A DNA stretch of 64,000 nucleotides from Verrucomicrobiota bacterium (GTDB lineage Bacteria > Verrucomicrobiota > Verrucomicrobiia > Verrucomicrobiales > DEV007). The stretch covers positions 74,195-138,194 of the forward strand of contig PKCI01000011.1 of assembly GCA_002862135.1 (NCBI GenBank), read 5' to 3'. Shown piece by piece: positions 1-64,000 of this stretch. Within the stretch, counting starts at the first letter, position 1. Each line of letters opens with the position of its first letter. A program made the translations under genes and the position numbers. The notes beneath the pieces are model-generated. The model was not told where the DNA came from, did not search any database, and saw only the letters and a program-made list of their open reading frames with translations.

Positions 1-221
1 TCGCCGGCATCGAGTCCCCGTTTGAGGCAACCCGCTACCACTCTCTCATCGTGAAGCGTGACACTCTCCCTGACAGCCTCGAAGTCACGGCCAAAACCGA
101 AGACGGCACCATCATGGGGCTGCAACACAAGGAATTCCCCATCCACGGTGTGCAATTCCACCCCGAGTCGATTCTCACTGCCTCAGGAAAAAAGATCCTG
201 AAGAACTTTCTCGAGCTCTAA
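1..221 (+). CDS. Class I glutamine amidotransferase, TrpG/PabA type (3' end only)
   Basis: Only the last 72 codons are inside the window; the gene enters from the left and stops at 219-221. The frame carries the two C-terminal hallmarks of anthranilate/aminodeoxychorismate synthase glutaminase subunits: RYHSLIV, and [10 protein letters not shown], which holds the His and Glu of the Cys-His-Glu triad. The catalytic Cys lies upstream, outside the window. The enzyme releases ammonia from glutamine for the TrpE or PabB partner. Which of the two pathways it serves, or both, cannot be decided here, so no symbol is given. It ends HGVQ...NFLEL, normal for the family. About 235 bases without a convincing gene follow. 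Confidence 0.9.
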
Positions 222-456
222 GGCAATTCACCGCAGGTGATTTAGTGATCTGAAGTCCAGAACAAACTCAGTCCAGTGGCAGGCCGAGAAAGGTTCCGGC
301 AGGCCAAAACAGTGTGCCCGTGATAGAACACCAAGGCTGTCGTCGAGAGCCACTTTATGACACAGCTGCGCTTCGGCCAAACCATCGAGGCAGTCCACAA
401 TCCCATGGCCACCCAGATCGTCGTCCGCGTCAGTCACTCACCTATCGGAGCCTCAA

Positions 457-1593
457 TCACCTCAACGGGTTCTCATACCAGACCACATTTCCGGTCGCCC
501 GCCCGGCATTGAGCAAATCAAGATCGCCGTCGCCATCCATATCAACGGAGCGGAGATCGTAGGACTCCTGAGCATCATCGAGCAAGTGCTTGGTAAATCG
601 CCCTTTACCGTCGTTCTCATACCAGGCAACCTCCCGACTTTCGAAGCCACAACTGGCCCCGTCGAGATCACCGTCGCCATCGAGATCCGCGAGGGTAAGG
701 CTGTGGGGACTCTTGATAGTTTGATCAATGGTGTGCAGCGTCCAGTTAGGGCCCTCAAACCAGATCACTCCCTGGCTATGCCCACGCGAGGCAAGGAAGT
801 CCATTACCCCGTCACCGTTAAGGTCACCTGGAAGAATGTTAGTAGCTGCGAGTTGATTCCCGGCGATCAAAGTTTTCTCCCACGCTTCTTTGACGTCGGC
901 CTTTCCCGGATTCTTCCAGTAGGCGAACCAGTTTCCGTCTTCAAAAGGCGCTCCTTTGGCACCAATCGCGATCTCTCCCCAGCCGTCCCCGTCGAGGTCG
1001 CCGAAGCCGAAGTAGTGACTGCCTCCCCTCGCCGTCCGGTCGGCGAACACGTAGCGCTCCCATCGTTCAGCCATGGCGGGATTCTTTGGCACCTTGAACC
1101 AGGCCACAGAATCCGCCAGCATACCATCGGGGAAAAAGTTATTGATGATGAGGTCCTGATTTCCGTCGTTATCGACGTCCGCTTTCAGAAGACAGTGAAT
1201 ACCTCGAATGTCATGATCAATGATCCGGGCCGCCCACGCACCAGAACCGTCCCCGGGATTCTCCAGCCAGAAAGGCATCCCCGGGGCCTGCGAACCGGCC
1301 CAGTCCATGTCTCCGTCACCATCCACATCGAGCACTTCGCTGTGGATCAAGTTTCCCTTCGGCTTGGCAAAACGATGCAATACCAACTCTTCCCAATCAG
1401 GAGCAAGAAAGAGACTTACCGTTCCGGGATAACCGGAAATGACATCCACATCACCGTCCCCATCAAAATCCGCGGCCACCGCGGTACTGGTTCGCCCACT
1501 CTGGGTGACGACATGTTTTTTCCACTCTCCGGCTTTCAACGCAAAGCCGCTGGATGTGGTGACCACAATAAGGATTCCAAAAAAGTGCTTCAT
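457..1593 (-). CDS. Secreted FG-GAP/VCBS repeat protein
   Basis: A 378-residue protein with an N-terminal signal peptide (MKHFFGILIVVTTSSGFALK) and then repeated Asp-rich calcium-loop motifs of the type DFDGDGDVD, DVDGDGDMD, DLDGDGWGE, DLNGDGVMD, DLDGDGDLD and DMDGDGDLD. These mark FG-GAP/VCBS blades of an integrin-alpha-like beta-propeller. Such proteins are exported and abundant in Verrucomicrobiota and Planctomycetota; substrate or partner is unknown. The frame is open further upstream to 1731, but I place the start at 1593 because the signal peptide begins there. It is divergent from the TraB/GumN gene, leaving about 100 bases for both promoters. The opposite strand carries a long open frame over the same bases, which is a shadow. 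Confidence 0.85.
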   Translation of the reverse strand: MKHFFGILIVVTTSSGFALKAGEWKKHVVTQSGRTSTAVAADFDGDGDVDVISGYPGTVSLFLAPDWEELVLHRFAKPKGNLIHSEVLDVDGDGDMDWAGSQAPGMPFWLENPGDGSGAWAARIIDHDIRGIHCLLKADVDNDGNQDLIINNFFPDGMLADSVAWFKVPKNPAMAERWERYVFADRTARGGSHYFGFGDLDGDGWGEIAIGAKGAPFEDGNWFAYWKNPGKADVKEAWEKTLIAGNQLAATNILPGDLNGDGVMDFLASRGHSQGVIWFEGPNWTLHTIDQTIKSPHSLTLADLDGDGDLDGASCGFESREVAWYENDGKGRFTKHLLDDAQESYDLRSVDMDGDGDLDLLNAGRATGNVVWYENPLR

Positions 1594-1693
1594 TTGTAAC
1601 TGGCAGAGACTCTCTGCATCCTGTTGAATCAAATCACGCTGGCCGACATGTGTCACCTTAGAATCTCTCGTCTGTCCGCCATTTAGACTCCCC

Positions 1694-2575
1694 ATGAAAT
1701 CCAGCCTCATTGTCTCTCTGCTCGCCGCCAACCTCGCCGTTGCCCCGGCAGTTCATGCTGGCACGGCCGCGATCTGGAAGCTTTCTGACGACAACTCAAC
1801 CGTTTACCTCGCTGGCTCAGTTCACCTCCTCCGTGAAAGGGATATGCCCTATCCCAAAACCTACGACACCGTCTACGAAGACTCCGAAGAACTGGTCTTC
1901 GAAATTGATATGAAGGAGATGAACGCCCCAGGTGCAGCCATAAAGATGCGCCAACTGGGCACTCTCCCAACAGGAAAAACGCTCGGCGATCATCTCAGCC
2001 AGGAAACGCTCGCCGCCCTCGACGGCTATCTGAAAGCCAACAACCTGCCGGCCGGCATGTTTAACCAGTTCACTCCGGGGATGGTTTATCTCACCCTCGG
2101 CTCGATGGAGGCCCTGCGGCAGGGCGCTCGCCCCGATCTCGGCATAGAGATGCAGTTCCACAAGAAAGCGGAGAAAGACGGCAAACCCGGAAGCGGACTC
2201 GAAACGACCGCTTACCAGATGTCGCGGTTCAACGAACTCGATGTTGAAACTCTTAATGAACTGATCAAGGAAACCATCGAAGCCAGTGATCAAAACGAGG
2301 ATACCCTCAACTCCATCATCGAAGCCTGGAAATCGGGTGATGCGGAGAGACTCCAAAAACTCGTCCATGACGAAATGGCAGAGAGACCTGCGGTTCTAGA
2401 AATCCTCCTCGTTGAACGCAATCAAAACTGGATCCCGGTGATTGAAGAAAAGCTCGCCGGAGATAAAAACGTCATGTTCATTGTCGGCGCTGCCCACCTC
2501 GTGGGTGAAGGAAGTGTGGTTCAACTTCTCGAAGACAAGGGTCACAAACCGGTGCAGCTTGGCACTGATAAATAA
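1694..2575 (+). CDS. TraB/GumN family protein, exported
   Basis: 293 residues with an N-terminal signal sequence (hydrophobic LIVSLLAANLAVAPAVHA). The mature protein opens with the family pattern IWKLSDDNSTVYLAGSVHLL and closes with IVGAAHLVGEGSVVQLLEDK, the paired GxxH boxes that define TraB/GumN (PF01963) and form the likely metal-dependent hydrolase site. Length is typical. Bacterial members are poorly characterised; eukaryotic TIKI relatives are membrane-tethered metalloproteases, so a peptidase role is possible but inferred. The glutaredoxin gene follows 9 bases after the stop, so the two are probably co-transcribed. Confidence 0.85.
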   Translation: MKSSLIVSLLAANLAVAPAVHAGTAAIWKLSDDNSTVYLAGSVHLLRERDMPYPKTYDTVYEDSEELVFEIDMKEMNAPGAAIKMRQLGTLPTGKTLGDHLSQETLAALDGYLKANNLPAGMFNQFTPGMVYLTLGSMEALRQGARPDLGIEMQFHKKAEKDGKPGSGLETTAYQMSRFNELDVETLNELIKETIEASDQNEDTLNSIIEAWKSGDAERLQKLVHDEMAERPAVLEILLVERNQNWIPVIEEKLAGDKNVMFIVGAAHLVGEGSVVQLLEDKGHKPVQLGTDK

Positions 2576-2584
2576 TCTCTCCTT

Positions 2585-2857
2585 ATGAGTTCTGAAACCA
2601 ATCTAGTTGTTTACATCAAGCCCGGCTGCCCGTGGTGCGTCGATGCTGTCGCCTATCTCAAGCGCGAAGGCTTTCCCTTCGAAGAAGTCGATGTGATCGC
2701 CGATCCGGCCCAGTTCCTCCACATGCAGAAAATCTCCGGACAATCCTGCGCTCCGACATTGACCTATGGTGAACTGATGTTGCCCGACTTTGACGTCGAC
2801 GAAATGGTCGCGTTCTTTGAAGAGCACGGGATTACTGCTCCGAGTAGCTCCCTGTAG
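2585..2857 (+). CDS. Glutaredoxin-like thiol oxidoreductase
   Basis: 90 residues with a single thioredoxin-fold domain. The redox motif CPWC lies at about residues 15-18 (KPGCPWCVDAV), and the TCAPT-equivalent cis-Pro element appears as SCAPTLTYG. Length and pattern fit monomeric glutaredoxins that reduce disulfides or deglutathionylate proteins in the cytoplasm. CPWC is less common than the classic CPYC but known. It sits 9 bases behind the TraB/GumN gene and likely shares its transcript. Confidence 0.85.
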   Translation: MSSETNLVVYIKPGCPWCVDAVAYLKREGFPFEEVDVIADPAQFLHMQKISGQSCAPTLTYGELMLPDFDVDEMVAFFEEHGITAPSSSL

Positions 2858-2900
2858 CTAGAGATTCAGGCTGACGAGCCAGCAGCCGGGCGCTGCGCAA

Positions 2901-5186
2901 TCAGCGCATCCCGAGACGGCCACCGCTGGCCTCAAACTCCTTGAGGAAGCCCTCGATTGCGGAATCACGCGGCACACCAAGGTGCAGTGCTTTGAAGTAG
3001 TGCTCCTCGGCTGCCTTGGGATCGGGCTGTTCCTTGGTCGCGTGCAGCACGGCGAGGTTGAAGTGGGCGTCGCCGTATTCCGGATCGATCGAAACGGCGT
3101 TGGTGAAGGCAAGCTCGGCACGGCTCACCCATCCTTTGCGAGTTGAGATCACGCCAACACAGTTGTGAGCCTTGGCATTTCCCGGGTCGTGTGTCAGGCC
3201 CTGTTCGAGCGCTGCAAGAGCATCGTCGAGCTTCTTCTGGAGAAAGTAAGCGCGGCCCAGAAGGTAGTGCGCCAGACCAGAGGACTCATCGATCGCGAGT
3301 GCTTTCTCAAGGTAATACTCCGCTTCGGAGTAATTATTCATCGAGATCTTGAGAACGCCCAGATTGCAGAGGCAGGGTACGCTCTTGGGCCGGTAGTGAA
3401 GATATTTGATGAAACCGGCTTCCGCTTCACTGAGGCGCCCTTCGGAGAAATCAAGGCGGGCCGCCTTCTCAATCTGGGAAAGTTCGATTGCGATTTTCTG
3501 ATTCTTCACGACGTCGCCAGTTCCGTTTCCAACACCAGAGGCCACGAAAGTTCCTGACATGCTACCTACCGCCTCACCGAGACCTTCAGAGGTAACGGTA
3601 AACTCACCTTCGTCTGCCGCTGCTTCGACGATTTCTTGAAATTGCGGGGCCTTAAAGAGTTCCTTCTCCTCGTCGGTCAACTGTGAGCCACGCGCCATGT
3701 CGTCGATCAGGCCAAGCAGCGTGTCGGAACGGGCGCCCACCTTGTCGAGCTGGCTAATGAGCAGCTCCTTCGCCTGCTTCATCTGGGCCTGACGGCGAAG
3801 CTGCTTTAGGATCATGGAACGAAGCAGTTCATTCTCCTGCCGTTCCATTGGTGAGGCGCTGGCAAGGGCGTTTTTCTCCTCGGCAGTGAGACCGTCGGAA
3901 AGCACTTCAAGTTTACGCTGCAGGTCGTCGATACTCTGCTGGTGGCGCTGATTGTTAGCGAGCAACTTGTCACGCTCGAGTCGAATCTTGGAGATCTCGG
4001 ACTTGAGCATCGCTATATCTTTGTCCTTTTCCTTGTTCAGCTCAGAAAGACTGGCAGCAAGTTGTTCGGCGCGGTCGAGCTGCTCGGTGAGCTTGCGGTT
4101 CCGCTCCATCAGTTCCTTAAGCGCCGTGCCGCTGTTACCCTGTCCCTGGACAACTTCAGCGAGGTTATCGCGCTCGCGCTCGAGAGAAGCGACACGCTCT
4201 CTGAGTTTGTTGATCTCAACCTGTGAATGGGTCAGCTCGGCAACGAGCTTGGCATTCCGTTCGGTAGTAGCTTCGAGTTGCTTGGTGGCTTCGCGCAGCA
4301 GGCTTTTGAATTGATCAATCTTCCGCTGAGCCTCAACACCACCCGGGCCGTTTTCGGCAGCGTCGATCTGGCGCTGAAGTTCCGAGCGGCTGGCTTGGGC
4401 ACGCTCTAGTTCGGAATTCATGTTCCTGATCTCACTCTCACGCTCAGCAATGAGGCGGCGCTGCTTCAAATTCTCGTTGTTGAGCCAGTCGATGAGACGG
4501 TCCTTTTCGGCGAGCCGATCGTAAATGGAGGAAGCCACTTCGCCGGCTGAGGGACGGACGCCAGGCGCTTGCGCCTGCGGCATCCCATTGGTGGCAGGAC
4601 CGACGCGAGGAAGCCACTGATTCCCTGATCCCTCGTCCCACTGAGGAAGGGCAAACTCACCGCTGTCGGATTCGATGTCGAAGCTACGCTCTGTGGCGCG
4701 GCTACCGGCAGGCAACGCAGGAGGGGCTATCTCAACAGAAGGAATACCGGGGTTTCCGGGAGCTCTTGTTGGACTTGGCGTTTGAGGCCACTGGCCGGTC
4801 GACGGAGTCACCGCCGGAGGCGTGATGGGTGGCGCATTGGTGCGGGATCGCTCGAGTTGCTTTAATTCATCACGCTTCTCGGCGATGAGTCCACGCCGCC
4901 CTCTCACCATCTCGGGTTGAAATTCAGGGAAGGCTTGCGCGAGGTGATCAAAGAGCGGCTTAGCCTCGTTGAGCTTCGCCAATGCATCGAGATAGCTCCC
5001 CTGCTTTTCAGACTCATCAGCCGCCTGAATCAGCAGGTAAGCGCGATACCAAATATCAGACGGATCAAGATAATACGCCTGATCCTGCTGCGCTTGCGCT
5101 GGTTGGGCCGCACCAACAAAGATTCCCACCGCCAGGACTAAAGCCATCGCGGTCGGTCTTTTGACAAGGCCGATCAAGAATCTCAT
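2901..5186 (-). CDS. Exported coiled-coil and TPR protein
   Basis: 761 residues from the start I prefer (MRFLIGLVKRPTAMALVLAV...AQAQ, a clear signal peptide); the frame is open 34 codons further up. After the signal: a helical region resembling a TPR pair (about 34-110), a Pro-rich linker (about 115-200), a long charged coiled coil (about 215-450) rich in Glu, Lys, Arg and Leu, then a block of three to four TPR units near the C-terminus (for example NYSEAEYYLEKALAIDES and HFNLAVLHATKE). This is the architecture of periplasmic scaffold proteins; no enzymatic motif is visible. It stands alone on its strand, with about 240 bases to the next minus-strand gene. Confidence 0.75.
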   Translation of the reverse strand: MRFLIGLVKRPTAMALVLAVGIFVGAAQPAQAQQDQAYYLDPSDIWYRAYLLIQAADESEKQGSYLDALAKLNEAKPLFDHLAQAFPEFQPEMVRGRRGLIAEKRDELKQLERSRTNAPPITPPAVTPSTGQWPQTPSPTRAPGNPGIPSVEIAPPALPAGSRATERSFDIESDSGEFALPQWDEGSGNQWLPRVGPATNGMPQAQAPGVRPSAGEVASSIYDRLAEKDRLIDWLNNENLKQRRLIAERESEIRNMNSELERAQASRSELQRQIDAAENGPGGVEAQRKIDQFKSLLREATKQLEATTERNAKLVAELTHSQVEINKLRERVASLERERDNLAEVVQGQGNSGTALKELMERNRKLTEQLDRAEQLAASLSELNKEKDKDIAMLKSEISKIRLERDKLLANNQRHQQSIDDLQRKLEVLSDGLTAEEKNALASASPMERQENELLRSMILKQLRRQAQMKQAKELLISQLDKVGARSDTLLGLIDDMARGSQLTDEEKELFKAPQFQEIVEAAADEGEFTVTSEGLGEAVGSMSGTFVASGVGNGTGDVVKNQKIAIELSQIEKAARLDFSEGRLSEAEAGFIKYLHYRPKSVPCLCNLGVLKISMNNYSEAEYYLEKALAIDESSGLAHYLLGRAYFLQKKLDDALAALEQGLTHDPGNAKAHNCVGVISTRKGWVSRAELAFTNAVSIDPEYGDAHFNLAVLHATKEQPDPKAAEEHYFKALHLGVPRDSAIEGFLKEFEASGGRLGMR

Positions 5187-5424
5187 GGTGACTGTAAGGG
5201 TTGCGCGGGTCGCAGAAACTACCCGAGGGGACAATGCAACGGTTTCGGCATGTAGCCAAGTGGAAATTCCGTCTTCCAATGGCTCCAAAACACAAAAATC
5301 AACGCCTCATCCAACTATCGAAAACGATCCTCCACCCCCGATGACACCGAGTTTTTACCAGAATTCCGGAGCAAATGCACCTCTTTTTATAGAGGATCAT
5401 GCCCGAATCCCTGCAATTGCGATC

Positions 5425-6078
5425 TCAAGATTCCGGTTTCGCCATCGGTTTCCGGTTGTAGAGGAGGCGAAAAGCCCCCCAGATCAGGGGCGGCAGCCCC
5501 GAACTCAATATCAGCGCCATCATCGGCTTTTCCTGTCCGGTGTGCCCGATCCATGCAAAAACAAAGCCCATGGGGACACTTCCTGCGCAAAGTGCGGCCA
5601 TAAACCGTCCAAATGGCATTTTTGCGATCCCAGCGAGGCAGGCGACAACTTCAGGCAATACCGGCATCCATCGGGAAAGCACTACCAACCACCCTCCCAA
5701 CTCCCTGCGAAACAACCGCTCTCCTTCCTCAAAGCCTTTCTCACCGGTCACCAAGTGCGCTGCCTTTCGTCCCAACTTACGTGCGAGGCCATAAGCGAGC
5801 AATCCGGCGCCAATGGATCCCATCGCCGAGAGAATCCCGCCGAAAAACCATCCGTAAACCAATCCGAGCGCCGACATCACCACTGTTCCCAGGATCGGTA
5901 GAAATAAATCAATGATAAGCAGCCCGATCCCGGCAACCCAAGCCCACGCCCCCGCCGAGCGCAGCCATTTGACCGTGTTCTCCAACGACATGGCCTCCCC
6001 GAATGAATCGCCCCAGATCAAAAACGGGACGAGCACAAGCATTGCCAGAATCAGAAAAATAACGAAGAGCCGTTTCAT
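5425..6078 (-). CDS. TVP38/TMEM64 (SNARE-associated/DedA-like) membrane protein
   Basis: 217 residues, with an N-terminal hydrophobic segment and about five further membrane segments. The family signature is present: a Gly-rich re-entrant stretch (ALGLVYGWFFGGILSAMGS) followed by RRELGGWLVVLSRWMPVLPE, with the conserved Arg and Glu of the SNARE-associated (PF09335) domain. Members are thought to act in lipid scrambling or flipping and membrane homeostasis; the substrate here is unknown. It is divergent from the flavin-binding-fold gene at 6133 across about 55 bases. About 240 bases lie between it and the TPR gene start at 5186, in which I see no gene. Confidence 0.8.
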   Translation of the reverse strand: MKRLFVIFLILAMLVLVPFLIWGDSFGEAMSLENTVKWLRSAGAWAWVAGIGLLIIDLFLPILGTVVMSALGLVYGWFFGGILSAMGSIGAGLLAYGLARKLGRKAAHLVTGEKGFEEGERLFRRELGGWLVVLSRWMPVLPEVVACLAGIAKMPFGRFMAALCAGSVPMGFVFAWIGHTGQEKPMMALILSSGLPPLIWGAFRLLYNRKPMAKPES

Positions 6079-6132
6079 ATCCGCGTGGAATCGTGTTTAC
6101 TACAATCCGCCCACCAGTGCGCGAGCTTTTTC

Positions 6133-6588
6133 ATGAAACCCCGTCCGAAAATCGTTGACCCCGCCCAACTTCACGAACTTGCTCACAACGTCATTCGGAA
6201 GGCAAAATTCCCGATGCTCGGCACGGTTGACGAAACAAATCGACCACGCGTCCGCCCCGTTTCTCCGGTTCGGGTCGATGATGACTTCACTGTCTTCGTC
6301 GCCAACCTCGCTTCCTACCACAAAACCGCAGAGATCTTGGCAAATCCAAAAGTCGAGCTCGCCTATCTCGAACCCGATCACGACCAGCTGCGTATCACAG
6401 GCACTGCTGTCGCCGTGACTAACAGAGAAACAATCGAAGCGATCTGGTCTTCCAACCCGTTGCTCAAGCAATACCTCGGCTCCCCCGAAAATCCGGAGTT
6501 TATCCTATATCGCATCGACCCTGAACAAGTCCGCTTCATGCGCGAATGGGCACTCGATTACCACGATGTGCCTCGACAGCAATCTTAG
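6133..6588 (+). CDS. Pyridoxamine 5'-phosphate oxidase-like flavin split-barrel protein
   Basis: 151 residues from MKPRPKIVDP; the frame is open 16 codons upstream but those overlap the divergent promoter region. The fold signature is the opening strand pair FPMLGTVDETNRPRVRPVSP followed by FTVFVANLASYHKTAEILANPKVELAYLE, typical of the general-stress-protein 26 / PNPOx-like group. Such proteins bind FMN, F420 or haem and act as small oxidoreductases. It is too short and lacks the substrate motifs for a true PdxH. It stands alone between the TVP38 gene and the permease. Confidence 0.75.
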   Translation: MKPRPKIVDPAQLHELAHNVIRKAKFPMLGTVDETNRPRVRPVSPVRVDDDFTVFVANLASYHKTAEILANPKVELAYLEPDHDQLRITGTAVAVTNRETIEAIWSSNPLLKQYLGSPENPEFILYRIDPEQVRFMREWALDYHDVPRQQS

Positions 6589-6699
6589 AAGAATTGTTCG
6601 AAATGAAAACGGTCGTGCAGGAGTGTGCTCCGTCGTGCCTTCGGCATTATTTGAAGCACCGAGGGTAACGATTCTCCACGACTCCTGAAATTCCTTGCC

Positions 6700-8046
6700 A
6701 TGGACAACGAAACCTCCTCACCGCGAGCCAAGGTCGGCCTCCTCACGGCAATTGCGATCGTCGTTGCGAGCATGGTGGGAACCGGGGTCTTCGGCAGCCT
6801 TGGTTTCCAGGTCGCCGGTATTCCGTCAGGATTCCCAATTATTCTCCTCTGGCTCATCGGAGGCATCATCTCCTTTTGTGGCGCTGTCTGTTACGCAGAA
6901 ATTGCGTCCATTTTTCCGAAATCCGGTGGTGAATACCACCTACTTACCAAAACGTGGAACCCTTTCATCGGCTTCCTTGCCGGGTGGCTTTCGGTCTGCG
7001 TAGGATTCGCCGCCCCCATCGCTTTAAATGCGACCCTGATGGGCACCTACCTGGGTTCCATCTTTAATGCAAATCCCCTCGTGTTCTCCCTGCCGACTGT
7101 CATCCTCGTGACAGTGATTCATCTCGGCAGCCTGACTTTCATCTCTGGCTTTCAGCAATTCTTCACCTACTCCAAGTTCGCTCTGATTCTTGTCTTGGGT
7201 GCTCTTGGTTTTGCGGTCGGACAAGCGCAGGATGTGTCATTCCTTCCCGCGGACGGTGATATGGAATTGATTACCTCCGGTGCGTTTGCCATCTCACTCG
7301 TTTACGTGCTCTATGCCTACGCCGGTTGGAACGCTGCCACCTACATGATGGACGACGTTGAGCGGCCGCAGCGCAATGTCCCTCTAGCCCTGCTCATCGG
7401 CACCAGCCTGGTGACCATTCTCTATATTTTCATCAACGCGGCCTTCCTTCACTCAACTCCAATTGATGACATAAAAGGTGAACCCGAAGTCGGGCTTATC
7501 GCCGCTCAAGCCATCCTCGGGCCGAGGGGCGGCATGATCATGGGCATCCTCATCAGCTTCGGATTGATCTCCTCAATTTCGTCCATGGTCTGGGCCGGCC
7601 CGAGGGTCAGTGCCGCGATCGGCCGGGACTACTCGGTCCTCCGTTTTCTCGAACGAACCAATTTGAACGGAGTTCCTGCCGTTGCCATCCTCATCCAGAG
7701 TCTCATCGTCATCGTTCTGATTCTGTCGGCCACTTTCGAACAGCTCATCAATTATGTGCAGGCCCTGCTCACCATCTCCTCTCTCATGGTGGTCATCGGA
7801 GTCTTCCACCTCCGCATCAAACGGCCGGATATCAAACGCCCCTACCAGGCCTGGGGGTATCCGGTGACACCGGCAGCTTTTGCCTTGGTTAGTTTCTACG
7901 TGCTCTGGTTTCAGCTCAAAGACAAGACTGCCGAATTTGCATGGGGGATAGCGACCCTCGCTCTCGGGGGGGCTATTTATGTGATCATGACCCATCGGCA
8001 AAAAATGGTCGCTCTTCGCGATAAGAAACCGGATTCCGGGGACTAA
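6700..8046 (+). CDS. APC-family amino acid permease
   Basis: 448 residues with about twelve hydrophobic segments. The first membrane segment holds the APC glycine motif VVASMVGTGVFGS, followed by the conserved SFCGAVCYAEIASIFPKSGGEYHLL of the amino acid-polyamine-organocation superfamily. The helix 6 region (LVYVLYAYAGWNAATYMMDDV) matches the substrate-binding region of this group. The cargo cannot be told from sequence. The gene is preceded by about 110 bases without a gene and is followed by a possible tiny frame at 8048. Confidence 0.85.
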   Translation: MDNETSSPRAKVGLLTAIAIVVASMVGTGVFGSLGFQVAGIPSGFPIILLWLIGGIISFCGAVCYAEIASIFPKSGGEYHLLTKTWNPFIGFLAGWLSVCVGFAAPIALNATLMGTYLGSIFNANPLVFSLPTVILVTVIHLGSLTFISGFQQFFTYSKFALILVLGALGFAVGQAQDVSFLPADGDMELITSGAFAISLVYVLYAYAGWNAATYMMDDVERPQRNVPLALLIGTSLVTILYIFINAAFLHSTPIDDIKGEPEVGLIAAQAILGPRGGMIMGILISFGLISSISSMVWAGPRVSAAIGRDYSVLRFLERTNLNGVPAVAILIQSLIVIVLILSATFEQLINYVQALLTISSLMVVIGVFHLRIKRPDIKRPYQAWGYPVTPAAFALVSFYVLWFQLKDKTAEFAWGIATLALGGAIYVIMTHRQKMVALRDKKPDSGD

Positions 8047-8047
8047 C

Positions 8048-8143
8048 ATGGCCAAATCAGACGAAAACCCCATCGAATTGCACGAAAAGGCGCTACCGCG
8101 GGCACAAATCGCTTGCAGGAGTTGTTTAAGTTTCCTTAAATAA
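8048..8143 (+). CDS. Possible 31-residue small protein
   Basis: An ATG one base after the permease stop opens a 31-codon frame that begins MAKSDENPIE and ends CRSCLSFLK. It contains a CxxC pair. The tight spacing behind the permease makes translation plausible, but there is no clear ribosome site, no recognisable family and the frame is short enough to be chance. Listed so that it is not lost. Confidence 0.2.
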   Translation: MAKSDENPIELHEKALPRAQIACRSCLSFLK

Positions 8144-8173
8144 ATTCCGTTTAATTCAGTTTGCTGCACTTTT

Positions 8174-10387
8174 TTGGCTGAACAAAACCCAACTGGCAAC
8201 GTGCCCGGCCATGGAAGCCGTGATTCGTCCAATCACGCCTCCAATGTGTTCAACATGCCCGGACCTCTCGGTTCGAAAGACGCCAACGCTGCCCACCATC
8301 TCGCGCCGCCTTTTCATATTGAAGCCAACCCGGGGCCGCCCGGAAAGCCAGCCGTGGACTGGGCATCCATTCTCGACCAGTTGCCCTACGGTCTCATCGT
8401 GCTGGGACCGGGGCAGGATCTCCTGCACGAAAACGCTGTATGCAGCGAACTACTGGGATGCAGCGTAAAAGAGACGGGGAGCATCGAAGCATGGCTCGCC
8501 TCGGCCTGTCCTGACGATGAGCATCGTGACCGGGTCATTAATTCCTGGCGTGACCACATCTGGCGCAATCAGCTGACGCGGACTTTCACTCTGAGAGGAG
8601 CGGATCAGAAACTGAGGGAAATCGAATTTCGCTCGTCACTCCAGACGAATGGTGTCTTCACCGTGACCCTGCAGGACGTCACTGACCTGCGCCGAGCCGA
8701 GGAAACCCAGCACCACAACAAGCTCAAGTTCCGGGTCATGTTTACCCATGCAGGGAACGGTGCCGTGCTCGTCGACCGCACCGGTCGGATTATTGACGCG
8801 AACCCGGCCTTCCTCCGCTTCGCCGAACTCACGCTCAAGGAGATCCGGCTCTCGACGCTGGCGAGCTTACTCTATCCGGAAGATGCGACTGCTCTCGCTC
8901 AAGCCGAGCAGGAGTGGCGCAACAAAAAGGAAGCCACTGCCCCTGATATCGTCAGTCGGGAAATCTGGCTTCGTGCCCGGACCAAGGAAAAGCGGACCCA
9001 GATCACTTATTGCCCGGTGGGAGATTCCAGTAAGAATCCATCCATGGGGATCTACCTCTTCAAAGCGGGCGAAACCCCTGAGTCTCGCGAGCAACTGATT
9101 AACAAACTGCGCACCGTTGCGGCGAAAGCCCAAGCGCTTCTTAACGCGGTTCCCGATCTTGTCCTGCTCATCAATGACGACCTCACTGTCGCCGATTTCG
9201 CCCCGCCTCCGACTCCCTGGAAAGAGCTCCAGCCCGACGATTCCTGGCACGGCCAATCACTGAAAGAAATCTGGCCCGTTCTTTCCGAAGTCGTCGAACG
9301 GTCCCAACTCCAGGTGACAGCCAAAGGCAAGACCGTTCACGCTGATGTCGAAGGATGCGGTTCTGTTCCCTTCGATTTCAATCTCACCCTGTGCTCCTGC
9401 GGCGACGGGCAAATGCTCGCAGTGATCCGAAACAAGACCGAGGAGGAAACCGCGCGATTTAACGGATGGTCCTCGCCAGTGTTCAACCGAAGCTCGCAGG
9501 CCATCATAGTCACAGATGCAGACGGACGCATTCGTGAAGCTAATCCCGCTTTTGCCAAACTCGTCGAAATAGCTCCAGCCGATCTGTTAGGACGTCCGAT
9601 ATCAGAGCTTTACCACCTCGACCAGGGCTTGGAAGAACACATCGCCGGCCTCCTCGCCAGCAAGGAGGCATGGATCTGTCCCTTTCCGCTTCTTCAGAAA
9701 TCGGGACGCGAAATCAAAGTGATCACTGAGTTTGTTCCCGTCTCCGAAAAGGGCTCCCCTCCCTGCGTCGTCGGCATGATTCAGGATGCCCCCTCTTCTG
9801 ACGAAGCCACACCCCTGAGCCCGGACAAAATCCAGCATGGCTTTCGCAATCAGCTCCAGCTCGTGACCAGCTTGTTCAGCCTTGAGCCCCAGGGAACTGC
9901 GGCTCGCGACGCCTTTCTCAAGTGGCAGATTCGCCTTCGTTCCGTCGCCCAGACGATGAACGGCAGCTCCGACACCGGCGTCCAGGTGATTCCGATGCTT
10001 CGTGCCATCGCCGACGAAATCTGCTCACTGACCGGCCACGGCCACAGCAGTCGCGAGATTGAGATCACTGGTGATGAAACCCTGCGCATCGAAAATACGA
10101 GTTCGAGCTCCCTCGCTCTGATGATGGGTGAGATCATGCGCCTTATCCTCGGGCATCGTCAATTCGGCCTCGGCCCCCAATTGTCGCTCAGCCTCCACCG
10201 GGATAGTGGCAACAACCTTTGCCTCCGTGTGAAGCCCGGCGAAAGCCGCCGATTTATATTCACCGACGAGGACAGCGAAATCGAGATACTTGAAATTCTC
10301 ACCACTCAAATAGGCGGTGAACTGGCTCCTCTCGCCTCAGAATCAGCTCTTGCATGGGAACTGAAGATCCCCGCAGAACAAATTTAA
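8174..10387 (+). CDS. Multi-PAS sensor protein with degenerate HisKA_2-type kinase core
   Basis: 737 residues from a TTG start; an in-frame ATG lies at 8255. About four PAS-like segments occupy residues 60-170, 180-300, 315-425 and 435-540 (for example GAVLVDRTGRIIDANPAFLR and IIVTDADGRIREANPAFAKL). Around residue 557 comes HGFRNQLQLVTSLFSLEP, which fits the HisKA_2 phosphoacceptor box (H-x-x-x-N-N-L-Q in active members). The following region, where HWE/HisKA_2 kinases carry the N box and DNGxG loop, shows neither: LALMMGEIMRLILGH replaces the N box and LRVKPGESRRFI the G1 box. I infer a cytosolic sensor with a retained His but a dead ATPase. It lies upstream of the hybrid kinase at 10505 on the same strand. 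Confidence 0.75.
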   Translation: MAEQNPTGNVPGHGSRDSSNHASNVFNMPGPLGSKDANAAHHLAPPFHIEANPGPPGKPAVDWASILDQLPYGLIVLGPGQDLLHENAVCSELLGCSVKETGSIEAWLASACPDDEHRDRVINSWRDHIWRNQLTRTFTLRGADQKLREIEFRSSLQTNGVFTVTLQDVTDLRRAEETQHHNKLKFRVMFTHAGNGAVLVDRTGRIIDANPAFLRFAELTLKEIRLSTLASLLYPEDATALAQAEQEWRNKKEATAPDIVSREIWLRARTKEKRTQITYCPVGDSSKNPSMGIYLFKAGETPESREQLINKLRTVAAKAQALLNAVPDLVLLINDDLTVADFAPPPTPWKELQPDDSWHGQSLKEIWPVLSEVVERSQLQVTAKGKTVHADVEGCGSVPFDFNLTLCSCGDGQMLAVIRNKTEEETARFNGWSSPVFNRSSQAIIVTDADGRIREANPAFAKLVEIAPADLLGRPISELYHLDQGLEEHIAGLLASKEAWICPFPLLQKSGREIKVITEFVPVSEKGSPPCVVGMIQDAPSSDEATPLSPDKIQHGFRNQLQLVTSLFSLEPQGTAARDAFLKWQIRLRSVAQTMNGSSDTGVQVIPMLRAIADEICSLTGHGHSSREIEITGDETLRIENTSSSSLALMMGEIMRLILGHRQFGLGPQLSLSLHRDSGNNLCLRVKPGESRRFIFTDEDSEIEILEILTTQIGGELAPLASESALAWELKIPAEQI

Positions 10388-10504
10388 TTACCTTTTCTGC
10401 CATCGGAGCAGTGAAAGGTTGTGAATATGGGTATTTAATCTGTAAATCATAGTAATTCCAAGCTATCGTTTTGTAGCGCCCTCTCTCCTCTCGGCCAATT
10501 TTGA

Positions 10505-13033
10505 ATGGACGACCTGCCCGCCAGTCGACTGCGTGTTCTGATCGTTGAAGATGATCGGATCACCGCACGAGATCTCGAAGAAACCCTGAAACGTCGGGGT
10601 TTCATCGTGGCCGGTATTGCACACACCGCGGATGCAGTTCCCGCTCTCGTGAGCAGCAAGAATCCACAGATTGCTCTTCTAAATATTGACCTCGGCAACA
10701 ACTCATCCGGCATCGATCTGGCGCGGGAACTTCGCGAGGAGCACAATATCCCCGTCATATTCATCACGGGATACTCCGAATCATCGCTCTACGAACAAGC
10801 TCACGAAGCGAAGCCGGCCGGGTTCATTCGTAAACCCTTCAGCGATTCTGAAATGGCCGCTTGCCTTGAATCTGTCGTCGAGCGCAGCGTTGCCGGCGAA
10901 AGACTTCGCGATCGTCTTCACGGGCTCGAGACTGCTTCAGCCAATCTTTCCGAGGGCGTTGTGGCTACCGACCTCGACGGCAGAGTGGTCTATCTCAATG
11001 CTGCCGCGGAGAACATCACTGGTTGGAGCCGCGAAGAATCCAAAGGCGCCGAGATTGCCAGCGTTCTGGTCATTGACCGGTCTTCTTCAGGAAGCCCGGT
11101 TTTATCCAGCCGCAACGGCAGCCGCCACGCCATCGCGGAGCGGTCCGAACCCATCAAGGCCACCGATGGCGAGGCCCTCGGTATGGTTACCATCATCGAA
11201 ATCCTGCCAGAACAACCGCAGGCTGAAGTTTCCACCCCCGCCACTCCTGAAGAAGAACCAGCGGAGGAAGAAAAGGCTGCACCGTCTCCGCCGGCACGTT
11301 CCGCCGCCGTTCAGAAGATTGCCGAACTCTCACGCGATCCGGCGTTCCGAAGCCTGATCAAAAACCGGGAAACTCCCAAGCCAAAAGAAACACCGCTAGA
11401 GTCAGCGCCCAAACCCGAAGTCCCAGCGGAACCCACTCCGCCTCCACCCCTCTCAAAATCGGCTGAAAACGTGTTCAATGCCGCAGGCGTGTCGCTGATC
11501 GACGACTTTGGTGATCCTCTCATCAAGATCGACGATGACGGCACTGTCAGCTACGCCAACGCTGAAGCTCGAGCCGTGTTCAACGACGACAAGCCCCTCG
11601 TAGACCAACCCTTCTGGAACCTCTTTTCCACGCAGGAACGCGAGAACTACGAAAGACAGATCAACCGGCCGCATGCTGACGGACGACGCCATCGCTTTGA
11701 TTTCCATGATTCAACCCGTGGCCGCTGGTTCGAAATCCGAAACTACAAAACCACCGGTGGCATCCTTGCCCTTTTCTCCGACATCACTTCGTCGAAACTT
11801 GAAGCTGCCGAATCCGTTCGCCAACAACGTCTCGAAGGCCTCGGCCTGCTTGCGCGAGGATTTGCCCACGACTTTAACAATTATCTGACAGCAATTACCG
11901 GCAACATCAGCCTGGCCCGCGAGCGAAATCAGGAGGACGCAGAACTCCAGCAGACCCTCGCAGAGGCCCAGTCGGCCGCCACCGGAGCTACCGGCCTCGT
12001 CCAACAACTGATGACCTTTGCACGCGGCGGCCGTCCCATTCGCAAACACACTCGTATCTCAGAACTTATTCGGCGAATCTTGACTGAAGAACGACTTCAG
12101 CACCCTGATATTCGCTATCAATATCAGGCAACCACTTCCGATATCGTCGCAAATGTCGACCCCGCTCAAATCGGTCGCCTCATTGAAAACCTCGTCTCCA
12201 ATTCAGCTATCGCCATGCCCAACGGCGGTGTCCTCGTGGTGCGATGCGATCGCATCAAGCCCGAGCAGATCATTCGCATCCGCGGTTCCCACACCCCGGC
12301 CGACGAGGACCACTTGCTCATCGAAGTGATCGATACAGGTCATGGTATGAGTGAAAGCGCTCTCGGCCGGGTTTTTGAACCCTATTTCACCATGCGCAAG
12401 GAAGACAACGCCAGCGGTATCGGCCTCACGGTCTGTGAATCGATCGCCAAAGCTCACGGCGGATTTGTCCAACTGCAATCGAAAGAAGGCAAGGGTACCA
12501 TCGCCACTTTCTGCGCACCGCTGGGTCAGCATCTAGGCGCCGCCGAAGAAAAACCGGTTGAAACCAGCTACCCGAATTTCAGTATCCCAGATCTCGCCCA
12601 GACTCCGGCCACTCCCGCAGCAAGCGAACCGATTCTTGTCGGCACCCGAATCCTTATCCTTGAAGACGATGCCCCCATCCGCCGCCTCATGGCAGCAACC
12701 TTGCGACGGGCCGGGCATGAAGTGGTCGAAACCAAGGATGGCCGCGAAACCATCGCGATCTACCGTGACTCGATGGAAAAAGGCGAAAAGTTTCACCTGC
12801 TCATTTGCGACCTCACCATCGAAAACGGTGTTGGTGGCGTCGAAACCATGCGCCAGCTGGTAGAAATGGACCCGGAGGTGCTTGCGATCGTCTCGAGCGG
12901 ATACTCAGACGCACCGGCTATGTCGAGCCCCGCCAGCTTCGGGTTCAAGGGAGTCTTGCCGAAGCCATATGCACCCAGCGAACTTCGCGCCGCAGTACAC
13001 CGTATGCTGGCGGCACACCACATAATCTCCTGA
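10505..13033 (+). CDS. Hybrid histidine kinase: pseudo-receiver, PAS, PAS, HisKA, HATPase, receiver
   Basis: 842 residues. Domains in order: receiver-like (about 9-125); PAS (about 138-235, with GVVATDLDGRVVYLNAA); a Pro/Glu/Ala-rich linker (about 240-310); PAS (about 315-425); HisKA with the phospho-His in RGFAHDFNNYLTAI (near 458); HATPase with the N box LIENLVSNSAIAMPNGG, DTGHGM and SGIGLTV; and a C-terminal receiver (about 710-835) with its Asp in LLICDLTI and Lys in VLPKPYAP. The kinase and last receiver look active. The first receiver does not: in ALLNIDLGNNSSGIDLA the phospho-Asp position of the D-I-x-L pattern is Asn. It may work with the PAS protein just upstream. Confidence 0.85.
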   Translation: MDDLPASRLRVLIVEDDRITARDLEETLKRRGFIVAGIAHTADAVPALVSSKNPQIALLNIDLGNNSSGIDLARELREEHNIPVIFITGYSESSLYEQAHEAKPAGFIRKPFSDSEMAACLESVVERSVAGERLRDRLHGLETASANLSEGVVATDLDGRVVYLNAAAENITGWSREESKGAEIASVLVIDRSSSGSPVLSSRNGSRHAIAERSEPIKATDGEALGMVTIIEILPEQPQAEVSTPATPEEEPAEEEKAAPSPPARSAAVQKIAELSRDPAFRSLIKNRETPKPKETPLESAPKPEVPAEPTPPPPLSKSAENVFNAAGVSLIDDFGDPLIKIDDDGTVSYANAEARAVFNDDKPLVDQPFWNLFSTQERENYERQINRPHADGRRHRFDFHDSTRGRWFEIRNYKTTGGILALFSDITSSKLEAAESVRQQRLEGLGLLARGFAHDFNNYLTAITGNISLARERNQEDAELQQTLAEAQSAATGATGLVQQLMTFARGGRPIRKHTRISELIRRILTEERLQHPDIRYQYQATTSDIVANVDPAQIGRLIENLVSNSAIAMPNGGVLVVRCDRIKPEQIIRIRGSHTPADEDHLLIEVIDTGHGMSESALGRVFEPYFTMRKEDNASGIGLTVCESIAKAHGGFVQLQSKEGKGTIATFCAPLGQHLGAAEEKPVETSYPNFSIPDLAQTPATPAASEPILVGTRILILEDDAPIRRLMAATLRRAGHEVVETKDGRETIAIYRDSMEKGEKFHLLICDLTIENGVGGVETMRQLVEMDPEVLAIVSSGYSDAPAMSSPASFGFKGVLPKPYAPSELRAAVHRMLAAHHIIS

Positions 13034-13040
13034 GGCGACC

Positions 13041-15113
13041 TTAGGTTTCTACTTCCTCTTCTTCCTCCTGAGAATCTTTCACTTCCGCTTCAGCAGGCGC
13101 TTCTTCGGGAGGCTTCTTATCTGCCGCGGGCTCTTCCGCTTTGCCCTCTTTCGGGGCGGCCTCTTCAGCCGGCGATTCTTCGGCTTCAGCCGATTCTTCA
13201 GCTTTTTCCTCCCCAGTGAACGGAAGCTGTTCAGCCTGTGCTTGAGGCACTTCCCCGGCGTCAGGAGTCTGTGTAGACTTTTCCTTTTCACCTTCGGTTT
13301 CAGGAGATTTCTCCTCCGCCTTCTCCGGAGCATCTGCTTTCTTCTCCTCCGTAACCTTTTTCCCGGCCGAAGCGGATTCCTGGGGACGCGGTTGTTTACC
13401 GATCACCAAGCAGGTGTCGGGAAATTCTATGACGTAGCCCTCGGCCGCAAGCCACCGCAGGTCTGTGAGGATAGTTTTAGCCTCATCGGTCAGCTCAAGT
13501 TCTTCGGTAGTCGCTCCCTCCTTCATTTCGGGCTTTGAAAAATCTACAGCGAGGGCATCAAGCAAGTCGACAACCTTGGACCGAGGATTGGCAACCAAGT
13601 AATCCACAATTGACTGAACCTGCTCGGTGAGTGAAGCGGACTCATCAATGCCCCTGGGTCGAACGACGGATACGTGCAAAGCTTTCTTGCCACGCTTAAA
13701 GAATTTAAGGCCCTGCTTTTCAAACTCTTTGCACAGCGCCTGGATCATTGGCAGAGGAAAACCACGACGAAGCTTTTCACTTTCCTGCTTCAAGTGCAGC
13801 AGCAATCCCCTCGAAAGGTTTTTCCCAGAGACATTTCCTGGCACAACCGCATTTCTCGTTTCGACGACGGCGGACTCGGCAAAATTCTGGCGGAAATGAG
13901 CGGCCAGTTCCTGCGCTGTCTTTAGCACAAGCGCCTCAACTTCCGGTGCCGCTTCAGACTTCGGCGCTGGTTCCGTATCAGCCTCAGGCTCAGCAGTTTC
14001 TTCGCCCTCCAAATCGCCGGAAGCCTCCTCGGCAGTGACCTCCACCTCGGGCTGCTCCGCTTCGCCTTCTCCCGATCCCTCGTCTTCAAGGTTTGCGGCA
14101 ACTTCTTCCACCGTCTCTTCCGCAGCAGGAGTTTCATCGGCTGACTCTGAAATTGACTCTTCGGCGGGCGCTTTGACAGAAGGTTCTTCGACCGGTTGAA
14201 CCACAGCCTCTGCCGCTTCCTCTTCGACGACGGCTTCTTCTGCCTCATCAGGTCCCTCCGATTTAATGCGGAATTGCTTTACCCGGCTCACCTGTTCCTT
14301 CCACTTCTCGATCGCTTCTTCACCGCTCTCCATGGTAATGCGGGATTTGAAACGCTCGATGGACATGTGGGAAAACCGCTCAGCATGAAGGCGGGTCACA
14401 CTGGCCCGGTATTCGTGGTGATTCGGAGGACCGAGAATTTTCCCGCTCATGCCGCAGACAGCAACCACGCTGAAGTTACCGGCGGGAGCGTCCACTTCTA
14501 CAATCTCGACATCGTAGAAAGAGTCGATCGCCTTACTGTTGAGCAAGTGATTCACCGCCTCGTCGTGGGAAACCCAAAGCGAACCATCAGCCTCACAAAA
14601 ATACAAAGCGGGACCACCTTCTTCACTGCGAAAACGAACCTGGTAACGTTCCCGACCTTTCAATATCATCTTGGCCAGATCTGCGAGAGGATAAGCACGC
14701 AACGTTTTCCGGATCAGCTGAGCCAACCCGGCCACAGCGGCCGCAGTCGGTTCGAGTGAAGCATTGACCCCTTCAAGCGGCTTCTCTTCCGATGGACGAT
14801 TGCCATGGTCTGCACCCCCCCGGCGATCACCTCTGCCGCGCGGGCCTCCGCGTCGGTCATCCCGTCCGCCACGCGGGCCACCGCCTCCGCGGCGATCGTC
14901 GCGACCCCCGTAGCCACCACCCCGACGATCACGTCCTCCTCCATGGCCACCTGGCCTACCCCGCTGGCGACCTCCACGGCCTTTTCCACCTCGATCTACC
15001 CGATCCTCACTTGGAGGTTGGCGACGTTCTTTCGGCGACGAAGAACTCTCCTGCGCCCACTCAGGCATCAGGTCTTTGGCAGAAAATTGCAGCGGCTTAT
15101 CTCCGTCACTCAT
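13041..15113 (-). CDS. RGG-rich and Glu-rich protein, possibly RNA-associated
   Basis: 690 residues with three regions. Residues about 25-100 are almost only Arg, Gly, Asp and Pro in RGG/GGR repeats (GRGGRQRGRPGGHGG), as in RNA-binding disordered tails. Residues about 110-270 form a folded-looking domain (AAAVAGLAQLIRKTLRAYPL...HEYRASVTRLHAERFSHMSIERFKSRITME). The rest is dominated by Glu/Ala/Pro repeats broken by a second structured block at about 395-555 (KTAQELAAHFRQNFAESAVVETRNAVV...LRWLAAEGYVIEFPD), which resembles a winged-helix region. I do not recognise a named family; similar proteins are, as I recall, annotated hypothetical in Verrucomicrobiota. It ends 8 bases from the convergent hybrid kinase gene. 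Confidence 0.7.
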   Translation of the reverse strand: MSDGDKPLQFSAKDLMPEWAQESSSSPKERRQPPSEDRVDRGGKGRGGRQRGRPGGHGGGRDRRGGGYGGRDDRRGGGGPRGGRDDRRGGPRGRGDRRGGADHGNRPSEEKPLEGVNASLEPTAAAVAGLAQLIRKTLRAYPLADLAKMILKGRERYQVRFRSEEGGPALYFCEADGSLWVSHDEAVNHLLNSKAIDSFYDVEIVEVDAPAGNFSVVAVCGMSGKILGPPNHHEYRASVTRLHAERFSHMSIERFKSRITMESGEEAIEKWKEQVSRVKQFRIKSEGPDEAEEAVVEEEAAEAVVQPVEEPSVKAPAEESISESADETPAAEETVEEVAANLEDEGSGEGEAEQPEVEVTAEEASGDLEGEETAEPEADTEPAPKSEAAPEVEALVLKTAQELAAHFRQNFAESAVVETRNAVVPGNVSGKNLSRGLLLHLKQESEKLRRGFPLPMIQALCKEFEKQGLKFFKRGKKALHVSVVRPRGIDESASLTEQVQSIVDYLVANPRSKVVDLLDALAVDFSKPEMKEGATTEELELTDEAKTILTDLRWLAAEGYVIEFPDTCLVIGKQPRPQESASAGKKVTEEKKADAPEKAEEKSPETEGEKEKSTQTPDAGEVPQAQAEQLPFTGEEKAEESAEAEESPAEEAAPKEGKAEEPAADKKPPEEAPAEAEVKDSQEEEEEVET

Positions 15114-15243
15114 GATTTATCTCGCCCCACTTCGTCGGTGTCCGCGTCGGTATCCGTTTGGGGTTATATGAATTCACCGTAGCTTTGATTGCTTGACTAG
15201 CAGTTGGCAATTTCGTCACCAACCAGGCAACAATCCCTGCCCC

Positions 15244-16536
15244 TTAGCAATATATCTCTTTCAAGGCATCTCGTGTCACCTCGGCCGTTTTATCGATATC
15301 TTCGGAGGCGTGGGCCAGCGAAATAAACCCGGCCTCATACTGTGACGGAGCAAAATAGACCCCTTTGTTCAAGGTAGACCAGAAGAATTTTCTGAACGCG
15401 TCGAAGTCAGAATGTTTCACATCATCCACGTTCTCGACTTTTCCTTCCATAAAGAAAAGGCAGAACATCGAACCGACGCGGTGGAAAGTCAGATCGCGCC
15501 CGATCTCGTTAAGCGCGGCGCGAACAGCATCTTCAAACTGCTGGCCGATTTCATCAAGGCGCTGCCAACCATTGAGGCGCTCGAGTTCCTTGAGCTGGAC
15601 TATGCCGGCTGCCATTGCGAGCGGATTCCCTGACAGAGTCCCGGCCTGGTAAACCGGACCGTCAGGAGCGAGGTAATCCATAATCTCCGCCTTGCCGCCG
15701 AAAGCACCTACTGGAAGGCCGCCGCCAATCACCTTGCCCATCGCTGTCAGATCGGGAGTAATTCCCACCAACTCCTGAACACCACCCTTGGCAACGCGGA
15801 AGCCGGTCATGACCTCGTCAAAGATCAGGAGCGCACCGTACTTTTCGGTGATCTCACGGAGAAACTCCAGGTAACCCTCGTTAGGAAAAACCAGTCCGGC
15901 ATTGGCAGGATACGGCTCGAGAATGATTGCGGCGATATTCTCGCCCTCTTTCGCAAAAGCTTCTTCGACCGCCTCCGGGCGATTGTAAGGGAGCGTTATG
16001 GTAAGGCTAGCAAGGTCGTCGGGCACACCTGCGCTGTCGGGCTTACCGAGGGTAAGCGCTCCGCTGCCTGCCGCTACTAACAGCGAATCAACATGCCCAT
16101 GGTAGCAACCTTCAAACTTGATGATCTTGTCGCGCCCCGTGTAGCCACGAGCGAGGCGGATTGCAGTCATGGTCGCCTCGGTTCCGCTGTTGACCATCCG
16201 AACTTTCTCCACGGAAGGAACAAAGTCACGGATCATGCGGGCGATTTCCACCTCGTGACGATTTGGAATACCGAAGCTGACGCCTTCCTTGGCAGCATGG
16301 CTGACAGCGTCAATCACCACGCTGGGCGCATGCCCCAGGATCGCCGGCCCCCAAGTGCCGATGTAATCAATCATTTGGTTGCCGTCGACATCCCAGATCC
16401 GGCAGCCCCGGGCGCGCTGAATGAAAAAAGGATCGCCATCGACACTGCGAAAGGCGCGCACAGGAGAATTCACACCGCCCGGAATAACTTCACGGGCAGC
16501 AGCGAAGAGCTTGGAGGAAAGATCGCGTTCTGCCAT
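15244..16536 (-). CDS. hemL: Glutamate-1-semialdehyde 2,1-aminomutase
   Basis: 430 residues; converts glutamate-1-semialdehyde to 5-aminolevulinate in the C5 route to haem, a cytosolic PLP enzyme. The frame shows [12 protein letters not shown] near the N-terminus, [44 protein letters not shown], the cofactor Asp in [12 protein letters not shown], and the Schiff-base Lys in [14 protein letters not shown]. The frame is open to 16593, but the ATG at 16536 is preceded by a good GGAGG and matches the usual length, so I use it. It runs on its own, with about 160 bases to the divergent LysR gene. Confidence 0.95.
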
Positions 16537-16698
16537 AGGTCCTCCAATGAATCGCGATTGCAGTCCCGCGTCAACCGGCGTTCCTGCCGACAAAAACTGT
16601 GCTAAAATGATGGAGCCGCCATTTTAAGATTTACGTGAAGAGAGCGCTCCGCTTCACTCAAACTGCGCCCTCATTCCCGAACTGTTTCCCCACTCGGT

Positions 16699-17598
16699 AT
16701 GAACGTTCATCATCTCGAGCTCTTTTACTACGTCGCCAAATTTGAAGGCATCACTGAAGCCGTGCGCAGAATGCCATACGGCATCCAGCAGCCTGCAGTC
16801 AGCGGGCAGATTCTCCAGCTCGAGAAATTCCTTGAAGTGAGGCTGTTCCATCGTCGCCCTTTCGCCCTGACTCCAGCAGGTGAAGAGCTCTACGATTTCA
16901 TCTATCCCTTCTTCTCCCGCCTCGAACAGATCACCGATCAACTCCGGGGAGAAGAGAATCAGCATCTGCGCCTCGCCGCCTCCGCCGCGGCCCTGACTCA
17001 TCACTTTCCCGAACTCCTTCACAAGCTGCGATCTGAAATCCCAACGCTGCGCCTGACTCTGCGGGAGTTGACTCACGGGGAAATCGAAACCGCCTTGAGA
17101 AAGCAGGAAGCTGATATCGCCATTGCCATTCTCAACCGCAAGTTTTCCCCAGGCATCAAATCGGTGAAACTAATCGACATTCCACTGGCGATCACCGTCC
17201 CCGAAGACTCGCCCGTCAAAACCTTCCGCGATATCTCTGCCAAGGCATCCGGGGGCGAGATCCTTCACCCCCTGATATCCCTGCCCAAGATCGAGCCCGT
17301 CGCCCAATTGATTCAACAAGGTCTGACCTCGAAAAACCTGAGATGGGAACCGTCAATGGAAATCACTGAGCTGAACCTGATCCAGCGATATGTCGCCAAG
17401 GGCTTCGGATTCGGCGTTGCGGTGGATATTCCCGGCGCGCCTGTCGAGGAAGGAATCCGCCGGATCAAACTACCCTCAGACTTCCCTCCCCTTTCCATCG
17501 GTGCCCTCCATACGGGGAACCCCAAGCGGATTGCTCAGCGCCTTCTCGATCTTGCCGCCGATCAAGCTACTATTTTGAAAAAGAAGAAAGGGAAATGA
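16699..17598 (+). CDS. LysR-family transcriptional regulator
   Basis: 299 residues. The first 60 hold the LysR winged helix-turn-helix (HLELFYYVAKFEGITEAVRR then QPAVSGQILQLEKFLEVRLF), followed by a periplasmic-binding-like effector domain. The recognition region differs a little from classic LysR (GIQQPAVSGQI rather than SQPALSxxI). The effector is unknown. It is divergent from hemL across about 160 bases, the usual arrangement when such a regulator controls its neighbour; that link to hemL is inference. The HAD phosphatase gene begins 9 bases after its stop. Confidence 0.85.
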   Translation: MNVHHLELFYYVAKFEGITEAVRRMPYGIQQPAVSGQILQLEKFLEVRLFHRRPFALTPAGEELYDFIYPFFSRLEQITDQLRGEENQHLRLAASAAALTHHFPELLHKLRSEIPTLRLTLRELTHGEIETALRKQEADIAIAILNRKFSPGIKSVKLIDIPLAITVPEDSPVKTFRDISAKASGGEILHPLISLPKIEPVAQLIQQGLTSKNLRWEPSMEITELNLIQRYVAKGFGFGVAVDIPGAPVEEGIRRIKLPSDFPPLSIGALHTGNPKRIAQRLLDLAADQATILKKKKGK

Positions 17599-17607
17599 AG
17601 ATACCGC

Positions 17608-18264
17608 ATGCCTGAAGCGCTCATCTTTGACTTCGACGGTCTCATCCTAGACACCGAAGTCCCTATCTACGAGGCCTGGCGGGAAAACTTTCTGGCACAT
17701 GGTCACGATCTTGATCTTGAAACCTACGCGCAGTGCGTGGGATCCAACTTCGGCCGATTTGACCCTAAGCAGCACCTCGAATTCCTGGTCGGCAGAACGA
17801 TCGAGTGGAGCGAACTAGACCAAAAACGGGAACGCGACGCTCTCAATCACACTCGCAAGCTTGCGCCGTTTCCAGGTGTCGTTCCCCTGCTCCAAGAAGC
17901 CAACGCCGCGGACGTTCCCTGCATTGTTGCCTCCAGCTCGCCGCGCGGCTGGGTCGAAGGACATCTCAACCGACTCGGACTGATGCACCACTTTGTCGGC
18001 ACGCGCTGTATCGATGATGTCGAGAATCCGAAACCGTCTCCCGATCTCTTCCTTGCCGCCTCTGAATTCGTTTCCGTCGAGCCGGGTCGCGCTGTCGTCC
18101 TCGAAGATTCCTTGAACGGACTCAAAGCTTCTCTGGCAGCGGGCGTTCCATGCGTGGTCATTCCGAACCGGATCACGTCTCACCATAAGTTCGAGGGTGC
18201 CGCAAAAGTGCTGCCGACCCTTAACGGTTTCAGTCTCGCTCATTTGAGAGAACTACTGGAATAA
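17608..18264 (+). CDS. HAD-superfamily phosphatase (beta-phosphoglucomutase/DOG-like)
   Basis: 218 residues with the four HAD motifs: DFDGLILDTE (motif I nucleophile Asp), VASSSPRGWVE (motif II Ser), KPSPDLFLAA (motif III Lys) and VVLEDSLNGLKA (motif IV acidic pair). The cap after motif I is alpha-helical, as in sugar-phosphate phosphatases and phosphoglucomutases. The substrate is not predictable. It is co-directional with the LysR gene and overlaps the 3' end of the convergent peptidase gene by 25 bases. Confidence 0.85.
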   Translation: MPEALIFDFDGLILDTEVPIYEAWRENFLAHGHDLDLETYAQCVGSNFGRFDPKQHLEFLVGRTIEWSELDQKRERDALNHTRKLAPFPGVVPLLQEANAADVPCIVASSSPRGWVEGHLNRLGLMHHFVGTRCIDDVENPKPSPDLFLAASEFVSVEPGRAVVLEDSLNGLKASLAAGVPCVVIPNRITSHHKFEGAAKVLPTLNGFSLAHLRELLE

Positions 18265-18890
18265 TCCGCCCAGAGTTCTTCAACGGTCTGGCCAGTTGCA
18301 TCGACGAATATCTCGGGAGAGTATTCCCCTTTACGCATTACCGTGTTGAGCCTCCTCACGATACCGGGAGCTCGGCTGGTTTCGAGCCAAAGGAAAAATC
18401 CTGCGGCCGGTTGGTAACCCCTTTTGAAACCCTTCGGGTCCTGTGGTTTCGGAAACTTCTCCACCGGCTTGCCTTCGAAAATCGCCCAGCGCATGTAGTC
18501 CGCAATGCCCTCAGTCACCCATACCGGGCCTGCGCCAACGGGATAATTTTGAATGACATGGACCAGTTCATGGATCAACAGACCCACATCGTCGGGATGT
18601 TTCTCAATCCAGCTCGAAGAAATGACGATCTTCGCTCCCGAGGTCGACCCCACACCCTTGTCAGACTTCCGGATCCGCAAAATCACTTTTGCCGGAGGTT
18701 CAAATTCCGGTGAAGCGAGTAGATTACTGAAACGCGGATACCATTCCTTCATCAGAACAGCACCGTCCTCAACCCACCGAGACAGCTCTGGCGCTTCGGA
18801 AGCATCGACGGTGATCTGAACTTCGCCGGGATGAGCCAACCCGGAAAATCCGAGGCAGGCAGAAACCAGATAGAGGCCGGGGCGAATCAT
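18240..18890 (-). CDS. Basic-secretory-protein-like (BSP) zinc peptidase
   Basis: 216 residues with a signal peptide (MIRPGLYLVSACLGFSGLAH). The metal-binding motif is HELVHVIQNY, an HExxH-type site, followed by the family feature VTEGIADYMRW and a third region GYQPAAGFFLWLE. This order is that of plant and bacterial basic secretory proteins (PF04450), presumed secreted metallopeptidases. Its ATG overlaps the TGA of the broken gene at 18887 (ATGA), so the two were translationally coupled. The 3' ends of this gene and the HAD gene overlap by 25 bases. Confidence 0.8.
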   Translation of the reverse strand: MIRPGLYLVSACLGFSGLAHPGEVQITVDASEAPELSRWVEDGAVLMKEWYPRFSNLLASPEFEPPAKVILRIRKSDKGVGSTSGAKIVISSSWIEKHPDDVGLLIHELVHVIQNYPVGAGPVWVTEGIADYMRWAIFEGKPVEKFPKPQDPKGFKRGYQPAAGFFLWLETSRAPGIVRRLNTVMRKGEYSPEIFVDATGQTVEELWADYSSSSLK

Positions 18891-19251
18891 TGTTTGGAAG
18901 CATTCCCTAATTCAGGCCCCGTGTTGGGCTGAGGCTTCACCCCTTCTTCCTCAAAACGGGCATAGTTGGGATCGTCTTCAAACATCGCGAGTTTATCGCG
19001 GCTTTCGAACTCAGCCGAAATGAAGAAAGCGCAGGGGCTCTGGGGCTCTGGGGATCGATGGATCGATGGATCGATGGATCGACCAGAGCGGAAATTGTGC
19101 ACCTCGTTAAATCGTCGAAAACAGACCGATCGACGCGGATCATCTCTTCGAGATCCTCATCTGTTTTGCCATTCTTAATCTTGTAGAGGGCAGATAGTGA
19201 ACCATGTTGGAGAAGGAAGCAGGAGGAAAGTCTGTCGCTTTCAGTTCGCCC
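18887..19251 (-). pseudogene. Small gene disrupted by octamer tandem repeats
   Basis: Two frames look like halves of one protein. Upstream half, from just behind the nuoA stop: SALYKIKNGKTDEDLEEM then IRVDRSVFDDLTR. Downstream half, one frame over: FISAEFESRDKLAMFEDDPN then YARFEEEGVKPQP, stopping at 18887 with an ATGA overlap into the BSP peptidase. Between them lie two 8-bp tandem repeats (19034-19085) whose translation (PSIHRS...) is out of character. Losing one 8-bp unit would put the two halves into register. No convincing start codon for the upstream half was found; ATG at 19143 is the first in frame. Either a pseudogene, a sequence that varies by repeat number, or an assembly error. 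Original function unknown. Confidence 0.5.
19034..19085. repeat. Two adjacent octamer tandem repeats
   Basis: On the plus strand GGGGCTCT occurs twice plus a partial copy (19034-19053), followed directly by ATCGATGG three times plus a partial copy (19054-19081). The block is bounded by GCTCTGG on the left and CCAGAGC on the right, so its edges are also inverted repeats. It interrupts an otherwise protein-like sequence. Eight-base units change reading frame with each gain or loss. Confidence 0.85.
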
Positions 19252-19626
19252 TCAGTTACGCCACTCAAGGGCGCCTTTCTTCAGCGCGTAGAGATAGGCA
19301 ACAAAGAGAATCAGCACAAAGCTGAGCATGGACCAGAAAAAGACCAAAACGCCGGCTTCGACCTGCTCGCGGAAGACGACCGCCCAAGGATAAAGGAAAA
19401 CGACCTCGATATCGAAAAGGACGAAAAGCATTGCCACGAGATAAAACTTCACGCTGAAACGGGCCTGACCATCACCCACGGGCTTCATGCCGCACTCGTA
19501 AGCTGAGTCTTTCACCTTATTACGAAGCGCGCGTTTTCCAAGCAAGGCACTGGCAATGAGAGTGGCCGCTGCGAACCCAGTGGCGATCACTATCTGGACG
19601 ACGACAGGAATGAAGTCAGGTAACAT
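19252..19626 (-). CDS. nuoA: NADH-quinone oxidoreductase subunit A
   Basis: 124 residues with three membrane helices. The conserved loop after helix 1 is intact: SAYECGMKPVGDGQARFSVK, including the Cys that sits near the quinone site, followed by FYLVAMLFVLFDIEVVFLYPWA, the signature of NuoA/ND3. It forms part of the membrane arm of complex I. No other nuo gene follows downstream, unlike the usual nuoABCD order; the remaining subunits lie outside the window. Confidence 0.92.
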   Translation of the reverse strand: MLPDFIPVVVQIVIATGFAAATLIASALLGKRALRNKVKDSAYECGMKPVGDGQARFSVKFYLVAMLFVLFDIEVVFLYPWAVVFREQVEAGVLVFFWSMLSFVLILFVAYLYALKKGALEWRN

Positions 19627-19726
19627 AGCATTGAGATTAACGTCTCCGGGCGGCCCGGTTAGGGGAATGTAGTGAAATTAACTCACCCGTCCAGACGATT
19701 TCTCAGGGAGATCCGTCGAGGATGAA

Positions 19727-19758
19727 AAAAGGCCGGCTCCTCTTGGAACCGGCCTTTT
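19727..19758 (-). terminator. Intrinsic terminator
   Basis: Arms AAAAGGCCGG and CCGGCCTTTT with a further three pairs (TCC/GGA) after one mismatch and a TCTT loop. Read on the minus strand it ends in a run of six T and lies 50 bases past the stop of the small gene at 19809. On the plus strand the T run is shorter, so it may work both ways. Confidence 0.8.
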
Positions 19759-19808
19759 GTTAAAGTGTTTTGGAACGTTTAGAAACGCAAGCGATGCTTT
19801 GATGAAAA

Positions 19809-20108
19809 TCAGCTATTCGCTGCAGCGTGAGCGCTGGAAGCTTCGTGAATGTTGTCCAAACCGCGGTATTCCTTGCCGTTTTTCTCGACAAGACCGCGTG
19901 TAACGAGGTTTTGAAGCTTCTCGTAGGCCCGGAGACGAAGCATTTCTTCGCCACCGCTGACGGCATTTCGAGCTTTTAAATTTTCATAAACAACCTCAAA
20001 AAGGTCATTGAATCCAAAGGTCTGCTTATCGGACAGTACTGTTACCAATTCGTCGGTAACATGATCTGGCACCCGGCGTGAGAATCGTGTTCTACGTGTG
20101 GTTGACAT
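19809..20108 (-). CDS. Small conserved-looking protein, possible winged helix
   Basis: 99 residues, basic at the N-terminus (MSTTRRTRFSRRVPD) and then helical: TDELVTVLSDKQTFGFNDLF, VVYENLKARNAV, MLRLRAYEKLQNLVTRGLVE and a short strand pair KNGKEYRGL. Helix-turn-helix followed by a two-strand wing is the pattern of a small winged-helix DNA-binding protein, but I do not recognise a family. It has its own intrinsic terminator downstream (19727-19758). Confidence 0.6.
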   Translation of the reverse strand: MSTTRRTRFSRRVPDHVTDELVTVLSDKQTFGFNDLFEVVYENLKARNAVSGGEEMLRLRAYEKLQNLVTRGLVEKNGKEYRGLDNIHEASSAHAAANS

Positions 20109-20181
20109 AGGTTGTAGTCTACCACAAGAGCTTATAAATGCCTACCGATTTCTGTCGTGATTTCGCAAATTCTGGATATTC

Positions 20182-20541
20182 TCATAATTGAGGATCAGAC
20201 ACGGCATCAAAACCAAATTCCTTAAGTGATTGAATTACAATGACTCTTAAGTTTGGCGAGCGAATAGTTTGGGGCGCCGCAATGGTGCAGCAGTGGATGT
20301 AGCCGACCATTTCTGAGAAAGGGCGCGATTTCACCTTTTCGACCTCGAGCCAGGCGTCAAACCCAACGATCGCTTCGACCCAATCACCGAGGGAATAGTC
20401 ACTCTGGTCGACCTCTTCGAACAGTCGATCGAAGTCGACGGCCTGAGCTGATTTTACAAATTTATCGAATTTTTCAAAAGTTTCAGCTTCGGAAACCGAC
20501 TTCCGGATCAAGTCGAGTGGGTCTGGGGAATCCTGAGTCAT
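20182..20541 (-). CDS. Hypothetical protein
   Basis: 119 residues, acidic, without signal peptide or membrane segment. The sequence (FDKFVKSAQAVDFDRLFEEV, SLGDWVEAIVGFDAWLEVEK) reads like a small soluble helical protein; no family is recognised. It lies between the SGNH hydrolase gene (38 bases upstream) and the small gene at 19809, all on the minus strand. Confidence 0.5.
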   Translation of the reverse strand: MTQDSPDPLDLIRKSVSEAETFEKFDKFVKSAQAVDFDRLFEEVDQSDYSLGDWVEAIVGFDAWLEVEKVKSRPFSEMVGYIHCCTIAAPQTIRSPNLRVIVIQSLKEFGFDAVSDPQL

Positions 20542-20579
20542 AACTCAACTTGCCTGGCCGCTTCCTGTTCGCAAGCCCC

Positions 20580-21320
20580 TCACTTGAGAGCCTCTTCGAT
20601 GACGCGAACCACATCTTTGGCCAGTTTCTTCGATCCCTCGGAAGAATAGTGAACATTGGCCGGGAGTTGGATCTCGTCCGCCCGATCCAGGGCGAAGCTG
20701 TAGAGGTCATGAGTCGCCACATCCGATCCCTCGAAGACCTGCGCGGCAAGCTCATTGTATTTTGCGGAATCCCCCACGACACGACCTTCGGCCCCTTCCG
20801 GAACCGGTGTCGTGGTTCTCCAAATCAGCTTTGCGCCCGTTCCCATAAGCACCTCATGGAGTTTCGACAGATTGTCCACATAGTCTTCCATCGAAACCTG
20901 TTGATGAGCGCCTTCTGAGCCCGGTTCAGCCAGGTTCTCCCCGTTGGACCCCATGTATTTGAGATCGTGGAGCCCCCAGTTGAAGTGAATCACATCCCAC
21001 TTCTTGCCTGCACCACCAGTCTTGAGCCATTCATCGATACCTTCGAGCCCCCTAGTTGTCGGCCCGCAATTGGTCAGCGGGCGATGAACGTTGGCTTTAC
21101 CCTTCAGCAAATCCCGAACCGCCACAGTGTATCCGATCGAAATCGAATCACCAATCAGCAGCACTCGAGGCAACCCCTCGATATCTTGCACCGGGATCAT
21201 GGCGGGATTGACCTTCTTTTTTTTCGGCATTGCCTTGGCCTTTCCGGTTTCGGCTATTGCCGAACTCATCAGGCCAGTGGCGAGAGCCGTCACTACCAGT
21301 TGCGTAATCAGTTTTCTCAT
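20580..21320 (-). CDS. Secreted SGNH/GDSL hydrolase
   Basis: 246 residues starting at MRKLITQLVVTALATGLMSS, a signal peptide; the frame stays open far upstream only as a shadow of the aldolase gene. SGNH blocks: I in VLLIGDSISIGYT (catalytic Ser), III in HFNWGLHDLK (Asn/Gly block), and V in QLPANVHYSSEG (His; the usual Asp three residues before is replaced by Ala-Asn here). Families of this type cleave esters such as acetyl groups on polysaccharides, and are common in Verrucomicrobiota. Divergent from the aldolase gene across about 90 bases. Confidence 0.8.
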   Translation of the reverse strand: MRKLITQLVVTALATGLMSSAIAETGKAKAMPKKKKVNPAMIPVQDIEGLPRVLLIGDSISIGYTVAVRDLLKGKANVHRPLTNCGPTTRGLEGIDEWLKTGGAGKKWDVIHFNWGLHDLKYMGSNGENLAEPGSEGAHQQVSMEDYVDNLSKLHEVLMGTGAKLIWRTTTPVPEGAEGRVVGDSAKYNELAAQVFEGSDVATHDLYSFALDRADEIQLPANVHYSSEGSKKLAKDVVRVIEEALK

Positions 21321-21408
21321 GGGAATAGAACCAAGTTTCCTGATAGAAAATCCCTCCGTCATTGAAAAGCCCAACTCACCACCTGATCGCGTAGCTAAAC
21401 CAGACAAC

Positions 21409-22059
21409 ATGAGCGCACTTATTCCTGATTCCGGTCCTGGTAAGGACCTCATCGACACCCGCCTCCTTGCCGTCCTGGTTATCGATGATCTTGAATCCGC
21501 CGTTCCACTGGCTGAATCTCTTCTCGCCGGCGGCATCCAAGCAATGGAACTGACACTGCGAACCCCAGTCGCGATCGAGGCGGCCTGCCGCATTCGCGAA
21601 GCTGTCCCTGACATGATGCTCGGTATCGGCACCGTTCTAGACACCGACCAGGTCGATGAAGTGGTCAAAGCCGGTGCTGCGTTCGCAGTCTCTCCGGGAG
21701 TGAATCCCACTGTGATTCGCTATGCCTCTGCTGCCGGGCTGCCCTTCGGCCCCGGAGTCATGACCCCTACCGAAATTGACGCCTCGGTTCAAGAAGGCTG
21801 CCGCCTGCTCAAGTTCTTCCCCGCCGAATCCTCCGGCGGTCTCGCCCATCTCATGAATATCTCGGCTCCCTACAACCACCTCGGCCTCAGGTTCATCCCA
21901 CTTGGAGGCGTCAACCTCGGCAATCTCGAGACCTACCTGGGAAATGATCTCATCGGTGCAGTCGGCGGAAGCTGGATCGCTCCTCGCGATCTCATCTTGG
22001 AGGGAAACTGGAAGAAGATCGAGTCCAACGCCCGGGAAGCCCGCTCGATCGCAGGCTGA
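21409..22059 (+). CDS. eda: 2-dehydro-3-deoxyphosphogluconate/4-hydroxy-2-oxoglutarate aldolase
   Basis: 216 residues from MSALIPDSGPG; the open frame upstream is non-coding. The class I aldolase features of the KDPG/KHG family are present: Glu in MELTLRTPVAIEA, substrate loop SPGVNPTVIRYA, FGPGVMTPTEID, Schiff-base Lys in LLKFFPAESSGG, and phosphate loop FIPLGGVNLGN. The enzyme splits KDPG into pyruvate and glyceraldehyde-3-phosphate in the Entner-Doudoroff pathway or in uronate degradation. No edd or kdgK lies beside it, so pathway assignment rests on the family alone. Confidence 0.88.
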   Translation: MSALIPDSGPGKDLIDTRLLAVLVIDDLESAVPLAESLLAGGIQAMELTLRTPVAIEAACRIREAVPDMMLGIGTVLDTDQVDEVVKAGAAFAVSPGVNPTVIRYASAAGLPFGPGVMTPTEIDASVQEGCRLLKFFPAESSGGLAHLMNISAPYNHLGLRFIPLGGVNLGNLETYLGNDLIGAVGGSWIAPRDLILEGNWKKIESNAREARSIAG

Positions 22060-22195
22060 CGCCCCTTTAGGCCTTGTTTTGGCCATATGGCGCAGAAAAC
22101 ATGCGACTTGCGCTAAGACTCGCCGCCAAGGAATCGTATTGTTTGTGTAGTGTATTAGGGCCAAACTGTAATTAGCTGATAACACCTTCAATCCA

Positions 22196-23239
22196 ATGTC
22201 CCGACAACATCTTCTCCCCGCCCTGCTCGCAATGGCTGCACTGGCCACCGTGTTCGGTCCCCCGTCGAATCTGGGAGCGCAGCAGGGAGCTATGTCCGCC
22301 CGCCAGGCCATTGATGCTATTGGAGCACAGTTCGGACCCGGCGCCGTTCAATGGCTTGCAGAAATTCGAGGACGGTCGGGAATCCCTCAGCCGAACAGCT
22401 GGGAAGTTCTTGCTTACAATGATCGTTCACCCGGCCTGCTACACAAATTCTGGGCCGGCGGCGGTCGCGTCGGTGACGCCGGAGCCGACGACACCCGTTA
22501 CCCGGTCAATATTCCGGTTGGTTACTTCGGTGCCAACCAGATTCCTGTCGACAGCGTCGCCGCCTTTACCATCGCTGAAGGCGAAGCCCGCAAAGCCCGG
22601 ATGGCTTTTGACAGCTGCGACTACTTCCTTCGAGTTCGCGAATATTCTACCGAACCCATCTGGCGCCTCGAGCTGCTCGACCCCAGACGCCAACTGGTCG
22701 GTAAGATTTATCTCTCCGCCCGCAACGGTGAAGTCCTCCGAACCGTCTGGATTTACTACAACAATACCGGTCGCCCCCAGATCGTGGACTCCTTTGCACC
22801 AACCCGTCCGGCCTCAATGACATCCACCACTTCCACGACCCAGTTCCCTCCCACCACTCAGAACCCGATCCGGGATTCAGGACTTTCGGACAGCACCGGC
22901 ATCATGGCTCCTCCCGTATCCCCAACTTTACCGGGCGCACCACTGCCGCCTGCGGCCCCCCCGGCTTCGAGCACTGGCATTGCCGGAAACAGCATTCCGT
23001 CTCCGACCTTCCCTCCGAACAACGGTCGCAGCGCCGGCACCATTCCATCCTACAATCCCGGATCCAATAACATGCCGGCCCCGATTCCGCCCACCAACCA
23101 AAATCTTTACGACGATACCGGCATTCCTGAGCCCCCTGCCATAGAAAGCACGACCGAGGAACCCAAGCCGCCGGTGGTAGTGCCGGAGTCAGAAGGCTCT
23201 TCCGACCGCATTCCGCCACCGCCGATTCCGAATTCCTGA
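22196..23239 (+). CDS. Secreted protein with PepSY-like region and Pro-rich tail
   Basis: 347 residues: signal peptide (LLPALLAMAALATVFGPPSN), a globular part to about residue 200 that includes FTIAEGEARKARMAFDSCDY and WRLELLDPRRQLVGKIYLSA, similar in pattern to PepSY domains, and then a disordered tail rich in Pro, Ser and Thr with DSTGI/SSTGI/DDTGI repeats. No catalytic motif is seen. Its stop is directly next to the stop of the convergent cyclase gene, with no intergenic base. Confidence 0.6.
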   Translation: MSRQHLLPALLAMAALATVFGPPSNLGAQQGAMSARQAIDAIGAQFGPGAVQWLAEIRGRSGIPQPNSWEVLAYNDRSPGLLHKFWAGGGRVGDAGADDTRYPVNIPVGYFGANQIPVDSVAAFTIAEGEARKARMAFDSCDYFLRVREYSTEPIWRLELLDPRRQLVGKIYLSARNGEVLRTVWIYYNNTGRPQIVDSFAPTRPASMTSTTSTTQFPPTTQNPIRDSGLSDSTGIMAPPVSPTLPGAPLPPAAPPASSTGIAGNSIPSPTFPPNNGRSAGTIPSYNPGSNNMPAPIPPTNQNLYDDTGIPEPPAIESTTEEPKPPVVVPESEGSSDRIPPPPIPNS

Positions 23240-25021
23240 TCAGGCGTTCGCCAACACCGCTTCCGATCGTGTGAGCGCTTCCACGGTCCACACGATCGGG
23301 TAGGCTCTCTCAAAATACCAAAGTCGGGCAAAGTAAAACCCGATCGGAGAGGCCTCGAATTTTGTTCCTGAGTGAGTCGCTGCGATCAGCCAGTTTCGCC
23401 CCCGGGCAGTTGCTTCGATGGCTTCCGTCCGCCAGGCCAGCGCACTCACTGCCAACGCCGTCTCTTCAATGGTCGAAGGCGTTTCGTTCTTCAGTGAACC
23501 CCAGCCGCCATCTTTATTCTGGTGATCCATAAGCCATCGCGCGCCCCGGTCAGCTTGAGGAAACTCTCCCAGCTCATCCAGCGCTCTCAAAACCATCGCC
23601 GTTCCATAGGTCGGATTCTCCTCATCCTTGAGACGGTGCTGATTGCCAAACCAAAGCGGAATCCAAGAACCATCTGATCGTTGTTCGCGAAAGAGGTAGC
23701 GGAGACCATTTTCCCGAACCTCGCTGATCGCCTCCTGAATATCAGAACGCATTTCAGGATGCCAGACGTGCATCGCCCGCAGGGTGTGCGCTGTCAGGTC
23801 CGGTGACGAGCGGTCAAAAGGCAACGCTCCCCAACCTTTACAGAAAGTTGGGATTCCACCGTCGCGATTCTGCAACCCTGCCAACCAAACAATTCCTTTT
23901 CCTGCCGCCTCACGAATAGACTCCGAACTCTTTTTGTCACGAAGCAAATGCAGCGCCAGCAAAGCCCCTGGAGTATCATCGGCATCTGGCACCCCGCCGG
24001 TGAGATCTGTCCACGCCCAACCACCCGGAGGCGTGTCAGTAAACGGATGGACTTCGCGATACTGCTGCCCGAGCAACCACTCCAGCAATTCCCCCCTCTG
24101 ATCCAAGAGGGTCAAGTCAGGGGCCCAACGCTGTTGAGTCGGGTCCGGCTTTCCTAAAAGAGACTTGATCGAGAGCGTCGTCGCCCAGGTCGCGAGATTC
24201 GTGTCGATCGGCCAGCTGCCGTCGGGTCGAACCGTCTTGAGCAGAAACTCGACCGCCTTCTTCGCGACAGGATGATCTTTCTCTCCCGCCGCAACGAGAG
24301 CCATCGTGACAAAACTGGTCAGCGGCGCCGCCTCGAGAAATCCTCCCGACGCCGGCTGGATCGAAGTCAGCAACTTTGACACCTTCGGCCAAACCCATGA
24401 CTGGCGTCGATACCCCCTCCAGCCCTGACGGAAGCGGGCATAGCCAATAGCGATCAGAGCGGGCAACGCATAACTGACCACCGGTAAACGCATCATTCCA
24501 AACCACTTGCGGGGAAAAACTGCCAGTTGAAAAGGCAACTGCAGAACATGCCCCCACCCTTTCGGTCCGAGTGTTCCGCAGATAGCGCAGAGCATTAGGA
24601 TAGGAACAGAAAAGGTCCGGTCCTTGCCATAGCGGGCCTTCACTGTTTCCGCGATCAGAGAGGGGTCGAGAGAGCCTACATAGTTCTGGATCCAGTTTGC
24701 CGACCCGGCAATAGCACCTCCGGAATCGCTTCCGCCGAACTTCGTTAAGGCCGACCAGCAGAGCAATGTGGTAGAAATGTTAGAATAGCTTTTCACGGTA
24801 TCGCCCCAACCTCCATCCTCATTCTGGTTGTCCACGAGCCACTTCGCCGCCTTCACAACTTCCTCAGAATACCTCTCAGGATCGACACTCCCAAGCGCCA
24901 CCAACGCCGTTGCGGTCGAAAGAGCGGAAGTCGACAGCTCGCCGGTCCAGTGCGCGGCCGGGTTTCGCTCAGACAGCAATGCCGCCCGCGCATTTCTTAA
25001 GCTCTCACTCACCTCATTCAT
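23240..25021 (-). CDS. Squalene-hopene-cyclase-like class II terpene cyclase
   Basis: 593 residues of alpha-alpha barrel repeats. QW motifs include WLVDNQNEDGGWGDT, GLQNRDGGIPTF, FREQRSDGSWIPLWFGN and WLMDHQNKDGGWGS. The catalytic DxDD acid is present as PDADDTPGALLA, so class II protonation-driven cyclisation is expected at the inner membrane face. It is shorter than typical hopene cyclases (about 630 residues or more), so the product may not be hopene. It starts one base after the stop of the upstream partner gene, which encodes a related barrel protein; the two are surely one operon. Confidence 0.8.
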   Translation of the reverse strand: MNEVSESLRNARAALLSERNPAAHWTGELSTSALSTATALVALGSVDPERYSEEVVKAAKWLVDNQNEDGGWGDTVKSYSNISTTLLCWSALTKFGGSDSGGAIAGSANWIQNYVGSLDPSLIAETVKARYGKDRTFSVPILMLCAICGTLGPKGWGHVLQLPFQLAVFPRKWFGMMRLPVVSYALPALIAIGYARFRQGWRGYRRQSWVWPKVSKLLTSIQPASGGFLEAAPLTSFVTMALVAAGEKDHPVAKKAVEFLLKTVRPDGSWPIDTNLATWATTLSIKSLLGKPDPTQQRWAPDLTLLDQRGELLEWLLGQQYREVHPFTDTPPGGWAWTDLTGGVPDADDTPGALLALHLLRDKKSSESIREAAGKGIVWLAGLQNRDGGIPTFCKGWGALPFDRSSPDLTAHTLRAMHVWHPEMRSDIQEAISEVRENGLRYLFREQRSDGSWIPLWFGNQHRLKDEENPTYGTAMVLRALDELGEFPQADRGARWLMDHQNKDGGWGSLKNETPSTIEETALAVSALAWRTEAIEATARGRNWLIAATHSGTKFEASPIGFYFARLWYFERAYPIVWTVEALTRSEAVLANA

Positions 25022-25022
25022 C

Positions 25023-25910
25023 TCACAACGCCAGATGACCGAGGGCTAGCAACCCGTAGTAGGTGTATTCAATGTCGAGATCGTCGTCTTCCCAGCTCCC
25101 GTGAAAACCGCCGGCCGCCGTCCACAGGCTGTCGACGAAGTCGAGCATACGCTCTTTCTTCTCTTCGAACGAGACCTGCAATCCATCCAGCGCATGCAAT
25201 GCCACTGCGGTCGAAAGCAGGTCGGGCATCGGCGCCATTGGAAACGGAAGAAATCCACCTCCGGAATGAAAAGACTCCAGGATCCACTCCGGCGTTTCAC
25301 GTGGGATCGCGATCTTCAGGTTGCGATAAATGGTAATTGCCGCAGCAGTCGAGGGAATGTTCGGAACCGGCAGGGTGACGTCATTAGCCCACGCTCCGCC
25401 ATCCACTTTGAGAGATTCGAGACAAGCTGCGACGCCCGGCTCGTTGGAAACCGATTTTCCGTGATCAGCATAGGCACCATAGGCAAGGAAACAGGCGTAG
25501 GCGGAACCGGTTTCCATTCCTTCAGCCTGGTTATAACCGCCGTCTTCGGTTCGATATTTCTCAATGGCTTCGAATACCGGGCTCAAGTTACCAACGGCCT
25601 CACGATCGGATAAAGCCGAAGCACAACGCGCCAAGCAGCAGAGATGGACAAAGTCGAGTTCCTTGATCTCACAGCGCTTTCTCCGAAGGAAGTTGGTCAG
25701 GCCCTCCTCCGGCAGCGGCACCTGGAGGGCGGTCAAAGCATCAATTGCGAAACTCGTATAATAGAGATCCGCATCACCGTCCCGGTCGCAGAAACCGCCA
25801 TCGGCATGTGCCTGGCTCATCACGAAATCACGGATCAACCCGGAAGCTTCCTCTCCCAAAACCGACGGGGCCAAGCGGGCGACCTGAAGCATTTCCAATC
25901 TTAATGACAT
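25023..25910 (-). CDS. Prenyltransferase/squalene-oxidase repeat protein, partner of the cyclase
   Basis: 295 residues from MSLRLEMLQVARLAP; the frame is open to 26060, but that longer version would leave no room for the divergent promoter. It is made of repeats of the type SQAHADGGFCDRDGDADLYY, YRTEDGGYNQAEGMETGSAY and TAAGGFHGSWEDDDLDIEYT, as in Rab geranylgeranyl transferase beta subunits and squalene cyclase domains. There is no DxDD. It could be a second barrel domain working with the cyclase at 23240, encoded one base downstream; the exact role is unknown. Confidence 0.7.
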   Translation of the reverse strand: MSLRLEMLQVARLAPSVLGEEASGLIRDFVMSQAHADGGFCDRDGDADLYYTSFAIDALTALQVPLPEEGLTNFLRRKRCEIKELDFVHLCCLARCASALSDREAVGNLSPVFEAIEKYRTEDGGYNQAEGMETGSAYACFLAYGAYADHGKSVSNEPGVAACLESLKVDGGAWANDVTLPVPNIPSTAAAITIYRNLKIAIPRETPEWILESFHSGGGFLPFPMAPMPDLLSTAVALHALDGLQVSFEEKKERMLDFVDSLWTAAGGFHGSWEDDDLDIEYTYYGLLALGHLAL

Positions 25911-26062
25911 AATTCTACCGGGCACGTTTAACGGTATCCTTTCTCGCACCCTGCTAATTAGTGATGTAAAAACGGATTCGTCATAGACCGCAGTGGCCTT
26001 CGCCGGCAACAGCGACATAAATCCGGCAAACCGGCCAAGTCCAGAATTAGAACACCGCATAT

Positions 26063-27487
26063 ATGAGCAATTCCTACGATTTTATCGTCCTTGGAGGCGG
26101 CAGCGGAGGCTACGCCGCCGCCCGGACCGCTCACGAACATGGCCTGAAAACCGCTGTGATTGATGGAGCCGAAACCCTCGGCGGTCTTTGCATCCTGCGC
26201 GGCTGCATGCCCTCAAAATCACTCATCGCCTCCTCAAATCTTTATCGCTCCATGCGGCGGGCGGGTGAGTTTGGACTTCGCTCTGGTGAGACCGAAGTCC
26301 ACCCCGCAGAAATCGTCGCGCGAAAGCGCAAGCTCATCGGGGAGTTCGCCGACTACCGGCAGGAACAACTCAAAGACGGGCGTTTTGACCTCATTCGCGG
26401 CACTGCTGCTTTCACCGGCTCCAACTCACTCCAAGTCACACCGATTGACGGCAGCGAACCTTTTGAAGTCGAGTTTCGCGCCGCGACAGTTGCCACAGGA
26501 TCGGTGATCACCCGCCTTCCCATCGAGGGACTCGAGGAAGCCGGCTACTGGACCAGCGACGACATTCTTGAAGCTGAGGAGATCCCGGATTCCATGATCG
26601 TTCTCGGCGGGGGCGCGATTGCCCTGGAGATGGCCTGCTATCTCGAAGGCCTTGGCAAAGAGGTCGCCGTGATTCAGCGCAGCCCACAACTCATCCGTGG
26701 ATCGGACCTCGACATCGCGAAGGCACTCGAGAGCGCGATCTCCGAGAGAGACAACATGACGGTTTTCACGGGGACTGCACTCAAGCGGGTCGAAACCGAT
26801 TCTTCGAGCGGTCTCAAGACGGTTTACTTCGACCAGAACGGCGAAGAAAAATCCGCCTCCGCCCACCAGATTCTCCAGGCGCTTGGACGAAAGCCCAACT
26901 CCGCCGGTCTCAATAGTGAAGCTGCCGGGCTCGCTATCGAAGAAAGGAGCGGTCGAGTCATCTGCAGTTCGGATCAACGTGCCGGCGTCCAACACATTTT
27001 CGCTGCGGGAGACATTTGCGGTCCTCACGAGATCGTCCATATCGCGATCGAGCAGGGTGAAATCGCAGCTCATAATGCTGCCGCCATGCTCGGATTCATC
27101 GACGAAGCCGAAAAGGAAATCGACTACCGCCTCAAACTCTATGGAATCTTCACCAATCCTGAAGTCGCTATGGTGGGCATGAGCGAAAACGAAGCCCGCG
27201 AAAGCGGTCGAAACATCAACGTCGCCACCTATCCTTTCGACGACCACGGCAAATCCATGGTCATGGGCGAAACTCACGGTTTCGTAAAAATGATCGGCGA
27301 TGCCGAAACCGAGGAAATCCTCGGAGCATCAGTCATTGGCCCGCACGCGACAGAATTGATTCACGAACTCGTCGTCGCCCTTTATTTTTGCGCAACGGCC
27401 TCAGAATTTATGAAAATTCCACACTATCATCCGACTCTTAGCGAAATATGGACTTATCCGGCAGAAGATCTTTTAATTTCCGGCTGA
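26063..27487 (+). CDS. Dihydrolipoamide dehydrogenase-like pyridine nucleotide-disulfide oxidoreductase
   Basis: 474 residues with the class I flavoprotein layout: FAD motif VLGGGSGGYAAA, redox-active disulfide in LGGLCILRGCMPSKSL (CxxxxC), NAD motif VLGGGAIALEMA, second FAD motif IFAAGDICG, and the C-terminal interface with the catalytic HxxxxE in HYHPTLSEIWTYP. This fits dihydrolipoamide dehydrogenase or the mercuric-reductase-like branch. No pyruvate or 2-oxoglutarate dehydrogenase genes and no metal-binding N-terminal domain are near, so I give no symbol. A strong hairpin follows the stop. Confidence 0.85.
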   Translation: MSNSYDFIVLGGGSGGYAAARTAHEHGLKTAVIDGAETLGGLCILRGCMPSKSLIASSNLYRSMRRAGEFGLRSGETEVHPAEIVARKRKLIGEFADYRQEQLKDGRFDLIRGTAAFTGSNSLQVTPIDGSEPFEVEFRAATVATGSVITRLPIEGLEEAGYWTSDDILEAEEIPDSMIVLGGGAIALEMACYLEGLGKEVAVIQRSPQLIRGSDLDIAKALESAISERDNMTVFTGTALKRVETDSSSGLKTVYFDQNGEEKSASAHQILQALGRKPNSAGLNSEAAGLAIEERSGRVICSSDQRAGVQHIFAAGDICGPHEIVHIAIEQGEIAAHNAAAMLGFIDEAEKEIDYRLKLYGIFTNPEVAMVGMSENEARESGRNINVATYPFDDHGKSMVMGETHGFVKMIGDAETEEILGASVIGPHATELIHELVVALYFCATASEFMKIPHYHPTLSEIWTYPAEDLLISG

Positions 27488-27507
27488 TTGAAGTATAGTG
27501 CGCCGCG

Positions 27508-27550
27508 AGAGGTGGATTCCGCCCGCGGAATCCACCTCTTCCTTAATTTT
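27508..27550 (+). terminator. Long perfect hairpin, probable terminator
   Basis: Fifteen-base arms (AGAGGTGGATTCCGC and its complement) with a 2-base CC loop at 27508-27539, then a short T-rich stretch to 27550. It lies 20 bases after the oxidoreductase stop and 14 bases before the bactofilin ATG. Confidence 0.75.
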
Positions 27551-27563
27551 ACTCCGAGATACC

Positions 27564-28490
27564 ATGCTTAAGCAGATCATCAATCAAGAACAAGAAGCAG
27601 AAGCTACCGAAAATGCCGATGCTTCTGACAAAAAGGGCGGAGAAGGCAAGAACGAGTCGAAATCCAAAGGCTCCTCTGCCTCCCTCACAGGCAACAAGAA
27701 TATCCTCTCCAACGATGTGGAGATCAAAGGCAAGCTCCGCTTCTCCCGCGATCTGTTCATCGATGGCCGAATCGAGGGCGAAGTCAATTCCGAGGGCGAT
27801 CTTACGGGCGGTGAAAACGCCCACATTATTGGTGATATCAAGACTCGATCCGTCGTCGTCTTTGGAAAAGTTCAGGGCAATATTACCGTAACTGATCGTT
27901 GCGAACTGAAACAAAAGGCTGAGTTAAACGGAGACGTCACTGCGAGCAAGCTTGCCATCGAAGAAGGGGCTGTGTTCATGGGATCTTCTACCGTAGGAGG
28001 TGGAGAAGGCAAGAACGAGTCGAAATCCAAAGGCTCGTCAGGCTCCCTCACAGGCAGCAAGAATAGCCTGTCCAATGACGTAGAGATTAAAGGCAAGCTC
28101 CGCTTCTCCCGCGATCTGTTCATCGATGGCCGAATCGAGGGCGAAGTCAATTCCGAGGGTGACCTTACGGTCGGTGAAAACGCCCAGATTATCGGTGATA
28201 TCAAGACTCGATCCGTCGTCGTCTTTGGAAAGGTTCATGGCAATATCACCGTAACTGATCGTTGCGAGCTGAAACAAAAGGCTGAGTTAAATGGAGACGT
28301 CACCGCGAGCAAGCTTGCTATCGAAGAAGGGGCTGTGTTCCTGGGATCTTCCACCGTTAGGGGCGGAGAAGGCAAGAACAGGCCGAAATCCAAAGGTTCG
28401 CCAAGCTCCTCTGCCTCCATCACAGGCAACAAGAATATCCTCCCCAACGATGGAGGTGATTCGTCCCCCGGGGAGGACCACCAATCCTGA
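27564..28490 (+). CDS. Tandem-duplicated bactofilin (polymer-forming cytoskeletal protein)
   Basis: 308 residues from MLKQIINQEQ; the frame is open 22 codons upstream across the terminator hairpin. Two nearly identical bactofilin (PF04519) beta-helix domains follow each other, each with ILSNDVEIKGKLRFSRDLFI, DGRIEGEVNSEGDLT, SVVVFGKVQGNITVTDRCEL and a linker EGKNESKSKGSS. A third linker copy (EGKNRPKSKGSP) starts a unit that is cut short, ending in an acidic tail. Bactofilins polymerise without nucleotide and shape cells or organise envelope proteins; single-domain forms are usual. The duplication is recent at DNA level. It heads a pair with the zinc-ribbon bactofilin downstream. Confidence 0.88.
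   Translation: MLKQIINQEQEAEATENADASDKKGGEGKNESKSKGSSASLTGNKNILSNDVEIKGKLRFSRDLFIDGRIEGEVNSEGDLTGGENAHIIGDIKTRSVVVFGKVQGNITVTDRCELKQKAELNGDVTASKLAIEEGAVFMGSSTVGGGEGKNESKSKGSSGSLTGSKNSLSNDVEIKGKLRFSRDLFIDGRIEGEVNSEGDLTVGENAQIIGDIKTRSVVVFGKVHGNITVTDRCELKQKAELNGDVTASKLAIEEGAVFLGSSTVRGGEGKNRPKSKGSPSSSASITGNKNILPNDGGDSSPGEDHQS
27642..28367 (+). repeat. 363-bp in-frame tandem duplication inside the bactofilin gene
   Basis: Unit 1 spans 27642-28004 and unit 2 28005-28367; a degenerate start of a third unit continues to about 28460. The units differ at only a small number of bases, including some silent ones, for example HIIGD against QIIGD and TGGEN against TVGEN at protein level. Confidence 0.9.
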
Positions 28491-28510
28491 AGTTCCCCTC
28501 TGAACAGGAG

Positions 28511-28572
28511 TGCAGGAGCCGGGAGTCCGGCCCTGCAATGAAAGCGCGCCGGATCCCATCAGGCGCGTTTTT
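28511..28572 (+). terminator. Double hairpin with T run
   Basis: First hairpin at 28511-28537: TGCAGG/CCTGCA plus GCCGG/CCGGC around a GAGT loop with one bulged base. Second at 28545-28567: CGCGCC/GGCGCG with an 11-base loop, followed by TTTTT. It lies 20 bases after the bactofilin stop and closes that transcript; it also argues against starting the next gene at 28510. Confidence 0.8.
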
Positions 28573-28596
28573 GCTATCACCCAGAATCAGAACAAG

Positions 28597-29766
28597 TTGT
28601 TTCGAAAATTCCAGAAAAGGAAAAAGGGCAACCTGAGCTGCCCCAACTGCTGGCATCACCAGCAAGAACCAGCCCGTGCCGTTTCATCGTTCTGTCGCAA
28701 CTGCGGCGAGCATTTTCGGATCGAAAATGGACCCGCGATGGCCAGTCCGGGGTTGCGGGTTTCCGGGATAGCTGAATTCAATCCTCACGACCAAATCGGG
28801 CCCCGGGTCCCGTTTGAGTGGGGCGATCGCGACAAGGGCGAAGATGAGGGCGAAATTCGAGGTGATGGTATCCTCGGAGAATCCTGGATTGCCACTCAGA
28901 AAGACGATGGTCAGCCCCGTCCGCTGCCCGAATCCGGCGAGGGTGACGCAGAAGAACCGATTGGAATTTCGATCGGCGCGTTCATCGACCTCGTCGACGA
29001 GGAGGAGAACCTGGATGATGCAGGCGGTGAAGTCCCATCCATAGGGGCGGAGGCTCAGGGCGCCGAAATTCTCGCAGAGGGCTCGATGGAAGCCCTCCTC
29101 GGAGAAAACACCCCAGTGGAGACTCCCGAGAAGGAGAAGATGCCCCCCAACTACGTGTCACCAGAAAATCGAAAGCGCGCCTCTGAAGGCGGCAGCACTT
29201 TCGACGTACGTTGCTTTCACTGCTACCACATCCAAGTGGTGTCGCGCTTTGCAAAGTCAATGCAGTGTGAGAAATGCAGCGTCTACATCAGTCTCGCCAA
29301 CTGCGAAGTTAGGGTGCAAAAGAGCTACACCCTCAGGACTCGCGGAGACATTTCCGTCAGCCGAAAAGGCGGGCTCAAGAGTTGCGAGGGCGCCTGCCAT
29401 CACTGCACCGTGAACGGAACCATAGATGCGCTGGTGGACTGCTCTAGAGACGCCACCTTCCGAAAATCCGGGATTGTCCGAGGTCATCTTTACTGCCGTA
29501 AAATTCATTTAGACAAAAACTGCGAAGTCGAATACCCCGATGGCGTCATGGCCCAACGCGCCGATATCAATGGGTCCCCCAAAGGCGACCCGACTTGTTC
29601 CAGAAAACTCAGAATCGGTCGCAGCGGCACATTCGAAGGTGACGTCAAAGCTGTAGAAATTGCCCTTAAAGAGGGCAGTATGGTCACTGGAGAAGTCGTC
29701 ACTGATCCTGAAATCTCCACCGAATTACCCGTCAACAAGGGCACCAACCCCTCTATCATAGGCTGA
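28597..29766 (+). CDS. Zinc-ribbon protein with C-terminal bactofilin-like domain
   Basis: About 389 residues if translation starts at the TTG at 28597; an upstream in-frame ATG (28510) lies before a terminator and is unlikely. An N-terminal zinc ribbon (CPNCWHHQQ...FCRNCGEHF), an acidic linker, a second zinc ribbon at about 210-235 (VRCFHCYHIQVV...MQCEKCSVY), then a beta-helix-like C-terminus with repeats such as LRTRGDISVSRKGGLKS, ATFRKSGIVRGHLYCRKIHL and GTFEGDVKAVEIALKEGSMV that matches the bactofilin pattern. Zinc ribbons joined to a bactofilin core are unusual. It likely assembles with, or on, the duplicated bactofilin encoded just upstream. Confidence 0.65.
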   Translation: MFRKFQKRKKGNLSCPNCWHHQQEPARAVSSFCRNCGEHFRIENGPAMASPGLRVSGIAEFNPHDQIGPRVPFEWGDRDKGEDEGEIRGDGILGESWIATQKDDGQPRPLPESGEGDAEEPIGISIGAFIDLVDEEENLDDAGGEVPSIGAEAQGAEILAEGSMEALLGENTPVETPEKEKMPPNYVSPENRKRASEGGSTFDVRCFHCYHIQVVSRFAKSMQCEKCSVYISLANCEVRVQKSYTLRTRGDISVSRKGGLKSCEGACHHCTVNGTIDALVDCSRDATFRKSGIVRGHLYCRKIHLDKNCEVEYPDGVMAQRADINGSPKGDPTCSRKLRIGRSGTFEGDVKAVEIALKEGSMVTGEVVTDPEISTELPVNKGTNPSIIG

Positions 29767-29814
29767 ATCAATCTGCGGCATTAGCCCTCCAACCCTTGAC
29801 CCTCACTGCCTGAA

Positions 29815-30759
29815 ATGACAGCTACTGCAACCTCAACCGGCATTCGGGAGGACATCCTTCGTCTCAAAAAGGAACGCAACGCCGTGATCCTCGCCCACAA
29901 CTATCAGATTCCTGAAATTCAGGACATCGCTGACTATGTCGGTGACTCTCTTGGCCTCGCCTTCCGGGCCCAGGAAACAGATGCCAATGTCATTGCTTTC
30001 TGCGGCGTCCATTTTATGGCGGAGACAGCGAAGATCGTAAACCCGGAAAAGACAGTGATTCTTCCTGATGCCGATGCCGGTTGCTCTCTCGAGCAGTCCT
30101 GCTCGGCCGAAGATCTCAAGGCCTTTCTCGACGAAAACAAAGAGAAGAACTACTACGTCATCACCTACATCAATTCTTCGGCTGCGGTCAAAGCTCTATC
30201 CGATGTGATTTGTACGAGCGGAAACGCCGTCAAAATCGTTGAAGCAGCCCCCAAGGATCGACCGATTCTTTTCGCACCCGATCAGAATCTCGGAGCCTGG
30301 GTTTCCCAGCAAACGGGCCGCGACATGGACTTCTGGAACGGGAGCTGCTACATCCACGTGGAGTTCACCCGCGAGAGCATCCAGAGAATCAAGGACGAGT
30401 ACCCTGACGCCGCTGTCGTCGCCCATCCCGAGTGCACCACTGCGGTGCGCCTTCTCGCCGACGAAGTCTGCTCTACCGAAAAGATGGTCGACTTCTGCCG
30501 CAACACCGACGCTCAGAATATTATCGTTGTAACCGAAGCTGGGATGCTTCACCGCATCCAGAAAGAGGTTCCCGAGAAAAATCTCATCGCCGGCCCCACT
30601 GATAGATGTGCCTGCGCCGAGTGCCGCTTCATGAAAATGAACACGCTTGAAAAACTCTATAACTGCCTTCGCGACCTGAGCCCCTCCGTCACCCTCGACC
30701 AAGAGTTTCGCGAAGCTGCCAAGAAACCGATTATGCGAATGCTTGAGCTCAGTAAATAA
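29815..30759 (+). CDS. nadA: Quinolinate synthase A
   Basis: 314 residues; condenses iminoaspartate with dihydroxyacetone phosphate to quinolinate for NAD synthesis, using an oxygen-sensitive [4Fe-4S] cluster. The ligand Cys positions are seen in IAFCGVHFMAETAK, VAHPECTTAVR and RCACAECRFMKMN. Other conserved blocks: ILAHNYQIPEIQDIADYVGD, YVITYINSSAAVKA, LFAPDQNLGAWV. Length and order are those of the standard family. No nadB or nadC lies beside it. Confidence 0.95.
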   Translation: MTATATSTGIREDILRLKKERNAVILAHNYQIPEIQDIADYVGDSLGLAFRAQETDANVIAFCGVHFMAETAKIVNPEKTVILPDADAGCSLEQSCSAEDLKAFLDENKEKNYYVITYINSSAAVKALSDVICTSGNAVKIVEAAPKDRPILFAPDQNLGAWVSQQTGRDMDFWNGSCYIHVEFTRESIQRIKDEYPDAAVVAHPECTTAVRLLADEVCSTEKMVDFCRNTDAQNIIVVTEAGMLHRIQKEVPEKNLIAGPTDRCACAECRFMKMNTLEKLYNCLRDLSPSVTLDQEFREAAKKPIMRMLELSK

Positions 30760-30793
30760 ACCGAGTTAATTCCCGTAAATCCCCTTTACCTAA

Positions 30794-31318
30794 ATGAGCG
30801 CCTATCAATGGGACTCCGCCTTCACGGAACTCTTCAATCGCTGCCTCGAGCAATACAAAATCGGCAACGAAGACTTCAACAGCTACTACTCCAAGGCCGA
30901 CCTCGCATTCCTGAAGTCCATCGGCTGTAAGCCTCGCGAATTGTTCGACTTCGTCGAAGATCTCGGTGACGGAGGTGAGCCAACCATGACCACCGCAGTC
31001 ATGATCGCCAGCGTACGCCGTGACTACCTCGAGCACGTCATGGAAGGGCAACTCAGCGAACACGAAATCAAACCGGAAGAACTGCCGGATAGGGGAGAGG
31101 AACTCGAGGGTTTCGTCTGGCTTCCCCGCATCATCATGAAAGCGAGAGGAAAGCTTCGCGGCGAACTTGATCCTGACATCATGTTCGGCTGCGGTGGTGA
31201 CCGCCATTTTTTCCGCACCCACGATATCGCGCCTTCTGATTTTCTCCGCGCCGTCTGGGCAGCCGGAGATGACGACAGCAAGATCGTCGACTTCGTCAAC
31301 CAATACTCAAAGGCATGA
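30794..31318 (+). CDS. DUF5069-like protein
   Basis: 174 residues, soluble, acidic. The segments LKSIGCKPRELFDFVEDLGD, ELEGFVWLPRIIMKARGKLR and IMFGCGGDRHFFRTHDIAPS match what I recall of the DUF5069 family, common in Verrucomicrobiota and Planctomycetota; the family function is not known. It overlaps the start of the large TPR gene by 4 bases (ATGA), which indicates translational coupling. Confidence 0.65.
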   Translation: MSAYQWDSAFTELFNRCLEQYKIGNEDFNSYYSKADLAFLKSIGCKPRELFDFVEDLGDGGEPTMTTAVMIASVRRDYLEHVMEGQLSEHEIKPEELPDRGEELEGFVWLPRIIMKARGKLRGELDPDIMFGCGGDRHFFRTHDIAPSDFLRAVWAAGDDDSKIVDFVNQYSKA

Positions 31319-33669
31319 TATTGAGGTTCCCGGCTGCGTTCCTCGCAATCATTGGCACAGGGGTTTGGCTCAGCCATTCCCCCGTCAAAGCTGAAGGTAG
31401 TCTTGCCGACCTCGAATCCTACCGGGCAGGATGCCAGTCTCTGAGCGACGGCCGCTACGAGACTGCCACCACCCAGTTCCTCGAAACCTGGGACCTTCTC
31501 AGCGAAGGTGCCGGCGGAGATCTCGAGCGCGACTTTGTCGCCTCGCGTCTCCTTGAATCACTGGTCCGCAACGGCGAAACCGCCCGTGCTGCTGAGTGGC
31601 TCAAGCAGCTTCCCCTGATTTCACCTTCAGCTAATACCCTGGAATGGGCCGGCATTGCTTTCTACGAGGAGGAACGTTACACCGAAGCCGCCGATACCTT
31701 CAGCGCGTTGATCGGAAATTTTGAGACTAAGGATCGCAAACTTATCCGCCGATACCTCCGCAGCCTTGCCCTCAGCAGATCCGCCGATGACGCCATCAGC
31801 ACAGCACAGGCCATATTCACTCCAGAGAACTACGAGGAAAGTGTCGACATTGCCCGGATTGCTGTTCTCGCAAATCGCCCCGATCAGGCGCTAGAAACCC
31901 TGGACGCCGCAACCCCTCCCGACCCGCTTTCATTTGATGATGATCTCACAGCCACACGCATCTCGGTTGCAGCGTTGATCCAGGCCAACCGCGCCGACGA
32001 GGCTGTCGCAATAGTCTGCGAATTCATTGACCGGACCAAAACCGGCAAGCAAGCTGCGATTGGCTTCCTGCTTCTCGAGGAGGCAATTATTGAATCCGAC
32101 AAAGAACTGATACAATCACGGATCAGCACATGGACGGAAAACGAGAACCACCCTGCTGCTGAAGCCGCCACATTCTTCGAAAACATCCTCTTCCCTGAAG
32201 GAATCGATCTGGCGACATTCCTCGCAAAGACTGCCAACAATTCAGACAACCCGTTCCAGGAGGAAGCTCGGCTGCGCCTGGCGCTTCATGAATCTGGCAA
32301 GATCAGCGTATCCCGGTTGGAGGATGGCGAACTTTCACCCGACCCGTCACGCTCTCATTTTGCGGCGGCTTCTGTTGCCTACCGACAGGAGCAATTCAGG
32401 GAAGCCGCTCAACTCTTCCTCAAGGTAGCCGAGTCACAAATCGGGGCTTCCCGCAGCCACGCCGCCTACAACGCGGCAATTTCTTCACTACAGGCCGACG
32501 ACCTGGTAGCCTTCGATGAGGCAGTCAACGAACTCAAAGATCACAACCCCCGCTCCCCCCTTATCGCCGACCTCAGTTACCTGGGCGGGCTCTACGAGGC
32601 GTCACAGGGGGCTCCCAATGCTTTCGTCAATCTTCAGAACTTTATTCGTGACTACCCGCAACACCCTGCAACCGTTGAAGCGCGCCTGGCACTCTCGGAG
32701 ATCCACCTCAACCAGGTTCCGGCGCGCCCTCAAGCTGCCCGTGACATCTTTGAGGAACTCAAGACACAGCCACTAACACTGACACAGAACGAACGCCTCG
32801 ATTACACTTCAATCTGGGTCGAACGCATCGATAACAATTTCAGCGACCTGACACTGCAGGCGGAAGATTTTCTCACTAACTGGCCTAACTCGGCCTACCT
32901 CCCCGAGATTGCCATGTTGTTGGGCACGCAATGTCTCAAGGACAATAACCTTGAAGCGGCTCGGGAGAAATTCGACTTAATCGTCCAGCGTTTTCCTGAG
33001 TCTATCTATGCCGACGCGGCCAAATTCTTTGCAGCCAAGGCAGGCTCCGACGGTGACGAGTCCCTGGTCGGCTGGCAGGAGATCGCCGCGAGCGAAAGCC
33101 AGTTTGCCGACCAAGCCCGCCATGAAATCGCCCTGCTTCTGCTCTCGCAAGATCAATACGAAGAGGCCCGATTTGAAATGGAAGCCTTGATGAAATCGCT
33201 GCCGGAAAACTCAGCGCTTCGGTATGCTGTCCTTGCCGACCTTGGTTATTCCTACTACCTCGAGTCCCTCAATACTGATGACAATCGTGTGCCATTGGAG
33301 AAAGCAGCCGAAACGTTTGCCCGCCTCTCAAACATTGAAGCGCTTCCGGTCGCTGCGCGCTACAACGGTGCGGTTCGCCGGGCCAAGTGCCTTGAAGCCC
33401 TCGGACGACCTAAGATTGCGCTGGAGATTTATCGCTCCATGATCTCAGAAGAATCCGGTGGCCGCATTCTCGGAAGCGAAGTCTCCCTTGAGGAAAACGA
33501 GTGGATTTTCAGAGCAGGCTTTTCCGCAATCGATATTCTGAAGGAAAACAAAGACTGGGAAGCTGCCATCAAGATTGCAGACACGCTCTCACTAAAGGAA
33601 GGCCCCCGCGCGATCGAAGCCGGCAACCTGGCCGAGCAACTCCGCCTCAAACACTGGGTTTGGGACTGA
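31315..33669 (+). CDS. Large exported TPR protein
   Basis: 784 residues with an N-terminal signal peptide (FPAAFLAIIGTGVWLSHSPV) and then helical repeats throughout, such as ERYTEAADTFSALIGNFETK, QEQFREAAQLFLKVAESQIG, RDYPQHPATVEARLALSEIH and NNLEAAREKFDLIVQRFPES. The latter part resembles the YbgF/BamD-like TPR style that scaffolds periplasmic or outer-membrane machinery. No enzyme motif. Translationally coupled to the DUF5069 gene. Confidence 0.75.
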   Translation: MILRFPAAFLAIIGTGVWLSHSPVKAEGSLADLESYRAGCQSLSDGRYETATTQFLETWDLLSEGAGGDLERDFVASRLLESLVRNGETARAAEWLKQLPLISPSANTLEWAGIAFYEEERYTEAADTFSALIGNFETKDRKLIRRYLRSLALSRSADDAISTAQAIFTPENYEESVDIARIAVLANRPDQALETLDAATPPDPLSFDDDLTATRISVAALIQANRADEAVAIVCEFIDRTKTGKQAAIGFLLLEEAIIESDKELIQSRISTWTENENHPAAEAATFFENILFPEGIDLATFLAKTANNSDNPFQEEARLRLALHESGKISVSRLEDGELSPDPSRSHFAAASVAYRQEQFREAAQLFLKVAESQIGASRSHAAYNAAISSLQADDLVAFDEAVNELKDHNPRSPLIADLSYLGGLYEASQGAPNAFVNLQNFIRDYPQHPATVEARLALSEIHLNQVPARPQAARDIFEELKTQPLTLTQNERLDYTSIWVERIDNNFSDLTLQAEDFLTNWPNSAYLPEIAMLLGTQCLKDNNLEAAREKFDLIVQRFPESIYADAAKFFAAKAGSDGDESLVGWQEIAASESQFADQARHEIALLLLSQDQYEEARFEMEALMKSLPENSALRYAVLADLGYSYYLESLNTDDNRVPLEKAAETFARLSNIEALPVAARYNGAVRRAKCLEALGRPKIALEIYRSMISEESGGRILGSEVSLEENEWIFRAGFSAIDILKENKDWEAAIKIADTLSLKEGPRAIEAGNLAEQLRLKHWVWD

Positions 33670-33684
33670 TTCTTAGAAGTCTTG

Positions 33685-34338
33685 TCAGGACGCTGCAAAC
33701 TCACGCGCCACGCGAATCAGTTCGGCAGGCTCATCGATACAGTAAGCTGGCCCCTCGGTTTCCATCGCCTCGCGCTCGTTGGCTCCCCAGCAAACTGCCA
33801 GCCCGCTGACCTTGCTCTTTCGGGCAGCTTCCATGTCTCTGGTCTCATCACCAACGTAGATGACCCGGTTTGGATCCGCCTTTTCCTTTTTCATCACATT
33901 AAGGATGCGTTGCGGCTTGCCAAAGAGACTGACCCCAGCCTCAATGAATGAGAAACAACTGAGCAATTCGCACCGGCTGAGAAACGTCCTCACATTGTCG
34001 GCGGAGTTCGAACTTAGGATTCCCATCTGGAAACCGTCTTCGTGAAGTTTCATGACTGCTTCGCGGATCCCGGCAAACAACTCCACATCCTCCATGCGTT
34101 CGTGGAGCACCTTGCGGATATGAGCCGCCAGTTTCACCGCCATCAATCGTGAAATTCCCAACTGATCCAGCAAAGCTCGCGTGTTCAGTTTTCTCAATTC
34201 GCGGGCCTCGTCCGCTGTCACCTCCTTGAGGTTATAACTCTCGGCGAGCTCGTTGAATATCTCGATTCCGGTCTCCAGCGTGTTCGCCAGAGTTCCGTCG
34301 AAATCAAAGATCAATAAAGGCTTGGAAGAAACAGGCAT
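33685..34338 (-). CDS. HAD phosphatase, phosphoglycolate-phosphatase-like
   Basis: 217 residues with IFDFDGTLANTLE (motif I), MGILSSNSADN (motif II), FGKPQRILNVMK (motif III Lys) and VIYVGDETRDMEAARK (motif IV), and a helical cap between I and II. Closest in pattern to Gph-type phosphatases; the substrate is open. Its stop is 15 bases from the stop of the convergent TPR gene. Confidence 0.85.
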   Translation of the reverse strand: MPVSSKPLLIFDFDGTLANTLETGIEIFNELAESYNLKEVTADEARELRKLNTRALLDQLGISRLMAVKLAAHIRKVLHERMEDVELFAGIREAVMKLHEDGFQMGILSSNSADNVRTFLSRCELLSCFSFIEAGVSLFGKPQRILNVMKKEKADPNRVIYVGDETRDMEAARKSKVSGLAVCWGANEREAMETEGPAYCIDEPAELIRVAREFAAS

Positions 34339-34490
34339 TCACCTCAAATTTTCCCGTCCTGAAAGAGAATGGCAAGCATTCAATGAGATTCGATGAGAGT
34401 TACATCTGTAACAGACGCAATCCTGCCAACCCGCTACCTTGATCGAATTCACAAACGCCTCACCTTAGGGCCCCTCCAATTCCTGGAATT

Positions 34491-37196
34491 ATGAAACCCA
34501 TCAGCCACCTATTCTCTGCCGTTGTCGCTATAGCAATGGCCCCCATTCTCTTGACCGGTCAGGATACTCCAGTCTTTCCCAACGCCGATGCAGAAGCTGT
34601 CCCAACTGATCTTTTTGTCGTCCCCGACGGGCTGGAAGTCACTCTCTGGGCCACTTCTCCCAAGCTTTACAACCCCACCAACATGGACATCGACAAGGAT
34701 GGCCGAGCCTGGGTGGCAGAGGGCGTTCGCTATCGCAAACACTTCGATCGTCAGCCCGAGGGTGACCGAATTGTTGTGATTGAAGATACTGACAAAGACG
34801 GAAAGGCCGATTCCAGTCACACCTTCGTCCAGGAGGAACTGCTCATCGCACCCCTTGGCGTATCCGTGATCGACAACAAGATTGTCGTAGCCCAACCGCC
34901 CCACCTCCTCGTTTACACCGATGTGGATCGCGACCTGAAATTCAACCCCAACGTGGACAAGCGCGAGATTCTCCTGACCGGTTTCCAGGGACAGAATCAT
35001 GACCATTCCCTCCACGCCACCACGGTAGGTCCCGACGGGAAGTGGTATTTCAACTTCGGAAACTGCGGTGCCAAGTTTACCGACAAATCCGACCAGACCT
35101 TCACCGTTTTCGGTTCGTATCGCCCCAAGGTGATCGGGCCGTTTAAATTTCCTCACAATGCTGCCGAGCTCGCCGGAAAACCCAGTCATGATGGTCATGT
35201 TTATGTCGGTGGCGCTACCGTCCGCATGAATCCTGACGGCACCGACGCTGAGATCATCGGCCACAATTATCGCAACTCTTACGAGCAAGCCGTCACCTCT
35301 TTCGGTGATGTTTTCCAGAACGACAACGATGACCCGCCCGCCTGCCGCGTCAGCTGGGTCATGGAATACGCCAACTTCGGGTTTTCTTCCAATGACGGTC
35401 AACGCACTTGGAAAGCCGACAAGCGCCCGGGCCAAACCACCCAGGTGGCCGAGTGGCGCCAGGACGACCCCGGCATGACACCTGCCGGTGATGTCTATGG
35501 CGGAGGTTCTCCTACTGGCGTTGTTTACTACGAAAACGGGGCTCTCGGAGACATGTGGATTGGCACCTTCCTCGCCTGCGAAGCCGGACGAAACGTGATC
35601 TTCAGCTACCAGCCCGAACTGGAAGGAGCTGGCTTCAAGCTGGACCGCTCGGATTTCATGACGAGCAATACCTCCGGTCAGTTTGCCGGGTCCGACTTCA
35701 TTGGCGGAAGCAAATCGGTCAATAAAGAAGCACATACCCTCTTCCGCCCGTCTGACGTCGCCATCGGCCCGGACGGAGCGATCTACGTGACTGACTGGTA
35801 TGATCCCCGCGTCGGTGGCCACCAGGATCTCGACGAAACCTGTTCCGGTGCGATCTACCGCATCGCCCCCATAGGATTCAAATCTGTCGTTCCGGAGATC
35901 GATCCGGAAACCATCGAGGGACTCATCACAGCCCTCAAATCCCCTGCACCCAACGTGCGTGCCATCGGATTCGAAGGTCTCAAGGCCAAGGGGCGCCCTG
36001 CCATGGATGCCGTCGCGGCTCTCCTCGACCACCCAAACCCTTACATCCAGTCACGCGCCATTTACCTTCTTTACCAGATGGGTATCAGTGGCCCGCGCAT
36101 GGCTGGCTACCCGGCTGACCAGCCGACCACTCAGCGAAAGATCGCTGCCTACCGCGCCATGCGTCGTGCGGGCCTCGATTTCTCCGCCAGTGCCCTGCGT
36201 CTCGCTGCGGATGAGGATCCTGCCGTCCGACGTGAAGTCGCGCTCTCGATGCGCAACGAAACCATCGAGACTTCAAAGGAGATCCTAGTCGCGATCGCTT
36301 CCGGATACGACGGCCAGGACCGGAGCTATCTCGAAGCTTTCGGAACCGGAGCCACAGGTAAGGAGGAGGAAATTTTCCGCGCGGTCAAAGGTATTATCGG
36401 CAGCGAGGACTTCCGCACCTGGACCGAAGCCTTCTCCGGAATCGCCTGGCGCCTGCACCCTGCCAGCTCCATTGATGATTTCCTCGCTCGAGCAAAGCTC
36501 GCAGGTCTCCCCATGAATCAGCGCCGCATGGCCATGGATGCGATCGCCTTCATTCCGACCCGGGCCGCCTCGCAGGCGATGCAGACGCTCGCTCAACTCG
36601 ATACCCCCCTTAAGGCTGACGCCACCTGGTGGGCGATAAATCGCGCCAATAATCACTGGAGGGATTATAATCTCCGAACCGAGCTGAAAGAACGCGGCGT
36701 CTACGATCCCGACAAAGTCGTCATTCAGGAAGTGACCACACCCGAGCCTGACCCGGCCATGGAAACCCTTAAAATCGAGGACGCCCTTGTACTCAAAGGA
36801 GATGCCGAGCGCGGGAAAATCACCGTTTCCCGTTGTGTCATGTGTCACGAAGCCGGCGGAGTTGGCGTGCAGTTCGGACCAGCCCTCGACGGTTGGGGTA
36901 AGACCCAGACTACAGAGGTCATCGCCCGCTCTATCATCGAGCCGAGCGCCGACATCGCTCATGGATTTGACGGTATGGAAATCAAGCTGAAGGACGGCAA
37001 GATGCTCAACGGCCTGGTCATCCAGGATGGGGACCCAACCATCATCGTTAGCATGGGCGGCATCACCCAGATGATTCCAAAAGACCAGATCAAAGGTCGC
37101 TCTAAAATGAAACGATCCCTTATGCTGAGCGCAGCACAACTCGGCTTGACCGCACAGGACGTCGCCGACCTGATCGCCTATTTAAAGGCCAATTAA
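34491..37196 (+). CDS. PVC-type membrane-bound dehydrogenase with HEAT repeats and cytochrome-c-like haem domain
   Basis: 901 residues: signal peptide (about 1-23); a beta-propeller dehydrogenase-like domain (about 40-455) opening with LFVVPDGLEVTLWATSPKLY and closing with AIYVTDWYDPRVGGH; HEAT-like helices (about 480-650); and the planctomycete-type haem-binding domain near the C-terminus with the haem motif RCVMCHEAGGVG followed by FGPALDGWG and ARSIIEPSADIAHGFDG. This architecture (TIGR02604 plus TIGR02603 types) is nearly confined to Planctomycetota and Verrucomicrobiota and is thought to oxidise carbohydrates or alcohols in the periplasm; no substrate is proven. A terminator follows. Confidence 0.88.
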   Translation: MKPISHLFSAVVAIAMAPILLTGQDTPVFPNADAEAVPTDLFVVPDGLEVTLWATSPKLYNPTNMDIDKDGRAWVAEGVRYRKHFDRQPEGDRIVVIEDTDKDGKADSSHTFVQEELLIAPLGVSVIDNKIVVAQPPHLLVYTDVDRDLKFNPNVDKREILLTGFQGQNHDHSLHATTVGPDGKWYFNFGNCGAKFTDKSDQTFTVFGSYRPKVIGPFKFPHNAAELAGKPSHDGHVYVGGATVRMNPDGTDAEIIGHNYRNSYEQAVTSFGDVFQNDNDDPPACRVSWVMEYANFGFSSNDGQRTWKADKRPGQTTQVAEWRQDDPGMTPAGDVYGGGSPTGVVYYENGALGDMWIGTFLACEAGRNVIFSYQPELEGAGFKLDRSDFMTSNTSGQFAGSDFIGGSKSVNKEAHTLFRPSDVAIGPDGAIYVTDWYDPRVGGHQDLDETCSGAIYRIAPIGFKSVVPEIDPETIEGLITALKSPAPNVRAIGFEGLKAKGRPAMDAVAALLDHPNPYIQSRAIYLLYQMGISGPRMAGYPADQPTTQRKIAAYRAMRRAGLDFSASALRLAADEDPAVRREVALSMRNETIETSKEILVAIASGYDGQDRSYLEAFGTGATGKEEEIFRAVKGIIGSEDFRTWTEAFSGIAWRLHPASSIDDFLARAKLAGLPMNQRRMAMDAIAFIPTRAASQAMQTLAQLDTPLKADATWWAINRANNHWRDYNLRTELKERGVYDPDKVVIQEVTTPEPDPAMETLKIEDALVLKGDAERGKITVSRCVMCHEAGGVGVQFGPALDGWGKTQTTEVIARSIIEPSADIAHGFDGMEIKLKDGKMLNGLVIQDGDPTIIVSMGGITQMIPKDQIKGRSKMKRSLMLSAAQLGLTAQDVADLIAYLKAN

Positions 37197-37314
37197 GAGT
37201 CGGAGAATACCCCCTTTTCCCACTCATCAGTGTCAGATGCGGCGCCTGGCACTTTTTGCTTTTCAAAGGCACTCAATTCGCTCGCTCCCATCCCCACAAA
37301 AACCATCCTTTTTG

Positions 37315-37348
37315 ACCCGATTTTGGACCCGAAATCGGGTATTTTTTT
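37315..37348 (+). terminator. Intrinsic terminator
   Basis: Arms ACCCGATTT and AAATCGGGT with an 8-base loop, followed by A and seven T. It lies about 120 bases after the stop of the haem protein gene and ends that transcript before gyrB. Confidence 0.8.
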
Positions 37349-37358
37349 CTAATTCCCG

Positions 37359-37388
37359 GACCTTTTTAAAGATCCTTTAAAAAAGGTC
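37359..37388. other. AT-rich hairpin in the gyrB upstream region
   Basis: Near-perfect inverted repeat, GACC(T5)AAAG against CTTT(A6)GGTC with one bulge and a 3-base loop. It sits between the terminator and the gyrB start. The whole stretch 37197-37546 (350 bases) otherwise holds no gene: terminator, this hairpin, and about 155 bases of possible leader with an in-frame open extension of gyrB from 37415. Could be a second terminator for the other direction or a gyrB leader structure. Confidence 0.5.
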
Positions 37389-37399
37389 ACAAAAAATGA

Positions 37400-40114
<2,715 letters not shown>

Positions 40115-40203
40115 TACCACAAGTCGGGCACCGGCCCAGCAAGACTACTTTCCCACCTTTTACTTTCACACATTTCCACTGACCGCGAAGCGGTCACCCC
40201 GTT

Positions 40204-42846
40204 ATGGCAGACGAACCTGAAGCTCCGCCCCCATCTCACAGCGACATCGAGCCCATCAGCGTGGCCGATGAAATGTCGAATTCGTTCCTCGACTATTCGA
40301 TGTCGGTCATTATCTCGCGGGCCCTGCCCGATGCTCGTGACGGCCTTAAGCCTTCGCAGCGACGCATCCTGCTCGCAATGAATGACCTCGGTCTCGCTCC
40401 AGGCCGAAACTATCGCAAATGCGCCAAGATCTGTGGTGATACCTCCGGTAACTACCACCCCCACGGTGAAGCCACCATTTACCCGACGTTAGTGAACATG
40501 GCTCAGCCTTGGACGATGCGGGACATCCTCGTCGACGGCCAGGGTAACTTCGGATCCGTTGAAGGTGACCCGCCGGCTGCGATGCGATACACCGAGGCTC
40601 GTCTTACCCACCTTGGTCATGTGCTCATGGCCGACATGGAGAAGGAGACGGTCGACTTCGTCAAAAACTATGACGAAACCCGCCAGGAGCCCGTCGTTTT
40701 CCCCGCTGCCTTCCCTAATCTCCTCATCAACGGCGGTACCGGTATCGCCGTGGGTATGGCGACCAACATCCCGCCACACAACCTCGGCGAGGTCGTTGAC
40801 GGTATCTGCGCTACGGTCGACAACCCGCAGATCACCGTCCAGGAACTGCTCGAATACATCAAGGGCCCCGACTTCCCCACTGGATGTACGATCCTCGGAA
40901 ACCGTGGCGTTTACGACTACGCCACGACCGGACGCGGCAGCATCAAGGTTCGCGGCCGTGCCACCATCGAAGAGGACAAGAAGGGCCGTGAGCAGATTAT
41001 CATCACGGAGATCCCCTACGCGGTAAACCGCGCCAAGCTCGTCGAGCGCATCGCCGAACTGGCCAACGCCAAGATCCTTCCCGAGATCAGCGCCGTTCGC
41101 GACGAGTCCGACGAAAACACCCGCGTTGTCGTCGACCTCAAGCGCGACTCACGTTCCCAGGTCGTTCTAAACAACCTTTACAAGCACACCGCGCTGCAGT
41201 CGTCTTTCTCCGCCAACATGCTGGCGATCGACAACCGCCGCCCGCGCCTGCTCAATATCAAAGACGCCATCGTTTGCTACATCGAGCACCGCCGCGAGGT
41301 CATCCTGCGACGGACCCGCTACCTTCTCGGTAAAGCGGAAGAGCAGGCCGAGAAGCTCGAAGCCTACCTGCTTGCCCTCGGCAATCTCGATGACTTCATC
41401 AAGATGATTCGGGATTCCAAGACCCGGGATGAAGCCCGCGACAAGATCAAGGCTTACGACTTCAAACCCGAAGAAGCTGAAGCTCTTGGCATTCTACTGC
41501 GTGACCAGCTCAGCCTTCAGCTGAAGCCGGGCCGCTACACCTTCACCGACAAGCAGGTCGATCATATTCTAGAGCTCCGCCTCTACCAACTAGTTGGCCT
41601 TGAGCAAGAGAAAGTGAAGAACGAGTACGACGAATTGCTCGAACGCATCAAGGACCTGCTCGACATCCTCGCGCGAGAAGAAAGAGTACTCCAAATCATC
41701 AAGGATGAGCTGCTCGAAGTGAAAGAGAAGTATGCGACCCCTCGTAAGACGGATTTCGGCATCGACGACGGTGAGATTAATGTGGTCGACCTCATTGCGA
41801 ATGAGTCCAACCTTATTACCATTTCCCACCGTGGCTACATTAAACGGACGCTCGCCAGCGAATACCGCACCCAGGCTCGCGGCGGCAAAGGACTCAAGGG
41901 CATGGAAACCCGCGAAGCGGCCGACAAAGACGACGGAGACGACTTTGTCGAACACCTCTTCGCCGCGACCGCGCATGACTACCTGATGTTCTTCACCGAC
42001 ACCGGTCGTGTTTACGTCGAACGCGTCTTCCAGATTCCGGAAGGCAGCCGCATTGCCAAGGGCCGTTCCATCAAGAACCTGCTCAACCTGCAGCCGGAAG
42101 AGAAGATCGCTTCCGTTCTCCGAATCGAAGCGGTCGGCAATGAAGACAAGGATGCGACCTTCGTGGAAGATCGCTTCGTCCTGTTCGCCACCCGCTCCGG
42201 CAAGGTCAAAAAGACCAAGCTCTCCGACTTCCGGAATTACCGTAAGGACGGCATCATCGCGATCAAAATCGAGGAAGGTAACTCTCTCATCGACGTGAAG
42301 CTCACTGACGGTAACGACGAGATTTCACTCGTCACCAGCCAGGGCTACTCCGTTCGCACCAGCGAAGAGAACATCCGTCCGATGGGTCGACCGTCTGCTG
42401 GTGTTGCCGGCATTCGCCCCGGAGAAGGTGACTACCTCGTTGCTCTCGCCGTAGTGGACAACTCAGAGCAACTTCTTGTGGTCAGCGCAAAAGGTCTCGG
42501 TAAGCGGACGCCTTTCGAAGACTACCCCACCAAGGGTCGAGGCGGTAAGGGTGTCATCACCATGAAAGTCACTGAAAAAACCGGTCGCGTCGTTAAGGCA
42601 CTCCGCGTGGCTGCCGAAGATGACATCATGCTGATGACCGATACCGGTCAGTCTGTCAGAATCAAAGCTGAGAGTGCCCGTCTCACCGGACGTAACGCTC
42701 AGGGTGTGATCCTGATGAAGACCAAGGATGGTGAAACGATCCAGGATATCGCTCGAGTCGTAAACGAAGACGACGAAGAAGGAGAAGGCGAAAGCATTGA
42801 TGCTGAAGGAACGAGTCCTCCGGTCGAAGAGCAGGATCAGGATTAA
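40204..42846 (+). CDS. gyrA: DNA gyrase subunit A
   Basis: 880 residues; DNA breakage-reunion subunit. Seen: SFLDYSMSVIISRALPDARD, the quinolone-resistance region with HPHGEATIYPTLVNMAQPW, the catalytic Tyr in AAMRYTEARLT, and the GyrA box QARGGKGLKGM at the start of the C-terminal pinwheel, which has six blades (for example SVRTSEENIRPMGRPSAGV). In the resistance region the usual Ser/Asp-type pair reads Glu-Ala-Thr (GEATIY); position numbers were not aligned. Acidic tail at the end. Forms the gyrase heterotetramer with the GyrB encoded just upstream. Confidence 0.95.
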   Translation: MADEPEAPPPSHSDIEPISVADEMSNSFLDYSMSVIISRALPDARDGLKPSQRRILLAMNDLGLAPGRNYRKCAKICGDTSGNYHPHGEATIYPTLVNMAQPWTMRDILVDGQGNFGSVEGDPPAAMRYTEARLTHLGHVLMADMEKETVDFVKNYDETRQEPVVFPAAFPNLLINGGTGIAVGMATNIPPHNLGEVVDGICATVDNPQITVQELLEYIKGPDFPTGCTILGNRGVYDYATTGRGSIKVRGRATIEEDKKGREQIIITEIPYAVNRAKLVERIAELANAKILPEISAVRDESDENTRVVVDLKRDSRSQVVLNNLYKHTALQSSFSANMLAIDNRRPRLLNIKDAIVCYIEHRREVILRRTRYLLGKAEEQAEKLEAYLLALGNLDDFIKMIRDSKTRDEARDKIKAYDFKPEEAEALGILLRDQLSLQLKPGRYTFTDKQVDHILELRLYQLVGLEQEKVKNEYDELLERIKDLLDILAREERVLQIIKDELLEVKEKYATPRKTDFGIDDGEINVVDLIANESNLITISHRGYIKRTLASEYRTQARGGKGLKGMETREAADKDDGDDFVEHLFAATAHDYLMFFTDTGRVYVERVFQIPEGSRIAKGRSIKNLLNLQPEEKIASVLRIEAVGNEDKDATFVEDRFVLFATRSGKVKKTKLSDFRNYRKDGIIAIKIEEGNSLIDVKLTDGNDEISLVTSQGYSVRTSEENIRPMGRPSAGVAGIRPGEGDYLVALAVVDNSEQLLVVSAKGLGKRTPFEDYPTKGRGGKGVITMKVTEKTGRVVKALRVAAEDDIMLMTDTGQSVRIKAESARLTGRNAQGVILMKTKDGETIQDIARVVNEDDEEGEGESIDAEGTSPPVEEQDQD

Positions 42847-42866
42847 GAGCAAGATCAGGAGTTGTC

Positions 42867-43937
42867 ATGGATAAGGATACCGAAGATTTCCTCTACAGAT
42901 TACTGAACACTCCGAGCCCGACCGGTTTTGAGGTTAAGGGTCAGCGTGTCTGGGCCAATCGATGCCGCGAGTTTGCGGACTCTGTCGACAGCGATTCCTA
43001 CGGCAATGCCTGGGCCACTATCAACGGGGCCGAAGGCGCACCGACAGTGATGATCGAAGCCCACGCCGATGAAATTGGCTTCATGGTCAAATACATCAGC
43101 GATGACGGCTACCTACGTGTCGATCGCATCGGTGGATCAGACTGGGCCACGGCACGTGGCCGCCGTCTGTGTTTGTATGGTGACAAAGGGGAAGTCCTCG
43201 GCATCATTGGTAACACTGCTATCCATATCCGGGACCGCAAAGACGGGGAAAAAGCGCCCGAGGTCCACGAACTCTATGTCGATATCGGGGCGAAAGACGC
43301 CAACGATGTCGAAGAGATGGGTATCCGGGTGGGACATCCCGGAGTCTACGCAGACAGCGCGGTTCCTTTCGGCAAGAACGGCATTGTTGGCCGTGCTCTC
43401 GATAACCGCATTGGCGGCTTTATCATTTCCGAAGTAGCCCGTCGCCTTTCCTCAGAAAAACCGACGGCTACCTGTATCGCACTCAATGCCGTCCAGGAAG
43501 AGATCGGAGGCTACGGAGCGACCATGGCTTCCTACGCGCTCAAGCCTGACATCTGCCTCGTTCTCGATGTGACGCATGCAACAGACAGTCCTGACATCAA
43601 ACATGCCCAGCATGGTAAAGTCACCCTCGGCGGTGGACCGTCGGTGACTCACGGGACTGCCAATCACCCACTAATCGTTGATCGAATTATCGAACTCGCG
43701 AAAACGAACGATATCCCGCTCCAACATGAAGCCTCTTCTCGTTTCACCGGAACAGATACGGACTCGATTTATCACCAGCGAGGTGGCATCCCCAGTGCTT
43801 TGGTTTCTCTGCCGCTACGTTACATGCACTCCATCGTCGAGATGGCGGATTTTGACGATGTGAACCACGTCATCGACCTAATGACTGCGTTTGTCAGATC
43901 GGTTGCCTCCGACGAGTCCTTCAAGGTGGAGATCTGA
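42867..43937 (+). CDS. M42 family metallopeptidase (glutamyl aminopeptidase/endoglucanase type)
   Basis: 356 residues, cytosolic, likely a dodecameric di-metal aminopeptidase. Metal and catalytic motifs: IEAHADEIGFMV, ALDNRIGGFII (bridging Asp), NAVQEEIGGYGA (catalytic Glu pair), LDVTHATDSPD and LPLRYMHSIVE (last His). Order and length match family M42. It follows gyrA by 20 bases and may be on the same transcript. Confidence 0.9.
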   Translation: MDKDTEDFLYRLLNTPSPTGFEVKGQRVWANRCREFADSVDSDSYGNAWATINGAEGAPTVMIEAHADEIGFMVKYISDDGYLRVDRIGGSDWATARGRRLCLYGDKGEVLGIIGNTAIHIRDRKDGEKAPEVHELYVDIGAKDANDVEEMGIRVGHPGVYADSAVPFGKNGIVGRALDNRIGGFIISEVARRLSSEKPTATCIALNAVQEEIGGYGATMASYALKPDICLVLDVTHATDSPDIKHAQHGKVTLGGGPSVTHGTANHPLIVDRIIELAKTNDIPLQHEASSRFTGTDTDSIYHQRGGIPSALVSLPLRYMHSIVEMADFDDVNHVIDLMTAFVRSVASDESFKVEI

Positions 43938-43966
43938 GTGATCTGACCTTTACCAGACCGGCGTCA

Positions 43967-44167
43967 ATGCCAAAAGCTGTTCCACCATGGGCGGGGTCAG
44001 CTCACGAAGATTATCAGGCAATCCCGACTCCTCACGAAGAGGAGGAATAGCTCGTTTCAAACGGCGAAATCTCCCTGGAAGAGCAAATGGAGACTTTTGA
44101 AGAAGCTCTCAAGAACTCAGCCTCGCTGGTGACCTTTTTCAATAAGTTCGATAAACCGACTCATTAG
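43967..44167 (+). pseudogene. Probable exodeoxyribonuclease VII small-subunit (xseB) remnant
   Basis: After an in-frame TAG at 44048-44050 the frame reads LVSNGEISLEEQMETFEEAL then KNSASLV, the core of the XseB family pattern (L-x-x-G-x-x-SLEE-x-x-x-x-FEE-A/G). Upstream an ATG at 43967 opens a short frame (MPKAVPPWAGSAHEDY...HEEEE) that runs into that TAG. The family's N-terminal helix is not recognisable and the C-terminus runs into the convergent glycosyltransferase gene. I read this as a decayed xseB, or a chance likeness. No xseA is near. Confidence 0.4.
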
Positions 44168-45334
44168 CTTCTCTTTGGAAGTGTAAGATGAGGCCTTCGC
44201 ATATTTCTCGGACACTCCACGCCCACCCTCATCCGCAATCGCCTTAATGTGATCGGCAATGGTATCCACCTCCCCCTGCGCGGATCGACGACAAAGAAAC
44301 GCGTCGGGGTGTTTAGCAATCAAGTCCCCCACGTGACTGGCCTCGGGCCCGATGAATAGAAACGGAGCTGAGATACTGAGAATGTTGTAGATCTTGCAGG
44401 GATGGATCATCCCGACAAACGGTTCCCCCATCACCACGACGTGGAGATCCGCTGCTGAAAGGGACCCTGCCAACTTCTCCATTGGCTGATAGGGCAGACA
44501 ACGCACATTTCGGAGCCCTCCGTCCTCGATACGTCGAGCAATCTTTTTGTGTTCACTTCCGCCACCGACGAAGAAAAAGACAAACCGTGTGTCTTCTTTC
44601 AACTTCACAGCCGCATCAACGACTGAGTCAAGCGGGTGACAGGGGCTGTGATTCCCGGAATACATGATGACATACTTATCAGTGAGACCGTGCTTCTCTC
44701 TGAAAAGGTCTCTCCCCTCGGGATCAAAGGAGACTTCGTCATCGAGTGACCAAGGGGGAATCACTTCGATTCTATCCTCCGGGATTTCTTTTGCCCGGAT
44801 GCGATCACGCATAAATCGATCGAGCGCGAAGATCTTTTCGGAGTTACTGAAGCTGAACCGCGACAAGGCTTCCAAAACTCTCGCCGGAAAGGACTTTGCT
44901 CGAAGCCAGCCCGCCGCAATCGCTTCGTCCGGATTCAAATCCATGACCCAGTAATAGAACTTCGCTCCACGAAGCTTTGCTGCTGCTGCCCCGAAAACCG
45001 AAATTAACGGAGGAGAGGTCAGGGAAACCACTGCGTCGAACCGCGGGATCGTCAGCAATTTGAAACCGCACATTACCATGAAGCTGGCAAAGTCGATGGC
45101 CCGACGCCACTTGGCGCCCTTTCCAAATCCAGTTGATGGTATTCGATAGATTTCAATACCGTTCCAGTTCTCTCGAGCCGGAAATCGTTTTTCTAAGTTA
45201 TCGTAGGCCCGGCTCCCTGCGATGACGGCAACTTCGTGCCCCTTCTCCCGCAGCCCCTGAGCCAGATCAGAGAGATACAATGCCGTAGCAACGACATCGG
45301 GATGGAAAGTCTGATTGAGAAGAAGGATTTTCAT
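44117..45334 (-). CDS. Family 4 glycosyltransferase (WcaI-like)
   Basis: 405 residues with a GT-B fold. N-terminal MKILLLNQTFHPDVVATALY and LAQGLREKGHEVAVIAGSRA are typical of GT4 acceptor-side domains; the donor side shows IMYSGNHSPCHPLDSVVDAA and LVVMGEPFVGMIHPCKIYN, with the conserved Glu-x7-Glu-like region altered (MGEPFVGMIHPCK). Such enzymes add sugars in exopolysaccharide or lipopolysaccharide synthesis at the inner membrane. A TTG one codon earlier is the alternative start. It follows the HldE-PurN fusion gene by 30 bases. Confidence 0.8.
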   Translation of the reverse strand: MKILLLNQTFHPDVVATALYLSDLAQGLREKGHEVAVIAGSRAYDNLEKRFPARENWNGIEIYRIPSTGFGKGAKWRRAIDFASFMVMCGFKLLTIPRFDAVVSLTSPPLISVFGAAAAKLRGAKFYYWVMDLNPDEAIAAGWLRAKSFPARVLEALSRFSFSNSEKIFALDRFMRDRIRAKEIPEDRIEVIPPWSLDDEVSFDPEGRDLFREKHGLTDKYVIMYSGNHSPCHPLDSVVDAAVKLKEDTRFVFFFVGGGSEHKKIARRIEDGGLRNVRCLPYQPMEKLAGSLSAADLHVVVMGEPFVGMIHPCKIYNILSISAPFLFIGPEASHVGDLIAKHPDAFLCRRSAQGEVDTIADHIKAIADEGGRGVSEKYAKASSYTSKEKLMSRFIELIEKGHQRG

Positions 45335-45364
45335 CAAGCGGTTCTGAACGGGAACAGACCAGTG

Positions 45365-46432
45365 CTAGAGGGCAGCCAGCAATTCAGCGACGACTTCCGG
45401 GTAGGCCCGATGCTCCGCATCATTGATCCTCGCCTGAAGCACCTCCGGAGTGTCCCCGCTTTCAACGGGAACCTCTTCCTGCCGCAGTATCTCCCCGGTA
45501 TCCATCCCGCTATCGATGAGGTGAACCGAGCATCCCGCGACAGAGTCCCCCGCTTCTATCGCCCTCTCGACGGCCCTGAGTCCGGGATACTTCGGCAAGA
45601 GGGAAGGATGCACGTTGAGAATCCGACCTTCGAAAGCACTCAGCAACGGTTCGCGAACGATGCGCATAAACCCGGCCAGGACGACGATGTCAATCGAAGC
45701 CGCCTGGAGCCGATCGAGTATCTCCTTGATTGCAGCATCCGTTAAACGCCCCTTTTTTGTGGTGCCGGGATCAATCACGATGCCAGGCACTCCAAAAGCT
45801 TCGGCATGATCGAGGATGCCTGCGTCGGGAACATCAGTGAGAATCAAGGCCACCTCGCCACCGAGTCTTCCCTCTGCAGAAGCCCGCATCATCGCCTCTG
45901 CGTTCGATCCTTTCCCGGAACCAAGGACGGCCACCTTCTTGACTGCATCTTTACCCACTGACATCTGCTTCAGTGTCTCGCTGGTCGACTTACCGGGTAC
46001 CAGTGAGAGAATTTCGATTTGGATTCCGAGGCGATCAAGCAACGCTTTTTCTTCATCGATGAGCGAGTCAGCTGTGTAATCCCCCCCTTTCGTGTAAATG
46101 TGAGGTTGAATTGCCTCGATCACACCCGTCGCACGCCGGTCTTCGAAAACCACAACCCGGTCGACAAACTCGAGCGCACAAAGCATTTCGGCACGATCTT
46201 CGACACCGTTTACCGGCCGCCCCTCCCCTTTTAATTCGCGCACCGAATCGTCCCCGTTGATGGCCACGACAAGACAGTCGCCCAGGGCAGCTGCCTCACG
46301 CAGGTAGCGCACATGCCCAACATGAAGCAAGTCGAAAGCCCCGTTCGTAAGAACAAGCTTTCGCCCCTCGCGGCCAAGATCTTCGCGCGCGGCAGCGACT
46401 TCTTCGATGGATGAGAGGTATCCTTGAGGCAT
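45365..46432 (-). CDS. Fusion of heptose-1-phosphate adenylyltransferase (HldE C-domain) and PurN formyltransferase
   Basis: 355 residues. Residues 1-160 are a nucleotidyltransferase of the HldE/RfaE2 type: VLTNGAFDLLHVGHVRYL (HxGH), VAINGDDSVRELKGEGRPV, IYTKGGDYT and LVPGKSTSETLK, which make ADP-heptose for lipopolysaccharide. Residues about 165-355 are a complete glycinamide ribonucleotide transformylase: VAVLGSGKGSNAEAMM, IVVLAGFMRIV, catalytic Asn and His in LNVHPSLLPKYPGLRA, and Asp in IDSGMDTGEIL. Both active sites look intact and there is no stop or frameshift between them. Purine synthesis joined to lipopolysaccharide precursor synthesis is unexpected. Upstream of the glycosyltransferase gene on the same strand. 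Confidence 0.88.
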   Translation of the reverse strand: MPQGYLSSIEEVAAAREDLGREGRKLVLTNGAFDLLHVGHVRYLREAAALGDCLVVAINGDDSVRELKGEGRPVNGVEDRAEMLCALEFVDRVVVFEDRRATGVIEAIQPHIYTKGGDYTADSLIDEEKALLDRLGIQIEILSLVPGKSTSETLKQMSVGKDAVKKVAVLGSGKGSNAEAMMRASAEGRLGGEVALILTDVPDAGILDHAEAFGVPGIVIDPGTTKKGRLTDAAIKEILDRLQAASIDIVVLAGFMRIVREPLLSAFEGRILNVHPSLLPKYPGLRAVERAIEAGDSVAGCSVHLIDSGMDTGEILRQEEVPVESGDTPEVLQARINDAEHRAYPEVVAELLAAL

Positions 46433-46547
46433 TTGGAAAAGCTATCGCAAAATCTTCAGTCCGTCGTAAAAAAATTATGACCCGGTCCCCCCCTCTGCGC
46501 CGCACTTTCCGCTTTTCAGCACGCCTTTTTCCACGGACACTACCGCC

Positions 46548-47645
46548 ATGCATGATCCGCGCATTGACCAATTAGCCCGGCAACTAGTTCGCTACTCTAC
46601 CGCAACCAAGCGCGGTGAGAATGTCCTCATTGAGCTGTTTGATGTGCCGGAGACAGTTGGCATCGCATTGATCCGCGAAGTTCGAGCCGTTCGAGCGACT
46701 CCTTTTATCAACATTCATAACGCCAAGATCAGCCGGGAGATGGCCCGGGGTGCCACCGAAGATCAATATGCTTCCATCGCCAAAACCGCGATGCACCAAA
46801 TGAAAGCGATGGATTGCTATCTTGCGATCCGGGGCAGCCACAACGTCAACGAACTTTCCGACGTTCCTGCCAAGAAGATGCAGCTACTTTCCGGAAAAAT
46901 GCGCCCGGTCCTCAACGAGCGAGTCAACAAGACCCGCTGGTGTGTTCTCCGATGGCCCAATCCTTCCATGGCCCAGAGTGCCGGTATGTCGACTGAAGCT
47001 TTCGAAGACTTCTACTTTGATGTCTGTCTGCTTGAATACTCTAAGCTGAAGCGTGGCATGAATGCCCTTGCCAAGCTCATGACCGAGACCAATGACGTCC
47101 ACATCAAGGGGCCTGGAACGGATTTATGGTTCAACATTGCCGGCCTTCCCGGCATCGCCTGCGGAGGCACCCACAACATTCCCGACGGTGAATGTTTCAC
47201 CGCTCCGGTGAAGAATTCAGTCCAGGGTGTCATCAGTTACAACGCCCCGTCCATTTACCAGGGCATCGCTTTTGACAATGTGAAACTTGAGTTCAACGAC
47301 GGTAAAATCGTCAAAGCCACAGCCAACAATACCAAGGCTATCAACAAGATTTTTAACACTGACCCCGGCGCCCGCTACATCGGTGAGTTCGCGATCGGCT
47401 TCAATCCTAAGATCAAAGAGCCCATGCGCGATATCCTCTTCGACGAGAAAATCGCCGGGAGTTTCCACTTCACGCCCGGTCAAGCCTACGAAGTGGCAGA
47501 TAACGGCAACCGCAGTTCAGTACACTGGGATCTCGTAAATATCCAGCGCCTCGACTATGGCGGTGGTGAGATCTACTTCGACGGAAAATTGATTCGGAAG
47601 AACGGTCAATTTATTCCCAAGTCGCTGCATTCTCTGAACTACTAA
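46548..47645 (+). CDS. M29-family aminopeptidase (thermophilic-type metallopeptidase)
   Basis: 365 residues. The family M29 (PF02073) pattern is present: NIPDGECFTAPVKNSV (metal-binding Glu), RYIGEFAIGFNP, AGSFHFTPGQAYE and SSVHWDLVNI (metal His/Asp). A cobalt- or zinc-dependent cytosolic aminopeptidase with broad specificity is expected. It is divergent from the HldE-PurN fusion across about 115 bases, and crcB follows 11 bases downstream. Confidence 0.85.
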   Translation: MHDPRIDQLARQLVRYSTATKRGENVLIELFDVPETVGIALIREVRAVRATPFINIHNAKISREMARGATEDQYASIAKTAMHQMKAMDCYLAIRGSHNVNELSDVPAKKMQLLSGKMRPVLNERVNKTRWCVLRWPNPSMAQSAGMSTEAFEDFYFDVCLLEYSKLKRGMNALAKLMTETNDVHIKGPGTDLWFNIAGLPGIACGGTHNIPDGECFTAPVKNSVQGVISYNAPSIYQGIAFDNVKLEFNDGKIVKATANNTKAINKIFNTDPGARYIGEFAIGFNPKIKEPMRDILFDEKIAGSFHFTPGQAYEVADNGNRSSVHWDLVNIQRLDYGGGEIYFDGKLIRKNGQFIPKSLHSLNY

Positions 47646-47656
47646 AATCGGGAGTC

Positions 47657-48034
47657 ATGCTGAAGACGCTTACGGCTCTCATACTAGGAGGTGCCCTTGG
47701 GGCAGTTTCCCGCTGGGGCCTTCACGTCTTAATCGATTCGCGTTGGGGAGGTGGCCATCTCTTTCCTTGGGGCATCTTCGTGGTGAATGTGGCAGGATGC
47801 TTCCTCTTCGGTTGGTTCTTTTCGATGTTCGAAGGCCGCCCCTGGTTCTCCAACACCATACAATTGGGGATCTTCACCGGATTCCTCGGAAGCTTCACCA
47901 CCTTCTCCACTTTTGGCTGGAACACCCTTGAACTGTTAAAAAGTGGTCACGCCGCGATGGCGATCGGAAATGTCGGAGCAAGCGTTGTCCTCGGTCTCCT
48001 CGCCGTCTGGGCCGGCTATGCCCTGGGTCGCTGA
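47657..48034 (+). CDS. crcB: CrcB/Fluc fluoride channel
   Basis: 125 residues with four membrane helices. Conserved features: GGALGAVSRWGLHVL, NVAGCFLFGWFFSMF and GFLGSFTTFSTFGWNT, the last with the Phe-box and central sodium-site residues of Fluc channels. Works as an antiparallel dimer that lets fluoride leave the cell; here a single gene, so a homodimer. The gap of 11 bases to the preceding gene leaves no room for a fluoride riboswitch. Its 3' end overlaps the next, convergent gene by 19 bases. Confidence 0.92.
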   Translation: MLKTLTALILGGALGAVSRWGLHVLIDSRWGGGHLFPWGIFVVNVAGCFLFGWFFSMFEGRPWFSNTIQLGIFTGFLGSFTTFSTFGWNTLELLKSGHAAMAIGNVGASVVLGLLAVWAGYALGR

Positions 48035-48426
48035 TCCAACTCCAGGAGAAACGTCCTCGGATTGACCATCAGGAAGGTCACCAGCGACACAGCGAAAAGA
48101 GGTAGGTAATCGGACATTGGGGCTCCTTGAAATCCCAATACCAGTCCAAAGATCGCAGAAGATTCTGCCAAGGCGAGGGCGACGATAAAAGCCTGATCAG
48201 CGAATGGCACCACCCTGCCCTCCTTTACAGAACGGGATCTGACAAAATGCTTTGCCCCGAGACTGGCGATCGCCGAAAGTAGGCCCGCCACATAGAGGGG
48301 GTTTTTCAGTTCACCAGAATTCGCTTCACCGGAATCGACCACTTGGAGGACGGCAAAATAAGTCACTACCGCCGACATCAGGGCGAACCAGATCAACCAC
48401 TTTACCATGGCAGGCAATTGGGCCAT
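48016..48426 (-). CDS. Small membrane protein, four segments
   Basis: 136 residues from MAQLPAMVKWLIWFALMSAV. Four hydrophobic stretches (about 9-30, 45-60, 75-97, 105-122) suggest a four-helix inner-membrane protein. Pattern ADQAFIVALALAESSAIFGL resembles the central loop of the F-type ATPase c-subunit fold, which is weak evidence. Family not recognised. It follows the small gene at 48459 by 32 bases and overlaps crcB by 19 bases at their 3' ends. Confidence 0.6.
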   Translation of the reverse strand: MAQLPAMVKWLIWFALMSAVVTYFAVLQVVDSGEANSGELKNPLYVAGLLSAIASLGAKHFVRSRSVKEGRVVPFADQAFIVALALAESSAIFGLVLGFQGAPMSDYLPLFAVSLVTFLMVNPRTFLLELDQRPRA

Positions 48427-48458
48427 TTTCTCCTTTGCGTCTCCGAATTTTGTTGGGG

Positions 48459-48821
48459 TTACTTCGCGCGGCGGAAGATGTAAAAGTTGTCGGAGGTAAC
48501 AGCGACAAATTCCCAACCACCATCTTTTTCCACTTCGACGATGGTGCGTGGAAGCATGTTGGATTTTGCGATCTTATCGACCATTTCCTTGGGAAAATTG
48601 ATCTCACCGTTCTCCGAGATCTCGATTCCCTCCTCTCCCGCAATTGCCCGAAATCCAATGGAATCCATCTGCTGAGAACTGAGCGTCTGGTATTCAAAAT
48701 CCGCGGCACCGCCAGGCATAGCTCCTCTGCCGCCCGAACCTAATAATCCAAAGTTGGTAAGCAAATTCAAGATACCGATAAGAATGATAAAACCGAGCAG
48801 AGAGAAGATCGCATTTTTCAT
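48459..48821 (-). CDS. Small membrane-anchored hypothetical protein
   Basis: 120 residues from MKNAIFSLLGFIILIGILNL: one N-terminal membrane segment, a Gly-rich linker and a small soluble domain ending VEKDGGWEFVAVTSDNFYIF. The frame is open farther up, but the hydrophobic start is the natural one. No family recognised. Probably one transcript with the membrane protein at 48016. Confidence 0.6.
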   Translation of the reverse strand: MKNAIFSLLGFIILIGILNLLTNFGLLGSGGRGAMPGGAADFEYQTLSSQQMDSIGFRAIAGEEGIEISENGEINFPKEMVDKIAKSNMLPRTIVEVEKDGGWEFVAVTSDNFYIFRRAK

Positions 48822-48903
48822 AGGAGATAATTCAAAAGTATGACGGGTTGAAGGCCAAAACCTCAACAGAATTCGACCGTCGTGTAAAGTGCATCCCCGG
48901 GGC

Positions 48904-49623
48904 TTAGGACGAGAACAGCAAATCAATTGCAGATGCCATCTCGTCGGTTTTAGCGAGATCAGCGAGCAAAATATCCGGCTCTCCGGATTCCAGTTGTTCA
49001 TAGCTGGCACCTCCAGTTGCCACCGCAATCACATGGGCCCCGAAAGCGCGGGCGCAGGCAATGTCTTTGAGCGTGTCACCGATGATCACGGTCTGCTGAG
49101 GTGCAAACCTCTGTCCGCTCATGCCTTCCGCCCGATCGATCGCAATTGGGCCCAGTTCGTTGCGCAAGGAATGATCATTCCCGTAGGCACCGAAACAAAA
49201 GTGATGATCGATCCCGAAATACCTCAGTTTAAGCCGGGCTCCGGCTTCGATATTCCCGGTCAACAGTCCCATGAGGCAATCTTCGCGCCGCTCAAACTCG
49301 CCAAGTAATTCAGGAACACCGGGCAAAACCCTTCCCTTTCCCCGATTCCGAAAATTATTCATACACCCGTCGAGCGCAATAATGTACTGGCTAAAAAAGA
49401 GCTCACGGTGACCGTCATGATCATCGATTTCAAAATGCTCAAAGAGGAACGCGACGACGCTGCTGTCTGTCGCTCCCCCAAGATCGAGAGCTGGAAAATC
49501 CTTCCCACGACAATGCGGAAACGCCTTGAAGAAACCCTCCTCTAACGATCTCAGGCCAGCCCCTTCTGTATCCACCAGAGTGCCGTCGATATCGAAGAGA
49601 AGTAGCTTGTCAGCCTGGCTCAC
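48904..49623 (-). CDS. HAD-superfamily hydrolase
   Basis: 239 residues with LLFDIDGTLVDTEG (motif I), MGLLTGNIEAGARLKL (motif II), a motif III Lys/Arg region and VIIGDTLKDIACARA (motif IV). The cap is helical. Pattern is that of small phosphoester phosphatases such as Gph; no substrate can be named. Third HAD phosphatase in the window. It lies between infC and the small membrane gene, all on the minus strand. Confidence 0.85.
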   Translation of the reverse strand: MSQADKLLLFDIDGTLVDTEGAGLRSLEEGFFKAFPHCRGKDFPALDLGGATDSSVVAFLFEHFEIDDHDGHRELFFSQYIIALDGCMNNFRNRGKGRVLPGVPELLGEFERREDCLMGLLTGNIEAGARLKLRYFGIDHHFCFGAYGNDHSLRNELGPIAIDRAEGMSGQRFAPQQTVIIGDTLKDIACARAFGAHVIAVATGGASYEQLESGEPDILLADLAKTDEMASAIDLLFSS

Positions 49624-49675
49624 CGGAATTCAGGAGTTCAGGACATCGCCCGGTCGGAACCGAGCGATACTGGGA

Positions 49676-50350
49676 TCAGGAATCTTTCTCCTCCTCCTCA
49701 ACTTCGGATGCTCTATCGCTCACCTCATCGTCAGCGTGCTCATCGTCAGCATCATCCTCTTCGTGAGCTGCGTGTGCGGCTTCCACCTCCTCGAGATCGA
49801 CGTCTTCATCGTCGGGACGGAATTTACGCACCTGTTTCTCTTTGGGAAGGGGCGATAGCATCATGAGGATGTTCCGGTTATTGAGCTTAGGCTCGAGGTC
49901 TACGTGAGCCATGCTCTCCAGATCCTCTTTGACACGATCCATCAATTTAAAACCAAGATCTTTGTGAGCCATCTGGCGGCCACGGAACTGAAGTTGAATC
50001 CGAACTTTAAACCCGTGCGCGAGGAAGTCTTCAGCATGGGTCATTTTAATGTTGTAATCGTGATCCCCGATATTTACCCGGAACTTAACCTCCTTTTCGC
50101 GCTTCTTCGGCTTTTCCGTCTTCTTCTGCTTGGACTGCTCGTATTTATACTTTCCGTAGTCAACAATGCGGCAAACCGGGGGCTTTGCGTGAGGAGCAAT
50201 TTCCACAAGATCGAGACCGAGTTCTTTTGCCTTGTTTAAGGCTTTGTGAGTTGGCAGCACGACGTTGTGCTCACCGTAGATGACTCGGATTTCGGAAGCT
50301 CGAATCCGGTCGTTCACCCGCGTCCTCGGCTGACGCGGCCTTCGTTTCAT
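49676..50350 (-). CDS. infC: Translation initiation factor IF-3 with acidic C-terminal tail
   Basis: 224 residues. N-domain VNDRIRASEIRVI and KELGLDLVEIAPHAKPPVCR, lysine-rich linker YKYEQSKQKKTEKPKKREKE, C-domain KVRIQLQFRGRQMAHKDLGF. After the usual end near residue 175 comes about 45 residues of Glu/Asp/Ala, which enterobacterial IF-3 lacks. The start is ATG rather than the AUU used for autoregulation in Escherichia coli. thrS lies about 207 bases upstream on the same strand, the classic thrS-infC order; rpmI and rplT do not follow here. Confidence 0.95.
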   Translation of the reverse strand: MKRRPRQPRTRVNDRIRASEIRVIYGEHNVVLPTHKALNKAKELGLDLVEIAPHAKPPVCRIVDYGKYKYEQSKQKKTEKPKKREKEVKFRVNIGDHDYNIKMTHAEDFLAHGFKVRIQLQFRGRQMAHKDLGFKLMDRVKEDLESMAHVDLEPKLNNRNILMMLSPLPKEKQVRKFRPDDEDVDLEEVEAAHAAHEEDDADDEHADDEVSDRASEVEEEEKDS

Positions 50351-50557
50351 GGGTCTCTTAGCGATAGCGAATTACCTCCAATAGGTGGGTGATAGTTTGT
50401 CGACAAATAGTCCTCCCATCGAAAGGACAGACTCTCCGTGAGTGAGGACCAAAAAGGTTAATTTCAAAGTTAATACCCTGGGAAGGGGTAAACGTTTCAT
50501 CTCCAGCGGCGAAATCAAGATCACCAAGCGCTGAACAGTAATGGTCACGCCAACCGA

Positions 50558-52444
50558 TCATAGACTACGGGAGCGAATCTCGGCGACGACCTGGTTCTTA
50601 AATTCGTCCACGCCGATAGCTCCGACATCACCACGATCACGGTGACGGACGGACACTTGATTCGATTCCTGTTCTTTCGCTCCGATGATTAACATATAAG
50701 GAATCCGCTCGAGCTGAGCAAGTCGAATTTTGGCACCGACTTTCTCGTTTGTATCATCCACCTTGACTCGAACACCCTCCTTGCGAAGCGCCTTGTGCAC
50801 CTCATCCGCGGCCTCGATGAACTTCTCAGAGATTGGCAGAATTCTGACTTGCTCAGGGGATAACCAGGTCGGGAATTTTCCTGCGAAATGTTCGATCAGC
50901 ACGCCAACAAAGCGTTCCAAGGAACCAAAAGGAGCGCGGTGGATCATGACCGGTCGGTGGGATGAGTTGTCCTTTCCGACGTACTCGAGACCGAAGCGCT
51001 CGGGCAGGTTGTAGTCTACCTGAACAGTACCAAGTTGCCACTCACGCCCAATCGCATCCTTGACAACGAAATCAATCTTGGGCCCATAGAAGGCGGCCTC
51101 CCCCGGTTCTTCTGCAAAGTCTTTACCCAGTGACGACGCGGCTTCGCGCAAGGCATCCTCCGCCTTGTCCCACTGCTCCGGCTCACCGACGTATTTGGTC
51201 GAATCCGGATCACGCAGACCCACCCTAACACGGTAGTCTTCCATGCCGAGGGTTTCGAGAACGATCTTCACGAGCTCAAGGCACCCCATGATTTCATCCT
51301 TCAATTGATCCTCCGTACAGAAAATGTGAGCATCGTCCTGAGTAAAACCACGCACGCGCGTCATACCGCCCAATTCACCCGACTGCTCCCAACGATAAAC
51401 CGTGCCGAACTCCGCGAGACGAACCGGAAGATCGCGGTAGCTTTGGTGATCACTCTGGTAAATCCTGATATGGTGCGGACAGTTCATCGGCCTGAGCAGG
51501 AACCCGGTGGTTTCCCCTGATTCAAGTTGCTCCATCAGATCCCCACAAGAGCGCCCCTCTTCCGCTAGCCCCTTAAGCACTTCTCTCTCTGCGAGCGGGG
51601 GAAACTGGGAATCTGCATAGTAGGGATAATGCCCCGAGGTTCGAAAAAGATCGAGCTTGCCAATATGTGGCGTAACCACTTGGCTGTATCCTTGGCGGTT
51701 GAGGTGCTCGAGGATGAAGTCCAGCAATTGCTGGCGGAGGATTGCTCCTTTCGGCTTCCAGAGAACCAGTCCCTGGCCGACAGCTTCGTCGATAAGGAAG
51801 AGATTGAGCTCCTTTCCGATCTTCCGGTGATCACGCAGTTTCGCCTCCTCAAGTTGTTCGAGATGCTCACCAAGCTCGGTCTTATTCTTAAAGGATGTAC
51901 CGTAAACTCGCTGCAGTTGCGGATTCTTCGCATCACCCTTGTAAAAGGCACTCGCCACGCTCATGACCTTGAACGCTTTGCAGTTCCCCGTGCGGGGAAC
52001 ATGCGGCCCCGCGCAAAGGTCCCAGAAATCACCGTTCTTATAAATAGAGATCTCTTCGTCTTCCGGAATCTCTTCGAGCAGATCAATCTTGAAGGTGCTC
52101 TCGACGTCGCGATCAGCAAGCGCCGCCAAACGCCCTTTCTTTGCTAAGCCTAAAGCTTCGTCGCGGGAAACCACTATTTTTTCAAAAGGCTGGTTTTCTT
52201 TCACCACCTTCTTCATTTCGGCCTCAATCTTCTCGAAATCATCCGGAGTGATTCGGTGCTCCATGTCGACGTCATAATAGAATCCCTGCTCAATCGGAGG
52301 GCCATATGCGAATTGGGCATCAGGCCACAATTTCGAAATCGCTGTCGCCATGACGTGAGCCGTCGAATGCCGGAGACGTTCCAGGTCCGACATCTGATTG
52401 CGCTCTTCGAGCGTCTTCCTCTGTTTTTCGTCCGTTTCAGCCAT
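50558..52444 (-). CDS. thrS: Threonyl-tRNA synthetase, no N-terminal TGS domain
   Basis: 628 residues; charges tRNA-Thr. The editing domain is present from about residue 25 (LRHSTAHVMATAISKLWPDA, RDHRKIGKELNLF), followed by the class II core: zinc ligands Cys in RPMNCPHHIRIY and His in QDDAHIFCTED and MIHRAPFGSLERFVG, then the anticodon-binding domain ending VRHRDRGDVGAIGVDEF. The roughly 60-residue TGS domain normally in front of the editing domain is missing; only about 25 charged residues precede it. The stretch 52445-52620 upstream holds its promoter; no T-box seen. Confidence 0.93.
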   Translation of the reverse strand: MAETDEKQRKTLEERNQMSDLERLRHSTAHVMATAISKLWPDAQFAYGPPIEQGFYYDVDMEHRITPDDFEKIEAEMKKVVKENQPFEKIVVSRDEALGLAKKGRLAALADRDVESTFKIDLLEEIPEDEEISIYKNGDFWDLCAGPHVPRTGNCKAFKVMSVASAFYKGDAKNPQLQRVYGTSFKNKTELGEHLEQLEEAKLRDHRKIGKELNLFLIDEAVGQGLVLWKPKGAILRQQLLDFILEHLNRQGYSQVVTPHIGKLDLFRTSGHYPYYADSQFPPLAEREVLKGLAEEGRSCGDLMEQLESGETTGFLLRPMNCPHHIRIYQSDHQSYRDLPVRLAEFGTVYRWEQSGELGGMTRVRGFTQDDAHIFCTEDQLKDEIMGCLELVKIVLETLGMEDYRVRVGLRDPDSTKYVGEPEQWDKAEDALREAASSLGKDFAEEPGEAAFYGPKIDFVVKDAIGREWQLGTVQVDYNLPERFGLEYVGKDNSSHRPVMIHRAPFGSLERFVGVLIEHFAGKFPTWLSPEQVRILPISEKFIEAADEVHKALRKEGVRVKVDDTNEKVGAKIRLAQLERIPYMLIIGAKEQESNQVSVRHRDRGDVGAIGVDEFKNQVVAEIRSRSL

Positions 52445-52620
52445 TTTGCTAAATTAAAATTGGCGGGTGATCAAACTACCCATTTTAGAGCAATTACAAA
52501 CAGGAATGCTCATAGAAATGCGCTCTTTCGTGCCGCCCGATGATCCCCTCTTCCTATGTAATTCGCCCTTGAAAGTCATCACTTTCCGTCGAGAGTAGCC
52601 CTCGATCTTACGAGAAAACG

Positions 52621-52694
52621 CGGGATGTAGCACAGCTTGGTAGTGCGCCTGGTTTGGGACCAGGAGGTCGCTGGTTCGAATCCAGTCATCCCGA
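52621..52694 (+). tRNA. tRNA-Pro (anticodon UGG)
   Basis: 74 bases. Acceptor CGGGATG pairs with CATCCCG, D arm GCAC/GTGC, anticodon stem CCTGG/CCAGG around TTTGGGA giving anticodon TGG, T arm with TTCGAAT, discriminator A; the 3' CCA is not encoded. The bases 52445-52620 before it and 52695-52898 after it hold no gene except a short repeat of the tRNA end described separately. Confidence 0.95.
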
Positions 52695-52795
52695 TTCCTT
52701 CATTCGTATCGCGAATGAACAAGGGGAAAATCACTGGATGAGACGCGGATGGCCGCCCTCCCTGTTTGAGCCGTAGCGGGCACGCGAGCGAAGTC

Positions 52796-52813
52796 AATCC
52801 AGTCATCCCACCA
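52796..52813 (+). repeat. Repeat of the tRNA-Pro 3' end with CCA
   Basis: AATCCAGTCATCCC of the tRNA (52679-52692) recurs at 52796-52809, here followed by ACCA and a T run. It looks like the 3' end of a lost tRNA or an attachment-site copy left by an integrated element; no integrase is in the window. Confidence 0.5.
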
Positions 52814-52898
52814 ATTTTTCTTGATCCGCCCGCGGAACGCATTCCTCATTCCTGCGTAGGAAAAAGCGATCAGGCGGCTTTCCTTATCCAGAATTCAC

Positions 52899-53846
52899 TC
52901 ACCTACTGATTTGACGCTCGAACTCATCCCGAAGCTTTTTGGGTGAGAGATTTGGACCAATGCAAAGCAGAGAAGCAGGCGTCCTGGTAAGCCCCTCTAC
53001 CTGTTCCGGATCCTCGACCGGATGCCGCCCCGTTCGATTAAAAAGCCACCTGGAGTCCGGAGTCCCTTCGAGTTCAACAAGTGCCTTGGCACGCACCACT
53101 TCGTCAGGAAGTGCCTCGAGAAGGCGAATAATTTGCTCACTTTGATATCGACCTGGCATCGGAATCTGGTGACCGGTAAATAGATGGGATAGGACATGCC
53201 CGCCACGCGCCTTCCGCTTCTGACGAATTTCGCTCGGATCCAATTCGACTGAGGATTGGTCACTGGATTCACAAGCCTGCACAAGTTCTTCAGCAAGCTG
53301 CTTTGCGCTTATTTTGTTTGCGTAAGGGTTGAGCTCCCCCACTGACCCAGCAACCTCTTCCCTTTCGATCTCACCGAGATCATCCGAATGAGTCAGCTGC
53401 CAGTGCGTCGCAGTCTCTACCTGGCGCTGTTCCAGGGAGGTAAACCGCTCACGCTTTCCCCAGTGACGGCCGTCGACAATCCCGGCCTGCCACCTTGGAA
53501 AAAAGGCCATCTTTTTCTCGAGCAAAGTGAACGTCTCAAGGAGAGGCAAAGGGTCGGCCGTTCCATTCAACTCGATAAGCAAAACGTCACCCTCACTGTT
53601 TTGCGCAGCGAGACAGAGTTTTACAAGGTCTTCAAGACTGTCACAGCAGGCACAACTGGCGGCGATTGGAAAAATAGAAGCTGCCCGGCCATGCAAAGTC
53701 GAAGCATCTATTTCCGCGTTTTCGTAATCGTTCAAGATTACATCGGCTCGGCAATCCAGCTGTTTCAATTCTTCGAGAAGAGAACGAAGCAAAGTCGTTT
53801 TTCCGGCCCCAAGAAACCCGGTAATAAAGAGGAGTGGCTTAGACAT
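52899..53846 (-). CDS. COG0523/CobW-family metal-transfer GTPase
   Basis: 315 residues. P-loop ITGFLGAGKTTLLRSL, the metal-binding CxCC motif in IAASCACCDSLED, the DxxG-like IELNGTADPLPLL, and a C-terminal CobW_C-like domain (FNRTGRHPVEDPEQVE). Several COG0523 proteins are Zur-regulated zinc chaperones (ZNG1/ZagA type); others serve cobalt or nitrile hydratase. It is the last of a four-gene leftward operon (55068 to 52899) with an operator-bearing promoter, a HisI variant and, across the divergent promoter, a metal-transport GTPase, which suggests a zinc role here. Confidence 0.85.
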   Translation of the reverse strand: MSKPLLFITGFLGAGKTTLLRSLLEELKQLDCRADVILNDYENAEIDASTLHGRAASIFPIAASCACCDSLEDLVKLCLAAQNSEGDVLLIELNGTADPLPLLETFTLLEKKMAFFPRWQAGIVDGRHWGKRERFTSLEQRQVETATHWQLTHSDDLGEIEREEVAGSVGELNPYANKISAKQLAEELVQACESSDQSSVELDPSEIRQKRKARGGHVLSHLFTGHQIPMPGRYQSEQIIRLLEALPDEVVRAKALVELEGTPDSRWLFNRTGRHPVEDPEQVEGLTRTPASLLCIGPNLSPKKLRDEFERQISR

Positions 53847-53864
53847 TTTCGATGATACGAGTGA

Positions 53865-54083
53865 TCAACTCTCTGCTAAAGCGCGCTCGAGCCAGCCGAC
53901 AACTTTGTCGCGATAGGAAGATCCGAAAAGATCGATAAACATCGCGGTTGAGGGATCTTTGGCATCCTCCAATGCTCGAATTCGCTCGCTGCAATACTCC
54001 TTCGTCAACGCGATATTGCATCGACTGTTCATGGCTTCACGCCATTCCTCATAACTGACAAAAAAGTCGCCCACTTGTGCCAT
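53865..54083 (-). CDS. Small hypothetical protein in the cobW operon
   Basis: 72 residues: MAQVGDFFVSYEEWREAMNS with an aromatic/acidic N-terminus, then LTKEYCSERIRALEDAKDPS and DLFGSSYRDKVVGWLERALA. Its ATG overlaps the hisI stop by one base (TAATG), so it is translationally coupled. Family not recognised; a helical partner or small metal protein is possible but unsupported. Confidence 0.65.
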   Translation of the reverse strand: MAQVGDFFVSYEEWREAMNSRCNIALTKEYCSERIRALEDAKDPSTAMFIDLFGSSYRDKVVGWLERALAES

Positions 54084-54580
54084 TACAACTGAGTCGGGTT
54101 CGGAGTGTCACCGTAAACGGCGTCGGGATCGAAAGCCTTCTCAGACTCAATAAACCGCAGTTCGGGCTGATCGCTTCCACTGCCAGATACTTCGCGGTAG
54201 AAACAACTGCGATAACCGACGTGGCAGGACGCCTCCTCGCCACCGGCATCGGGAGTGGTCAGGGTGACCTCGATGATGACACAGTCCTGATCGTCATCGA
54301 TGAGCATGCGCTTAACCTGCTGAGTCATTCCGGACGTTTCACCCTTTTTCCAAAGCTTTTGCCGGGAACGCGACCAGTAGTGCGCCAGCCGGGTTTCAAT
54401 AGTAAGCCGAAGCGCCTCTTCATTCATAAAGGCGAACATCAGAATTTCCCGACTCTTTGCATGCTGAGTGATACAGGGAATAACCCCATTCTGATCAAAC
54501 TTCGGAGCAAGCTCACTACCCTCTTCTACCTGCTCAACGCTGGTTCGGTCCGCAAAATTTAATGTTGTGTTAGTGTTCAT
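54083..54580 (-). CDS. hisI: Phosphoribosyl-AMP cyclohydrolase, variant metal site
   Basis: 165 residues from MNTNTTLNFADRTSVEQVEE; GGAAAG precedes the ATG. Third step of histidine synthesis, a zinc enzyme. Conserved: HYWSRSRQKLWKKGETSG and SCHVGYRSCFYREV with two of the three zinc Cys. The first Cys, normally in DCDxD, is Asp here (LIDDDQDCVIIEV), with a Cys four residues on. The C-terminal tail AFDPDAVYGDTPNPTQL and DDDQD match, as I recall, an alphaproteobacterial-type HisI. Overlaps its upstream neighbour by ATGA. Position in a metal operon suggests a version that copes with low zinc; this is inference. Confidence 0.85.
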   Translation of the reverse strand: MNTNTTLNFADRTSVEQVEEGSELAPKFDQNGVIPCITQHAKSREILMFAFMNEEALRLTIETRLAHYWSRSRQKLWKKGETSGMTQQVKRMLIDDDQDCVIIEVTLTTPDAGGEEASCHVGYRSCFYREVSGSGSDQPELRFIESEKAFDPDAVYGDTPNPTQL

Positions 54581-55068
54581 CTTTCCAATAAAATCTCTTC
54601 CGCTGTAGAACGAGAAATGTATTCGGAGCACTCCTGCCAATGATCAGGAGCCACTCGCCCCACTTCTTTGTCATCGTGCGAGCGGAGACTTTTCAGCTGG
54701 CTCTCCCGAATATCGTTAAAGAGAGATTCCGCGAGGAACCTCTCGGTTGCTGACACGTTCGGAATATCAAAGAAGAGCTGATGCTTCCTGGATTCGTGCC
54801 TCAGTGCACTGAGCACCTCCAGGATAAGACTTTCCCCCAGCTCCACCCCAACCTGGACTGCCGTCGTTCTATATTCGATGATGAGCCCTTTGATTTGCTC
54901 AAGGATCTCTTCAAGCACGCGATCGTTTTCGATTCCGGAGGAGAACTCTTCAGCCTCTGCTGCGCTCCGGCTGCTGTAGGCGCGGAAAAAGGTGATATAA
55001 CCTTCCCGACAAGAACCGAAGGGAAGGCCCTCCCGTTGGCTCGGATCGTAAAAGCGTTCATTGTTCAT
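54577..55068 (-). CDS. Hypothetical protein heading the hisI-cobW operon
   Basis: 163 residues from MNNERFYDPSQREGLPFGSC, soluble and acidic. Segments IENDRVLEEILEQIKGLIIE, VQVGVELGESLILEVLSALR and KHQLFFDIPNVSATERFLAE suggest helices around a small sheet. No recognised family. Its stop overlaps the hisI start (ATGA). It is the first gene after the divergent promoter region with the paired palindromes. Confidence 0.65.
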   Translation of the reverse strand: MNNERFYDPSQREGLPFGSCREGYITFFRAYSSRSAAEAEEFSSGIENDRVLEEILEQIKGLIIEYRTTAVQVGVELGESLILEVLSALRHESRKHQLFFDIPNVSATERFLAESLFNDIRESQLKSLRSHDDKEVGRVAPDHWQECSEYISRSTAEEILLER

Positions 55069-55188
55069 AAGGGGAACCAAAAGGACTGTGCAAAGAGACC
55101 CGCCTACACGACGGAAAACAATCGTGTCTGTCCTGAGCAACAGAGGGCAACACCAGACGGGGAGTTCAGACGAACTGAACCCCACAAT

Positions 55189-55231
55189 TGCAAAGTACTT
55201 GCATTAAAAATAAACGCAAATAATTTGCATT
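55189..55231. promoter_or_regulatory. Two copies of a palindromic operator-like motif
   Basis: GCAAAGTACTTGCATT at 55190-55205 and GCAAATAATTTGCATT at 55216-55231 share the form GCAAA-N4-TTGCATT (TGCAA-N5-TTGCA as a palindrome, extended in the second copy to near-perfect symmetry). They start 26 bases apart; the second ends 1 base before the ATG at 55233. Placed in the divergent promoter region of the metal operon and the oxidoreductase/FeoB-like pair, they look like paired sites for a Fur/Zur-family repressor, which is inference. Confidence 0.6.
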
Positions 55232-55232
55232 T

Positions 55233-56438
55233 ATGCCTCTGAAAATCAAACCAAAGCCAGCATCTCCTGTATACGATGTCGTCATTGTCGGCGCAGGTCC
55301 GGCCGGGCTGGGTTGCGCGGCTGCCCTCAAGGAATGCGGGATCGAGAACCTCGCGATTGTCGACCGCCGAGAGGTGGGAGCCTCTTTCGACGCATGGCCC
55401 GCACAGATGCGGATGATTTCGCCGTCGTTTCATTCAAACCCGTTCTCGCAGCCCGATCTCAACGCCATCACTCCGCACACATCACCGGCAGACTACGTCC
55501 ACTCCGAGCATCCCACCGGTCCCGAATATGCCCACTACCTCAGGGCAATCGCTGAGTATTACCAGGTCGAGGTAAAGACAGGGATCGAAATCACGGGTGT
55601 GAAACAATCGAAGGGCGCCCTTGTAGTTGAGGGGGCATCAAAGCCACTTCGGGCCCGACATGTCATCTGGACCGGAGGCGAGTTCTTCTTTCCCCGCCAG
55701 GAGATCAAGGGAGTTGAGCACTGCATTCACAACAGTTCTATATCCGACTGGAGCAAACTGGAAGGAGTCGAGCACGCCATCATCGGAGGATTCGAAAGCG
55801 GAATCGACGCCGCTGTCCATCTAGCTCGACAGGGAAAGTCTGTTCATGTCCTCTCCCGTGGTGAGCCTTGGCACCAGAACAGCCCGGATCCAAGCCGCGC
55901 ACTCAGCCCCTTCACCATTGACCGGCTCAAAGACGTTCTCCTCAACGCCCCCGGAACAATTCGATTCTATAAAAATGCTGACATCGTCGAAGTCACGAAA
56001 ACCGGAGACAGCTACATTCTGGTGGACGAAGAAAGCGAGCCTTTTGAAGTCTCAACCCCGCCAATTCTCGCCACAGGATTTCTCGGAGGAATGGGCCCCG
56101 TCTCTTCCTGGTTTGAGGACAAAAACGGACGCATCGCCTTCACTGAGGAAGCCGACGAGTCACCTTCGCTTCCAAACCTTTTCTACAGCGGGCCACTGCT
56201 TCAGCACCGCCAGTCACTTTTTTGCTTCATCTACAAATTCCGCGCCCGTTTCGGAATCATCGCCCGGACCATTGCGGAACGCCTCGGACATGAGTGGGAA
56301 GAGCCGCTCAAGCAATGGCGGGAGCGGGGCTTCATGATTGATGACCTTGCGTGCTGCCAAGATTGCACCTGCGCCGTCGAAACTGAAGACGAGATCGCTC
56401 CGGCCGAGGTCGAAGAATACGCGACTGCCACTCAATAA
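55233..56438 (+). CDS. FAD/NAD(P)-binding oxidoreductase with Cys-cluster tail
   Basis: 401 residues. FAD motif VVIVGAGPAGLGCAAAL, NAD(P) motif HAIIGGFESGIDAAVHLA and GATG-like ATGFLGGMGPV: the thioredoxin-reductase/flavin-monooxygenase-like fold of YpdA/CzcO-type proteins. No redox CxxC in the usual place. Near the C-terminus comes DDLACCQDCTCAVETEDE, a compact CCxxCxC cluster followed by acids, a plausible metal site. The start abuts the operator-like palindrome, so the transcript is short-leadered or leaderless. The FeoB-like gene follows 81 bases later; a role in metal or thiol redox handling is inferred. Confidence 0.75.
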   Translation: MPLKIKPKPASPVYDVVIVGAGPAGLGCAAALKECGIENLAIVDRREVGASFDAWPAQMRMISPSFHSNPFSQPDLNAITPHTSPADYVHSEHPTGPEYAHYLRAIAEYYQVEVKTGIEITGVKQSKGALVVEGASKPLRARHVIWTGGEFFFPRQEIKGVEHCIHNSSISDWSKLEGVEHAIIGGFESGIDAAVHLARQGKSVHVLSRGEPWHQNSPDPSRALSPFTIDRLKDVLLNAPGTIRFYKNADIVEVTKTGDSYILVDEESEPFEVSTPPILATGFLGGMGPVSSWFEDKNGRIAFTEEADESPSLPNLFYSGPLLQHRQSLFCFIYKFRARFGIIARTIAERLGHEWEEPLKQWRERGFMIDDLACCQDCTCAVETEDEIAPAEVEEYATATQ

Positions 56439-56519
56439 ATCTGATTCGAGGATCCATTCCTCAATTTGATCCGGATTCGAGACCATCTGTGGAACCCGAA
56501 TGCGCTGTACCCCCAAGTG

Positions 56520-58217
56520 ATGAAAACCATTTATCCCTCATCACCACGATCAAAAGCGGAAGCAGAGCAGGCCCGCCAGATCGTTACCCTGGGACTCGAG
56601 AGCGTGGGAAAAACACAACTGCTCGCCCGCCTCAGCGGACGTTTCGCGACACCGGAAAACTATCGTGGCTCAACTCTGGCTTGCGACTCATACACCGATT
56701 CCGGTTTCATCTGGATTGACACTCCCGGGATCTTCCGTGGCTCGGAGACTCAAACCTCCAGTGAAACCCGCAAGGCGGTAGCCCAGGCAGATCAGGTTCT
56801 GCTCGTCGTGCGAGCAGATCACGCCGCTGATCAATTGGAGACTCTGCTTCCTCTCGTTGAGGGCAAAGCGGGTGTCCTCGTGCTCACCTTTGCGGATCGC
56901 CTGCCGGAGTCAAAAGACAGGGCTCAATTGCAGAACGATTTCCGCCTCGCGTTGGGAGTTCCTGTCTTCCTCCTCGACACCCGCGCAGTTGTTGAAAAAA
57001 ACAGGGCCTCTATTCGCGAGGCCGTGGCAGCTCAAAAAAATCATCGCTTCCGCACGAGCGATATCTCCGCACTCATCAGCAAATACCCGTCCCGAAAAAC
57101 GAGCACAACAGTGAGCGAAAAGATCGTGAGCCAACCACTCGTTGCTCTGGGTCTCCTTCTACTTCCCACCGTCGTGGCCGTAACACAGGCGAACCGTTTT
57201 GCTGACTGGCTCTCCACTCCCCTGACAAACATCATCAGTCCGCTGCAATCGTGGATCGAGAGTGGGCCTGCCTTTCTCGCAGCCATCCTTGCGGGTAACT
57301 ACGGACTCGTTTCGATGTTCCCCTTTCTGCTGCTGTATGCTCTTCCAACGATCCTCATCTTTTCAACGATTCTCGCGGTCTATAAGTCCACCGGCTTGAT
57401 CGATCGTCTTTCCGTGGCGCTTCATCCGTTTCTGAGACCTTTTGGGATCGGAGGGCGCGACCTGGTACGAGTTGTCATGGGATTCGGATGCAATGTCCCT
57501 GCCGTGGTCGCCACTCGCTCCTGTGCTTCCTGTTCGCGGGGCGCCTGCGTATCCGCTATCTCATTCGGCTCAGCCTGCTCCTACCAACTCCCGGCAACAC
57601 TGGCAGTTTTCGCCGCTGCCGGAATGACAGGTCTCGGGGTGGTTTATATTGGAGTGCTGGCAGTTACCACCCTGATCTACCTTCGCTTCAACACTCCTAA
57701 AGTGCTCCGACTCGCTAACAATCAATTGCTCCTTCCCGAGTCTGACCCCATTCACGTGCCCTCTCTGCGTGGCGTGACGCGCGAAGTCGTCGACAACATT
57801 CGCCAGTTCGTGATCATGGCCTTCCCGGTTTTTGCCGCGATCTGCTTTGTGGCAGCTTCGCTCGCCTACTTCGGCATCCTTGATGCCTTTGCCGGTTTCC
57901 TCGCTCCCCTGATGGCGGTGTTCCGCCTGCCCGGGGAAGCGGCGACTTCGATCGCCTTGGGTTCCATCCGCAAGGACGGTATTGCGATCGGATTGCTCGA
58001 CGATGACTGGGGAACTCTCAAGGTCGCTCTGGGAGATCCCGCGCAAGTGCTTACGGCAGTTTATCTGGCAGGTGTCCTCCTCCCCTGCCTCGTCACTCTC
58101 TACACCATCGGGCGGGAGATGCGTTGGGGATTCGCGGCTAGGCTTTGCCTGAGGCAAATGGCCTGGGCCAGCGGGTTCGCCATTGCGATCGCCTGGCTCG
58201 GAGCGCTGATTTTCTGA
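56520..58217 (+). CDS. FeoB-like GTPase membrane transporter
   Basis: 565 residues; an in-frame TTG lies at 56466. An N-terminal G domain with the P-loop TLGLESVGKTQLLARL and WIDTPGIF (DTPG box), short for the family, then a membrane domain with about eight helices whose Gate/core motif is FeoB-like: GFGCNVPAVVATRSCASCSR followed by FGSACSYQLPATLAVFAAAG, including the conserved Cys and Pro-Ala. Real FeoB is about 700-800 residues with a longer G domain and spacer, and no feoA is here. The Cys-rich RSCASCSRGAC loop is unlike iron FeoB. Likely a divalent-metal importer or exporter; zinc is suggested by context. Confidence 0.75.
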   Translation: MKTIYPSSPRSKAEAEQARQIVTLGLESVGKTQLLARLSGRFATPENYRGSTLACDSYTDSGFIWIDTPGIFRGSETQTSSETRKAVAQADQVLLVVRADHAADQLETLLPLVEGKAGVLVLTFADRLPESKDRAQLQNDFRLALGVPVFLLDTRAVVEKNRASIREAVAAQKNHRFRTSDISALISKYPSRKTSTTVSEKIVSQPLVALGLLLLPTVVAVTQANRFADWLSTPLTNIISPLQSWIESGPAFLAAILAGNYGLVSMFPFLLLYALPTILIFSTILAVYKSTGLIDRLSVALHPFLRPFGIGGRDLVRVVMGFGCNVPAVVATRSCASCSRGACVSAISFGSACSYQLPATLAVFAAAGMTGLGVVYIGVLAVTTLIYLRFNTPKVLRLANNQLLLPESDPIHVPSLRGVTREVVDNIRQFVIMAFPVFAAICFVAASLAYFGILDAFAGFLAPLMAVFRLPGEAATSIALGSIRKDGIAIGLLDDDWGTLKVALGDPAQVLTAVYLAGVLLPCLVTLYTIGREMRWGFAARLCLRQMAWASGFAIAIAWLGALIF

Positions 58218-58300
58218 AGGCCCGAACACGAAAGAGGCCGCCGATGTCACTCAGCAGCCCCTCGACGTTTCTCTCCACAGGAGTGTAAGAGAAAATAAAT

Positions 58301-58468
58301 TTAACCGTGGCAGTCGCACACTCCGTTGCAGCAACCATCGCCTGAGGCATGGCCGCTGGCGCAGGCTTCGCTGCAGTAGTCTTTTCCGTCTTTGACGACA
58401 TGATGGCCCTCAGAAACGCTGCATTTGCAGTCAGGGCAGGCGCATTTGATATCACTTGAAGCATTCAT
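58301..58468 (-). CDS. smtA: Bacterial metallothionein (SmtA/BmtA family)
   Basis: 55 residues from MNASSDIKCACPDCKCSV; the frame is open further up only through the shared operator. About ten Cys and several His in the BmtA pattern: CACPDCKCSV, GKDYCSEACASGH and GDGCCNGVCDCHG (PF02069 type). Binds about four zinc ions in a cluster within the cytoplasm and buffers excess zinc or cadmium. It faces away from the SmtB-type repressor gene across the operator at 58475-58500, the same arrangement as smtA-smtB in Synechococcus. Confidence 0.9.
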   Translation of the reverse strand: MNASSDIKCACPDCKCSVSEGHHVVKDGKDYCSEACASGHASGDGCCNGVCDCHG

Positions 58469-58474
58469 ACGGTC

Positions 58475-58500
58475 AATACCTGAACATACGCTCAGGTATT
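58475..58500. promoter_or_regulatory. SmtB-type operator between smtA and smtB
   Basis: Perfect inverted repeat: AATACCTGA, 8 bases, TCAGGTATT. The TGAACA element and the 9-base arms resemble known ArsR/SmtB operators (12-2-12 type). It lies 6 bases from the smtA ATG, so it would block both promoters. Confidence 0.85.
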
Positions 58501-58541
58501 TGTCAATTGTTTCTCCGATGATTTTGAGCGAAACTGACCCA

Positions 58542-58919
58542 ATGCCGAAAAAGCCATCCAAGGAAAACAACGACAGCGATCCCCCCGTCTGTGACGAGCA
58601 TCACCATTCGACCGCGGCTGGCACCTCATTTCCCCTAGAGATTGAGGACTCGCAGCGGATGGCCGAGTTCTTCGGCGTGCTGGCTGACCCAACCCGCCTG
58701 CGCCTGATTTCACTGCTTTCCACTTCCGAGAGTTGCGTGTGCGACCTGGCAGAGAATCTATCAGTGTCTGAGTCAGCCGTTTCCCATCAACTTCGAGCCC
58801 TCCGAAACGCCCGCCTTGTTCGATACAGAAAGAGTGGTCGCCAGGTGTTCTACCGGCTCCATGATCATCACGTCTTCGACCTCTACGAAACGGTTCGGGA
58901 ACATCTCGCAGAAACATGA
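58542..58919 (+). CDS. smtB: SmtB-type zinc-responsive ArsR-family repressor
   Basis: 125 residues from MPKKPSKENN (ATG at 58518 is the alternative). The winged-helix part FFGVLADPTRLRLISLL, SVSESAVSHQLRALRNARLV is close to Synechococcus SmtB. Both metal sites look present: the alpha3N site with CVCDL and an N-terminal VCDEHHHST, and the alpha5 site in LHDHHVFDLYETVREHLAE (Asp-x-His and His-x-x-Glu). Zinc release from DNA is the known mechanism in the family. It would repress itself and smtA through the operator just upstream. Confidence 0.9.
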   Translation: MPKKPSKENNDSDPPVCDEHHHSTAAGTSFPLEIEDSQRMAEFFGVLADPTRLRLISLLSTSESCVCDLAENLSVSESAVSHQLRALRNARLVRYRKSGRQVFYRLHDHHVFDLYETVREHLAET

Positions 58920-59106
58920 TTCTGAGCAGTCACCCTGCCGGGCACTCCGGACAAACCAAAAACACTCATAAACAAAATCTTTCACTAGCCGGACTCTGAT
59001 TGCCCCAAAACTGCGTATTTCTACTTGTCGTATTGTTTGCCAGATAGGAAAATGAAGTGGGAACCTCTGGGTAAAGAATTAAACGAATGAAAATTCGGGG
59101 CGCATC

Positions 59107-59391
59107 ATGAAGATTATCCTGTATTCGCTGATATTATTCTCGGTCATTTCCTGTGGGAAGTCCCCCTCAGAACCGGAAATACCATACCCGAAAAAAGCGA
59201 CGGTGTTGTCTGTTGAAGGAATGCACTGCAACGCATGCAAGGCAAAAATAATGAGAGCTCTTTCAACTATTGAGGGCGTCGAGTGGGCTCAAATTGAAGT
59301 CGGATTAGCGGAGGTTGCCTACATGGGACCGGCCGAGCGGTCCGCGGTAGCAGGGGCAATCCACGGAGTTGGTTACGAAGTGCTCGAATAG
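59107..59391 (+). CDS. Lipoprotein with a heavy-metal-associated (HMA) domain
   Basis: 94 residues. Signal sequence with lipobox (LILFSVISCGKS; Cys about residue 16), so the protein is probably lipid-anchored outside the cytoplasm. The rest is one HMA fold: VLSVEGMHCNACKAKIMRAL with the metal-binding GMxCxxC, then VEWAQIEVGLAEVAYMG. HMA domains are normally cytoplasmic (chaperones or ATPase tails); an exported, anchored single domain is uncommon. It follows smtB by 187 bases without a gene and points the same way. Confidence 0.8.
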   Translation: MKIILYSLILFSVISCGKSPSEPEIPYPKKATVLSVEGMHCNACKAKIMRALSTIEGVEWAQIEVGLAEVAYMGPAERSAVAGAIHGVGYEVLE

Positions 59392-59500
59392 TCTTGTTGC
59401 CAGCTCCGGTGCATTCATCCGACCGCTTCAGGATATCTACAGCCAACACATTTTCTGAGTGGCAAGCGCGCAAAATCCACTTACTTATCTAACCAGTTTC

Positions 59501-60304
59501 ATGAAAATATCGCAGTTCCTTCTATTCCCGGCCGCCCTTATCACTCTCACCTTGGTGACAGGATTTGTTGTCTCAGACGACAGTGACTCCGACAAAAAAT
59601 GGGTGCCACTCTTCAACGGCGAGGATCTCTCGGGTTGGACTCCGAAAATTCGTTACGAGAAATACGGCGAGGACTCTCGCAACACGTTTCGAGTCAAAGA
59701 CGGCCTGCTCCGGGTGGGCTACGAGAACTACGACGAGTTTAACGAAACTTTCGGACACCTTTTCTACGAGACGCCCTATTCCGACTATCGGATTCGCCTG
59801 GAGTATCGCTTCATCGGTGAACAACTGAAGGGTGGACCCAGTTGGGCCTACCGAAACAGTGGGATCATGGTTCATGGACAGGATCCCGAGACGATGGCGC
59901 TGGATCAGGACTTTCCCGTTTCGATCGAAGTCCAACTTCTCGGAGGTGACGGCACCGGCGAAAGAACCACCGGCAACCTTTGCACGCCCGGCACCCACGT
60001 GTTCATTGGCGAAGAATTGTTCAAGCCGCATTGCACCAAGTCAAACTCCAAAACCTACCACGGTGAACAATGGGTCACTGCTGAAGTTGAAGTGCGAGGA
60101 CACGAAGTGATCCGACATATCATCAACGGCGAAACGGTCCTCGAATATCAGAAGCCCATTCTGGACGGAGCACACGCTGGAGCGAGTAAGCTGATTGAAA
60201 AAGCAGAGGGCAAAATTGAACTTTCCGGTGGAACTATCTCTCTCCAGTCAGAGAGCCATCCAGTCGAGTTCCGGAAAGTGGAGATTTTTGACCTCAGCAA
60301 ATAG
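59501..60304 (+). CDS. DUF1080 (3-keto-disaccharide hydrolase-like) exported protein
   Basis: 267 residues from MKISQFLLFPAALITLTLVT (signal peptide); upstream in-frame codons are not used. The DUF1080 jelly-roll begins WVPLFNGEDLSGWTP and shows SDYRIRLEYRFIGEQ, YRNSGIMVHGQDP, SIEVQLLGGDG and WVTAEVEVRGHEVIRHIING. In Planctomycetota and Verrucomicrobiota this family is very common; one branch hydrolyses 3-keto-glycosides, others bind sugars. Its end overlaps the convergent small gene by 57 bases. Confidence 0.85.
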   Translation: MKISQFLLFPAALITLTLVTGFVVSDDSDSDKKWVPLFNGEDLSGWTPKIRYEKYGEDSRNTFRVKDGLLRVGYENYDEFNETFGHLFYETPYSDYRIRLEYRFIGEQLKGGPSWAYRNSGIMVHGQDPETMALDQDFPVSIEVQLLGGDGTGERTTGNLCTPGTHVFIGEELFKPHCTKSNSKTYHGEQWVTAEVEVRGHEVIRHIINGETVLEYQKPILDGAHAGASKLIEKAEGKIELSGGTISLQSESHPVEFRKVEIFDLSK

Positions 60305-60517
60305 CCTGACCACATAAGTGGGAGGAACCTCCTCCCCCATCATTGATGACATATGGAGGGCGTAGTCCAAGATCGAGGGCAGATCCTCTAAATTCTTCCG
60401 GGTGAACTGGACTCCGCCGCTCGTCGTTCCACAGGGTAGAAATACCAAGAAGGGATCTTGAGGAATTGCCTTTCGAAAGCTCTCTGCTGATTCCTCAGCC
60501 TGCCAACGAACCTTCAA
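60248..60517 (-). CDS. Small hypothetical protein
   Basis: 89 residues: MKVRWQAEESAESFRKAIPQ, then DPFLVFLPCGTTSGGVQFTR and ILDYALHMSSMMGEEVPPTY. The composition is protein-like and the frame is 20 bases behind the lipoprotein gene at 60538, but its last 57 bases overlap the DUF1080 gene on the other strand. No family recognised. Confidence 0.45.
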   Translation of the reverse strand: MKVRWQAEESAESFRKAIPQDPFLVFLPCGTTSGGVQFTRKNLEDLPSILDYALHMSSMMGEEVPPTYVVRLFAEVKNLHFPELDWMAL

Positions 60518-60537
60518 CAGCGAGGAAGAATTTCCCT

Positions 60538-61044
60538 CTAATCAACGGAGTTGCGGGAAACTCCGGACGCTTTGATTAACTCTTCGACCACGGGATAAAG
60601 GCCCGCGGCCAAAGCAAAGAGTCGTTCATCAGACATGTCGCTCCGGGCCATGCCGTTCACCAAGCGGGACAAATCTCCGATCAGTTTATGAACGTGATCC
60701 TGGTTGGTGGCGTTCTCCGGCATCGTCTTCGGTGATACCGCCCACCCCATTTCAAGGATCGCCGTGCGTTGATGCAGCAATCCCTCCCGATCCTTGTTTT
60801 CTGCAAGAACCCCCGCCATGAAAGCGACTTTCTCGAGGGCATCCAATTCCGGCCAAGTGATTCCTCCTACGCCTCCATTTCCAGGGACGGCCGAAGCGCT
60901 AGGGCTCACTAATCCGGAACGACCGTCTTCGTCCGATCCCTCTTCCGTCCATTCGCTCTTTTCTCCACAAGATGAGGACAACAACGCGACCAAACCTACC
61001 GAGAAAAGACGATTGAGATACCAATAGCGGGTCCTCATCATCAC
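60538..61044 (-). CDS. Putative lipoprotein, unknown function
   Basis: 168 residues; the first three codons are all Met, so the exact start is uncertain. Signal sequence RLFSVGLVALLSSSCGEKSE with a lipobox Cys at about residue 26, then an acidic/Ser-Gly-rich linker and a helical domain (DALEKVAFMAGVLAENKDRE, LIGDLSRLVNGMARSDMSDE). No family recognised. Confidence 0.65.
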   Translation of the reverse strand: MMMRTRYWYLNRLFSVGLVALLSSSCGEKSEWTEEGSDEDGRSGLVSPSASAVPGNGGVGGITWPELDALEKVAFMAGVLAENKDREGLLHQRTAILEMGWAVSPKTMPENATNQDHVHKLIGDLSRLVNGMARSDMSDERLFALAAGLYPVVEELIKASGVSRNSVD

Positions 61045-61165
61045 TACCGTCTCACCGCAGAAATCTATTGCAAGAAACTTGCGATTAATAATCTACGTGG
61101 GTGTCCAAAGCGTGTTTTTGCTCCACCCCATGGCGCTCGCCACTGGCGCGAAGAGATTTCTATCC

Positions 61166-61753
61166 TTACCCGGAGTAAGGGACTGAAGAATGGTGAAGGA
61201 AAATCTTCAGGTCACCCTCGTCATTGAGAAGATAGCCAAAGGAATACTCGACTTTGACCTCATCACCGTCCGTTGTGGTGAAGAAGTAATTACCCATCGC
61301 GATGGCTGTTCTACCCTGAATACTGGTGCCGTGATTTTCGAATCTCACGTTTGTCCAAGGTTGAAGGGCGAAGCCCTTGTCTTCGGCGATCTCTCCCCCC
61401 ACAAAGTAAGACAGGGCCTTGCTCTTCGTGTCCCGAAACTGTTCTTCCGCTGCCTTAGTCGGCTTGAAGAGCACCATACCCTGGTCGTAGGCATAGAGGG
61501 TGTCCAAGTGATCGCTGGCGGCTTTTTCAGCGGCCTCAGCGTCACCCTTCAGCGCCCCAATCTTGACAATGCCTTCGCCCCAGATCTGCTGAGCCGCGGC
61601 GACTTGTTCTTCGGTAATTTCTCCTGCCATGGGCGTCAGTTTAGGTAGCCAATTATAATGCGCAACTGTTCGTTGCAGATAGCCGGGATCCGTTTCCCAA
61701 CTTGATTCGTTCAGCACTTTGGGCCGGGCCTTTTCCCGCTCCTCTTTGGTCAC
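61166..61753 (-). CDS. NTF2/SnoaL-like small protein
   Basis: 195 residues from a GTG start; AAGGA lies just before it. The core ITEEQVAAAQQIWGEGIVKI then YAYDQGMVLFKPTKAAEEQF, FENHGTSIQGRTAIAMGNYF and EVKVEYSFGYLLNDEGDLKI has the cone-shaped pattern of NTF2-like proteins. Similar proteins are sometimes labelled phosphoribosyl-AMP cyclohydrolase in databases, as I recall, without its motifs; I see no HisI site here. It starts 6 bases after the peptidase stop, so one transcript is likely. Confidence 0.6.
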   Translation of the reverse strand: MTKEEREKARPKVLNESSWETDPGYLQRTVAHYNWLPKLTPMAGEITEEQVAAAQQIWGEGIVKIGALKGDAEAAEKAASDHLDTLYAYDQGMVLFKPTKAAEEQFRDTKSKALSYFVGGEIAEDKGFALQPWTNVRFENHGTSIQGRTAIAMGNYFFTTTDGDEVKVEYSFGYLLNDEGDLKIFLHHSSVPYSG

Positions 61754-61759
61754 TTCCTT

Positions 61760-63622
61760 TTACACGTGCTTATCGAGGATCGTTTCAATCTGATCCATGA
61801 TCGATTCCATTCGACGGATCAGAGCTCGATAAGGAGCTTCCTTCGACATGTCCAACCCGGCTTCATCCAATAGAATATTGTGCGGGTAGTCAGCCCCTCC
61901 TGCTTTCAGGACATTCAAATATTTCTCCAATTCAGGCTCACCCTTAGTCTTGATCCCCTCCGTGAAGTAGGCGGCAGCAGAGATTGAGGTGGCATACTGA
62001 AAAACGTAAAAGTCGTAGTAGAAGTGCGGAATGTAGGCCCATTCAACGCAGTATTCGTCATCGATTGTCAGCACCCCTTCGTCATGGCCATGGTAGCGTC
62101 TCAACAGATCGCCATAAAGCTGCGTGAGGCGGTCACCAGTGAGGGGAGCGCCCTTCTCCACTTCTTCATGAATCGCCAATTCAAACTCAGCAAACATGGT
62201 CTGGCGAAAATAAGTTCCACGCAATTGCTCGAGAGCCGTGCCCAGATAGAAAAGACGCTCTTGATCATTCCTCGCATTTTCCAGCACGTAGTCTTGAATC
62301 ATCAGCTCATTCACGATCGCAGCAGTTTCGGCGATAAAGGTTGAATAGCCAGACTTCTCGAAGGGCTGGTTTGCCTTGGTTAAGATGGTATGGAGCGCAT
62401 GCCCCACTTCATGAGCGTAGGTGCTCATGGAGTTGTAATTGTCATTGTGATTCAATAACATATAGGGAGCCGTGTCGTAGGCTGACCCTGACATGTAGGC
62501 ACCCGAACGCTTTCCCTTTCGGGGATAGACGTGGGTGTGGTCGACCTGCACGTAGGATTTCAGGAGTTCACCATACTCATCCCCTAGCGGAGCCACGCCA
62601 ACGATCGTTGTCTCGATCGACCGCTCATAACTGAAGACTTCGTCGCTCTGCACGAGGTCAGGATAGACGTCGTAATAGCGAAGATTATCGATGCCCAACA
62701 GGCGCCCTCGCAGTTTGAAATAACGGTGCAGGGTTGGAAGACTTTCATTCGTCACCTTGACCAGAGAGCGGTAAACCTCTTCCGGAAGATTATCTCCGGC
62801 CAAGGCCCAATCCAGAATGTGGTCATATTTCCGCATGCGCGACTGAAAGACATTGGCCTCGACCTCAGAAAGAAGCACCTGACCCATGGTGCTCTTGTAT
62901 TCCCCAAGCTTCCCCCAGAAGGCGTCAAAGACTGTCTTGCGGTCATCACGATTGTCGACCGCACGGTATTTCGAGTAACCGGCCTGATTCAGGTAGACTT
63001 CCTCGCCATCGGACAGAGTGATGCTGGGCCAGGGAAGATCAGCATTCGCAAGGATACTGTAAATTTGTGAGGGCTGACGCCTCAGTTTTCCTGCCGCTGC
63101 CATGACCCGCTCCGCTTCCGGGCTCAAGGTGTGCGGAGCCCGAAGCAGGGTGCTGCGGAGACTGTGATCGAACGGGGCCAGACCGGAGGTCTCTGCTATG
63201 AAAGCCTCAATGTTATCGGCACCGAGAGAAATAATCTCAGGAGCCATCCACGAAGTGTTTTGTCGGAGAGTGGAACCGACGGAAGAAACGCGCTGCTTAA
63301 GCGCCCGGGGCTCAGATTCAGCAAGGTTTTCGTCAGACTTCAGGGACGCGTAGACAGAAACGTTGGCTAACTTGCGGTAGAGAGAGGATCGGATTGTTAG
63401 GGCTTCTTCAAGTGTTGCGGCACTTTCACCCAGCCTGCCTTGGAAGCTTTCCAACTTCGGTATTCCTTGAGACACCTCATCCAATGCCTCCTCCCAGGAT
63501 TCTACCGAGGGAAAAAGATCAGTCAGGTCCCAGACGGTTGCGACTTCAGATTCCGATTTTTCGGTTCCTTGGGCAAAGGCAACCAGCGGGGTAAAAAGAA
63601 TGAGGAGGGCAAGGCGGGACAT
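61760..63622 (-). CDS. Oligoendopeptidase F-like M3B metallopeptidase, exported
   Basis: 620 residues from MSRLALLILFTPLVAFAQGT, a signal peptide; the frame is open 11 codons further up. The zinc site is MSTYAHEVGHALHTILTK (HExxH) with the downstream Glu in STFIAETAAIVNELM, and AEFELAIHEEVEKGAPLTGD and WAYIPHFYYDFYVFQYATS are typical of PepF. Cleaves small peptides; the export signal places it in the periplasm or outside, unusual for PepF, which is mostly cytosolic. Downstream it runs into the NTF2-like gene. Confidence 0.88.
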   Translation of the reverse strand: MSRLALLILFTPLVAFAQGTEKSESEVATVWDLTDLFPSVESWEEALDEVSQGIPKLESFQGRLGESAATLEEALTIRSSLYRKLANVSVYASLKSDENLAESEPRALKQRVSSVGSTLRQNTSWMAPEIISLGADNIEAFIAETSGLAPFDHSLRSTLLRAPHTLSPEAERVMAAAGKLRRQPSQIYSILANADLPWPSITLSDGEEVYLNQAGYSKYRAVDNRDDRKTVFDAFWGKLGEYKSTMGQVLLSEVEANVFQSRMRKYDHILDWALAGDNLPEEVYRSLVKVTNESLPTLHRYFKLRGRLLGIDNLRYYDVYPDLVQSDEVFSYERSIETTIVGVAPLGDEYGELLKSYVQVDHTHVYPRKGKRSGAYMSGSAYDTAPYMLLNHNDNYNSMSTYAHEVGHALHTILTKANQPFEKSGYSTFIAETAAIVNELMIQDYVLENARNDQERLFYLGTALEQLRGTYFRQTMFAEFELAIHEEVEKGAPLTGDRLTQLYGDLLRRYHGHDEGVLTIDDEYCVEWAYIPHFYYDFYVFQYATSISAAAYFTEGIKTKGEPELEKYLNVLKAGGADYPHNILLDEAGLDMSKEAPYRALIRRMESIMDQIETILDKHV

Positions 63623-63670
63623 GGCAATATATTCTGAAGCAACTCTGATAAACAACGAGGTAAGATCCGC

Positions 63671-64000
63671 TCACTGCTGCAGGAAAGCGATGAGGTCAGT
63701 CACCTCATTCTCGTTCATCGTCTGGAGAAGGCCTTCCGGCATGGTCGACTGTTCCAACTGTTCCTGCTTCACCACTTCCGAAAGCGGGATCACTTCGACC
63801 GTGGCGAGTCCAGCCAAGGTAATGGCGTGTCGGGTTTGCTCCGTAATGTTGCCACTAAGAACGCGTCCATCGTTAAGGGTTATCAACGTCATCCGATAAT
63901 CCTGCGGAACTACGGCGCTGGGATCGATCAGGTTTTCGAGAAGGTAAAAGAGGTTCTTGCGATCACTACCGTCGAGGTGCGGTCCAAGCGCTCCCCCCTC
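63671..64000 (-). CDS. PVC-type haem-binding domain protein (C-terminal part only)
   Basis: The right edge cuts the gene. The visible end reads KNLFYLLENLIDPSAVVPQD, YRMTLITLNDGRVLSGNITE and MPEGLLQTMNENEVTDLIAF, which is the end of the planctomycete-type haem-binding domain (compare ARSIIEPSADIAHGFDG... of the gene at 34491). The haem CxxCH would lie just outside the window. It begins before the peptidase on the same strand, 48 bases away. Confidence 0.85.
   Translation of the reverse strand, partial: EGGALGPHLDGSDRKNLFYLLENLIDPSAVVPQDYRMTLITLNDGRVLSGNITEQTRHAITLAGLATVEVIPLSEVVKQEQLEQSTMPEGLLQTMNENEVTDLIAFLQQ

Follow-up and report, generated by a model that had tools for sequence, protein, structure and literature searches.

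Zur boxes vary between lineages (PMC6103462), and in several of the described systems they are embedded in the promoters that they control. C. glutamicum has divergent, leaderless promoters that share sequence with Zur boxes (PMC2823685), and two boxes, one over the −35 and one over the −10 element, are found at yciC of B. subtilis and at znuA of S. coelicolor (PMC6103462). The E. coli box, TRWNAYRWTATAWYRTNWCA, is occupied by two dimers, and a dimer of dimers can occupy znu promoters (PMC6103462). Genes for HisI and COG0523 proteins occur in Zur regulons (PMC2770081). The type of control discussed here is a known one, with HisI and COG0523 genes as known Zur targets; the box through which it would act, and part of the gene set, are what we describe below.

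The window, that is, the whole 64,000-nucleotide stretch of Verrucomicrobiales DNA analysed, contains two palindromes, GCAAAGTACTTGCATT at 55190–55205 and GCAAATAATTTGCATT at 55216–55231. The distance from start to start is exactly 26 bp, and the downstream palindrome stops one base short of the ATG at 55233; a first-pass annotation had pointed out both the spacing and the closeness to the start codon, and the sequence agrees. The core of each is an odd palindrome, GCAA-N5-TTGC, and the second grows to a 12-1-12 palindrome (92%). The conserved box comprises 25 bp and reads approximately TTAAYGCAA-N5-TTGCRTTAA. Box 1 accordingly spans 55184–55208 (core GCAAAGTACTTGC, 55190–55202) and box 2 spans 55210–55234 (core GCAAATAATTTGC, 55216–55228), with centres at 55196 and 55222, again 26 bp apart, and with box 2 overlapping the ATG. 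The motif originally put forward, GCAAA-N4-TTGCATT, is thus real but slightly too narrow, and the original interval of 55189–55231 covers the cores but falls short of the full boxes.

That motif occurs twice in the window and its paired form once, compared with 0.0 in 100 Markov-1 windows. A pair with no mismatch to GCAAN5TTGC-N13-GCAAN5TTGC is present twice in this genome (a 3.48-Mb assembly). In a phylum-wide sample of 388 genomes, 5 contain such a pair and none contains the pattern read backwards. Lone GCAA-N5-TTGC cores do arise randomly, at about 1.3 per window, which could suggest chance palindromes in AT-rich intergenic DNA. This reading has next to no probability left and is already refuted by the pairing, the register, the conservation over 25 bp and the association with genes over many genomes.

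Divergent genes flank the pair. Rightwards, on the + strand, the first gene (55233–56438) encodes a Pyr_redox_3/YpdA-like flavoprotein with a Cys-rich tail, CCQDCTC, and the second (56520–58217) a FeoB-like GTPase-permease with a FeoB_N and two Gate domains. Leftwards, on the − strand, the first gene encodes a conserved protein of 163 aa (54577–55068), followed by the zinc enzyme HisI, phosphoribosyl-AMP cyclohydrolase (54083–54580; PF01502, with NF000768 above cut-off), a conserved protein of 72 aa (53865–54083; same gene order in L087, L099 and L103) and a COG0523/CobW-type GTPase, a candidate metallochaperone (52899–53846; PF02492 and PF07683). Neither the 163-aa nor the 72-aa protein matched a Pfam or NCBIfam family. 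As the start of the left operon, a GTG at 55185, which lies five bases to the left of the box 1 core, would mirror the right-hand geometry; the extra N terminus is not conserved in the close relative L087, and 55068 was therefore taken as the left start. The presumed leader of this operon carries a hairpin, GGAGTTCAG/CTGAACCCC, at 55161–55183. The leader folds somewhat more stably than shuffled sequences do (z = −2.0), and the hairpin is not evident in L087.

Among the described systems, the Zur regulon of C. glutamicum is alike in its palindrome with one central base, in boxes that are shared by divergent units and overlap core promoters, in some leaderless transcripts and in targets that include znu and COG0523 genes (PMC2823685). 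Its box, for which the S. coelicolor relative is TGAAAATGATTTTCA, is unlike TTAAYGCAA-N5-TTGCRTTAA, and no pair of flavoprotein and FeoB-like genes was noticed among its targets (PMC2823685). The E. coli box also differs in sequence from that of the pair; the likeness lies in the dimer of dimers at znu promoters, although E. coli places two dimers on one box (PMC6103462), whereas here there are two full boxes 26 bp apart. The yciC and znuA promoters share the arrangement of two boxes before COG0523 or znuA genes (PMC6103462) and differ from the present locus in its divergent pair, its fixed spacing of 25–27 bp and its start codon at the edge of the second box. The COG0523/HisI sets that respond to zinc starvation are alike in having both genes under a Zur-type site, and the text describing them makes no mention of Verrucomicrobia or FeoB (PMC2770081).

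To score sites, we used a symmetric 25-bp matrix derived from 38 sites in relatives, from which this genome and all znuA loci were excluded; the genome was scanned by pattern matching, followed by matrix scoring of the matched loci. Box 2 has the highest score in the window (35.3, at 55222), followed by box 1 (27.6, at 55196) and a single box, TCTATTGCAAGAAACTTGCGATTAA, at 61064–61088 (26.5, at 61076), and the next value is 7.8. The single box lies approximately 20 bp in front of a gene for a predicted lipoprotein (60538–61044, − strand). Across the genome, YGCAAN5TTGCR has 13 matches, seven scoring at least 15 and the other six below 8. The seven high scorers fall at five loci: this pair, a zigA pair, znuA, znuC–znuB and the lipoprotein gene. 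The second pair (C65:2467–2505) has the same 26-bp register and lies between zigA, which is above its NCBIfam cut-off, and the gene for a 211-aa protein; the boxes at C2:28832 and C50:16236 are immediately upstream of a His-rich znuA and of znuC–znuB, respectively.

In relatives, zinc-type znuA loci carried the box in 27 out of 37 cases, compared with 0 out of 30 for the manganese-type paralogues (Fisher P = 1e-10), the two types being split by rank of profile score and, in this genome, by an adjacent MntR-like gene. At the znuA loci the boxes always lie 116–502 bp upstream of the ZnuA domain. A scan of the genome for the motif, the check suggested by the first-pass annotation, thus finds it at znuA, znuC–znuB and zigA in this genome and at zinc-type znuA in relatives, two of which have it at a Fur-family gene; no ribosomal gene was among the high-scoring sites of this genome in the pattern search. 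Random scatter is excluded, given that high-scoring boxes lie at zinc genes and little else and that reversed sequence contained no score of at least 15 in 452 kb.

Orthologues of the flavoprotein gene at 55233 had the box at their promoter in all 13 loci, which came from a scan of named genomes with a flavoprotein alignment, several of them being contigs already in the set of relatives. All 13 are in Verrucomicrobiales/Akkermansiaceae-type assemblies, their box spacing is 26 bp (eight loci), 27 bp (three) or 25 bp (one), and in most the ATG follows approximately five bases beyond the TTGC of the second box. The pair adjoins flavoprotein/FeoB-like genes in L081, L085, L087, L099 and L103, and zigA in L083, L086, L093, L094, L096, L101 and L104–L106. 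In L105 and L106, which belong to another part of the phylum, it is situated between zigA and a divergent Fur-family gene. Orthologues of the lipoprotein gene in other genomes had the box in 12 of 16 loci, with one box each.

Several further features accompany the box. Boxes at znuA (for example, L174, L185, L191 and L197) occur in twos and threes, mainly 23 or 36–38 bp apart, unlike the fixed 25–27 bp of the divergent pairs. A conserved protein of approximately 211 aa, with no family match, is regularly encoded beside zigA and the paired box (L028:2510–3145; L083, L086, L096, L101 and L104), and its ATG abuts the second box in several loci. Some lipoprotein orthologues adjoin an ABC ATPase and a MacB/FtsX permease, and a long homologue of the lipoprotein had no Pfam or NCBIfam match. 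In relatives, more COG0523 GTPases are encoded close to the box, as is a membrane protein with a MerC domain (PF03203, L092); these genes (L094:4763–5755, L092:6133–7776 and L101:1329–2958) are further candidate zinc genes.

The pair is very probably a Zur-type operator, at which a zinc-loaded Fur-family repressor, probably a protein encoded on contig C2, would block a two-way promoter until zinc becomes scarce. Zinc as the signal, repression as the mode of control and the C2 protein as the binder are what we infer from these associations. The first-pass suggestion of a Fur/Zur-family operator gains support from the boxes at znuA, znuC–znuB and zigA and from the Fur-family gene beside the pair in two relatives. 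It is very unlikely that the box is instead read by Mur or Fur in response to manganese or iron, with the flanking genes, the FeoB-like permease included, serving one of these metals. That permease does resemble a ferrous iron transporter, and among solved structures the C2 protein comes closest to iron Fur proteins, Zur entries ranking lower. A match of the box to alphaproteobacterial Mur boxes was considered as well, and we found no documentation for it in the literature. Yet none of the 30 manganese-type PF01297 loci carries the box, the manganese-type copy in this genome adjoins an MntR/DtxR-like gene, and the remaining box loci are zinc genes, namely zigA, the His-rich znuA, znuCB, and the COG0523 and HisI genes.

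Three Fur-family proteins are encoded in this genome, two of them adjoining sufBC and argH, respectively. The third (C2:19531–19971, G000) is encoded 9 kb from znuA and has a Fur domain well above threshold (PF01475, 52 bits compared with a cut-off of 23.1). The protein is conserved throughout the family: two CxxC pairs (C102/C105 and C143/C146) are invariant, H96 is conserved at 97%, and D98, C115, E121 and H135 are conserved at 100%. On the alignment, these residues would fit an N2OS sensor of the kind known from Zur (PMC6103462). Its best NCBIfam matches are iron-Fur models, all below cut-off, and no Zur model was called. We therefore name it a Zur candidate only, and regard it as the likely binder of the box.

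The operator could also respond to zinc starvation through a non-Fur protein or through another Fur protein of this genome, which we consider unlikely. The C2 gene lies 9 kb from znuA and has no direct link to the box in this genome. Of the promoters of this gene and its orthologues, 32 out of 33 lack the box and one has it, so the gene is not autoregulated in this clade. Elsewhere, however, Fur-family genes lie directly at the box (L100, L105 and L106) or near it (L094 and L103). The paired box heads a znuA–znuC–znuB–zur operon in L100, and the last gene of this operon encodes a protein related to that of C2 (38% identity). The Fur proteins of L105 (5455–5931), L106 (5933–6409) and L103 belong to a lineage distinct from that of the C2 protein, and those of L105 and L106 are not its orthologues; in these two, the operator may have been kept while its regulator was replaced. 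The odd palindrome is a form usual for the Fur family (PMC6103462). Finally, G033, a 96%-complete genome and a single case, is without a C2-type protein and also without a box at znuA (L176).

Under control by a Zur-type repressor, plentiful zinc would keep the repressor zinc-loaded, with one dimer on each box, blocking both directions: leftwards the unit for the 163-aa protein, HisI, the 72-aa protein and the COG0523 GTPase, and rightwards the flavoprotein and FeoB-like permease genes. When zinc falls, the repressor would come off and both units would be switched on, alongside zigA, znuA, znuCB and the lipoprotein gene. The boxes would overlap the core promoter, which would itself set the 26-bp spacing. 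A possible promoter on the + strand lies within the pair (55199–55226), with TTGCAT (55199–55204) of box 1 as the −35 element, a spacer of 16 bp and TAATTT (55221–55226) of box 2 as the −10 element. An RNA starting at the ATG would be leaderless, and by symmetry the pair could drive the left operon too. A strict sigma-70 scan returned no promoter at the pair, and we thus treat the embedded leaderless promoter as a hypothesis suggested by the DNA sequence and the start-codon geometry in relatives.

Beyond the FeoB-like gene lie genes for an HMA-domain protein, a bacterial metallothionein (58301–58468, − strand; PF02069) and an ArsR/SmtB-family metalloregulator (58542–58919, + strand; PF01022, with NF033788 above cut-off). 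Between the metallothionein and smtB genes there is an SmtB/ArsR-type palindrome, AATACCTGA-N8-TCAGGTATT, at 58475–58500. It is unrelated in sequence to the paired box, and the matrix scan found no scoring box at 58.4–58.6 kb. The pair had been said to differ from the SmtB operator approximately 3 kb away; the distance is 3.3 kb and the palindromes are indeed of different sequence. Because the two operators are distinct, the accompanying idea of two regulators with opposite logic is sound as a deduction, and low-zinc control would stand beside high-zinc control within one island.

As far as the searched open literature shows, in which no Zur motif for Verrucomicrobiales was found, the box sequence is new for this lineage. 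We also found no paper that describes a flavoprotein/FeoB-like pair in a Zur regulon; its presence inside a Zur-type regulon is new and makes it a candidate zinc-acquisition pair. We propose, tentatively and with some doubt, that the two proteins form a zinc route, in which a FeoB-superfamily importer of zinc rather than iron, with the flavoprotein as its partner reductase, would be switched on when zinc runs short, from a leaderless promoter that works in both directions within the operator pair. For Verrucomicrobiales, this result offers an operator and regulon for zinc starvation that can be put to the test. It ties zinc to several uncharacterised families: the flavoprotein/FeoB-like pair, the protein encoded next to ZigA, and the lipoprotein that is often found by a MacB/FtsX-type ABC transporter.
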